IMG/VR virus record: IMGVR_UViG_3300045912_000162
Span: 1 to 36,471 of that record
Reading direction: 5' to 3' (one strand)
Source: a virus
DNA length: 36,471 nt
Shown: piece after piece, positions 1-36,471 of the stretch
Position numbering within the stretch: the first letter of the stretch is position 1
Layout of the letters: each line of letters starts with the position of its first letter
Notes under the pieces: model-generated
What the model was told of the DNA's origin: nothing
The model's database searches: none
The model's input: the letters and a program-made list of their open reading frames with translations, nothing else
Translations under genes and position numbers: made by a program

Positions 1-160
1 AGGTGCGCCGCCGCATGTCCGAGGCCAGCAAGAAGGCCCTTGCCGACCCGGAGGTGCGGCGGCGCATGTCCGAGGCCGCCAAGAGGGCCTGGGCGCGCAA
101 AAACCCTGACTTGGCCCGGCTCTCGCCAGAGCAACTCCGCGTCTACAGACTATTGCGAGC
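1..160. repeat. Left copy of terminal near-direct repeat
   Basis: Positions 1-160 align without gaps to 36312-36471. There are mismatches only at positions 8, 11 and 34; positions 35-160 are identical (126 bp). This is what a circular or terminally redundant genome looks like when opened inside a repetitive gene. Confidence 0.9.
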
Positions 161-224
161 CAAGGGCTGCGGGCATGACGAGGCTCTGCGCGAGGCGCAG
201 AGGCCGGAGAAGAGGGCAGAATGA
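1..224 (+). CDS. 3' end of a NUMOD3-like tandem-repeat protein (5' cut by window edge)
   Basis: The reading frame is open from the left edge and stops at TGA 222-224. It holds the tail of one 17-residue repeat, a full last repeat, and the C-terminal module that begins NPDLARLSPEQLRVYRLLRA and ends in KRAE. The same module ends the protein at 33502-33909, and its beginning is reached by the frame open at the right edge. If the ends are joined through the shared 160 bp, the right-edge frame (from 35828) continues here in phase and gives a 235-residue protein. The repeats resemble NUMOD3, a nuclease-associated modular DNA-binding motif, but no nuclease is visible. Bases 1-34 differ at three positions from the right end (one gives SKK instead of SKR), so this could also be a separate third copy or allele. 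Confidence 0.7.
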   Translation, partial: VRRRMSEASKKALADPEVRRRMSEAAKRAWARKNPDLARLSPEQLRVYRLLRAKGCGHDEALREAQRPEKRAE

Positions 225-264
225 CAACCCGTCTCGGGAATGCGCCACAGCGAGGTCGCAGTGT

Positions 265-468
265 TTATCCAGCGCCGGAGCCGCGCGCAGTATCATCTGT
301 TGATCTGCGCGATGAGATGATCTTCTTGCAATTCTCGCTCGATGCGAGCTCCGCAGTGGCGGCATTGCGTGATGGCATGCCTCCCTCGAATCGATCGGGC
401 CGGCGGCCCTGGCAGCCGCCGTAGCGGCAGCCGGGGTTGTCGCAGTCGCTGCCGTCGCCGCAGATCAT
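265..468 (-). CDS. Small Cys-rich protein, possible zinc-binding knuckle
   Basis: A 67-residue protein with cysteines at about 3, 9, 14 and 19 in the pattern CGDGSDCDNPGCRYGGC, followed by a basic, low-complexity tail. The closely spaced cysteines suggest a small metal-binding fold of a kind common at the end of phage late operons; this is inference. Its ATG overlaps the stop of the upstream membrane-protein gene as ATGA, so translation is probably coupled. It is the last gene of the leftward late block. No function can be assigned. Confidence 0.55.
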   Translation of the reverse strand: MICGDGSDCDNPGCRYGGCQGRRPDRFEGGMPSRNAATAELASSENCKKIISSRRSTDDTARGSGAG

Positions 469-638
469 TCCCGGCGCTCGCGCAGCAGGACCCCGAGCAG
501 CACCGACAGCGCTGTCCCGGCCAGCGTCAGGTTCTGCAATGCCCCCGGCGACAGGGTTACGCCGACCGTACTAAGACCCGCGGCCAGCGCCGCATAGGTG
601 GAAGGCTCGCGCAGCCGGGCGATCCAGTTTTCGTTCAT
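465..638 (-). CDS. Small membrane protein, putative holin
   Basis: A 57-residue protein starting MNENWIARLREPSTYAALAA. Two hydrophobic stretches follow (about residues 14-29 and 37-52) and a charged RERRE end, a short two-segment membrane layout typical of small holins. I chose the ATG at 638 over an in-frame GTG at 659 because AAGGGG lies just upstream of it. Its position after the tail fibre and next to another membrane protein fits a lysis cassette. In T7 the holin also follows the tail fibre gene. The holin role is inferred from size, topology and position only. No endolysin is visible beside it. Confidence 0.55.
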   Translation of the reverse strand: MNENWIARLREPSTYAALAAGLSTVGVTLSPGALQNLTLAGTALSVLLGVLLRERRE

Positions 639-655
639 GTCATTCCCCTTCAAAA

Positions 656-994
656 TCACGGCCGGCCCTGCGGGACATCCGGTGTCAGGTCGCCAGGCCG
701 CAGATCGCCTCTGATGTCCTGCTTGCGTGCCAGCATCACCCTCAGATCGGCCAGGCTGTCGATCAGCCGGCTCAGATCCCGTCTGGTTTCATGCTGGAAT
801 TTCTCGTCGCTCGATCTCTGCGCCTCGAGGATGGCGACCCGTGCGGCCAACCCAGCGGCGCGCTCCGCCGCGCGCTGCTCGCTGGAATGAATATCGGCGC
901 GCAGTGCGACATAGCCGCTGGTCAGCATCACGACTACCGTCGCGACCTGCGCGACATGCCCGAGATTGATTTCGGGCGACCACCGTGGTTTCAC
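656..994 (-). CDS. Membrane-anchored coiled-coil protein of the putative lysis cassette
   Basis: A 112-residue protein. With the GTG at 994 it starts near KPRWSPEINLGH, preceded by GGAG at good spacing. An upstream in-frame GTG at 1063 would give 135 residues but has a weaker ribosome site. One transmembrane helix (about residues 14-32, AQVATVVVMLTSGYVAL) is followed by a long charged helix with heptad character (about 38-98). This anchor plus coiled-coil layout resembles small phage proteins found beside holins and inner-membrane spanin-like proteins. No outer-membrane partner or lipobox protein is seen here. Role inferred, not shown. Confidence 0.55.
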   Translation of the reverse strand: MKPRWSPEINLGHVAQVATVVVMLTSGYVALRADIHSSEQRAAERAAGLAARVAILEAQRSSDEKFQHETRRDLSRLIDSLADLRVMLARKQDIRGDLRPGDLTPDVPQGRP

Positions 995-1175
995 GTTGGG
1001 GTCTCCGTTTCCCGGATCATCGCCGCGAGCGCCGCTCACCGAAGCCCCCCTGAAGAAAAACACAAGATTTTCTCAAGGGCGCCAGTGTTGCATGGCTTTC
1101 CCGGCAATATTAGCCTGCCATCCGTCACGGTTCTGCTGATACCCATCGGCCGGCACCCCAATGCTGGCAATGGTA

Positions 1176-1209
1176 GGCCCGGCCGGATGTTGGCAGCTCC
1201 GGCCGGGCC
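1176..1209. terminator. Strong hairpin downstream of the tail fibre gene
   Basis: A perfect 12-bp inverted repeat (GGCCCGGCCGGA at 1176-1187, TCCGGCCGGGCC at 1198-1209, 10-nt loop) lies in the 173-bp gap between the tail fibre stop and the next late gene. No T-run follows on the minus strand, so it is not a classic intrinsic terminator. It may attenuate, or protect the end of the structural transcript. Nothing else stands out in 1064-1236. Confidence 0.5.
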
Positions 1210-1236
1210 GCTTTCGTTAATAGTACTATACAACCA

Positions 1237-3420
1237 TCAGGATGGCATCAGTCCATAGCTTTTCAGCAGCCAGACGATATCTCCGATCGTCCACTCGGTC
1301 GTGCCGATCCCGCCGGTGAACGTGGTATCGATCAGCACGGCAGCACCCGAACCAGCAGACGCCGGATTCGGATTGCCGGCAGGCGCTGGCGGTACGATCG
1401 CCGGCACTCCGAGGCCGAACTTGCCGCCGGCCTGGATCTGCATCCCGTGCAGCGACTCGATCAGTCCCGTCGCACGGCGGATCACCAGAGGTGCGTCGAT
1501 TACGGCGCCGGCATCGTCAAAACGGTTCACCACGAGATCGGTGCCGCTGCTGCCGCCGCTCTCGGCCGAATTGTCTGCGATCAGCCCCCAGCGCGGCCGC
1601 GGGACGGCCGAGACGATCCGCTGGATCAGCAGCCCGCCAGTGTTGGCTGCGTTGGGAATGATCGCGACCGCGTAGGCATCGGCTGGCGCTTCGGGCGGCG
1701 GCGCGATATTGAGCGCGGCAACATTGAGGGTGCCTGCCCGGAACGTGTCGAACAGCACGACTGAGCCGGCAGCGCCGATCGCCAGCGGATAGATCGACTC
1801 CGTATCGTATCGGGCCGGCTGCACCCCGATGCAGTGGAAGGTGTCGTTTCCGGCATTCATCAGGAAGCAGCCGCCAGGAGATGCGGCGCGCTCCCATACC
1901 ATCGTGCCGCCGATCCACGTCTCATTCGAGGCGTTTGCGCTATCGCAGATAACCGGCCAGCCGACGATGTTCTCTATGTCGAGCGCGTGGAACACGTTAT
2001 TGGCGTTGTACCCGCTGCCGATATAGTGGATTCCGCAGCGGCCCGTACTCCACGATCCAAAGAAATTATTGAAACGAGTCTGGTGGAGCTGCACCGGGTC
2101 ACCCCCGCCGCCAGTGTTGGCCTCCATCTGCCAGTAGGGCGAATTGAGGACATAGTTGAGCCGCACGGCCACGGCGCTTGCGCTCGCGTTCAGATTGTCT
2201 ACCTCGAGATCGACTGTGAATAGGTTTATCGGATCATGGAATAGCGGCGTGCCGTTGATGTCCGTGCCATAGCTATCCTGCCCGAATTGAAGCACAATGC
2301 CGGCGATGTTCCCGTGCACTCTGAAGTTTTTGAACTGGCTTTTGAACAGATCGGTATTCCCGCCGATCAGCAGGTTGGGCGAGGCCGTGACCGCGGTGAA
2401 GTCGAGCACCGCCTTATAGCTGTCGCCCTCGATGACGATGCCGGTTGTCGCAACCGGGTCGAGGTTCCAGAACGCCGCCGCCGTGAATTTGTATCGGCCG
2501 CCCTGTATCCGGCCGCGAGCGTTGTGCGTCATGCACGCCGACAGCCAGGATGCGAACTGCGCGTCGGCGGGCGCGGTAAAAGTCGGGTCGGCGCCCCAAT
2601 CGACGACACGGAACGTGCCGTCATGCAGCATGATCCACCGGCCCGGCGAGCCGCCGCCGACGCTGTTCGGCTTGACTGCCAGTCCGCCATCGTCGGCCGC
2701 CATGCTGCCGGTGTCGTAGCGGTAGAGCACCGTCGATTTATCGCCGGCGGCATAATACCCGGTCAGCGCGACGAATGCGGTCGTCGCCGGAGGCTCCAGC
2801 GCGCGCAGTGCCGTCATCGTCGGCACCCACGAAATATTCGACAGCGACGGTGTCCACGTGCTGCCCAGCAGCGACAGAAGCAGCCCGAAATCGCCATCGA
2901 CCTGCGGCCTCCCCACGGCATCGAACCCCATGATGCCGCCGGCGCGCTCGGCGACGCTCGGCAGTTCCATGCTGATATCGGCCGGCGGCGGAAGGTCGGT
3001 CCACGGTGCCCGCACCGCGCGCAGCAGAAGATCATGATTGCGCTGCGCGTGCATCGTCAGCTTGTCGAGCGCGGTGTTGACGGACGAGGCCGGGAACCTG
3101 AATGCGTCCACCAGCTCGACCTCCTGCGTCAGCGGCTCCCGGCGTGCCAGGTACACCCGCCAATAGCTCAATGGAGGCTCGTTGAATACGATTTGGGCGC
3201 CGTTGAGATACTGCCCACTTTCCTGGTCCTGCGTGCCGACGACCTGATACCCGGTCGGCCCGCCCGCGTTCAGACCGGCCGCGATCTCGATCGATCCCAA
3301 CATATCCCACAGCCGCACTTCGACGCTCTGCGGGTCGAGAAACGGCACCGGAAAGCTGAACGACGTCGTGACGCCATCGCCGTCATAGTAAAAGCGGGTG
3401 GTTTCGAGCGCGACGGTCAT
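1237..3420 (-). CDS. Tail fibre / tailspike with T7 gp17-like N-terminus
   Basis: A 727-residue receptor-binding protein. Residues 1-150 (YYDGDGVTTSFSFPVPFLDP, later RREPLTQEVEL) match the T7 tail-fibre N-terminal type that attaches the fibre to the tail. From about residue 272 (VVDWGADPT) the sequence has the look of a pectin-lyase-fold beta-helix, as in depolymerase tailspikes: a DxGA-type entry followed by an alternating strand-rich stretch to about 560. The C-terminus (WTIGDIVWLLKSYGLMPS) is probably the trimer tip. It would recognise, and perhaps cleave, surface polysaccharide, but no catalytic residues can be assigned by eye. Its ATG overlaps the stop of the 1,674-residue gene. The C-terminal two thirds is the part expected to vary with host. 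Confidence 0.85.
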   Translation of the reverse strand: MTVALETTRFYYDGDGVTTSFSFPVPFLDPQSVEVRLWDMLGSIEIAAGLNAGGPTGYQVVGTQDQESGQYLNGAQIVFNEPPLSYWRVYLARREPLTQEVELVDAFRFPASSVNTALDKLTMHAQRNHDLLLRAVRAPWTDLPPPADISMELPSVAERAGGIMGFDAVGRPQVDGDFGLLLSLLGSTWTPSLSNISWVPTMTALRALEPPATTAFVALTGYYAAGDKSTVLYRYDTGSMAADDGGLAVKPNSVGGGSPGRWIMLHDGTFRVVDWGADPTFTAPADAQFASWLSACMTHNARGRIQGGRYKFTAAAFWNLDPVATTGIVIEGDSYKAVLDFTAVTASPNLLIGGNTDLFKSQFKNFRVHGNIAGIVLQFGQDSYGTDINGTPLFHDPINLFTVDLEVDNLNASASAVAVRLNYVLNSPYWQMEANTGGGGDPVQLHQTRFNNFFGSWSTGRCGIHYIGSGYNANNVFHALDIENIVGWPVICDSANASNETWIGGTMVWERAASPGGCFLMNAGNDTFHCIGVQPARYDTESIYPLAIGAAGSVVLFDTFRAGTLNVAALNIAPPPEAPADAYAVAIIPNAANTGGLLIQRIVSAVPRPRWGLIADNSAESGGSSGTDLVVNRFDDAGAVIDAPLVIRRATGLIESLHGMQIQAGGKFGLGVPAIVPPAPAGNPNPASAGSGAAVLIDTTFTGGIGTTEWTIGDIVWLLKSYGLMPS

Positions 3421-6400
3421 TCGTTCCCCTCGGTCGAAAGTGCACGATCAGCCTCGCGCAGCACTTGCAGCCCGGACTGCGCGATCTGGATCTGGCTGTA
3501 GTAGAGGCTGTCGATGAGCTGACGCTTTTCGTCGGGCGCGATCTCCGGATTTTTCCAGATGTCGCGGATCAGCTTGGCCTGCTCGCCGAGCGTGCGGCGT
3601 ATCACATCGAGCTGCACAAAGATGTGCGGTCCGCCAGCCTCCTGGATGCGTCGAGCGGCCTCGAGATCACCTTCGGAGACCTTCTCCCTCCAGGTCGTGG
3701 AATATTTCTGGATGCGCTCGTATTCGTCATAAAAGCGCTGGATCGACGCGGCGCTGGCACTCGGGTAGCGGACGACGAACGCCTTGACGACAGGGATATC
3801 GGCCAGCGTGTCCTCGGGCCGTGGCGGGTCCGGCACGATGCCCTGATTGCGTAGCGCGGCATCGGCCACTTGCAGCGCGTACATGCCGAGTCCGCCGGTC
3901 CAGCCGCGCAGATAGTTCTCGATCAGGATCGGCGTCGTCAATGCGCGCGCGACGCCGGCCGCCGGCTGATCGCTGATTGCCAGTTCGCGAATTCCCGGAA
4001 ACGCGGCGATCATCTGGCCCAGCGCCCTGGCGGTCTCGGTCGTGTAAGGATTGTACTGGTATTCCGGCAACTGTTTCTCGAGCCAGGCCGGGATCAGGCT
4101 GCGATCGGTAAAGGTGCTGCGGTTCCCCCATTGCTCCAGCACAGGGACAGCCGCGGTCGGCACCGGCGCCGGGATCAGCGCACCGCTCATCGCCTTGAGG
4201 AACCCGTCGAGCGCCTGCGGATTGTCGGTAAAGAACCTGTCGAGCAGCCGTTCGACGCCGGAACCGAACAGCACGCCCAGCTCGAACGGCTTGGGGATGC
4301 GGAAGATGTGATTTTCGGTCATCACGATCCAGAACAGATCGCGCTGCCAATCGGGCAGCTCGCGATAGCGCGGATCGTCGTGGTTGGCGAACCAAAGCAG
4401 CACCGACGGCAGCGTGATCCCGGCCGCAATCTTTAATGCAGTGCCGCCCGGATCATCGCGGATCGCGCGCACCAGCCGGTCAGTGCCCTGCAACTGCGCG
4501 TTCCAGAACGCGGTCATCATGTTGAGCGCCTGCGTCTTGGCGCCGTGCCGGGCGAAATCGACCGATACTTCGCGCGAGGCAAAGGCCGCCCGCGCCAGCG
4601 CCTCTTGCGGTGTCGCGCCTTCCTTCAGTGCGCGCTCGCGTATTGCCGAGAACTCGCCAAGCCGGGTCATCTGCTCGGACAGTTCCGATATCGTGCGCAG
4701 GGTGTCGAGCGGATGACGCACGACATTCCATGCGCGCGTCGAAAGCCCGGTGCTCTGCGTCATATTGCGCAGGCTTTCCTGAAAATAGCGCCGGTCCATC
4801 GCGACCAGCTCGGCGTTGGCGCCGCCGGCTTTCAGCCAGTCGCGAAAGGCTTCGTCCTTGACGATCGCGGAATAAAGGCCCTTCGCGGTGTCGATCGGGT
4901 GGAATACCGTCTTGCCGGTCTGCACAAAGGCCGACATGAAATCGCGCACCGGGTTGCGCACCATGAAATCCGGGCTGAGCGTCGCGCCGGCACGCAGCAT
5001 CCGCGCTGGCATCGCCAGCATCCGGACGATCGTGTTGGCGCTTTCACTGTCGAGCGCCTTGATCGCATCGGCCACATCGCGGCCGACATCCCATGTCTCG
5101 GCCTTGCCATCACGGAAAAGGCGGATCTCGCCGGCGCGCGGCGGCACCGCGCTCGCGATGAAATCGAACAGCCCATCACCGAGACCGTGCTTGTCGAGCA
5201 TCTCTCGGATCGCCTGCGCGACCCCGCTGTCGGTCGTCTCGGGCACCTGGCGGACCGCGGCCGGCTCCTCGCGCGGCACAGGACCGCGCTCCGGGGACAG
5301 ATCAGGCCGTTGCGCGGCTTCCTGAAACTGGCGCGACCATCCGGCACCCTCCGGCGGAGGAAAGTGCTCGGCGGGGGCTGCCGTCGTCGTGCGGCCCGGC
5401 GGCGCGCGCGATGGCTCGTTGGCGCGCAGCAGATCGACCAGCGCTGTCGCGACCCGGTTGCGCTCGGCCATCGTCACGTACAGATACGTGTTGCGTATGA
5501 TGCTTTCGATCGGATCGATGATCTCGCGCTCCGATCCCTTGATCCGATGGATCGGGTTCGCCGGCTGGATCGATCCGCCGGCGCCGGCCGCACCTCCGGG
5601 TTCGTCGCCGATCACACGATGAAACGGCACATAGAGCCGGTTCGCCTCAAGCATCGACTCGTAGCCCTCGCGGGACAGCACGCCGCTGTCGCGCAGATAG
5701 GCCGCGAGATTGTCATGATACTGGATGACGCGCGCCAGAATCGGCCCCAGCGCATCGGCGTTCGCTGCCGCGACCTGGCGCGCCGCCGACAAATCGACGC
5801 CGGAATCGATCCCCCGCCTTTCGAGCTCGAGGGCGCGCATCGCCACGGCAAAGGCACGGAACCCGTCGAGATCCTGCCGCACCGGCGCGAGTATCTCTTT
5901 GAGGGAAGGCCCGATCGTCCGCCAATTGGCAAAATCCACCTGGCCGAACTCCAGCCAGTGCCGCGCCCTCCCGGCATTGCCGGACATCAGACGCGCCAGC
6001 CGGTAGGGATTCTTGAGCGTCGGCAGTGCTTGGGCGGCGGCGCGGCCGCCGACCGCCTCGCGCGTCGCAACCTCGATCGGATGCAGCCGGTCCCAAATCA
6101 TCGTATAGAGCCGGTCCCAGGACCACGGCCGCCGGTCGGTCCGTCCGCCGACATTGACGCGATCGAGGATGGCGCGCTCGGCTGGAGTACGCACTGGCGG
6201 CGGCGCACCGAGTCCCATGCCGGCCGGCGGCGTATCCGGCTGCGGCGCCCGAAAATCGCCGGCCGGCGGCTCATCCGGCCGGATCGCCTCTTGTATCTGC
6301 GCGGTTGCCCGCGCTTCCTCGGCGGGACTTACGTCTCTGGGGTGTTCCTCTCGGGGAATCGCAGCGGGCTGGTCTCGGCTTCCTGCTTCGCCCGCGCGCG

Positions 6401-8441
6401 CGCCCGGTGCCGCATTGCCATCGCCTGCAGCTTCCACAACGCCTCGGCTTCCGCCATCTGCGCCCCGAGCAAGAGCGCCGCTTTCCGCCTGTCGCCGGAC
6501 AGCGTCAACGAAATCTCGGGAAACGGCGGCAAGTCCGGCGCGCTTGTCGGCGAGATCGCGGGCGGCGGCGGTGAGCGCATCGGAGAGCGGTCCCTTGCGA
6601 TTGGCGAGAGTCTGTAAAACCTGTACGGCATGCCCGTCAACCATCGCGCGGCGGGCATTCTCGTCGCGCGCGAGCTGGTTGCCGAGTTCCTCGATGATCT
6701 TCTGGTTGTCGGTCAACGCCTCAAACACGCGACGGTCGCGTCGAAGCATTTTTATCGCCTGGTCGAGGATGCGCGCTCGCTCCAGATAGAGGCTTTGGAC
6801 CAGATCGACATCGCCAAACAGCGTCGCCTGCGTCTCGGCGCGAACGCCCGCCTCCATGCCCTGGCGGATGATCGCCTCGGCCTGCGTCGCATTTTCCGGC
6901 TCCAGCCGGCGCAGCAGGTCGATCAGCGCGCTCTGCATTCTGGCGTCCTCGGGCGCCAGCCTGCCGACGATCGCACCATAATTTGGCGGGATGACATTAT
7001 TGACGATCGCGCCGAATGCTTCGTCGGACAGGTTCGTCAATGCCTGCGCGTCGCGCACCAGTGCTGAGCGCGGCGGCAGGGTCGGCAGCAGATCGGGCCG
7101 GTCGCGCAGCACCTTCGCCGCGTCAATCGCAGTGCCGGTGCCCTCAGCGATGTTCTTGGCGGCGGCGATGGCGCGGGCGTCGATATCGCGAATGCCGTCC
7201 GCCTCGCGCAAGACCCACGCGTTGATGCGCGGCTGCTGTGCCGGGTCGGCGCGCTGGATGCGCTCGGCGAGGCCGAGCCGCTGATGCCCGTCGGCGATCC
7301 ACCGCACCCCGGCGCTGTCCTCGAAGACGATCGACAGCCCGGCCTTGATCGGGTCCCATTGCGTCACGCCTTGCAGCCGCTCGGTCACGCCGGCGGCGTC
7401 AGCGCCTTCCTTGAACTGGAACCGCCGCGCATCGACGCGCAGCTCCTCCGGCGCGAACTCGCGTATCTGTGAAGGGCGGGATGCCAGCCCGGACGCAGAA
7501 ATCGTTTCTGCTGGCGCTACAGCGGCCTGTTCCGTGGTGCCGGCTACCCTGGTAGCCGGAACATCCTCAATCGCGCCAGCGGCCTCCGCATGGCTTCTCT
7601 GCGGCATCGCCCGCGTCTGCTGCGTGCCGACATAGGCGGCCGGCAGCTCGCCGGTCGTCGATGCCAGATCCTGTGCGATCGTCGGGTCGCGGACAGCGTC
7701 ATGCGCCACTTCGGCCGGGTGGATGCCGTGCTCGTGCCACAACCGCTTGATCTTGTCGAGAATGCCGGGGTGCGGGACCGGCATGCCGGCGACGACGCGC
7801 GCCGCCGCCGTGAAATCGCCCGGCTCGGGCAGCCCGCCGATCGGCACGTCGCGGACTTCTCTGTACGGACCGATCTCGGGTCGGGCGAGATTGCCGCGGA
7901 ATGTCGGAACAGGCATCGTCGTGGCGGTCAGCGCCATCTCGAGGCCCATCCGCACGTCGCGCGCCAGCCGGCCGGCGGACCCCTCATCGGCGCCAAATTC
8001 CTCGGCGACGGCACCGGCGAGCGCAGCGACCCCGGTCACGCCGGCATTAAAGGCCGCCTCGGTCACATTCCAGGCGGCCGAGAACGGGCGGATCATCGCC
8101 TCATTGATGAACCGGATCGGGCTGGCCTGGCCCTTTGCCGGATCGTTGAAGATGCCGGAATCGCGCCAGAATTTTTCGGCGTTGGCCGACATTCCCTCTG
8201 GATTGCCCCAGCCGGATTTCACTCCCTCGACGATGCGGCCGAGCACCCTGTCGAATGCCGTGCCGCGCCGCAGCCGGTCGATGAATGCTTGCGGCACCGG
8301 CTCTTTCGGGCCGCCAAGATAATCGTCGATCTCCGCAGAGGTAAACCCGGCAGCGGTCAGTATCGCGCGCTGTTCGGTCGCCCACTGACCGATTTCGGCG
8401 TCGGAAAAGCCGGCCGCCTGCAACTGCTCGAGTGGCGTCAT
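3417..8441 (-). CDS. Giant internal virion / polyvalent protein with ParB-like and LPD38 domains
   Basis: A 1,674-residue protein in the place of the large T7 internal virion proteins. Residues 1-50 hold two UBA-like helices (AGFSDAEIGQWA, AGFTSAEIDDYL). Residues about 323-445 look like a ParB/sulfiredoxin-type nuclease domain with a DGHQR motif at 384-388. Residues about 1150-1330 (MVRNPVRDFMSAF, KTQALNMMTAFWNAQLQGTDR) match the large polyvalent protein domain LPD38. Such proteins travel in the virion and enter the cell with the DNA. The ATG overlaps the upstream stop as ATGA. Residues 277-311 are encoded by a segment with an inverted duplicate at 28415-28518, near a disordered linker. LPD38 and ParB assignments are by motif recognition. 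Confidence 0.8.
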   Translation of the reverse strand: MTPLEQLQAAGFSDAEIGQWATEQRAILTAAGFTSAEIDDYLGGPKEPVPQAFIDRLRRGTAFDRVLGRIVEGVKSGWGNPEGMSANAEKFWRDSGIFNDPAKGQASPIRFINEAMIRPFSAAWNVTEAAFNAGVTGVAALAGAVAEEFGADEGSAGRLARDVRMGLEMALTATTMPVPTFRGNLARPEIGPYREVRDVPIGGLPEPGDFTAAARVVAGMPVPHPGILDKIKRLWHEHGIHPAEVAHDAVRDPTIAQDLASTTGELPAAYVGTQQTRAMPQRSHAEAAGAIEDVPATRVAGTTEQAAVAPAETISASGLASRPSQIREFAPEELRVDARRFQFKEGADAAGVTERLQGVTQWDPIKAGLSIVFEDSAGVRWIADGHQRLGLAERIQRADPAQQPRINAWVLREADGIRDIDARAIAAAKNIAEGTGTAIDAAKVLRDRPDLLPTLPPRSALVRDAQALTNLSDEAFGAIVNNVIPPNYGAIVGRLAPEDARMQSALIDLLRRLEPENATQAEAIIRQGMEAGVRAETQATLFGDVDLVQSLYLERARILDQAIKMLRRDRRVFEALTDNQKIIEELGNQLARDENARRAMVDGHAVQVLQTLANRKGPLSDALTAAARDLADKRAGLAAVSRDFVDAVRRQAESGALARGADGGSRGVVEAAGDGNAAPGARAGEAGSRDQPAAIPREEHPRDVSPAEEARATAQIQEAIRPDEPPAGDFRAPQPDTPPAGMGLGAPPPVRTPAERAILDRVNVGGRTDRRPWSWDRLYTMIWDRLHPIEVATREAVGGRAAAQALPTLKNPYRLARLMSGNAGRARHWLEFGQVDFANWRTIGPSLKEILAPVRQDLDGFRAFAVAMRALELERRGIDSGVDLSAARQVAAANADALGPILARVIQYHDNLAAYLRDSGVLSREGYESMLEANRLYVPFHRVIGDEPGGAAGAGGSIQPANPIHRIKGSEREIIDPIESIIRNTYLYVTMAERNRVATALVDLLRANEPSRAPPGRTTTAAPAEHFPPPEGAGWSRQFQEAAQRPDLSPERGPVPREEPAAVRQVPETTDSGVAQAIREMLDKHGLGDGLFDFIASAVPPRAGEIRLFRDGKAETWDVGRDVADAIKALDSESANTIVRMLAMPARMLRAGATLSPDFMVRNPVRDFMSAFVQTGKTVFHPIDTAKGLYSAIVKDEAFRDWLKAGGANAELVAMDRRYFQESLRNMTQSTGLSTRAWNVVRHPLDTLRTISELSEQMTRLGEFSAIRERALKEGATPQEALARAAFASREVSVDFARHGAKTQALNMMTAFWNAQLQGTDRLVRAIRDDPGGTALKIAAGITLPSVLLWFANHDDPRYRELPDWQRDLFWIVMTENHIFRIPKPFELGVLFGSGVERLLDRFFTDNPQALDGFLKAMSGALIPAPVPTAAVPVLEQWGNRSTFTDRSLIPAWLEKQLPEYQYNPYTTETARALGQMIAAFPGIRELAISDQPAAGVARALTTPILIENYLRGWTGGLGMYALQVADAALRNQGIVPDPPRPEDTLADIPVVKAFVVRYPSASAASIQRFYDEYERIQKYSTTWREKVSEGDLEAARRIQEAGGPHIFVQLDVIRRTLGEQAKLIRDIWKNPEIAPDEKRQLIDSLYYSQIQIAQSGLQVLREADRALSTEGNE
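7507..7610. repeat. In-gene copy of a 104-bp duplicated segment with a 20-bp palindrome
   Basis: This part of the giant virion gene matches 28415-28518 in inverted orientation, at about 93% by eye. It contains the perfect palindrome CCGGCTACCCTGGTAGCCGG at 7540-7559, and the other copy has the same palindrome with a swapped centre. Here it encodes AMPQRSHAEAAG and PATRVAG of the structural protein. Confidence 0.85.
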
Positions 8442-10678
8442 CGTAGCGGCGCCGGCGGCGGCGGCGGCGGCTGAACCCCCCCGCCAATCCGTTTCAGATA
8501 GTCGGCCGGGCTTTCACCGGGCCGCCGCGGCTCAACACCGGGGGCGGTGGGCGCCGGGGGAATGGGCGCCGTTGCGATCGGCTCGTCGGGGGCGGTGGGC
8601 GCCGAGGGAATGGGCGCTGTTGCGATCGGCGTGCCGGAGGCTGGCGGCGGGGATGGCGGCGTTGCTGGCGGCGGCGGCGGAGAGGTGCTGGACGGTGCGG
8701 AGCGCGGCGGCGGCGGTGCCACGGTAAGAAAACGCGCTCGGTCCCGCACCGATTCCTGCATGGTCTTCTGATACGGCGCCAGACTTTCCGGCTTTCCGAA
8801 ATAGTCCGGGCTTGACGGGTTGAGAAGATCGGATGGATCTTTGCCGGCGCGCCGGTATTCCTCGATCTTTTCGTCGAGCGCCCATTCAAACGCCCAAAGC
8901 TGCTGTTTTCCTGGCCAGTCTATATTCCCCATAAGAGGGTTTGATCTATCGATCAGCGGGGCGATGGTGCTGATGAATTTGTTACGGCGCCGAGAGAATT
9001 GCTCGCCGCCGGGAGTGCGTATCTGGTCGAATTCCTTGCGCACGAAATCGAAATCGCCTTTTTGCAGCCTGCCTGCGGCCAGCGAATCATAGATCGGGTC
9101 GAGGCTGGTGATCTTGTTCGGATCGCCCTCTGGCAGCCTTATCCGCTGGATCAGCGCCAGCGCCTCGGCATGTGATGACTCGGCGCTGATCCGCCCGCCT
9201 TTTGCCCGCGACTCGATCAGCTGGATCATGCGCAGCCGCGCGACGGGATCCCTCTCGAAACGCGGATCTTTTGCGACTTGAGCTGCGGTGATTTTTGGCT
9301 CGTCTCCTCCGAACTGGTCGGCGATGATCTCGTCCTGCGCCTGCAAGGCCGCCAGCCTGGCGGCCTGCTCCCTGACGCGCGCGCGCTGCCGCTCGTCGGC
9401 TTCCAGCGCGTTGTACTGGATACGCGCCTGTTCCTTGGCGCGCGTCTTGGCGGTCGGCGACAGGTCGTCGCGCTGGTCGATCCTGGCGAAAATATCGGCC
9501 AGAGCGGGCGGGTCGCCCTGATCGGCATCCGAACCGCCGCCCTTCGGCATATATCTCAGATAGCCGCCGTTATTGAACATCGTCCACGGCCGGAAATCCG
9601 TGCCGCCCTTCGATATCTCGTAGGCCAGCTCCAGCGCCCGCTTCGGGTTGCCGAGCGCCTCGCGCGCCTTGGGGCCGTGCGCCGGCTCGTGGATCTGGGT
9701 CAGCCCGTAGGAGCCGCCTCGGCCACGGTCGCCGATTGCATATGGATTTCCGCCGCTCTCGGCCAATGCAATCGCGGCCATCTTGTCGGCCGCCTCGCCC
9801 TCGAAACCGACCTCGGTGGCGATCTTGCGGATCGCCGCGAAATCGAGCGCGCCACCTGCCGATGTCACGCCGCCGCGCACGCCGGACCTGGCGCCGCTCA
9901 ACGCTTCCGAGGCCGCCGCATCGCCCGTGGCGCGATCGATCTGCGAGCGCAGCCTGTCGAGCGTCCCGATATCGAGAAACTGGTCGTAGGCGCCTGCCTC
10001 GATCGCCTTCGCGGTATTGAACGGGTCGGTTTCCAGGCCGCGCGCCAGCGCCGCCCCCATCAGCGTGTTCGCAAAGCTCTTGCGCAGCTTCTCGCGCTGG
10101 GCCGGGTTCAGGTTGCCGGCGCGGGCCGCCTCGTCGATCATCGCAAAGCCGCTGGCGAGATTCTCCTCGGCCAGCGAGGGGTCGCGGTAGGCGAGTTTCG
10201 CCATGCCATCGAGGCCGGCGCTCAATCTCGCCACCGCGTCCTGCACTTCCATTCCGTGCTCGAACGTCGCGGCGCGCGCCATGACGCTCTGCCGCAGCAC
10301 AGCGAAACGGCGGCGGAGCAGCGAGGCGACCATCCCGTCCGGCGCACCCTCGATGCGCTGGTTCAGGTCGGCATCCATCTGCTCCCGCAGCCGCTGGGTC
10401 AGCCCCTTGTAGTTTCCACTCTGCCGCGCCTCGTCGATGCTGTTCTGCAGCGTGTCCTGCCACTGCGTCAGTGCCTCGGCCCAATGGTCGAGACCATATT
10501 GGTGCGCCCGGCGGACGGCGATCTGTTGCACGTCCTCGCCGATGCGGCTGATCGCGCCACCGAGCTGCGCCATTGCCCGACCAGGCGCGGCAAACGCTTC
10601 GAGCGGCGCATAGGTGCGATCCGGATTGATCTCCGGCGCCGGCGCCTGATAGGTCGGGATCTCGCGGGAGCGCGCCAT
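8438..10678 (-). CDS. Internal virion protein with lysozyme-like transglycosylase domain
   Basis: A 746-residue protein; ATG at 10678 overlaps the upstream stop as TGATG. A helical N-terminal region (1-275) is followed by a soluble-lytic-transglycosylase-like domain at about 280-375: ALAESGGNP with the likely catalytic Glu at 307, then SYGLTQIHEP. A second helical region follows, and from about residue 640 a proline-rich tail with repeats of IATAPIP. T7 gp16 likewise combines a transglycosylase with virion function to open a local hole in peptidoglycan during DNA entry. This is the only peptidoglycan hydrolase recognised in the window. The proline-rich tail coincides with strong GC skew and may be a flexible spacer. 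Confidence 0.85.
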   Translation of the reverse strand: MARSREIPTYQAPAPEINPDRTYAPLEAFAAPGRAMAQLGGAISRIGEDVQQIAVRRAHQYGLDHWAEALTQWQDTLQNSIDEARQSGNYKGLTQRLREQMDADLNQRIEGAPDGMVASLLRRRFAVLRQSVMARAATFEHGMEVQDAVARLSAGLDGMAKLAYRDPSLAEENLASGFAMIDEAARAGNLNPAQREKLRKSFANTLMGAALARGLETDPFNTAKAIEAGAYDQFLDIGTLDRLRSQIDRATGDAAASEALSGARSGVRGGVTSAGGALDFAAIRKIATEVGFEGEAADKMAAIALAESGGNPYAIGDRGRGGSYGLTQIHEPAHGPKAREALGNPKRALELAYEISKGGTDFRPWTMFNNGGYLRYMPKGGGSDADQGDPPALADIFARIDQRDDLSPTAKTRAKEQARIQYNALEADERQRARVREQAARLAALQAQDEIIADQFGGDEPKITAAQVAKDPRFERDPVARLRMIQLIESRAKGGRISAESSHAEALALIQRIRLPEGDPNKITSLDPIYDSLAAGRLQKGDFDFVRKEFDQIRTPGGEQFSRRRNKFISTIAPLIDRSNPLMGNIDWPGKQQLWAFEWALDEKIEEYRRAGKDPSDLLNPSSPDYFGKPESLAPYQKTMQESVRDRARFLTVAPPPPRSAPSSTSPPPPPATPPSPPPASGTPIATAPIPSAPTAPDEPIATAPIPPAPTAPGVEPRRPGESPADYLKRIGGGVQPPPPPPAPLR

Positions 10679-11166
10679 CAGAATATCTTCGACCAATCGA
10701 CGCGCGACAGCGCCGTCGTCGTGCCGCCGAGCCCGCCGAGCAATGACGCGCCGGCGCTGTAATTCGCGGCGGTCTGCGCCGCCTGCCCGGTCAGCCCGGC
10801 GATCTGCGCCCGGTTCATTGCCTCGGTCGCCGACAGTTCGCCTTCGTAGAACATGACCAGCTCCGCGAGCTTCAACTGTTCGCTGGTGTCGGCGTAGACA
10901 TCCTCGGGGCTGCCGCTGCCGACATCGACCCCGGCCGCCGCGTAGCCGGCCCGCTGCGCCGCGCGCAGCCGGTAGGCGGCGTAGCGCAGCCGATCGACAC
11001 CGGTCGCGGTCGATTGCAGCGCCTGCGTCGCGTTGCCGACGCCGATCTCGCGGTTGAACTCGGATGCGTCTGCCGCCGCCCGGCCGCTTTGCAGCGCGCC
11101 CCTGGCGCCGACAACGCCGCCGATCAGACTGGCGCCCGCGCCAAGGATGGACAGCGGGCTGCTCAT
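10678..11166 (-). CDS. Small internal virion protein (T7 gp14-like position)
   Basis: A 162-residue protein starting MSSPLSILGAGASLIGGVVG; the ATG at 11166 overlaps the preceding stop as ATGA. A hydrophobic glycine/alanine-rich N-terminus (3-22) is followed by alanine-rich helices (AAYRLRAAQRAGYAAAGVDV) and a hydrophobic C-terminal stretch. Length, composition and place between the GNAT-like protein and the transglycosylase match the small ejection protein of T7-like phages, which helps form the DNA-ejection conduit in the envelope. Sequence similarity to gp14 itself is weak, so the call rests on order and topology. Confidence 0.7.
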   Translation of the reverse strand: MSSPLSILGAGASLIGGVVGARGALQSGRAAADASEFNREIGVGNATQALQSTATGVDRLRYAAYRLRAAQRAGYAAAGVDVGSGSPEDVYADTSEQLKLAELVMFYEGELSATEAMNRAQIAGLTGQAAQTAANYSAGASLLGGLGGTTTALSRVDWSKIF

Positions 11167-11756
11167 CGCACCCTCGCATACAGCCAATAGTCGGCGCCAT
11201 CCTCGCCGAACCGACGCATCAGACCCTCACGTTGGAAGCCCAGACACTCGGCCCAGCGGCGGCCGGCGACAAATTCGTAACGCACCGTCGCCTCGATGCG
11301 GCGGAACGGCAGGATCGGGAACCATGATCGCGCCCAGCGCGCCGCCGCCAGCCAGTGCCGCCACTCGGCTCCGTCATGGGTCAGCCACGCGAGGCCGCGA
11401 CCCCGCCACACCGGCGCGACACCGCCGGCCATCACGACGCGCACGCCTTCGCGCATCGCCCATGACATGCCGGGATCGGCGCTCAGCGCCTCCGCGTAGC
11501 CCGGATCGCAAAACGGTGGCGGCGGCAGACGGCGCAGCAAGTCCGGGGTCAGCGGCACGATCGTGACCGGCGGCCGCGCGAAATACCCGGTCGCCGGGAT
11601 CGGCTCTCCCGCCAGATGCCGTGCCCGCAACGCGGCGATCGCGTCATTGAAGCTGCCGGCGCTGTCGGCAACGGGATCAAAGGCTCGAAGGGTCAAAGGA
11701 TCACAAGGGATCACATTGGCATTCTGATCCTTGATATGATCCTTGATCGGCGTCAC
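11163..11756 (-). CDS. GNAT-fold acetyltransferase-like phage protein (T7 gp13 position)
   Basis: A 197-residue protein. The GTG at 11756 overlaps the tail tubular B stop as GTGA. The C-terminal half has the GNAT feel: a strand (VRVVMAGGVAPVW), a helix (AEWRHWLAAARWARSW), RRIEATVRYEFVAGRRWAECLGFQREG and a closing strand. ECLGFQREG is the usual GNAT end motif. T7 gp13 and its relatives at this locus belong to a GNAT-like family. A full acetyl-CoA-binding loop (R/QxxGxG/A) is not clear, so it may be structural or an assembly factor rather than an enzyme. Confidence 0.7.
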   Translation of the reverse strand: MTPIKDHIKDQNANVIPCDPLTLRAFDPVADSAGSFNDAIAALRARHLAGEPIPATGYFARPPVTIVPLTPDLLRRLPPPPFCDPGYAEALSADPGMSWAMREGVRVVMAGGVAPVWRGRGLAWLTHDGAEWRHWLAAARWARSWFPILPFRRIEATVRYEFVAGRRWAECLGFQREGLMRRFGEDGADYWLYARVR

Positions 11757-14332
11757 GGCGCGCTCCGCTCGAAGGTGCGGCCCTTGGCGACGATTGCGAG
11801 CACGGTCAATGGCAGCGGGTCGGCCTGGCGGATATAGACCTTGTGCTCGGCATTGTGGCCGCCGGGAAAGGTCAATCGCACGTCGCCGGTGAACAGCGGC
11901 GGCGGCGCGCCCAGCGGGTCATCGGTCGAGCGCGGACGCAGAATGTCGGTGATCTCGCGCTGCGGCCCGTATTCGCCGCCGAGCGTCTCGAACAGCCGCA
12001 GATACAGATGGTCGAGCCTCGCGGTGCGCCCCTGGCTCGTACCGTCGCCGGCAGGGATTTCCAGCGGCAAGGTCTCAAGCTCGCTGTCATATGGCAGACC
12101 GACCGTGACGTAGCTGGCGGGATACGGCAACGTGATCTGACCGCCGGTGACGATCTGCCTCGGGTACACGGCGCCGTCGCCGAGGATCGCGACTTCCTCG
12201 CCCTCGAGAATGTCCAGGCCGGTGAACACGGTGGCCGGCTGCGTGTAGGACCATGCGCCCGGCGCGGCTGGCGCGAGGCTTGAGGGACTGCGGTAGCACA
12301 GCGCCGTGATACTGGTCGCGCTGTCGTAGCCAACGGTGCGGAACAGCCCGCCATTGACGCGCAGATACGTGCCGACAGTCGCATCGGAAGGCGATGCCAC
12401 CCCGCCGCCGAAGGCCACGCCCACGGCATCCCCTGGCTCTGGGATTGCGGTTGTGGACAGCGAGCACGTCGTCGCCGGACGGGTCAGCGCGCTTGATATC
12501 GCGCAATCCATGAACACCGCATCCTCGAGCGCAAGGTCGCGGAACGGCCGCGACACTCGTTCGATCGTGCGCACCGTGGCGCCATTGATGCGGCGCTTGA
12601 CGGCCAGCCATAGCTGGTCGTGGCTGCGGTCGGGTGCCGGGATCACCGCGTGGCTCTCGACGATCGGCGCCGCGCCGTACCAGCTCCCGCCGAGCGTGTG
12701 CCCGTGCCAGCCGCTGATCTCCTGTTCGCGCAGATAGGTCATCCCGGCGAGCGAGCCGTCCTCCATCCGGCTCCACACGATCGAATAGGGCTGCTGCGCG
12801 TAATCGATCTGCGCGATGCCGGGCAGCGTCAGGTGCTCCGACAGGATTTCAGCGGGCGCCGCGATATAGCCTCCGGATTGGAACAGATATGTCCATTCGT
12901 ATAGCCGCCGGCCGTCCTTGCCGACGAACAGCACCGCCTTGCCGATGCGCAGTGCCTTCACCGCCGGCTTCGCGCCGTAGCGCGTCTCCGGATACGCCTG
13001 CGGCGTCGTCGGCGTCACGGCGCCGCCATCGCTCGATGACAGCACATGCTCGGCGCCGGCGGTGCCGATGCCAAGCTGCGGGATCTGCGCCGCGCCGGCC
13101 GGCGACAGCCACGCGACGGTGTTTACCTCGGTGTCGTCGAGCGTGAACGTGATCGCATTGCCATCGGTCACCTGCCCGTTTGGCAGGGTCGGCGAAAAAC
13201 TCGAATAGTCGCCGATCTCACTGCCCCAGGCGGTCCCGTCGGCGCCGCCAAAATACAGACGTTGTTGAAAAAAGGCCGCCGCGGTCGGGTATTGAGTGCC
13301 CGGAGACCATGATCCCAGCCGCCACGTGTCGATCGGGTCGGTCGACAGAAACGATTCCTGCATATTCACGTCGACCGACGTGGGACCATTGATCGCAGTG
13401 ATGATCCCCCACGTCCAGCGCGCCGGCCCGTCCTGAGTAAAGACGGCAGCAACCTCGAGACCAATGCCGTTGCCGGTGGTTTCTGCCTGCGCCGCTGGGC
13501 TCGAGGGCGGGCCGTAGTAGCTCCCCCCATCGATGATCGCGACCGCCGACACGGCGCCGCCGGTGTGCTCTGTGATCGCCACCTTGGCCGGCCTGGCTGT
13601 GATCCCGTCCGGTTCGGTGACAGGCGTCCCGCCGGACAGCGTCACCTGCTCGCTGAGCTGGTAGCCGCTCCCCGCCGTCACGACTCCCGGCACCGAGGAT
13701 AGCCGCCATGTGCGTTGCCGCAGCCGGATATGCCGGCCCCAATCATTGACGCCGAATCCGGCCCCGCCATTGATTCCGTCGGTGCTGCTGAAGGTCAGCG
13801 TCGTGATGGCCGACGGCGCAGACGGGGTCGCAGTCGCTCGCGGAGATTTCGGGACTGGCAGATAAGGCCCATCCTCGTATGCGAAGGGCACGAGCTGCCA
13901 ATTCGTGTTCGTGATCCGGCGCAGCTCGTGCTGCACGAGGCTCGGGTGCATGATGTAGAGAACATCGCCCGATTGCGCAAAGCTCAGCGTCTCCAGATGA
14001 GACAGGCCCCACGGCGTCGCAATCTCGTAGGGGACCGGCCCGTTGAGGATCTGTCCCTCGTTCGTATAAAATCGTGCATATAGCTGGCCAAGCTCGATGA
14101 TGAACGCCTGGTTGTCGCCAAACAGAAAGCGGACCAGCCGGCACGGCCTGTCCTGGTATTTCGGCTGCGCAACGAGCACCGTCCCGGTGCGCCGCGTCGC
14201 GCCGCCCTGCGGCAGCACGATCATGTTGCGCAGCCGGGCGCAGCCGTTCTGATAGCGCGCAATATCCACCCGGCCATGCAACAGCGGCGAGACTTCGCCG
14301 GCCGTGAAATTGGTCTGAATGGTCGTCGACAT
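11753..14332 (-). CDS. Tail tubular protein B (T7 gp12-like)
   Basis: An 859-residue tail nozzle protein. The N-terminus (QTNFTAGEVSPLLHGRVDIARYQNGCARLRNM, then GGATRRTGT) is a hallmark of the family. Further landmarks are AAFFQQRLYFGGADG at about residue 350 and PETRYGAKPAVKALRIGKAVLFVG. It forms the distal tail nozzle below the gatekeeper ring. The ATG overlaps the tail tubular A stop as TGATG. Length is close to the usual 800-900 residues. Confidence 0.93.
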   Translation of the reverse strand: MSTTIQTNFTAGEVSPLLHGRVDIARYQNGCARLRNMIVLPQGGATRRTGTVLVAQPKYQDRPCRLVRFLFGDNQAFIIELGQLYARFYTNEGQILNGPVPYEIATPWGLSHLETLSFAQSGDVLYIMHPSLVQHELRRITNTNWQLVPFAYEDGPYLPVPKSPRATATPSAPSAITTLTFSSTDGINGGAGFGVNDWGRHIRLRQRTWRLSSVPGVVTAGSGYQLSEQVTLSGGTPVTEPDGITARPAKVAITEHTGGAVSAVAIIDGGSYYGPPSSPAAQAETTGNGIGLEVAAVFTQDGPARWTWGIITAINGPTSVDVNMQESFLSTDPIDTWRLGSWSPGTQYPTAAAFFQQRLYFGGADGTAWGSEIGDYSSFSPTLPNGQVTDGNAITFTLDDTEVNTVAWLSPAGAAQIPQLGIGTAGAEHVLSSSDGGAVTPTTPQAYPETRYGAKPAVKALRIGKAVLFVGKDGRRLYEWTYLFQSGGYIAAPAEILSEHLTLPGIAQIDYAQQPYSIVWSRMEDGSLAGMTYLREQEISGWHGHTLGGSWYGAAPIVESHAVIPAPDRSHDQLWLAVKRRINGATVRTIERVSRPFRDLALEDAVFMDCAISSALTRPATTCSLSTTAIPEPGDAVGVAFGGGVASPSDATVGTYLRVNGGLFRTVGYDSATSITALCYRSPSSLAPAAPGAWSYTQPATVFTGLDILEGEEVAILGDGAVYPRQIVTGGQITLPYPASYVTVGLPYDSELETLPLEIPAGDGTSQGRTARLDHLYLRLFETLGGEYGPQREITDILRPRSTDDPLGAPPPLFTGDVRLTFPGGHNAEHKVYIRQADPLPLTVLAIVAKGRTFERSAP

Positions 14333-14904
14333 CAGCGGAACCTCGCCCGCAGCCAGACATCGCTATCCCATTCGACGACCGAGTGCTGCTGCGCCGATGT
14401 GTTCGCCGCGAGCCGGACGCGCTGTTCGTACAGCGCAAGGCAGCGCTGGGTGGCGCTTTCGTTCTGGGTCAGCGACGGGCCGATATGACCGGCCAGCGCG
14501 AGGCTGATCGCCTCGGCGAGCTGCGCGTCGATCTGCGTCACGTCGTCGAGCCGGCGGGTGTACCGGATGCGCAGCGGCGCACTCTCGTTGGTCAGGAGCT
14601 TGCCACCCTCGGTTTCCCATTCCGCATATTGGTTTTCGTAGATGTCCCGCAGACGCAGGAAATCCGCCGGCAGCGTATAGCTGAACTGCCACTGGAAAGC
14701 GGGCGCGACCGAGTCGGCGGCGAGCGTCGCCCGCGCGCCGGCACAAGCCCATGGCACGCGCGCCGTGACGGCGTCGCGCACCATCGGAAAGGCGGCCTTG
14801 CAGAGCCTGGCCGCCTTGTTGCGGTTGTCGTCGAGACTGGTCACGACATCCTCGCCCAGCGCAATCAAGGCTAGGTTGCAGATCGCCAGCTCGGACAGCG
14901 CCAT
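14332..14904 (-). CDS. Tail tubular protein A (T7 gp11-like)
   Basis: A 190-residue gatekeeper/adaptor protein that joins portal and nozzle. Diagnostic residues are ICNLALIALGEDVVTSLDDN at 8-27, then AARLCKAAFPMVRDAVTARVPW and QFSYTLPADFLRLRDIYE. Size matches the family (about 190-200). It lies immediately upstream of tail tubular B with overlapping stop and start, which implies coupled translation. Confidence 0.94.
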   Translation of the reverse strand: MALSELAICNLALIALGEDVVTSLDDNRNKAARLCKAAFPMVRDAVTARVPWACAGARATLAADSVAPAFQWQFSYTLPADFLRLRDIYENQYAEWETEGGKLLTNESAPLRIRYTRRLDDVTQIDAQLAEAISLALAGHIGPSLTQNESATQRCLALYEQRVRLAANTSAQQHSVVEWDSDVWLRARFR

Positions 14905-14918
14905 CCCCGCCGCTCCCG

Positions 14919-15398
14919 CTACGCGACGGTGTACCAGGTCTCGACGATATAGCGGCCCGATGCTGGCAGCGACGCCGCGCCGATCGTGATGACCATATCG
15001 ACGTAGTTCCGGACCTGATCATTGATGTCGTAGAGCGTGTCGGCCGATAAATCGCGGCCGATCGCCGATGCCAGCCCGGTCATGGTTGGCGTGTTGGTGG
15101 CGGTGAACGTCGCCGCGGACTTGAATTTCGCGGACTCGCCGGCATGCACCGTCCCGAACGCCACCGTGCTCGAACCCAGCGAGGTATCGGTGGTGTGCCG
15201 GAATCCGAGCAGGATCGCGTCCCTCCAGATCCGCGCGAAGTGGATCTGGTCGGCCGTGGTCTGCCCCGCCAACGTGATCGTCGCCACCTGCACGCGCAGC
15301 TTGCCATTTATCAGTCCGGCCTTCGGCAGGACCATCGGAACGCCGCCGGCATCATTGTTGACCAGCGCCTGCATTTCCGGCGAATAGAGGATTGCCAT
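14919..15398 (-). CDS. Virion protein next to coat protein, possible head decoration protein
   Basis: A 159-residue beta-rich protein (GKLRVQVATITLAGQTTADQI, SGRYIVETWYTVA). It sits directly downstream of the coat gene with a 22-bp gap, in the place where decoration or head-completion proteins usually lie. Composition (many Ala, Thr, Gly; no cysteine) fits a secreted-like structural protein. I do not recognise a named family; function inferred from position. Confidence 0.6.
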   Translation of the reverse strand: MAILYSPEMQALVNNDAGGVPMVLPKAGLINGKLRVQVATITLAGQTTADQIHFARIWRDAILLGFRHTTDTSLGSSTVAFGTVHAGESAKFKSAATFTATNTPTMTGLASAIGRDLSADTLYDINDQVRNYVDMVITIGAASLPASGRYIVETWYTVA

Positions 15399-15420
15399 TT
15401 TCGTCTACCCTTTCAGCCGC

Positions 15421-16305
15421 TTAGGCTTCCTGACAGATGATCTCGATGACCTTGGCCTCCTCGAGGCGGGTGGCGCCCACGTCATGGCTGGCCCAGACCT
15501 GCATCGCGTAGTTCTTGTCCGGGCGCGGCTCGATCTCGACTCGCAGCTCCTGCGCGACACCGAGTCCGAGACCAGACCTGGCCCAGGCAATCACCCGGCG
15601 ATGGCCGCTGGAATTGGTCTGGATGAGATTCGTCACCTTGAAGGTGAAGCCCATGAACGAATTTATCTCGCCGTTGACCAGCGCCTTGACGGTGTTGTAG
15701 TCGGCGCTCGTGACCGTCGTGGAGCTCAGCAGATCGCCGATCTGCCGGGCGGTGCAGGCGATGAAGAGTTCCTCGTTCGGATCGACATCGCCGAGGCCGA
15801 GCCGCACTTTTGCATCGATCAGCTTGCCGATGTTAAGCCCGGTCGTCGCGCTGCCGTAGTTCGTCGAGTTGTGCGCGATCTGATTGCTGGACGGGAAGGG
15901 CACCGTCGTCGTGCCATCCTGGCCGGTATATGAGGTCGCGAACGCCGCGGCGATGATCTTGCGGTCGATCAGGCGGCCGAACGCCATCGCCGCCTGCCTT
16001 GCGTACGGGCTGGTCAGCTCATTGATCGTGCGGACCCTGTCTTCATTGTCGATGAGATCGGCCCACGCCGCCGGGGTCGGCGTGAGGCGGCGGCGGCGGT
16101 GCGGAGTCGAGATCAGCGGCGTGTCGTCATGACGCGACACCAATGGCTGCGCCTCGACCGGGCCGAGCTGGTCGATATAGGCACGGTCGCCGGTGATCTG
16201 CTCTTCCATGACACAGGATCGCAGCACAGACCCCATCTGCTGCGACAGAAACATCACGTTGCGGCCAAACTGCTGCACGTGATGGGTTGGAACCTGATAG
16301 GACAT
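15421..16305 (-). CDS. Major capsid protein
   Basis: A 294-residue coat protein. It lies downstream of the scaffold gene and upstream of the tail tube genes, as in T7-like phages. The sequence (NVMFLSQQMGSVLRSC, QIGDLLSSTTVTSADYNTVKALVNGE, FMGFTFKVTNL, the end segment VWASHDVGATRLEEAKVIEI) is of the phage-capsid type seen in alphaproteobacterial podoviruses. It most likely adopts the HK97 fold (inference). It has its own leader: a 176-bp gap with direct repeats separates it from the scaffold gene, one of the longer gaps in this otherwise tightly packed late block, which suggests separate control of coat expression. Confidence 0.85.
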   Translation of the reverse strand: MSYQVPTHHVQQFGRNVMFLSQQMGSVLRSCVMEEQITGDRAYIDQLGPVEAQPLVSRHDDTPLISTPHRRRRLTPTPAAWADLIDNEDRVRTINELTSPYARQAAMAFGRLIDRKIIAAAFATSYTGQDGTTTVPFPSSNQIAHNSTNYGSATTGLNIGKLIDAKVRLGLGDVDPNEELFIACTARQIGDLLSSTTVTSADYNTVKALVNGEINSFMGFTFKVTNLIQTNSSGHRRVIAWARSGLGLGVAQELRVEIEPRPDKNYAMQVWASHDVGATRLEEAKVIEIICQEA

Positions 16306-16481
16306 TGAGGTATCCGCTCAAATCATGGTTGGACTGAGCGGCTGAGTTCCCCGGCTCCACGCCTCTCGGGACGTCATGCCGGACCCGCGCCTCGCGTTTT
16401 ACGGCCGCTGCGCCGCCCGTCTCAGCCGGACCCGTGGGGCTATGCCCCTGAGTTCCCCGGCCCGAGCGCGGGTGTCTCCAG
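16306..16481. other. Coat-gene leader with paired direct repeats
   Basis: A gene-free stretch between scaffold and coat genes. It holds two direct-repeat pairs: CTGAGTTCCCCGGC at 16342-16355 and 16448-16461, and GCCGGACCCG at 16378-16387 and 16425-16434. There is also a small GGGGC-TAT-GCCCC hairpin at about 16436. This could be a promoter or RNA-processing site for abundant coat synthesis; no clear promoter hexamers were identified. Confidence 0.4.
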
Positions 16482-17417
16482 TCAGGCCGCCCGGCTCTGC
16501 TCCGGGTAGGCCATCCTGAACAGTCTCTCCAATTCGGCGTTGGCCGCCTTCCGAATTTCCGGATCACGGCTCGCCAGCCGCTTGGTGAATTCCGGATCGG
16601 CGTAGCGGGCGTTGATCTCCTGCTGCGCCTCGGTCGGTGACAGCGTCGCCTGCCCCGTGGGCGCGCCGCGGCCGATCATACCGTGCTCCTGCAACACCTT
16701 GCCGACTTCGGCGAAGATGCGCGCAAGATCGGGGTCGCTGCCGTAGCGCTCGGCGATCTCGGCCGCTTTCGGCCCGCCGTAATGCGCCAGCGCGTCCTTG
16801 GCGATCCGCAGCTTCTCGTCAAACGCGGCGCCCCATTCCTGCCGGAGCGCGCCGATCGCCGCCTCGTGCGCCTGCGCGCTCTGCTGGGTCGCCGCCGCGA
16901 TCGTGCTTCCTGCATGCTGGTTCCACGCATCGAACAGCGCCGCCGCCTGGCCCTGGCTCAATCCGAGCTTGTGCGCAGTGGCGCGAAACCAGTCCATCGT
17001 CGCGTCATCGACCGTCACGCCCTCGGGCAGGCCCTCGGTCTGGAAGACGTATTTGTCCGGCGCCTCGGGGCGGCCGAGCCGGTCGTACACCTTGCCCATA
17101 GCCTCGGCATCGCTCGGATCGGCCGGCAGCGCCAGCACCCGGTCCCTCGGGATGCCGATAAGCGCCGCCTGCCCTTTGTAGCCGCGCGCCAGCCCTTCGA
17201 GGTCCTTGATGTCGCGGAACACCGGGTCGGTGCGGATGTCCTCGGGCAGCATGTCCGCGAAGGCGACCGGAGCCGGCGACGGCGAGGCCGGAAGAACGCC
17301 GCCGCCGGCCCCGTCCGCTGCGCCGGCAACCTCCCCAGTCGCGCCGGCGCCGCCTGCACCACCGTCGGACGGTGCGCGGACGATCCTGTCATCACTCGGC
17401 CAGATGCCGATCTTCAT
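16482..17417 (-). CDS. Capsid scaffolding protein
   Basis: A 311-residue acidic, helix-rich protein. The first 50 residues are low-complexity Gly/Ala/Pro. Then follow DMLPEDIRTDPVFRDIKDLEGLARGYK and LALPADPSDAEAMGKVYDRLGRPEAPDKY, motifs typical of T7-type capsid assembly proteins of environmental podoviruses. The C-terminus is charged and helical (FTKRLASRDPEIRKAANAEL). It guides coat assembly and leaves the prohead. AAGGAA precedes the ATG at 17417. Its start lies inside the end of the Bbp19-like gene. Confidence 0.85.
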   Translation of the reverse strand: MKIGIWPSDDRIVRAPSDGGAGGAGATGEVAGAADGAGGGVLPASPSPAPVAFADMLPEDIRTDPVFRDIKDLEGLARGYKGQAALIGIPRDRVLALPADPSDAEAMGKVYDRLGRPEAPDKYVFQTEGLPEGVTVDDATMDWFRATAHKLGLSQGQAAALFDAWNQHAGSTIAAATQQSAQAHEAAIGALRQEWGAAFDEKLRIAKDALAHYGGPKAAEIAERYGSDPDLARIFAEVGKVLQEHGMIGRGAPTGQATLSPTEAQQEINARYADPEFTKRLASRDPEIRKAANAELERLFRMAYPEQSRAA

Positions 17418-17700
17418 CAGTGATTTCCTTTGTCATGCGCGCAAAGTCGCGCTCGTCGAGATTGAGTTCCCGAAGAATTTCAAGGGCGAGGCTGCGCCTC
17501 CCCTCATTCCATTCGGTCATTCCGGGCCGCAGATCGAACGATGTCCGCAGCGCACCGGCGCGCCGCAGCAGATCGCGCAGAACCAGCTTGCCGTCGTCGC
17601 CCGCGAAGACGCGCTGATACGCCCGCCCGAGCGCCGCCCGCCGGACCCGGCCGCGCAGCCGGGTGATGACCCCGTCGATCGTCGTACCGAGCGGGATCAT
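17392..17700 (-). CDS. Bbp19-like phage protein
   Basis: A 102-residue protein starting MIPLGTTIDGVITRL, with the family core AYQRVFAGDDGKLVLRDLL (about 26-44), SFDLRPGMTEWNEGRRSLAL (about 53-72) and EILRELNLDE. The small Bbp19-like family is found between portal and scaffold genes in many podoviruses; function is unknown, presumably head assembly. The ATG overlaps the portal stop as ATGA. The gene overlaps the scaffold start by 26 bp. Confidence 0.8.
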   Translation of the reverse strand: MIPLGTTIDGVITRLRGRVRRAALGRAYQRVFAGDDGKLVLRDLLRRAGALRTSFDLRPGMTEWNEGRRSLALEILRELNLDERDFARMTKEITDEDRHLAE

Positions 17701-19340
17701 GCCGCCTCCCGCCCCATAGCCGCCGCAAAGTCCTTGGCAGCGCCACCGGCCTCGTTGGCGATCCCGGCGATCTGCCCGGCCTGCGCGATACCCGCCTGTT
17801 CGATCTGCGCCTGCGCCAATTGCCGCCGGCGCTCCTGCATATCGACGACGGTGCGGATGATCCCTTGCGGGACATTCAGCCGCTCGGCATACAACCGGCC
17901 CGCCGCCTCGGCGTCGATCAGTTGCGATGCGAGCGGATCGAATTGCGACAGCGCCGCCACCTGTGCTGACCAGCGGTCGATCGCCTCCATCTCGGTTGCG
18001 CGCTGCATCAGTGCGATCGGAGATACGTATTGCAGCCGCAACCGGCTGCGCATGATCTCCTCGGGCGGCGGACGGATCAGCCCGCGGCGCGCCAGCAGCC
18101 GTGCGACGCGCGGAATGCCTCGCCCGAGAAACTCCTGCTGCATCCGCGCCAGGATCGGCGACATACGCTGCATCGCCTGGTCGCGCCAGTGCAGCACCCA
18201 TGTCGCCGTCACACCCTTGCCGGCGCTGCTCGGATCCTCCGGGTTGAGCACCATCGTCAGCAGATCGACATAGAATATCTGCGCGATGCGGCGCTGCTTC
18301 GCGGTCAGCATGTCGAGACCGAGCCTGACATCGCCGCCGGTGAGAATCGGTTCTATGCGGTCGGTCGATCCTTGCCGGTAATAGTTCAGCCCGCCCGGCA
18401 GGGTGCGGATCGGCGACATGAATCCGTCGTCGGGAACCTGCAGCGGCGGATCGACGATCTTCTGCGCGCTTTTGACGATGGTCTTGTCCATCGTATTGAG
18501 CTGCTTGATGTCCGGCAGAGCGGTCCAGCCGCATGACCTGCCCCACACTTCGCCGCTGCGTTTCCTGAGCCGCGGCACGACATAGGGAAACTCGTCGAAT
18601 CCCGATTCCTCGATGATCGCCTGATCCTCGAGGCTCACATAGCAGGATAGAAACGGCTTGTTGCGGCTGTCGTACCGTTGCGGGTCGCGATCGATCCGGG
18701 GCTTGACCGCGTGCAGAAAGCACAGCTTTTTCCCGGGCTGCTTGTCGTAGGCTTCCCTGACTTTCGCCGGCGCACGGTCGCCCCAATGCTGCACGGCCTG
18801 CTTTGCGGTCCATTCCCACTTGCGATAGAGGGTATCGACTTCGCCCTCGTCATTCTCCGCGATGCAGCACTCCATCAGGTGCCGAGTCGCAAAGCTGATC
18901 GTGTTGCGCGGACTATCGAGGATCGACATCACTGCGGTGCCGAGCGCGCCCTCATCGAGATAGAGCTGATCGGTCGCGGTCATCCACCCGGTCAGCGGAT
19001 TGGCAAACACGGCGTAGATCGCCTCGCTGGTTTCATCCAGCCACTGCCGCACTGCCGGGATGCGGTTTATCCTGCTGTCCTCGGTCTCATAGGCGAAAAA
19101 CCGCATGTACGGACTGGTCAGCAGCGCGTGCATCCCGGCCGCGAACACCTCGTTGCACCAGATCGCGGTCGAGTCGAACACCCGCCCCATCGTGCGCGAG
19201 CCGGGCGGGTCGGTCGGATCGCGGTCGGGCAGGATATATTCGGCCAGATCGCGCCACTGCGATTCCCACGGCGCCCGCTCGGCGGCGAGGCGGTCGTACT
19301 CGGCGATCAGCTCTTTTGCGACCGCTGCCGGCATCAGCAT
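17697..19340 (-). CDS. Portal (head-tail connector) protein, T7 type
   Basis: A 547-residue protein with the T7-type portal opening (YDRLAAERAPWESQWRDLAEYILPDR) and the motifs MGRVFDSTAIWCNEVFAAGM, GTAVMSILDSP, GWTALPDIKQLNTMDKTIVK and PEDPSSAGKGVTATWV. It forms the dodecameric ring at the packaging vertex and docks terminase, then the tail. The start could be the ATG at 19340 or the one at 19334, which overlaps the preceding stop as TGATG. The C-terminus is rich in Gln and Ala helices. Confidence 0.93.
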   Translation of the reverse strand: MLMPAAVAKELIAEYDRLAAERAPWESQWRDLAEYILPDRDPTDPPGSRTMGRVFDSTAIWCNEVFAAGMHALLTSPYMRFFAYETEDSRINRIPAVRQWLDETSEAIYAVFANPLTGWMTATDQLYLDEGALGTAVMSILDSPRNTISFATRHLMECCIAENDEGEVDTLYRKWEWTAKQAVQHWGDRAPAKVREAYDKQPGKKLCFLHAVKPRIDRDPQRYDSRNKPFLSCYVSLEDQAIIEESGFDEFPYVVPRLRKRSGEVWGRSCGWTALPDIKQLNTMDKTIVKSAQKIVDPPLQVPDDGFMSPIRTLPGGLNYYRQGSTDRIEPILTGGDVRLGLDMLTAKQRRIAQIFYVDLLTMVLNPEDPSSAGKGVTATWVLHWRDQAMQRMSPILARMQQEFLGRGIPRVARLLARRGLIRPPPEEIMRSRLRLQYVSPIALMQRATEMEAIDRWSAQVAALSQFDPLASQLIDAEAAGRLYAERLNVPQGIIRTVVDMQERRRQLAQAQIEQAGIAQAGQIAGIANEAGGAAKDFAAAMGREAA

Positions 19341-19591
19341 TCCCTCGCCATGTACTGATTGTCTGGGTCGGCGCCGGCCCGCGTCGCTTCAATGGCCTCC
19401 CTCTGTCCGATCGCTGCCGCCGCGATCAGCAATATCTTGAAGCCGTCATCATAGACTCCCAGGCTCCGCACGTTGCCATCGCGCAGAGCGATAGAGACCA
19501 CAATCCCCCCGATCTGATCCTTGGCGAATAATAGTTCCAGCTCGCCAAGGATAGAGCCGAGGCCCTCTTTGAACCGGCGCGGATCGTCCAT
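19334..19591 (-). CDS. Small conserved-looking protein between portal and GRQSTILTG protein
   Basis: An 85-residue protein starting MDDPRRFKEGLGSILGELELLF. It has alternating strands and helices (IGGIVVSIALRDGNVRSLGVYDDGFKILLIAAAAIGQREA). The pattern resembles small proteins that accompany portal genes in alphaproteobacterial podoviruses, but I do not recognise a named family. It overlaps the portal start, so translation is likely coupled. Confidence 0.6.
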   Translation of the reverse strand: MDDPRRFKEGLGSILGELELLFAKDQIGGIVVSIALRDGNVRSLGVYDDGFKILLIAAAAIGQREAIEATRAGADPDNQYMAREC

Positions 19592-19592
19592 T

Positions 19593-19844
19593 CTACTGCC
19601 CCAGCAATGTTTTGCGAGAGACCGGCGTGGGGCTGATCGGCATCCCGAACGGCCCCGTGAGGATCGTCGATTGCCGCCCCTGGCGATCGCCGGCCATGCT
19701 CCTTGCCGCGTCGCCTGCGGCGATCATGTCGCGGTTTCCGAGCAAGGGCGGGGCCGGGGCTGAGATTGCCTGCGGCGCCGGTGCGCTCGATACGCCGCTG
19801 TCATTGCTGCGGCCCCCGCCGAACATCCGTCCGATGAAGCTCAT
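19593..19844 (-). CDS. Small podoviral head protein with RQGRQSTILTG motif
   Basis: An 83-residue protein, MSFIGRMFGGG at the start and KTLLGQ at the end, with RQGRQSTILTGPFG near residue 55. This short Pro/Ala-rich protein with a GRxSTILTG motif and a terminal KTLLG is a recurrent neighbour of T7-type portal genes; its role is not established. It precedes the 85-residue gene by 1 bp. Confidence 0.75.
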   Translation of the reverse strand: MSFIGRMFGGGRSNDSGVSSAPAPQAISAPAPPLLGNRDMIAAGDAARSMAGDRQGRQSTILTGPFGMPISPTPVSRKTLLGQ

Positions 19845-19858
19845 GGGCTGAACCCCGC

Positions 19859-20338
19859 TCAGAATCCCGTTCCGATGACACCAGACCGCAGAAACACGTT
19901 TGCAGCGACGGTGCCGCCGCCATAGGTCGAGACGCGCAGCCGCGCATAGCGCCCGATTGCCGGCGCCACGAATATCCCGGCTGTCGTCGTCGCCGCCGTC
20001 ACCGAACCGGTCGGCAGCGCGTAAAACTGCTGCGACACCCAGTTCGTGCCGTCATTCGATGTCTCGAAGCTGCTGGTGCATGACGTCCCGGCGCTGGTGA
20101 TATGCCAGACGATGCTGCCGGCGCCGGTGGTATCGACGCTGACGACGACCGCGGCGCTGTTGACGCTGCCACTGCACGCTTGGCCGGGCAGGCAGCCATC
20201 GCGCGGCTGGACGATCATTGCCGGAGAATATACCTGGCCCGGTGCCGGCCTGGTGACGGCCCCGATGATGATCATCGCCAGCGCCAGGATCAGCGCGGCA
20301 AGCGCCAGCACATCGCCGCCAAAGAACGGTTTTCTCAT
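19859..20338 (-). CDS. Membrane-anchored beta-sandwich-like virion or surface protein
   Basis: A 159-residue protein starting MRKPFFGGDVLALAALILAL. Positive residues followed by one hydrophobic helix (about 10-28) could be a signal anchor. The rest is beta-rich with two cysteine pairs (GCLPGQAC; GTSCTSSF) and a sequence ETSNDGTNWVSQQFYALPTG that recalls phage/host beta-sandwich modules binding surfaces. The ATG overlaps the stop of the glycine-rich gene as ATGA, so the two are probably made together. Confidence 0.6.
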   Translation of the reverse strand: MRKPFFGGDVLALAALILALAMIIIGAVTRPAPGQVYSPAMIVQPRDGCLPGQACSGSVNSAAVVVSVDTTGAGSIVWHITSAGTSCTSSFETSNDGTNWVSQQFYALPTGSVTAATTTAGIFVAPAIGRYARLRVSTYGGGTVAANVFLRSGVIGTGF

Positions 20339-21798
20339 TGCCAGAATCCATGCAGTGCCGGCTCTCGCCGCAGCCTTTTGATCGTCCCCGGAAACGGCAG
20401 AGGCGGTCCGGCGATCGCCTCGATTTCTTCGGTCGTCAGCGGATAGTGATCGTTTGCCTCGAACGCCGCGATCAGCCCCTCGAGGATTTCCTGCGTCAGA
20501 TATCGGCCGGCCGGCAGGTGCGCTACCGGGTCCCAGCCCGGTATCCGCACACGTCCGGTGAATGGCGGTTCCGGAGGCTGACCGAGTTCGCCAGCCGCAG
20601 TCTGCGTGATGGCGCCGATGCTCTGATCGACGCTGCCGATGATGCCTGCGTCGAGCAGCCCGGCCGCAGTCTGCGCAATATCGCCGATGCTCTGGCTGAC
20701 GCTGCCGGTGATCGCCAGCGCCCCAGCCGCAGTCTGCGTGATGGCGCCGATGCTCTGATCGACGCTGCCAGTGATCGCCAGCGCCCCGGCCGCAGTCTGC
20801 GCGATATCGCCGATGCTCTGATCGACCGCCCCCTCGATGCCGCCGCCGCCGCCCGGCGTATACGTGACGACGATGATGCCTTGCGCGCCAGCGCCGCCGG
20901 CACCGGCCGGTGTCGTGTTGCCCGCACCGCCGCCGCCGCCGCCGCCGCCGCCGTACAGCCCGCCGGTGCCTCCCGGAGAACCATGCGTGCCGCCATTGCC
21001 GCCGCCTGCACCGCCGCCGCTGCCGTGCGTCGAATCCCACTCTTTGCCGGCGCCGCCGTTGCCCCCGACATAAGTCTGGCCCGTAGCAGTCCCGCCGCCG
21101 CCGCCGCCGCCGCCAGGGCCGCTCGCGCCGCTGCCCGCCGTCGGGGTTGCCCCGGCCTGACCGCTCGATACCCCGCCGGCACCGCCAGCCGTACCATCGG
21201 AACCAGCGCCACCGTTTCCGCCCGCGCCGCCGCTGGCCGGCGATCCGTTCGTCGAGGACCCGCCGCCGGCGCCGCCGCCGCCGCCAGCGCCGCCGCCCGA
21301 AGCCGGATTGCCGCCCGTCTTTCCAGCCCCGCCAGGCCCCGCAGCGCCGCCGCCGCCGGAGCTTGCCCGGAAACTGGTGTTCGGCGTGCCGCCATTGCCG
21401 CCGCTATATTTCGTCGTCCCGACGCCATCGGCGGCGGCGCCGCCCGAAGCCGCCGTCGAACTGTTGCGCTGACCTGCTCCGCCGCCCTTTGAGCCGACGG
21501 ACGACGCCGCGAGTGAAGCGCCGTTGAACCAGGTATCTCCGCCGGCCCCCCCGTGGCCACCCGTTACCGCGCCGCCCGCACCTCCGGCACCGACCTGTAT
21601 AGTGATCGAGCCGCTCAGCCCGGAGATGTTTTCTACCTTCGAGTAGGCGCCGCCGCCGCCGCCGCCGCCGCCATTGAAGGATCCTTGCGTCGCGCCGCCG
21701 CCGCCGCCGCCGCCGCCTATCGTCTCGACGACGTTTGTGTCGCTCCAGTCTCCTGGGATGCTCCAGGATGTCCCTGACGTAAGATAGACCGTCGTCAT
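20335..21798 (-). CDS. Glycine-rich tail tip / adhesin-like protein with 21-residue repeats
   Basis: A 487-residue protein. Residues 1-25 (VYLTSGTSWSIPGDW) are the usual opening of glycine-rich phage adhesins. Residues about 28-325 are dominated by Gly runs with Ala/Ser/Asn, the composition of polyglycine-II sandwich tips. Next come four copies of a 21-23-residue repeat (core VDQSIGAITQTAAG) and a C-terminal globular end of about 85 residues. It probably contributes to adsorption. The DNA has long GCC/GGC microsatellite-like runs (for example around 20928-20952), so replication slippage and length change are likely. Confidence 0.75.
   Translation of the reverse strand: MTTVYLTSGTSWSIPGDWSDTNVVETIGGGGGGGGATQGSFNGGGGGGGGAYSKVENISGLSGSITIQVGAGGAGGAVTGGHGGAGGDTWFNGASLAASSVGSKGGGAGQRNSSTAASGGAAADGVGTTKYSGGNGGTPNTSFRASSGGGGAAGPGGAGKTGGNPASGGGAGGGGGAGGGSSTNGSPASGGAGGNGGAGSDGTAGGAGGVSSGQAGATPTAGSGASGPGGGGGGGGTATGQTYVGGNGGAGKEWDSTHGSGGGAGGGNGGTHGSPGGTGGLYGGGGGGGGGAGNTTPAGAGGAGAQGIIVVTYTPGGGGGIEGAVDQSIGDIAQTAAGALAITGSVDQSIGAITQTAAGALAITGSVSQSIGDIAQTAAGLLDAGIIGSVDQSIGAITQTAAGELGQPPEPPFTGRVRIPGWDPVAHLPAGRYLTQEILEGLIAAFEANDHYPLTTEEIEAIAGPPLPFPGTIKRLRREPALHGFWQ
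20590..20832. repeat. Four tandem about 63-bp repeats inside the glycine-rich gene
   Basis: Four units encode QSIGDIAQTAAGALAITGS-type repeats, alternating D-I-A and A-I-T variants; the third has a 3-residue insertion (LLDAGIIGS). The alternation suggests duplication of a two-unit block. Confidence 0.85.
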
Positions 21799-22343
21799 TG
21801 GCGCGGCACGCCGATGCCGCTATCGTCGATGCCGACGGGCGGCTCGTCATATTTGCTGCGGTCGATGATATCGCCGGGCTTCAATTCGCCCGCCTCGATG
21901 ATCAGTTTCGCGCCGGCCCGCAGCTCGGGTGGCGTCTCCGGATTGTGCAGGACGATCTTCTCTACGCGACCCCCTTCATCGATCTCGGCATAACGGCGCT
22001 TGATCATGCCGCCGTCGAGAACGTCGCCTTCCTTCGAGACCTCCGAGAGGTGCAGCGTGCGCTCCGCGATCACGTCAATGCCCGGGTCCGCCGCGCAATG
22101 GCCGATGACGTCCCCGGCCTCGTCCACGATCGCACAGCGATGCGGCAGCGGAGGTCCGCCGGCATCGTCGGCGACCGCCGCGTCCGGCCCCCGCTGCTCG
22201 TAATCGTCGATCGGCTGCAGGATCAGCTTTTCGCCGGGACGCGCCTTTATTGCGGCGAGCTGCGCATCGTCGTCTGGAACGATCAGAACCCGGCGGCGGC
22301 GCTGAGCCACGCTGTACAGGATCGCGACATGGCTTGCCGGCAT
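21795..22343 (-). CDS. Unknown late protein (182 aa)
   Basis: A 182-residue acidic protein that precedes, and overlaps by ATGA, the glycine-rich adhesin gene. The first part (VAILYSVAQRRRRVLIVPDDDAQLAAI) and the middle (CAIVDEAGDVIGHCAADPGID) look like small beta-hairpin modules. Later strands end in VEKIVLHNPETPPELRAGAKLII. No catalytic motif is recognised. By context it may be a tail-tip accessory or chaperone for the adhesin. Confidence 0.65.
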   Translation of the reverse strand: MPASHVAILYSVAQRRRRVLIVPDDDAQLAAIKARPGEKLILQPIDDYEQRGPDAAVADDAGGPPLPHRCAIVDEAGDVIGHCAADPGIDVIAERTLHLSEVSKEGDVLDGGMIKRRYAEIDEGGRVEKIVLHNPETPPELRAGAKLIIEAGELKPGDIIDRSKYDEPPVGIDDSGIGVPRQ

Positions 22344-22353
22344 GCTTGGCCTA

Positions 22354-22761
22354 TCAGGCTCCCGGCGCTGTCCAGGTGAAGGTCGTGACCGTAAAGCTCT
22401 GCCCGGCGGTAAAGCTCGTCGAGTCCACCTCCATGTCGCCGGCGCCGCCAGTCAGCGTCACGGTCCCCTGTGCATGGCAGGTCGTCCCGTCCGATGCATA
22501 CAGGCGATAATGCCCCGCCGTTCCAGTCGCATCGGCGCTGCTGTCCTGCCACGTGCCAGATTTCGATTTGGACCCGCCTGATGCATTCGCCATCCAATCC
22601 GACGGCAGGTTCAGAGTCGCCAGCACCGTTCCGCTGTCGGCCGCCGCGCAATTGGCCGGAGGCGAGCCGGTGCGGATTTTCAGCACCGCGCTGGTCCCGA
22701 TCGTGGTTTCGATCTGATCGAGGATCGCGTTCCGAACGCTCGTCGAGAATTGCAGCGCCAT
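22354..22761 (-). CDS. Unknown phage structural protein (135 aa)
   Basis: A 135-residue protein starting MALQFSTSVRNAILDQIETT; GGGGATG just before the ATG at 22761 supports this start over a TTG at 22794. The motif RNAILDQIETTIGTSAVLKIRTGSPPANC, then GTVLATLNLPSDWM, is typical of a small virion-protein type in many phages. The C-terminal half is beta-rich (HYRLYASDGTTCHAQGTVTLT). Likely a tail or head surface protein. Confidence 0.75.
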   Translation of the reverse strand: MALQFSTSVRNAILDQIETTIGTSAVLKIRTGSPPANCAAADSGTVLATLNLPSDWMANASGGSKSKSGTWQDSSADATGTAGHYRLYASDGTTCHAQGTVTLTGGAGDMEVDSTSFTAGQSFTVTTFTWTAPGA

Positions 22762-22762
22762 C

Positions 22763-22843
22763 TCATCCCCATAGCTCGAACAGGATTTGCCCAAGCAGCA
22801 CCGCAGCGCCCCCGAGGCATACGCCGCCGATCACGATCGTCAT
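22763..22843 (-). CDS. 26-residue membrane micro-protein
   Basis: ATG at 22843 overlaps the stop of the HTH gene as ATGA; TGA at 22765-22763 lies 1 bp before the next ATG (22761). The product is MTIVIGGVCLGGAAVLLGQI plus LFELWG, one hydrophobic helix with no charge except one Glu near the end. Tight packing and codon overlap make it a credible real gene, shorter than gene finders usually accept. It could be a lysis-timing or entry peptide; function unknown. Confidence 0.5.
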   Translation of the reverse strand: MTIVIGGVCLGGAAVLLGQILFELWG

Positions 22844-23037
22844 TTGTGGCCCGCCGCAGGCTCCGCCAGCTTTTCGAGATCGGCGAAGATCACTAGGGTG
22901 CGGCGGCCGATCGCAACCGTTCTGATCCGGCCTTCCTTCACCAATTCATAGAATTTGGTGCGCCCGAGCCCGGTGATGGAGAGCGCTGTCGCTACCGTTA
23001 CCGTGAGCGGCTTAAGCCGATTGATTCCCGTCATCAT
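22840..23037 (-). CDS. Excisionase-family HTH_17 DNA-binding protein
   Basis: A 65-residue protein, MMTGINRLKPLTVTVATALS at the start. TVTVATALSITGLGRTKFYELVKEGRIRTVAIGRRTLVIFADLEKL is a classic winged HTH_17 / excisionase-like domain. GAGAGG precedes the ATG at 23037. It is separated from the terminase by small genes and has its own palindrome just upstream, so it may regulate its own transcription or late genes, or act as a directionality factor. One of four such domains in the window. Confidence 0.8.
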   Translation of the reverse strand: MMTGINRLKPLTVTVATALSITGLGRTKFYELVKEGRIRTVAIGRRTLVIFADLEKLAEPAAGHK

Positions 23038-23312
23038 CGCCTCTCTGTCGTTCGCCGTGCACACGGCGAATAAGCGATGCAATCATAGCGGAAACGTCCG
23101 GCCAAGTCTGCGGATAATCGCTGAAAACCGCTAAAAACTCGTTCAGGGAAGTATGCCGGGAGTCTCGTAGATGCGCCGGCCGCAAAAGCCATCCTCACCC
23201 GGCGGCGCGGTCCGTCGTGCCAGCGCAGCGCCGCTTTCGCCGCTGCGCCGTCGCGCGGCCGATCGCCGCGATGCGGCCGCATGATCTCCGGTCCGCTGCG
23301 CACCCACGCCAT
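23034..23312 (-). CDS. Doubtful overlapping reading frame (92 aa)
   Basis: This frame starts MAWVRSGPEIMRPHRGD with TGATG overlap to the Cys-rich gene upstream, the coupling pattern used elsewhere here. The product is Arg/Ala-rich with no recognisable domain, and its 3' part covers the putative promoter and palindrome of the HTH_17 gene. I regard it as possible but unproven; the 23038-23311 interval otherwise holds only that control region. Confidence 0.3.
   Translation of the reverse strand: MAWVRSGPEIMRPHRGDRPRDGAAAKAALRWHDGPRRRVRMAFAAGASTRLPAYFPERVFSGFQRLSADLAGRFRYDCIAYSPCARRTTERR
23051..23070. promoter_or_regulatory. Operator-like palindrome upstream of the HTH_17 gene
   Basis: TTCGCCGTGCACACGGCGAA is an inverted repeat with 9-bp arms and a 2-bp centre, 14 bp upstream of the minus-strand start at 23037. 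A TATGAT box lies just upstream on the minus strand (about 23082-23087), so the palindrome would fall near the transcription start. This fits repressor control. Confidence 0.5.
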
Positions 23313-23500
23313 CACGGAATCGCCCGGACACCCGGCGGCAACGGCGGAGACCCTCCCGGCTCCAGCCTCCGGTACTCGCCGCACCATTCGGTCAGCAGCT
23401 TGCCGAGATTGTGCGGGTAGCGGCGGCAGTCGCCATGCGACATGCGCGACGGCGGCTTCTGAAAGAACCGGCAGGTCTCGCAGCTTTCCTCTTCGTCCAT
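23312..23500 (-). CDS. Small four-cysteine zinc-ribbon-like protein
   Basis: A 62-residue protein starting MDEEESCETCRFFQKPPSRM. CETCRFF, then GDCRRYPHNLG, then TEWCGEYR gives four Cys in a pattern (CxxC...C...C with RRYP) that I recognise from small phage and bacterial zinc-binding proteins. AAGGGG precedes the ATG. The T-rich end of a hairpin lies immediately upstream, so expression may be attenuated. Exact role unknown. Confidence 0.75.
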   Translation of the reverse strand: MDEEESCETCRFFQKPPSRMSHGDCRRYPHNLGKLLTEWCGEYRRLEPGGSPPLPPGVRAIP

Positions 23501-23518
23501 CGGGTCCCCTTAAAAATC

Positions 23519-23551
23519 GCCCGGCGCGAACCGGAGGCTCTAGCGCCGGGC
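23519..23551 (-). terminator. Intrinsic terminator or attenuator after the terminase region
   Basis: On the minus strand GCCCGGCGC pairs with GCGCCGGGC (9-bp stem, 15-nt loop) and is followed by GATTTTT. It sits after the small HTH gene and just before the ribosome site of the Cys-rich gene, so it could end the terminase transcript or tune read-through. Confidence 0.6.
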
Positions 23552-23612
23552 AAGTCTGGAGGAGAGAGCAATCATGACAGCCGCCTGGGATGTGCCCGCG
23601 GCTTTCCCCTAT

Positions 23613-23822
23613 TCACGCCGCGCGCGAAATTATTCTATCGGAAATACCGGACATTCCAACAGAAAAATCGGACATTGCCGCGATGCGGCGCAGATGCCGC
23701 TCGCACAGCCCGAGTTCGCGCTCGATCTGCTTCCACCGCATCCCTGCCGCCCGCATCTCCCGCACGATCCGGCCCAGGTCGGATTGCTGCGCAGGCGTGA
23801 GACGATTACTCGCTGATCGCAT
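23613..23822 (-). CDS. Small helix-turn-helix protein overlapping the terminase 3' end
   Basis: A 69-residue basic protein. RLTPAQQSDLGRIVREMRAAGMRWKQIERELGLCERHLRRI forms helices with a clear HTH (GMRWKQIERELGLCERHLRRI, about 27-47). It overlaps the end of the large terminase gene by 17 bp, on the same strand. By place it could tune late transcription or packaging. It differs from the HTH_17 group. No family name can be given. Confidence 0.6.
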   Translation of the reverse strand: MRSASNRLTPAQQSDLGRIVREMRAAGMRWKQIERELGLCERHLRRIAAMSDFSVGMSGISDRIISRAA

Positions 23823-25344
23823 ATTCCTGCCTCCGGCTGCCCCCGCGGAACTCCCCGAAGGGGTGCTCCATGTCGATCGCCTGCGTCTGGCGGCGCGCGT
23901 TCATCCGCTCGCGGCCGCGACCCAGAACCTCGTAGAACTCGCCCGCCCCCAGACACAGATATTGCAGCGCATCATGGGGATGGGACCAATCATTCTTTTC
24001 CGCCTGCTCATCGAACCGTTCCGCTCCGGGAACATTCATCCGACGATAGCGATAACCGTTATTGAAACCGCCCCGCAGCACTCGGCAGCGCGGGCTGAGC
24101 CGGAATGCAGGTTCCCCGTCGATCAGCAATTGCAGAGGCTTGCGCACCGCTTCCCAGCGCACCGCCGGGCTGTTCGACGGGGCCGGGTCTATCCTGATCC
24201 GGGTGCGGCTCTCGACGATCTCCTTCCAGTTCTTCTCGCCGGCCCTTCTGTCGGCGCCATAGGTCGTCGAGGGATCGGCCCAGCCTTGAATCTTCGGGAC
24301 CATCTGGAAGCGCTCCCTGAGCCGCTGCGCCAGCAGATCGCCGAACCGCATCGGCCCGGTGCCGTGCTCCGTCACCAGCTCGTCGAGGATCAGCCATCTG
24401 CCCGACGGCAGCCTCTGCCCGAACACCGCCGCCGGAGATCCGCCACCGTCGATCCCGATCCCCAGCGGCAGGCCTGGCGCCGGTTCCAGCTCGGCATTCG
24501 CGATGTGCATCCGATCGTTGAACTCGGGATAGATCGGCTTGCCGGCGCGGCTGTATCCCGGTTTGTTGTCCACCATCCGGGCGATGTACCAGTCGGCCTG
24601 CCCGGCCTTCGGCTTGTAGTAATCCTCCGGCAGATTGGCGAGATTCTCGGCGCCCGGCTCGCGCCCTCCCGGCTGGATGAACAGATCGATGCCGAGCTCC
24701 GCACGTTCGGCCGGGGTCTTCAGAAAAACCTCGCGATATAGCCAGCTCTCGAATTCGGGTGCGTTGCAGTCGGCGAGCACGCCGGCCCATGTCGGCCCGC
24801 CATCCGCCATGTCGGGGAACCGACCGGCCCGGCCCAGCGCGAACGCCATGACCTCCTGCGCCAGCAGATCGACCTCGTTGAGATACCAGAAGGTCGGCTC
24901 GTATCCGCGCATGAACTCCTCCACGTCCATGTCGCCGATCGCAGCGAAATCGACATGCAGATCGATCGCGGTGCCGTCGCCGGTCGCGAACGTGATCTTG
25001 TGCGAGGCCGGAGCGTTGAGCGCGCCGGTCCACTGGCCCAGCTCCTGCGGCACCCGCTTCCACCACGACGGGATCGTCGATCGCCATAGCTGGCGATAGG
25101 TGTCGCGGATCACGGTCATCTTGACCCGCCGCACCGGCATGAATTCGCCATCGACCTTGACCCGGTAGCGTCGCGACGGAACCTGACGGTGCGCGATCGC
25201 GACTCCCTTCATCAGAGCCGCCGTCGTCTTGCCCGAGCCGATCGGCCCGTTGAGGATCTGCACCCGCGCGCGCGACGCCATGAACGCTGCCGCCACCGGC
25301 CCCGGAGACTTCCACGTCAGATCGATTCGCAGCTCGCCGCTCAT
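23806..25344 (-). CDS. terL: Terminase large subunit
   Basis: A 512-residue packaging motor. Walker A is NGPIGSGKT at 32-40, the Walker B-type strand FWYLNEVD at 152-159, and the nuclease domain begins around GIGIDGGGSPAAVFG with Asp299; a second acidic site is DEL at 321. It pumps DNA into proheads through the portal and cuts concatemers. It is encoded downstream of the small subunit, but an unusual 410-bp stretch with repeats lies between the two. Confidence 0.95.
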   Translation of the reverse strand: MSGELRIDLTWKSPGPVAAAFMASRARVQILNGPIGSGKTTAALMKGVAIAHRQVPSRRYRVKVDGEFMPVRRVKMTVIRDTYRQLWRSTIPSWWKRVPQELGQWTGALNAPASHKITFATGDGTAIDLHVDFAAIGDMDVEEFMRGYEPTFWYLNEVDLLAQEVMAFALGRAGRFPDMADGGPTWAGVLADCNAPEFESWLYREVFLKTPAERAELGIDLFIQPGGREPGAENLANLPEDYYKPKAGQADWYIARMVDNKPGYSRAGKPIYPEFNDRMHIANAELEPAPGLPLGIGIDGGGSPAAVFGQRLPSGRWLILDELVTEHGTGPMRFGDLLAQRLRERFQMVPKIQGWADPSTTYGADRRAGEKNWKEIVESRTRIRIDPAPSNSPAVRWEAVRKPLQLLIDGEPAFRLSPRCRVLRGGFNNGYRYRRMNVPGAERFDEQAEKNDWSHPHDALQYLCLGAGEFYEVLGRGRERMNARRQTQAIDMEHPFGEFRGGSRRQEYAISE

Positions 25345-25437
25345 CCCGTCAAACCCGGACCCGTGTTTTCATCTTTTGTTATCCGTGTTCCGGCCCAAAA
25401 ATCCCAGGTCAGACCAAAAGCACGGCATGACAGGCGG

Positions 25438-25752
25438 TCATGAGGCGCGGCCCGCGAAACCGGGGTGCCCCCCCTCCCGAACAGATTCCCGGCAAGCATC
25501 CGGCAGGCGGGATCGCTCGGCATCTGCGCCAGGCCGGGGTGCGCGATCGACGGCGGAGGACTCGGTCCGATCGGCCGGCGCGGCGGAGGCCTCGATGCAG
25601 ACCGCCGACACATCGCCGGCGGAGGCCTCGATGCAGACCGCCGACACGGCGGCGGCGGCGCGATCGTGAAACAACTGATTTCCGATTAGTTGCTTCATCC
25701 TCGGGATGCCCGCAGAAATGCAGGCGATCAGTCCGGCCGTCAGAGTCCACAC
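25438..25752 (-). CDS. Doubtful small protein between terminase subunits
   Basis: GTG at 25752 lies 2 bp after the terS stop; the 104-residue product starts MWTLTAGLIACISAGIPRMK. It has a hydrophobic N-terminus with a lipobox-like LIAC, then two copies of SAVCIEASA encoded by the direct repeats at 25581-25647, then a charged tail. A second frame in 25341-25613 overlaps the terL start by ATGA and competes with it. Only one, or neither, may be real. Confidence 0.3.
   Translation of the reverse strand: MWTLTAGLIACISAGIPRMKQLIGNQLFHDRAAAAVSAVCIEASAGDVSAVCIEASAAPADRTESSAVDRAPRPGADAERSRLPDACRESVREGGHPGFAGRAS
25581..25647. repeat. Tandem pair of 31-bp repeats (dispersed family)
   Basis: Two identical 31-bp units at 25581-25611 and 25617-25647 share the core AGGCCTCGATGCAGACCG. 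The same 18-mer occurs at 27067-27084, with variants at about 28353-28370 and, inverted, at about 28558-28576. It is a small dispersed repeat family that is absent from the virion genes. Confidence 0.85.
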
Positions 25753-25754
25753 CG

Positions 25755-26279
25755 TCAGAGTAGGTCCTTGGCGTCTTCGCTAACCTCTTGATATTCCACA
25801 TTTTCCACAACTGTCGCAGCGGCAGCGCCGCCGGCGCCTATCGGGCTGTCGGAGTGTCCCTCGTGGATCGTCAGATGTACGACCTGGCGATTGTCGTTCA
25901 GCACCTCTGGCGTGATCCGCGCCGCAATGAACGGCAGCACCGCCGCCGCCCACAGCCGCTGCTTGTCGTCAGCCTCAGCGATAGTGCAGCCCAGCCACGC
26001 CGCCAGATCGGCCGGGTGCATCTGGATCCGCTCCAGCGCCACCGCGCGCGGGTCCCGGTAGCGCTGGAGCAGATGCCGGACCGTCACCTCATCCCGTTTG
26101 TTTCGCGACCCTGGCGGCCGTCCCGGGCCGCGCCGTCCCCGATCGCCGAGCAGGACCCGCCCGGCCTCGGTCGCTGGGGAGCCGAACAGCCCGAGCTGCC
26201 GCTCGTCGGCATCGAGCTGCTCGGCGACCGCATCCCGCACCGCGCCCGCCACCATCTGCACAGCCGCGCGATCCGTCAT
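25755..26279 (-). CDS. terS: Terminase small subunit with AT-hook-like motif
   Basis: A 174-residue protein. RGRRGPGRPPGSRNKRDEV (about 49-66) is an AT-hook-like basic GRPPGSRNKR motif often seen in small terminases of alphaproteobacterial phages. A helical central domain (VRHLLQRYRDPRAVALERIQ, AAWLGCTIAEADDKQRLWAA) and a C-terminal tail that may contact the large subunit follow. It recognises the packaging site. The iteron cluster directly upstream (26305-26549) is a natural candidate target, although this is inference. Confidence 0.8.
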   Translation of the reverse strand: MTDRAAVQMVAGAVRDAVAEQLDADERQLGLFGSPATEAGRVLLGDRGRRGPGRPPGSRNKRDEVTVRHLLQRYRDPRAVALERIQMHPADLAAWLGCTIAEADDKQRLWAAAVLPFIAARITPEVLNDNRQVVHLTIHEGHSDSPIGAGGAAAATVVENVEYQEVSEDAKDLL

Positions 26280-26659
26280 CCCATACTCCGGCGTATTCTA
26301 TGCCGTTGCAGCAGCGTTGCAGCGGCGTTGCACTCTATCCCTTTGATAGGAAAGGGAGATATAGCACCTGCAACGCTGCAACGCTGCAACGCTGCCGCAC
26401 CAATGCGCGCGCGCGCGCACGGGCGCGCACACATTAGGTGGAGATTTTTGCCGTTGCAGCGTTGCACCACCCCTAACCCATTGTCACAGCAGAAAATTTC
26501 TGCAACGGCCAGCGTTGCAGCGGCGTTGCAGCGTTGCAGCGGCGTTGCAAGCAACCTCATATCGGGTGCGGGGGCAGATGGTGGCGGGCGGCGATCGCAT
26601 GGCGGGAATCCCCGCGCATGATCGCCCCAGTCGGCGATCGGCGCAAGCCCCCGCATCAT
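26276..26659 (-). CDS. Doubtful frame through the iterons, coupled to terS
   Basis: A 127-residue frame whose stop overlaps the terS start as ATGA. The repeats give LQRCNAAATL-like peptides (ATPLQRCNAAATL, GVVQRCNGKNL, ECNAAATLLQRHR). The N-terminal part (IADWGDHARGFPPCDRRPP) is not repetitive. The overlap pattern argues for a gene; the repeat-driven, Cys-rich composition argues that it is a by-product of the DNA repeats. Left as low confidence. Confidence 0.25.
   Translation of the reverse strand: MMRGLAPIADWGDHARGFPPCDRRPPPSAPAPDMRLLATPLQRCNAAATLAVAEIFCCDNGLGVVQRCNGKNLHLMCARPCARARIGAAALQRCSVAGAISPFPIKGIECNAAATLLQRHRIRRSMG
26305..26549. repeat. Iteron-like cluster of 13 GTTGCA boxes upstream of terS
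   Basis: GTTGCA occurs on the plus strand starting at 26305, 26316, 26327, 26453, 26461, 26514, 26525, 26533 and 26544, and on the minus strand at 26369, 26377, 26385 and 26501. The extended core is CGTTGCAGCG. Spacing within groups is mostly 8 or 11 bp. Groups of both orientations flank an alternating GC tract (26404-26432). This looks like a multi-site protein-binding region: a packaging site, a replication origin or a regulator array. Confidence 0.9.
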
Positions 26660-26717
26660 GATGCATATTCTGCATTGTTGCCAGAAGCATCATGACAAAG
26701 TTTCACGAAGAAAACTA

Positions 26718-26746
26718 TTGCGCGGCGCCGCGAATGGCAGTACATT
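26718..26746 (+). promoter_or_regulatory. Candidate rightward promoter of the accessory island
   Basis: TTGCGC at 26718-26723 and TACATT at 26741-26746 are 17 bp apart, about 50 bp before the first plus-strand gene. The -35 is similar to the TTGCGA of the promoter at 33027. Confidence 0.4.
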
Positions 26747-26753
26747 GCAGAGC

Positions 26754-26771
26754 GTCGATGGATTGATCGAC
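26754..26771. promoter_or_regulatory. Operator-like inverted repeat at the predicted start of transcription
   Basis: GTCGAT and ATCGAC (6-bp arms, 6-bp spacer) lie 8 bp after the candidate -10, where a repressor would block the promoter. Confidence 0.35.
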
Positions 26772-26797
26772 GTGACCACCAAAAGGCGGATTGCACC

Positions 26798-27067
26798 ATG
26801 GCCAAACTCTCCGACATAGAGAGACTCGTTCTCACGACCGCTGCGCAGTGCTGGAGCATGATGGCGCTGCCGCTCCCGAAGGGACTCGAGGGCGCCGCCG
26901 CGCAGAAGGTGATTGCTTCGCTTCTCGAGCAGGGTCTGCTCGAAGAGATTGATGCCATCGTCGCGCTCGGCGAACCTGTCTGGCGCAAGACCGAAGATGG
27001 CTACGTCGTAACACTCGTGATGACCGAGTACGGGGTCGCCGCCCTCGGCATCGGGAGCGTCGACTGA
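26798..27067 (+). CDS. Small protein resembling the N-terminal module of DUF3489 proteins
   Basis: An 89-residue protein starting MAKLSDIERLVLTTAAQCWS. The layout (LSDxxxxxLxxAA, then LPLPKGLEGAAAQKVIASLLEQGLLEEI, VWRKTEDGYVVTLVMTEYGVAALG) matches the winged-helix-like N-terminal part of proteins that in Rhizobiales carry DUF3489 at the C-terminus, which is missing here. It may be a DNA-binding regulator. Its stop is followed at once by a copy of the dispersed repeat (27067-27084), in frame GLDADRP, as though the repeat had cut off a longer C-terminus. First gene of the plus-strand island. Confidence 0.7.
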   Translation: MAKLSDIERLVLTTAAQCWSMMALPLPKGLEGAAAQKVIASLLEQGLLEEIDAIVALGEPVWRKTEDGYVVTLVMTEYGVAALGIGSVD

Positions 27068-27084
27068 GGCCTCGATGCAGACCG
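27067..27084. repeat. Third exact copy of the AGGCCTCGATGCAGACCG repeat
   Basis: It directly overlaps the last base of the preceding gene's stop codon and matches the two copies at 25587 and 25623 exactly over 18 bp. Confidence 0.8.
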
Positions 27085-27164
27085 ACCCGACCGCGCCGCT
27101 TCGCGAGTAATAAGCTATAAGGCATTCACTCAGCGAAGCGCGGTGTATGTGGGGAGAACGAGAA

Positions 27165-27560
27165 ATGACCAAACGTAAGTACAAATTCACTGGCGAAACG
27201 ATGCGTCACTTTGATCGGACGCTGCATCGCATTCAGGCACTCCGATCATTTGGTGACGTCAAGGCTGGCGATCTTGGCGGCTGGCTCGAATCAGAAGCTA
27301 ATCTCTCGCATAGCGGTATGTGCTGGATCTACGACGAGGCTAAGGCATATGACCAGTCTCGTGTCTGCAACGATGCGAGAATATACAACGAGGCTGAAAT
27401 CAGCGGCCGGGCTCGCGTCTCGGGAAAGGTTCGCATATCGGATTCTGTTTCCGTCCACAGTCGCGCACGCGTACGTGGGGAGGCTGTAATCCGTGGTACA
27501 GTACACATATCAGATGATACCGAGATCGCAGGAAAGGCTTATATCTACGACATGACATGA
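27165..27560 (+). CDS. YdcK-like left-handed beta-helix (hexapeptide-repeat) protein
   Basis: A 131-residue protein starting MTKRKYKFTGETMRHFDRTL. The N-terminal part (LHRIQALRSFGDVKAGDLGGWLESEANLSHSGMCWIYDEA, about 19-58) matches the head of YdcK-type proteins. The rest is a run of short beta-helix coils (VCNDARIYNEAEISGRARVSGKVRI and on) to the end. Enterobacterial YdcK is longer, so this is a short form, also found in phages. The enzyme activity of the family is not established and no acyltransferase His is evident. GGGGAG precedes the ATG. Base composition is AT-richer than the virion genes, which points to transfer. Confidence 0.75.
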   Translation: MTKRKYKFTGETMRHFDRTLHRIQALRSFGDVKAGDLGGWLESEANLSHSGMCWIYDEAKAYDQSRVCNDARIYNEAEISGRARVSGKVRISDSVSVHSRARVRGEAVIRGTVHISDDTEIAGKAYIYDMT

Positions 27561-27638
27561 CGAATACTGGTTGCGACTGACAACGTAGTCGTGTGAACGG
27601 CAACCGGATTCAAGTTCCTATCTAGGGGAGTCTGTAAA

Positions 27639-28379
27639 ATGGCGTACGTAACAGTAACGAAAGACAAGTACGGTCGCGACGAAGCAATGTTTGACCGTCT
27701 GCGATTCGTTGAGGACCTTGCTAAAGCGATGGGTGCAACGGTTCGACGTATAGGCGAAGAATACGATAATCGAGCTACCGTTGTGCTGCCGGACTGGCTG
27801 GAAATATCCGTATATTGGCAGGGATACGGCGCGGCGGCTAAATCCGGCAAGGTGGAGCTATCATTAGGGTTGGCTGGAATCCCCAATGATTTATACCCGG
27901 GATATGGTCATCAGTACAAATTACCATCTATAAGCGTCAATACAAACCGGCCGATTAGCTCGATTGTGGCTGATATAAACCGCCGTCTATTGCCGGCAGC
28001 GGCTGAACCAATCGCAGCCATCCGTAAGTATGCGGAAGAAAGACAGGGTTATCGTTCCAGGTTGGCGGAAATGGTGCAACTAATGAGGGCAGAATTTCCA
28101 GAACTTAAGATTACTGCCAGCGAAGAGTCTGCTAGTTTCGTACAAACCCGCATGAATCCATACATGAGCGGGATAATTAACGCCGATAGAACGGTATCAA
28201 TAAACAACATATCGAGCTTGCCGTTCGAAGCGTTTTGCGAAATTGTCGAAGTGCTGTATCGCACGCATTGCTTGCGACGGAGCGGCAGCTGGATTCATGA
28301 TCGATCAGTCCAAACTGGAAGCGCAACCGAGCTGCTGCGCGGCGGCGGCGGCGGTCTCGATGTAGACCGGCGAATCTGA
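27639..28379 (+). CDS. Unknown accessory protein with repeat-derived C-terminus
   Basis: A 246-residue protein starting MAYVTVTKDKYGRDEAMFDR, preceded by AGGGGAG. The body mixes helices and strands (FVEDLAKAMGATVRRIGEEYDNRATVVLPDWLEISVYWQGYG; AFCEIVEVLYRTH) and shows no motif I recognise. The last about 20 residues (GSATELLRGGGGGLDVDRRI) come from a repeat shared with the end of the convergent helicase gene, so the original stop was probably lost. Codon use is clearly AT-richer than that of the flanking genes. Likely a lysogeny accessory gene; function unknown. Confidence 0.7.
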   Translation: MAYVTVTKDKYGRDEAMFDRLRFVEDLAKAMGATVRRIGEEYDNRATVVLPDWLEISVYWQGYGAAAKSGKVELSLGLAGIPNDLYPGYGHQYKLPSISVNTNRPISSIVADINRRLLPAAAEPIAAIRKYAEERQGYRSRLAEMVQLMRAEFPELKITASEESASFVQTRMNPYMSGIINADRTVSINNISSLPFEAFCEIVEVLYRTHCLRRSGSWIHDRSVQTGSATELLRGGGGGLDVDRRI

Positions 28380-28602
28380 CGAGATCGCCAGGGACAAGCG
28401 GCATCGCGAGCGCGGCGATGCCGCAAAGAAGCCATGCGGAGGCCGCTGGCGAGATTGAGGATGTTCCGGCTACCAGGGTAGCCGGCACATCGGAACAGGC
28501 CGCTGCAGCGCTAGCAGATCGGAATTATTCGCGAGTTCCGCCGGCGCGCTCGAGGCTGCCTGCATCGAGGCCGCCGCGGTCGCGCAGCAGCTCGGTTGCG
28601 CT
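28320..28602. repeat. Inverted repeats joining two convergent gene ends
   Basis: AGCGCAACCGAGCTGCTGCG (plus CG) at 28320-28341 is repeated inverted at 28581-28602, exact over 22 bp, and similarity continues into the CTCGATGtAG/CTCGATGcAG segment. The arms lie inside the ends of 27639-28379 and of the helicase gene. Between them are a 10-bp hairpin (28398-28407 with 28415-28424) and the 104-bp duplicate. No intrinsic terminator with a T-run is seen, so the structure itself may separate the convergent transcripts. Confidence 0.85.
28415..28518. repeat. Intergenic inverted copy of a segment of the giant virion gene
   Basis: Matches 7507-7610 inverted, about 93% by eye, and keeps the reading frame MPQRSHAEAAGEIEDVPATR without being part of a convincing gene. 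It contains the palindrome CCGGCTACCAGGGTAGCCGG at 28466-28485. Confidence 0.85.
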
Positions 28603-30342
28603 CAGCCTGGTGCATCGCGACCCGTAGCCGGCGAATCGCCGCCATGCCCGGAACGCGACGACGCCCTGGCTCTCGGCAAGCCGCTGCAATGCCTGCACCC
28701 ACGGATTCGACGCTCCTGCCGAGCCGATCCAGTGCGACCCATGGAATAGCTGCGACAGCCCCTGGTGGGTATTCGCGACATAAAGCCAGTGCAGCGGCTC
28801 CATGGTGCCTGGCACGATCTCGCGCTCGATCAGCAGCCCATAGGTGCCGAGCGCCTTGTTCGCCTCGTGTGGCTCGCACTGGTCGTCGCTGCACGCCTGC
28901 TCTATCCACTGCGCGACCGTTTTGCGCCCGCCGCCGCGGTATGGTTCGATCGGCTGCGTCATCAGCCAGTCGATACAGTTTTGCCAGTCCCGCCGCGTCT
29001 CACGGTCTGGCGGCAGCTGCTCGCACCACCACTCGAGGCTGTCAGCATCCGGCGCCAGGTCGTCGTAGAGCAGCAGATGCGCGCACGCCAGCAGCACGCC
29101 GGACTGGTCGGCCGACCGGCTCGAGTGGCCGTGATCGATCAGCGCGTTGCGGTAGGCACCGAATACGTCATCGAGCCTATGCCAGCCATCGACCAGCCGC
29201 CTGGTCAATGCCTCACCAGCAGCCTTGAGCCTGGCGGCGGGCGCGTCGGGCGGCTTGATGCCCTGCAACATGTCGAGCTGCAATACCGAGATGCGGCTGC
29301 GATCCTGTGGAGTCAGAGGAGGGACCAGGATCGATCCGAACAGGAAACAGCACTGGATCACAAATCGAATCGCGCTGTGATTGTCGCCGCCGCGATAGAC
29401 CACGTCGCCAGAGCTGGCGATCCGCGCGAGGCGCAGCATCGCCCCCGATCTGCGGGTGTCTGTCTCTGGCTCCTGCTCATCCAGGATCACCGGCAGCGTC
29501 GACTCGCGCACGGTCTGCCAGATCCCGGCCGCGGTCGCCTCGGCCGCTCGGTGGTATCCACCCTCGCCGCATAGCGCCGCCACATAACTCATCAGCGTCG
29601 ATTTGCCCGCGCCGAACTCGCCAGTGATCCACGTCACCGGCCGCCACGGCAACGCGCCGCCCACTTTCATCGCCCCGAGCATCCCGAGCAGCAGATGCGG
29701 ATCGACTTCCGGGCGCTGCCAATTCCAGGTGCGGAACAGCGACAGCACCCATTCCGCCGGCCCCTGCGATCCTCCTGGAACGAATTGCTCGGACGGGAGC
29801 GGGGTCAGGGCATTCTGGGGATAGATATATCCGTCGATATCGCCGGGGCGGTGCCAGCGATTCGCAATCAGCACGCGCTCACCGCAATGCAGCACGAGCT
29901 CGCCGTCGCGGCTGCGCCACGCGCCACGACCGCGCACCTTATCGACCGGGTTGACCGTGCCTCGCCGGCCGCATGCCGCGATCAGCTCCTCGGCCGCCCG
30001 CTCCGGCTTCCATCCTGTCACCTGGAATTCTGAAACGCCGCTTTCCTTGTCGGTTACTTTCGACATGCGCGGCCAGTATTCCATCAGGATGTTGAACCGC
30101 TCATTGAACAGCGCGAGTATTCCGAGCCGGCTATGATCCTTTTGGGTCAATATTTGCAACCGACCCCCAGGGTCGAGATAAAAAAACAGCTTGCCGTCGG
30201 CGCTCATGCCGAGCGGCCGCACCGGACAATCCTTTGGCAGCCCGCCGTCGCCGCCGCCGCCCTTGCGCCGATCGCCGTCATAGTCGACCAGCGACGGCGC
30301 CACCGGCATCGTGTCGGCGATGGTAATGATCTTGGCGCTCAT
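28525..30342 (-). CDS. P-loop replication protein, putative helicase
   Basis: A 605-residue protein from ATG 30342 (SAKIITIADTMPVAPSLVDY), which overlaps the preceding micro-ORF stop as ATGA. An upstream TTG would add only repeat-encoded GQHGQI. The N-terminal half lacks clear motifs. ATPase: WITGEFGAGKST (Walker A at about 241-249), PVILDEQE (Walker B at about 286-291), later FLFGSILVPPLTPQDRSR (sensor/arginine-finger-like). This pattern fits phage AAA+/SF3-like helicases that work with a separate primase. The C-terminal LSATELLRDRGGLDA comes from the repeat shared with the convergent gene. Confidence 0.75.
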   Translation of the reverse strand: MSAKIITIADTMPVAPSLVDYDGDRRKGGGGDGGLPKDCPVRPLGMSADGKLFFYLDPGGRLQILTQKDHSRLGILALFNERFNILMEYWPRMSKVTDKESGVSEFQVTGWKPERAAEELIAACGRRGTVNPVDKVRGRGAWRSRDGELVLHCGERVLIANRWHRPGDIDGYIYPQNALTPLPSEQFVPGGSQGPAEWVLSLFRTWNWQRPEVDPHLLLGMLGAMKVGGALPWRPVTWITGEFGAGKSTLMSYVAALCGEGGYHRAAEATAAGIWQTVRESTLPVILDEQEPETDTRRSGAMLRLARIASSGDVVYRGGDNHSAIRFVIQCCFLFGSILVPPLTPQDRSRISVLQLDMLQGIKPPDAPAARLKAAGEALTRRLVDGWHRLDDVFGAYRNALIDHGHSSRSADQSGVLLACAHLLLYDDLAPDADSLEWWCEQLPPDRETRRDWQNCIDWLMTQPIEPYRGGGRKTVAQWIEQACSDDQCEPHEANKALGTYGLLIEREIVPGTMEPLHWLYVANTHQGLSQLFHGSHWIGSAGASNPWVQALQRLAESQGVVAFRAWRRFAGYGSRCTRLSATELLRDRGGLDAGSLERAGGTRE

Positions 30343-30461
30343 CGGAACGGAGCCGCCACCTTGGCCGGCAATGCCGCAAATTTGGCCATGTTGGCCAATT
30401 TGGCCATGTTGGCCCAAAGCATCAGAACGGGTCCGCCGGCGCGAGCGGTAGTGGCATCCAT
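30339..30461 (-). CDS. 40-residue leader-like micro-protein before the helicase gene
   Basis: ATG at 30461 has a strong ribosome site (GGAGGGG, 8 bp upstream). The product runs MDATTARAGGPVLMLWANMA, KLANMAKFAALPAKVAAPFR, with LANMAK repeats in an amphipathic, basic helix encoded by the 9-bp repeats. Its stop overlaps the helicase ATG (ATGA). Coupling means ribosomes on this micro-ORF would feed the helicase gene. Real translation is likely; function may be regulatory only. Confidence 0.6.
   Translation of the reverse strand: MDATTARAGGPVLMLWANMAKLANMAKFAALPAKVAAPFR
30382..30417. repeat. Four 9-bp TTGGCCAtg/aat iteron-like repeats
   Basis: TTGGCCATG, TTGGCCAAT, TTGGCCATG, TTGGCCCAA are exactly contiguous; a further TTGGCC lies at 30361. 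TGGCCA is itself palindromic. Located just before a replication gene, this is a candidate origin or initiator site, although the repeats also encode part of the micro-protein. Confidence 0.85.
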
Positions 30462-30478
30462 TTTACGCACCCCTCCCG

Positions 30479-30556
30479 TCAGTGAAATGATCGTACTCCC
30501 AGAACCGGCAGAAGGACGAGGCTGCCATCTCGCGGTGCCGATTCTATCGGGACCAT
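30479..30556 (-). CDS. 25-residue ORF with an IESAPRDG motif
   Basis: ATG at 30556 lies inside the end of the upstream gene. The product is MVPIESAPRDGSLVLLPVLG and VRSFH. The WxPIESAPRDG opening is common to short phage/bacterial proteins related to DUF551, but these are usually 60 residues or longer. This looks like a truncated remnant or a very short relative. Its stop overlaps the ribosome site of the next micro-ORF. Confidence 0.45.
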   Translation of the reverse strand: MVPIESAPRDGSLVLLPVLGVRSFH

Positions 30557-30945
30557 TCCATCATGCTGTGTCGTCCTCCGCGCGCGACGCCGGCCGCCGG
30601 CGCCATCCCGTCGAGCCGCTCGATCTCGGCGGCTAGAAGCGCCGCGGCGATGACGAGGTGCTGGCGTGGGGTCGTGCTCGGAAGGCCCTGCCTCCCGAAC
30701 GGCCACAGCAGCGCTGCGCGATGAGCATACAGCGCGTGGTTCGGGGTGTCGGCCGGGAACAGGTCGCGTACCGCCAGGAGCGCATGGCTCGCCGCAGCCC
30801 GCGCCAGCTCGCCATGGATATGCTCGTCGTCGCGCGCCGCGTGGCTTTCTTCGGCGAGCTGCCGCATCCGTTCGCGGCGTATGTCCGCCAGCGCGCGCGC
30901 CAGCCGGCCGGCAGCGGCGATAATCTCGGTTGCCGCCATGTTCAC
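30544..30945 (-). CDS. Unknown helical protein of the replication operon (about 133 aa)
   Basis: GTG at 30945 overlaps the primase stop as GTGA; ATG 30939 is the alternative and GGAGAGG precedes both. The sequence NMAATEIIAAAGRLARALADIRRERMRQ, then DEHIHGELARAAASHALLAVRDLFPAD and PFGRQ, resembles phage proteins with the ExxxQ-type opening and the W/L-PFG ending found in many phage early regions, of unknown role. All helical, no catalytic motif recognised. Confidence 0.65.
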   Translation of the reverse strand: MNMAATEIIAAAGRLARALADIRRERMRQLAEESHAARDDEHIHGELARAAASHALLAVRDLFPADTPNHALYAHRAALLWPFGRQGLPSTTPRQHLVIAAALLAAEIERLDGMAPAAGVARGGRHSMMEWSR

Positions 30946-32030
30946 GCCACCCTCTCCTCGCTGCATGTCATGCGCAGCAGATCATTGGCGTCCTTGCAAT
31001 CGGCCCGGTTGGGCCGCCACACGCGCACCTGCCGGCCCTCGGCCTCGAAATGCCGGATCGCCCGGTCGAGGCCCAGCGCCGCACCGTGCGGCTGGCCCTG
31101 GCGCATGTGCCACCACTGGTCATTCTGCGCGACGATGATGACGGTCCCGATGGCCGGCGGCAGCCGCACCGCGCCCATATTGGAGAGATCGACTGCGGCG
31201 ATGACGCGTTCGGTGCCGCCGGTCATGATCGCGATCGACAATCCATCCTCGATCCCCTCGCTGATCCACACCGAGGAGCCGGGTTCGGCGTCACGCATCG
31301 ATTTCTGGGTATGTCCGCGCCACAGCGGGATGATCCCGCCGCGCTTCGGCCCGTAACTGCGCTTCGGATTGGCGATCGGCGCCTTGTGTCCATCCGGGGT
31401 CAGCCATATGCGGTGCACCGCCGCGCCGCCGCCGTTGCTCAGCAGCGCGACGATCGCCGGCCAATGCCTGCCGGTCTGGCCGTCGTCGTATAGCGCCGGA
31501 TGGTAGCGCAGCGCGCGCGGCTGCCGCCCTATCCGGGAGATATCGATGCCGCGATTGCGCAGATACAGCTCGGCCGGGGTGCCTTTGAGGCTCGGCTGTG
31601 CGTGCAGCCACATAGCCAGCGCGGCATTGCTGCGCCGCTTCTCCTCGATGGCGGCCTGGCTCTTCGCCTCGCGTGCGCGACGCTCGCGTTCAGCGGGAAC
31701 CGGCACCGGCTGGTGTCCCAGCCAGTCGCGCGCCCAGCGGATCGCCTCTCGCATGTCGCCGCGGCAAGCGACGTGAGCCACCAGGTCGAGCGCATCACCG
31801 CCGCAATTGACGGCGGCCCACGCCTTCCAGATGCCCTTTTTGGGGGCGCGCAGATGCACCGACACCGAACAGCCGAACGGGCTGTCCTTGCCGGCGACCA
31901 CCCATTCCGCGCCGCCCGATATGCGTCCCTGCGGCAGCAATTCACGGCACAGCGCCTCGATATCGGCCGCGAGACCGGCGACGATATCGCTGATCGGCAC
32001 GAGATCGGGACGGCGCGGCGGCGCGGTCAT
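30942..32030 (-). CDS. Primase-like protein with Toprim domain (DUF7146 type)
   Basis: A 362-residue protein. Residues about 22-88 (ALCRELLPQGR, WKAWAAVNCGGDALDLVAHV) resemble the degenerate zinc-domain region of phage primases without a full zinc site. A linker is rich in basic helices. The Toprim core is WISEGIEDGLS with Glu257 and VIIVAQND with Asp303. The first Asp of the usual DxD is Gln (Q301-N302-D303), so metal binding may be altered. It should make primers or support the nearby P-loop helicase. The start overlaps the end of the HTH gene. Confidence 0.8.
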   Translation of the reverse strand: MTAPPRRPDLVPISDIVAGLAADIEALCRELLPQGRISGGAEWVVAGKDSPFGCSVSVHLRAPKKGIWKAWAAVNCGGDALDLVAHVACRGDMREAIRWARDWLGHQPVPVPAERERRAREAKSQAAIEEKRRSNAALAMWLHAQPSLKGTPAELYLRNRGIDISRIGRQPRALRYHPALYDDGQTGRHWPAIVALLSNGGGAAVHRIWLTPDGHKAPIANPKRSYGPKRGGIIPLWRGHTQKSMRDAEPGSSVWISEGIEDGLSIAIMTGGTERVIAAVDLSNMGAVRLPPAIGTVIIVAQNDQWWHMRQGQPHGAALGLDRAIRHFEAEGRQVRVWRPNRADCKDANDLLRMTCSEERVA

Positions 32031-32353
32031 TTCAATGCTGCCTGTGATGCCACGAGAAACCGCGTCGGCAATTTCCTGACGCCGCGCTCGGCGATAAACT
32101 GGGCGATCTGCGCGTCCCTGTCCTGCGGCGGCGGCACCCGCGTCTCGCAGTGCTCTTGCTGCCGCGATGCCGCCCCGATGCAGTTCTCCCGCTCGAATGC
32201 CTGGATGTCCGTCATCCGGTACACCACCCGCCGAGGGTTAAGCTTGATGTACGTCGGCCCCTTGTTCAGCCGCCGCCATCGCTCCAGCGTCTGAGTACTG
32301 ATCCCCCAGCGCGCGGCCAGCTCGCGCGGGCGAAGACGGTATGACGAGATCAC
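32027..32353 (-). CDS. HTH_17 regulator (108 aa)
   Basis: GTG at 32353 overlaps the preceding stop (GTGA). RPRELAARWGISTQTLERWRRLNKGPTYIKLNPRRVVYRMTDIQAFE is an excisionase-type winged HTH almost identical in its core to that at 33293-33505 (RELAARWGIS..TLE.WR..NKGPTYIKL). The C-terminal half is unique and charged. It lies first in line before primase and helicase, so it may control or initiate the replication operon. Confidence 0.8.
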   Translation of the reverse strand: MISSYRLRPRELAARWGISTQTLERWRRLNKGPTYIKLNPRRVVYRMTDIQAFERENCIGAASRQQEHCETRVPPPQDRDAQIAQFIAERGVRKLPTRFLVASQAALK

Positions 32354-32478
32354 GGCAGCACCAGCAGCGCGACGTAGATCAGCGCGGCCCAGATCAGCCA
32401 GCCGATCGCCGCGCTGAAATACAGGCCGCGCGACGGCGCCAGATCGTCGTCATAGATCCCATCATTGCCACCTCGCAT
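32350..32478 (-). CDS. Small single-pass membrane protein
   Basis: A 42-residue protein starting MRGGNDGIYDDDLAPSRGLY, followed by one membrane helix (FSAAIGWLIWAALIYVALLVL). GGGGAGGG precedes the ATG at 32478. The layout (acidic N-terminus, SRGLxx, one helix) recurs in phage early regions of alphaproteobacteria; function unknown. A longer in-frame start at 32619 would add a low-complexity stretch and is less likely. Confidence 0.6.
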   Translation of the reverse strand: MRGGNDGIYDDDLAPSRGLYFSAAIGWLIWAALIYVALLVLP

Positions 32479-32646
32479 TACACGCCCTCCCCTGTGCCGG
32501 CTCATGTCCGGCATGACACATGGCATTCGGCCGGGCGGCGCTATCTCCCCGGCGACGAACAGCCCCCCGCTGCCTGCCGCCGGACCGCCCGGCCGAATTC
32601 GCTGGGCGCAGCGGTTCATTCCCGTCTGCGGGAACGCGCCACGCCA
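32479..32646. other. Region without a convincing gene
   Basis: Between the Cro-like gene and the membrane-protein gene. One minus frame (from ATG 32647, TGATG overlap) and an N-terminal extension of the next gene compete here; neither has recognisable features. Confidence 0.4.
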
Positions 32647-32889
32647 TCAAGCGGCCCTCCCTGGCTCTGCTTCGTTGGCAGCGGCGGCGGCCGCTGGCGC
32701 CGGAAGCTCATAAAAATCGTTCGGCGTGACCCGCCCGCCGCTGCGCAGATAAATCCGCTGCATCGTCGCTTTCCGCGGCACAGTACCCTGCGCGAAACGG
32801 CGCGCGACCGTGGAGTTGGCGACGCCGATCTCGACCGCCGCCCGGCTCCAGCTCCAACCTTCCGATCTGACCCAATCGACGAATCTCAT
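32647..32889 (-). CDS. Cro/CI-type small repressor
   Basis: An 80-residue protein starting MRFVDWVRSEGWSWSRAAVE. WSRAAVEIGVANSTVARRFAQG is the HTH, and GGRVTPNDFYEL is the hallmark end of Cro-like proteins. It is first in the leftward replication operon and lies across the control region from rightward genes, the position of a lambda Cro analogue. No CI-type long repressor is seen, so one of the HTH_17 proteins may act as the partner. Confidence 0.8.
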   Translation of the reverse strand: MRFVDWVRSEGWSWSRAAVEIGVANSTVARRFAQGTVPRKATMQRIYLRSGGRVTPNDFYELPAPAAAAAANEAEPGRAA

Positions 32890-33026
32890 ACCGTATCCTG
32901 ATCATAATTAGACGAGCCGCGTCAAGCCCCGATTTGTCGATCTGAGAGTGTTGCCGGCCTGACGCCACGATGCGCAGACCGCATTATCGATCGCATCATA
33001 GTGATGATTTTTCATGTAGCAGTCAC
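32890..33026. promoter_or_regulatory. Divergent control region
   Basis: Gene-free DNA between leftward and rightward operons. On the minus strand TTGACG and TATGAT occur before the Cro-like gene, but their spacing (13 bp) is not canonical. CATCA-TAG-TGATG around 32994-33006 is a small inverted repeat suited to a Cro-like dimer. Confidence 0.5.
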
Positions 33027-33055
33027 TTGCGATGCGTCGCGTATGCCGGTATATA
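33027..33055 (+). promoter_or_regulatory. Rightward promoter
   Basis: TTGCGA (33027-33032) and TATATA (33050-33055) with exactly 17 bp between. It drives the HTH_17 genes, tandem-repeat gene and probably integrase. Confidence 0.6.
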
Positions 33056-33059
33056 GCAG

Positions 33060-33079
33060 CCTCCCCAAGTATGGGGAGG
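33060..33079. promoter_or_regulatory. Palindrome covering transcription start and ribosome site
   Basis: CCTCCCCAAGTATGGGGAGG has 7-bp arms and a 6-bp centre. As DNA it could be an operator at +1; as RNA it would pair the GGGGAGG ribosome site of the next gene, whose start is a TTG. Confidence 0.6.
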
Positions 33080-33084
33080 AGAAA

Positions 33085-33300
33085 TTGAGCGAAGGCGCGA
33101 GCTATCTCGCAGCAAGGGAGTTGTCCGAGAGGTGGGGAATGTCATTGTCTACGTTATACAGAATGAGCAGGCGCGGCGCCGGTCCGCCGCGTTTTTTGGT
33201 CCGGGGGCGGATCATGTATCGACTCAATGATGTCGAGTATTGGGAGGAGATTGATCGTGATGCGATCATTTGCCGACGCCAGCATGCCAAACATGACTAA
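33085..33300 (+). CDS. HTH_17 regulator with TTG start
   Basis: A 71-residue protein. GGAGGAG four bases before TTG 33085 decides the start; the in-frame ATG at 33043 lies between -35 and -10 of the promoter. SYLAARELSERWGMSLSTLYRMSRRGAGPPRFLVRGRIMYRLNDVEYWEE is an AlpA/excisionase-like winged HTH. The rare start and the hairpin hiding its ribosome site imply low, regulated expression. Likely a lysogeny switch or directionality factor. Confidence 0.75.
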   Translation: MSEGASYLAARELSERWGMSLSTLYRMSRRGAGPPRFLVRGRIMYRLNDVEYWEEIDRDAIICRRQHAKHD

Positions 33301-33505
33301 CAATGTGATCTATCTTAGCCAGCGCGAGCTGGCCGCGCGCTGGGGGATCAGTCCTCGGACCCTGGAAAACTGGCGATGGCGGAACAAGGGGCCGACGTAC
33401 ATCAAGCTTGGCCGCCGGCGCGTGAGATACCGGCTGACGGACATCCAGGCATTCGAGCGGGATCACCGCATCGCTCCAGAATCCCCACGGGAGAACACGC
33501 CGTGA
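33293..33505 (+). CDS. HTH_17 regulator (70 aa), paralogue of 32027-32353
   Basis: Starts MTNNVIYLSQRELAARWGIS. It overlaps the preceding gene end by 8 bp and the next gene as GTGA. Its DNA-binding core is nearly the same as that of the leftward HTH_17 protein, so the two may compete for the same DNA sites from opposite operons. A recombination directionality role is also possible because integrase lies downstream. Confidence 0.75.
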   Translation: MTNNVIYLSQRELAARWGISPRTLENWRWRNKGPTYIKLGRRRVRYRLTDIQAFERDHRIAPESPRENTP

Positions 33506-33909
33506 CAGCGTATGCTGGCAAGCGCTCGCCAGAAACACGCCGGCGCATGTCCGAGGCCCGCAAGAAGGCCCTGGCCGACCCGGAGGTGCGGCGGCGCCTG
33601 TCCGAGGCCGCCAAGAGGGCCTGGGCCGACCCGGAGGCGCGGCGCCGCATGTCCGAGGGCCGCAAGAGGGCCTGGGCCGACCCGGAGGCGCGGCGCCGCA
33701 TGTCCGAGGGCCGCAAGAGGGCCTGGGCCGACCCGGAGGTGCGGCGGCGTACGTCCGAGGCCATGAAGAGGGCCTGGGCGCGCAAAAACCCTGACTTGGC
33801 CCGGCTCTCGCCAGAGCAACTCCGTGTCTACAGATTGTTGCGCGCCAAGGGATGCGGGCATGACGAGGCTCTGCGCGAGGCGCAGAGGCCGGAGAGGAGG
33901 GCAGAATGA
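33502..33909 (+). CDS. NUMOD3-like tandem-repeat protein, short form
   Basis: A 135-residue protein from GTG 33502 (VTAYAGKRSPETRRRMSEAR). Residues 11-95 are five 17-residue repeats, followed by NPDLARLSPEQLRVYRLLRA and an end rich in Glu and Arg (EAQRPERRAE). The repeats resemble NUMOD3 helices that let homing nucleases contact DNA; here there is no GIY-YIG or HNH domain. Strongly basic, so DNA binding is likely. The start overlaps the HTH_17 stop and the stop overlaps the DUF6166 start (ATGA). The C-terminal module is shared with the long form at the genome junction. Confidence 0.75.
   Translation: MTAYAGKRSPETRRRMSEARKKALADPEVRRRLSEAAKRAWADPEARRRMSEGRKRAWADPEARRRMSEGRKRAWADPEVRRRTSEAMKRAWARKNPDLARLSPEQLRVYRLLRAKGCGHDEALREAQRPERRAE
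33532..33786. repeat. Five 51-bp tandem repeats
   Basis: Units 3 and 4 are nearly identical in DNA. Adjacent variable residues at unit positions 9-10 read AR, AA, GR, GR, AM. Confidence 0.9.
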
Positions 33910-34241
33910 CAACCTATATTGGCATCCGCGCATTCGGCGAGAGCACGGTCCTCGTCCAGAGGCATATCTATGCTCGCCGCCTGCCGCTCGAGCCGAGGAC
34001 TGCTCTGCGGCTGTACTCACATGGCTTCTCATGGGGGCGCGCCTGCGCCGGCGGCAAGCAGCTCGCGCTGGCGATCCTCGCCGATCATCTCGATGACGAT
34101 CGCGAGGCGCTGGCGCTGTGCGAGGGTTTTGCGGCCTGCGTCATCACGCGCCTTCCCGCCTCGCAATTCATGCTGACCTGCGAGCAGATCGACGAATGGG
34201 TCGCGCTGCTGCGCGACGACCCGGCCGGTCTCACGGCATGA
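33906..34241 (+). CDS. DUF6166-like protein
   Basis: A 111-residue protein starting MTTYIGIRAFGESTVLVQRH. TALRLYSHGFSWGRACAGGKQLALAILADHL is the recognisable core (usual form: FxWGYGGxGPxQLALALL), and the C-terminal helix EQIDEWVALL ends it. The family is widespread in phages and plasmids, of unknown function. ATGA overlap with the repeat gene. The first nine coding bases (ATGACAACC) also follow the other repeat-gene copy at 221, where the gene itself is lost. Confidence 0.75.
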   Translation: MTTYIGIRAFGESTVLVQRHIYARRLPLEPRTALRLYSHGFSWGRACAGGKQLALAILADHLDDDREALALCEGFAACVITRLPASQFMLTCEQIDEWVALLRDDPAGLTA

Positions 34242-34275
34242 GCGCTGCGGCCCGATTGATGAGGGGAGAAGAGAT

Positions 34276-35505
34276 GTGGCAACGATGCGGGTGCGATATC
34301 TGATCAGGCGTGATGGCCCCGAGGGCAGGCTGCCGCGCTATTTCTGGCAGCCATCGAGGGGATTGCGTGAGGCCGGGTTCCGGCCGCGGCGCGTGCCCGA
34401 TACCTGGCGCGATCTGGTCGATCCGGAGCATATCGAGGCCGCGGCGATCGCCGCCGCCCAGAAGCTCAACGCCGAGCTGGACCGCTGGCGCCAGGGAAGG
34501 ATGGAAGCCGGCGCGGCGCAGGCACCAAAGCCGACCCCGGTTGCTGAGCGCACCGTCGCTGCGCTGATTGCCGACTACAAGGCCGGCCGGCACTACCGGG
34601 CGCTAGCGCCCAAGACGCGCTATGAGTACAGCAACATGCTGCGGATCATCGAGGGCTGGTGCGGTGCGGAGCCGCTGCGGGCGATGAACAAGGCGCGCCT
34701 TGTCAGATTATACGAGGATCTGTATCCGCGCACCCCGGCTCAGGCCAATGCAGTGATGCGAGTCGCCAGGCTGCTGTTCGCGCACGCGACCCGGCAAGGA
34801 TGGCGGCACGACAACCCAGCCGAGAAGCTCGGGCTGATTGGACTCGAAAAAACCGGGCGCATCTGGCCGCGCGAGGCGGTCACAGCGTTTGTTGCGGCGG
34901 CGGACCGGATGGACCGCCATTCGATCGGCACGGCGGTTCTGCTCAACGAGTGGCTGGGACAGCGCGAGGCCGATCTGCTGGCGCTGCCGCGCAATCTGCT
35001 CGATCCGCGCGGTCTGGTCATCCACCAGCGCAAGACGCGCGCGCGCGTCGCGCTGCCGATCGCCTCGGTGCCGCCGCTCGTCGCACGCATCGAGGCCGAG
35101 CTGGCGCGCCAGGCCGAACGCGGCTGCAGCGGCCTCTCGCTGCTGTTATGCGAGACGACGGGAAAGCCGTGGGGCGCCGATCATTTTCGCCACGAATTCG
35201 CCGCGATCCGCACCGCCCTCGCCGCCGAGACGCCGCGCTTCGCGGTCGATTACGTCCCCCGGAACGCCGATCCCGCTGCTGCCGACGCCTTCACCATGCC
35301 GACGCGCGATCTCTGGTTCATGCACCTGCGGCATACCGCCGTCGTTCGCCTGGCCGAAGCCGGCGCGACGATCGCCGAGATTGCCGCGATCACCGGCCAC
35401 CGGCTGGAAACGGTCAACAAGACCATCGAACACTACCTCGTGCGCACCGCGCCGCAGGCCGCCGCAGCATTTCAGAAGCGGCTGGAACGGGAGAAAGTGG
35501 AATGA
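34276..35505 (+). CDS. int: Tyrosine-family integrase
   Basis: A 409-residue site-specific recombinase (GTG 34276, or ATG 34285; GGGGAG precedes). A core-binding domain (about 90-185: RTVAALIADYKAG... PKTRYEYSNMLRIIEGW) is followed by a catalytic domain: Arg230 (WLGQREADLL), Lys253 (HQRKTRAR), Arg352 (HLRHT), His375 (TGHRLET), Tyr387 (IEHYLVRT). The first His of box II is Met349, a tolerated change in this enzyme class. It inserts the phage at an attachment site; attP was not identified. The stop overlaps the MazG-like start as ATGA. Confidence 0.92.
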   Translation: MATMRVRYLIRRDGPEGRLPRYFWQPSRGLREAGFRPRRVPDTWRDLVDPEHIEAAAIAAAQKLNAELDRWRQGRMEAGAAQAPKPTPVAERTVAALIADYKAGRHYRALAPKTRYEYSNMLRIIEGWCGAEPLRAMNKARLVRLYEDLYPRTPAQANAVMRVARLLFAHATRQGWRHDNPAEKLGLIGLEKTGRIWPREAVTAFVAAADRMDRHSIGTAVLLNEWLGQREADLLALPRNLLDPRGLVIHQRKTRARVALPIASVPPLVARIEAELARQAERGCSGLSLLLCETTGKPWGADHFRHEFAAIRTALAAETPRFAVDYVPRNADPAAADAFTMPTRDLWFMHLRHTAVVRLAEAGATIAEIAAITGHRLETVNKTIEHYLVRTAPQAAAAFQKRLEREKVE

Positions 35506-35831
35506 GAGAAAGTCAATGGCTGATATCGGCATGGGCCGATTCTGTCTTTGGCCCGCCCATCAGCAATGCCCGCATCGCGGCACGGGCGAATGAGGAAATG
35601 GCCGAGCTGCTGCGCGTGCTGACGGAGGATGACAATCATCCGAAAGCCGCAGAAGAAATCGCCGATATTGTGATCGTGCTCTACCGGCTGGCCGCGCGGC
35701 TAAGTGTCGATCTGCACGACGAGATCGACCGCAAAATGCAGATCAATCGGTCGCGGGAATGGCGTCGCGATGATACCGGGCACGGCTACCACGTCGCAGA
35801 ACCCTCGGCTCGCGCGACACAAAAGCCATGA
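35502..35831 (+). CDS. MazG-like nucleotide pyrophosphohydrolase
   Basis: A 109-residue all-alpha protein. ANEEMAELLRVL (about 30-41) and AAEEIADIVIVLYRLA (about 50-65) give the EExxE and ExxD metal-binding motifs of the MazG-like group, followed by a conserved D-x-x-x-K-M helix (DEIDRKMQINRSREW). These enzymes remove non-canonical NTPs or lower ppGpp. The C-terminal 20 residues are unusual. Operon: integrase before, tandem-repeat gene after (ATGA overlaps on both sides). Confidence 0.85.
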   Translation: MRESQWLISAWADSVFGPPISNARIAARANEEMAELLRVLTEDDNHPKAAEEIADIVIVLYRLAARLSVDLHDEIDRKMQINRSREWRRDDTGHGYHVAEPSARATQKP

Positions 35832-36471
35832 AGAAGGCCCTTGCCAACCCAGAGGCGCGGCGGCGCATGTCCGAGGCCATGAAGAGGGCCTGGGCCGATC
35901 CGGAGGTGCGGCGGCGCATGTCCGAGGGCCGCAAGAGGGCCCTTGCCGACCCGGAGGTGCGGCGGCGCATGTCCGAGGCCAGCAAGAGGGCCTGGGCCGA
36001 CCCGGAGGTGCGGCGGCGCATGTCCGAGGCCAGCAAGAGGGCCCTGGCCGACCCGGAGGTGCGGCGGCGCCAGGCCGAGGCCAGCAAGAGGGCCTGGGCC
36101 GACCCGGAGGTGCGGCGGCGCACGTCCGAGGGCCGCAAGAGGGCCTGGGCCGACCCGGAGGTGCGGCGGCGCACGTCCGAGGCCATCAAGAGGGCCTGGG
36201 CCGACCCGGAGGTGCGGCGGCGCATGTCCGAGGCCAGCAAGAGGGCCTGGGCCGACCCGGAGATGCGGCGGCGCACGTCCGAGGGCCGCAAGAGGGCCCT
36301 TGCCGACCCGGAGGTGCGGCGGCGCATGTCCGAGGCCAGCAAGAGGGCCCTTGCCGACCCGGAGGTGCGGCGGCGCATGTCCGAGGCCGCCAAGAGGGCC
36401 TGGGCGCGCAAAAACCCTGACTTGGCCCGGCTCTCGCCAGAGCAACTCCGCGTCTACAGACTATTGCGAGC
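35828..36471 (+). CDS. NUMOD3-like tandem-repeat protein, long form (3' cut by window edge)
   Basis: ATG 35828 overlaps the MazG-like stop (ATGA). Residues 1-8 are a half repeat (MKKALANP), followed by 11 repeats of 17 residues (35852-36412), and the frame is still open at the edge inside NPDLARLSPEQLRVYRLLRA. Joined to 161-224 it ends after 235 residues. Each unit would form a helix-turn segment, EVRRRMSEASKRAWADP, with differences at unit positions 2, 6, 7, 9, 10, 12 and 14. Extremely basic; DNA binding is the likely activity. Unlike known NUMOD3 proteins it has no nuclease domain, so it may be a binding-only protein, or its repeats may have expanded on their own. Confidence 0.75.
   Translation, partial: MKKALANPEARRRMSEAMKRAWADPEVRRRMSEGRKRALADPEVRRRMSEASKRAWADPEVRRRMSEASKRALADPEVRRRQAEASKRAWADPEVRRRTSEGRKRAWADPEVRRRTSEAIKRAWADPEVRRRMSEASKRAWADPEMRRRTSEGRKRALADPEVRRRMSEASKRALADPEVRRRMSEAAKRAWARKNPDLARLSPEQLRVYRLLR
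35852..36412. repeat. Eleven 51-bp tandem repeats, near identical in DNA
   Basis: Order of the adjacent pair at unit positions 9-10: AM, GR, AS, AS, AS, GR, AI, AS, GR, AS, AA. Other codons hardly change; most changes alter the amino acid. Confidence 0.93.
36312..36471. repeat. Right copy of the terminal near-direct repeat
   Basis: 157 of 160 bases equal 1-160; 36346-36471 is identical to 35-160. Confidence 0.9.

Follow-up and report, generated by a model that had tools for sequence, protein, structure and literature searches.

What would a phage do with a chain of near-identical 17-residue repeats that comes without a nuclease? The question is raised by the right-hand end of the viral DNA analysed here, a stretch of 36,471 nucleotides that we call the window. 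An earlier note, made from the letters of this stretch, had described there an array of repeats resembling NUMOD3, a motif of homing nucleases, and had likened its logic to that of TAL effectors. We consider it fairly probable that two proteins of the window, both lacking a nuclease, bind DNA through NUMOD3-like helical units, probably with a regulatory or accessory role in the phage. NUMOD3 is known in single and tandem copies within GIY-YIG and HNH proteins, and NUMOD3 is also the domain recognised in a plant gene (PMC11201747). We found no account of nuclease-free phage arrays of this kind in the literature, which is weak evidence given the small sample of NUMOD3 papers.

The large array gene starts at ATG 35828 on the plus strand and stays open for 214 codons to the contig end at 36471. 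Tandem Repeats Finder places eleven 51-bp units at 35843–36405 (period 51, 11.0 copies, 90% matches, score 895), each encoding 17 residues with the consensus x-K-R-A-[W/L]-A-D-P-E-V-R-R-R-M-S-E-A. The expected eleven to twelve near-identical units are thus present as eleven, with a mean pairwise DNA identity of 0.897. A repeat ORF does lie at 35828–36471, where the array had been located, but the array sits inside the genome and its gene finishes near window position 224, past the contig join. Bases 1–160 of the contig match the last 160 at 157 of 160 positions, with mismatches confined to the first ~34 bases, and the 3′ end of the gene with its stop follows on the same strand (1–224 including the overlap). 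The C-terminus continuing over the join (...RLLRAKGCGHDEALREAQRPEKRAE) matches the tail of a second, smaller array protein. This continuity and the end overlap indicate a circular or permuted genome in which the large array gene spans the join. The product as assembled, with its remainder supplied by positions 161–224, has 235 amino acids and a net charge of about +32, and consists of eleven in-register units, a C-terminal cap and a tail ending ...AKGCGHDEALREAQRPEKRAE. How many units it has over the join is uncertain, since arrays of this type break assemblies. Contigs of relatives also end within arrays (L011, L015/L017 on one contig, L018, L106/L107), so unit counts from short reads are probably unreliable. 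The claim that most base changes alter the amino acid holds in number, with 23 nonsynonymous and 2 synonymous variant codons relative to the majority codon. However, 76% of random changes to this unit would already be nonsynonymous, so the ratio is weak evidence by itself; the strong evidence comes from comparison across arrays.

The smaller, paralogous array gene (33502–33909, plus strand, 135 amino acids) encodes one NUMOD3-like leading unit, four DPE units, a cap and a C-terminal tail as in the large array. It belongs to a rightward cluster that begins with two genes for HTH_17 (excisionase-like) proteins, at 33001–33300 (28.0 bits) and, directly upstream of the small array, at 33227–33505 (35.9 bits). 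After the small array come genes for a DUF6166 protein (33906–34241), a tyrosine-recombinase integrase (34276–35505; PHROG 1, 76 bits), a MazG-like pyrophosphohydrolase (35502–35831; PF12643, 36.7 bits) and finally the large array, all on the plus strand. Four-nucleotide overlaps occur at 33502/33505, 33906/33909, 35502/35505 and 35828/35831. Both array genes are coupled to their upstream genes in this way, the small array by its GTG start at 33502 (GTGA) and the large array by its ATG at 35828, which overlaps the MazG-like stop (ATGA); the DUF6166 start in turn overlaps the small array stop. The window also encodes a DUF7146/Toprim primase and a head-tail connector protein outside the cluster. 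The integrase fits a temperate phage. PADLOC returned nothing on the window proteins. In a separate glycine-rich ORF on the minus strand (20335–21798), a 63-bp repeat at 20591–20826 (3.7 copies) encodes 21-residue units like SVDQSIGAITQTAAGALAITG.

The absence of a nuclease is borne out. No nuclease domain was recognised in either array protein, and no GIY-YIG, HNH or HNH_3 domain anywhere in the window. Against the NUMOD3 profile (PF07460), the two array proteins score 17.5 and 15.5 bits, under the curated cut-off of 20.4 bits. Seven relatives (L007, L008, L009, L010, L016, L057 and L080) exceed the cut-off as whole proteins, but scores summed over repeats lift unrelated families too: STI1-HOP_DP, NPM1-C and others also pass their own cut-offs. 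Whole-array scores were therefore not used as proof. When a single leading unit is searched, NUMOD3 is the top Pfam family in seven of nine related nuclease-free arrays (12.4–17.3 bits, E 0.005–0.16, all below the cut-off), in a common register that always ends at profile position 17, and none of nine shuffled arrays matches. On the strength of the single-unit matches and the shuffles we call the unit NUMOD3-like, so the proposed relation to PF07460 is supported at this sub-threshold level. The best PHROG for the large array is PHROG 22215, a family of unknown function, but the match (60.6 bits, residues 4–111) covers the repeats only. An NCBIfam lantibiotic family was matched just above its cut-off; no stretch of that match is significant alone, and we regard it as chance. 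A PDB sequence search gave chance matches only.

In AlphaFold2 models of both proteins the chain forms helices of 16 residues, and each 17th residue, at the D-P-E cap, breaks the helix (pLDDT 89.7 and pTM 0.50 for the small array, 94.1 and 0.47 for the large one). A plain coiled coil, which would have spoken against the earlier proposal, is not what these protein-only models predict, since the helix is interrupted at every 17th residue rather than continuous. The relative placement of the helices is uncertain at a pTM of ~0.5. Foldseek searches against the PDB and viral models gave no match at E 0.001 and no DNA-binding fold.

We compared how variation is distributed within and between 19 nuclease-free arrays (115 units). 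The statistics take no account of phylogeny, and the 19 arrays share ancestry, with 12 distinct five-codon silent signatures among them. Silent third positions have a within-array diversity of 0.038 and, outside x and position 5, a mean total diversity of 0.44 (Fst 0.91), so that they differ strongly between arrays while most first and second codon positions differ little. This pattern argues that the array frame is translated, even though other frames of the repeat are open as well. Residues 3, 12 and 16 are array-specific (Fst 0.89–1.00, polymorphic in 0–3 of 19 arrays). Two residues behave otherwise. Residue 1 (x), which is S or R but also H, T, M, V, I or A, differs among the units of 18 of the 19 arrays (Fst 0.29), and residue 5, W or L but also M, K, R or F, among those of 17 (Fst 0.27). 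Position 14 is third most variable (M, T, L or I, also Q or R; polymorphic in 7 of 19). The earlier note had pointed to an adjacent variable pair in each unit; x does vary, but its partner is the W/L at i+4 and not the preceding A/G, for which just 5 of the 19 arrays are polymorphic. In nuclease-bearing arrays x is again the most variable (mean heterozygosity 0.65), followed by positions 14 and 4. Clustering of variability on the helical wheel is suggestive but not significant (P 0.07–0.17).

Neutral concerted evolution should have fixed positions 1 and 5 like their neighbours. We therefore infer from these alignments that selection keeps units diverse at x and W/L, which would lie one helical turn apart, and the suspicion that the variable residues are under unusual selection gains support from their staying mixed where silent sites are homogenised. 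A mutation hotspot limited to just those amino-acid-changing sites is unlikely.

Arrays without a nuclease are also present in other phages and in alphaproteobacterial prophages, Rhizobium cremeum being one carrier; most of the bacterial genomes found with an array belong to the Alphaproteobacteria (Rhizobium, Neoroseomonas, Methylocystis). Neither an HTH nor a zinc finger is recognisable in the window proteins, and L010 and L016 likewise lack an N-terminal domain. Other members carry an HTH N-terminus (L012, L014, L104), a GcrA-like one (L082, 27.6 bits against 26.9) or an N-terminal Cys4 motif, C-x5-C-x7-C-x2-C (L009, L017, L031), with related motifs in L013, L080 and L096; all the Cys4 motifs were recognised by eye. 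Two main kinds of C-terminus occur. The kind found in the window is shared with L057, L075 and L036; the second, IPxWVP...GEEAAASxxRxLKREM, also stands behind HTH domains that have no array (L131, L133 and probably L132). The second kind together with a unit is present in only 4 of 397 genomes of the order of the Rhizobium array L104, so the class is rare. Unit number ranges from one (L108, L109) through five in an orthologue with shared flanks (L016) to 17 in register (L104). The flanks examined in integrase relatives of the window phage hold no arrays, so unit order can be compared only as copy number, among L016, L108 and L109. Neighbouring genes vary as well, with an integrase in the window, genes that by eye look ParB-like and replication-type in L016 and a primase-like gene in L008, and so no single pathway is implied. 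Degenerate DPE-type units with an IPxWVP...GEEAAA C-terminal domain occur in L014 (~1000–1350) and L183 (1468–1986), which seem to belong to the nuclease-free class without having been homogenised. Of the matches on Xanthomonas plasmids, the one that was read, on Xanthomonas fragariae plasmid pNBC2815-21 (L201, 796–1674), was rejected as a family member; this hypothetical protein is an unrelated array of 13–14 near-identical 20-residue units, VIDPETGERVSKxxLAxRxK, each with a few variable residues.

The unit is also found with nucleases. Relatives found by tblastn in annotated phage records are nearly all homing endonucleases, and a scan of IMG/VR for the exact pattern DPE-x14-DPE-x14-DPE returned nuclease-free arrays along with GIY-YIG enzymes of up to 13 DPE units (L039), a 14-unit protein that is nuclease-like (L033) and an HNH_3 enzyme that also contains NUMOD4 and NUMOD1 (L049). 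A further scan added DPE units in DUF559 and MTES_1575-type proteins (L165, L158). Acidic DPE-rich proteins and reverse-frame repeats matching the pattern (e.g. L048, L043) were set aside. A long stand-alone array, as first described, does exist, but length does not set it apart, since GIY-YIG enzymes carry up to 13–14 copies. In L158 (2527–4443) a single reading frame holds a DPE-unit array, a Mom-like domain (PF25680) and a region that weakly matches the endonuclease-like MTES_1575. L130 (2362–3153) has an IPxWVP...GEEAAA-type C-terminal domain, a short DPE-like stretch and an N-terminal region that looks GIY-YIG/MUG113-like by eye, a domain for which Pfam gave no match.

Judged by sequence, the nuclease-free array would be a variant of an already known DNA-binding repeat. 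DNA binding is likely in view of its kinship with nuclease tails, its positive charge and the HTH and Cys4 fusions in relatives. In the mechanism we favour, each unit would form one 16-residue helix capped by D-P-E, and the basic chain of helices would wind along DNA, as is presumed for the related tails of homing endonucleases. The face bearing x and W/L would contact DNA, possibly in the minor groove, and so tune how tightly or at which sequences the protein binds; further contacts could come from the C-terminal tail or, in relatives, from the HTH and Cys4 modules. Having no nuclease, the protein would likely act on the phage's own DNA as a regulator or accessory protein. The analogy is with I-TevI: its tail, made up of a zinc finger, a helix and an HTH, is a minor-groove binder, and in autorepression its DNA-binding domain serves by itself as a transcriptional repressor (PMC2988022). 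A candidate target, offered speculatively, is a cluster of iterons at 26304–26549, on both strands, with eight exact copies of CGTTGCAGC plus variants, spaced mostly 8 or 11 bp apart; no exact copy occurs elsewhere in the window. The cluster is possibly an origin or operator. In L104, from Rhizobium, five copies of AAAAATACC in ~110 bp (2628–2736), possible iterons, are separated from the array gene by ~1.8 kb. Among relatives, iteron clusters close to arrays occur only there and weakly in L016, so we claim no link between the two.

Several observations weigh against our favoured reading: NUMOD3 scores of the window proteins fall below the cut-off, these proteins show no HTH or zinc finger, Foldseek finds no DNA-binding fold, the pTM is ~0.5, the L104 array is nearly uniform and gene neighbourhoods differ between phages. 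The same near-uniformity, together with the highly variable array length and the charge of about +32, suits a sequence-tolerant protein that coats or bends DNA with low specificity, in which diversity at x and W/L adjusts packing, register or cooperativity; I-TevI itself is described as tolerating nucleotide changes in its site (PMC2988022). We hold this to be possible though doubtful, as it accounts poorly for two residues staying diverse in nearly all arrays. That diversity on a homogenised scaffold speaks for a TALE-like code, with S/W, S/L, R/W and R/L units each preferring a base or short step and unit order spelling the target. All four combinations are indeed common (RW 25, SL 24, RL 16, SW 14), and x is the most variable residue even where a nuclease is attached. 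However, in L104 16 of 17 units are identical (S/L), orthologous genes have one unit (L108/L109) or five (L016), and x takes at least eight residues. R is mildly coupled with W and S with L (Fisher P 0.04, permutation P 0.07), but packing or cation-pi pairing would account for this as well. A base-by-base form of the read-out code, which the earlier note had named as pure inference, is thus unsupported, and we consider a code of any such kind unlikely.

The lack of a structural match to any DNA-binding protein, and the hydrophobic W/L and M residues that could pack between helices, might instead point to a scaffold for binding protein or RNA. The annotated company of the unit is nucleases and DNA-binding domains, however, and makes this improbable. 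That the arrays are remnants of homing endonucleases, left to expand neutrally once the nuclease was lost, seems very improbable. The unit is common to nuclease tails, but nuclease-free forms recur in many phages with N- and C-terminal domains of their own, reading frame and start/stop coupling are retained, variation is concentrated at two residues and the window holds no trace of a nuclease.

DNA-binding arrays of NUMOD3-like helices would resemble NUMOD3 of GIY-YIG and HNH homing endonucleases in unit register, helical core (profile positions 1–17) and the phage gene families in which they occur. They differ in lacking a nuclease, in scoring below the cut-off (in the window), in being homogenised at the DNA level apart from two diversified residues and in their V10/A4/W-L5 subtype. 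As in the I-TevI tail, relatives join Cys4 or HTH modules, singly, to the array, whereas the window proteins are an array with a short helical tail only and have many more helical units. The likeness to TAL effectors and TALE-like proteins (RipTALs, BurrH, MOrTLs) is one of logic only, in that the scaffold is uniform while the units of an array differ at set positions, and there is no sequence relation. TALE repeats have 33–35 residues, two helices and adjacent variable residues, whereas the window unit has 17 residues, one helix and variable residues at i and i+4. A published screen for TALE-like repeats covered repeats of 30–43 residues only (PMC5472282).

Proteins that read DNA in modules are rare and valuable. 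The phage family described here provides a short, regular helix as its unit, and its natural arrays range from 1 to 17 units. Its candidate contact residues are clear, and a population-genetic signature suggests that they are important. With this family it becomes directly testable if programmable binders can be built by linking NUMOD3-type helices. If a TALE-like code did prove true, it would be a second natural repeat code beside TALEs, with units half the size and remade by tandem duplication. Even without a code, the tails of homing endonucleases would have been reused as stand-alone DNA-binding proteins of phages.
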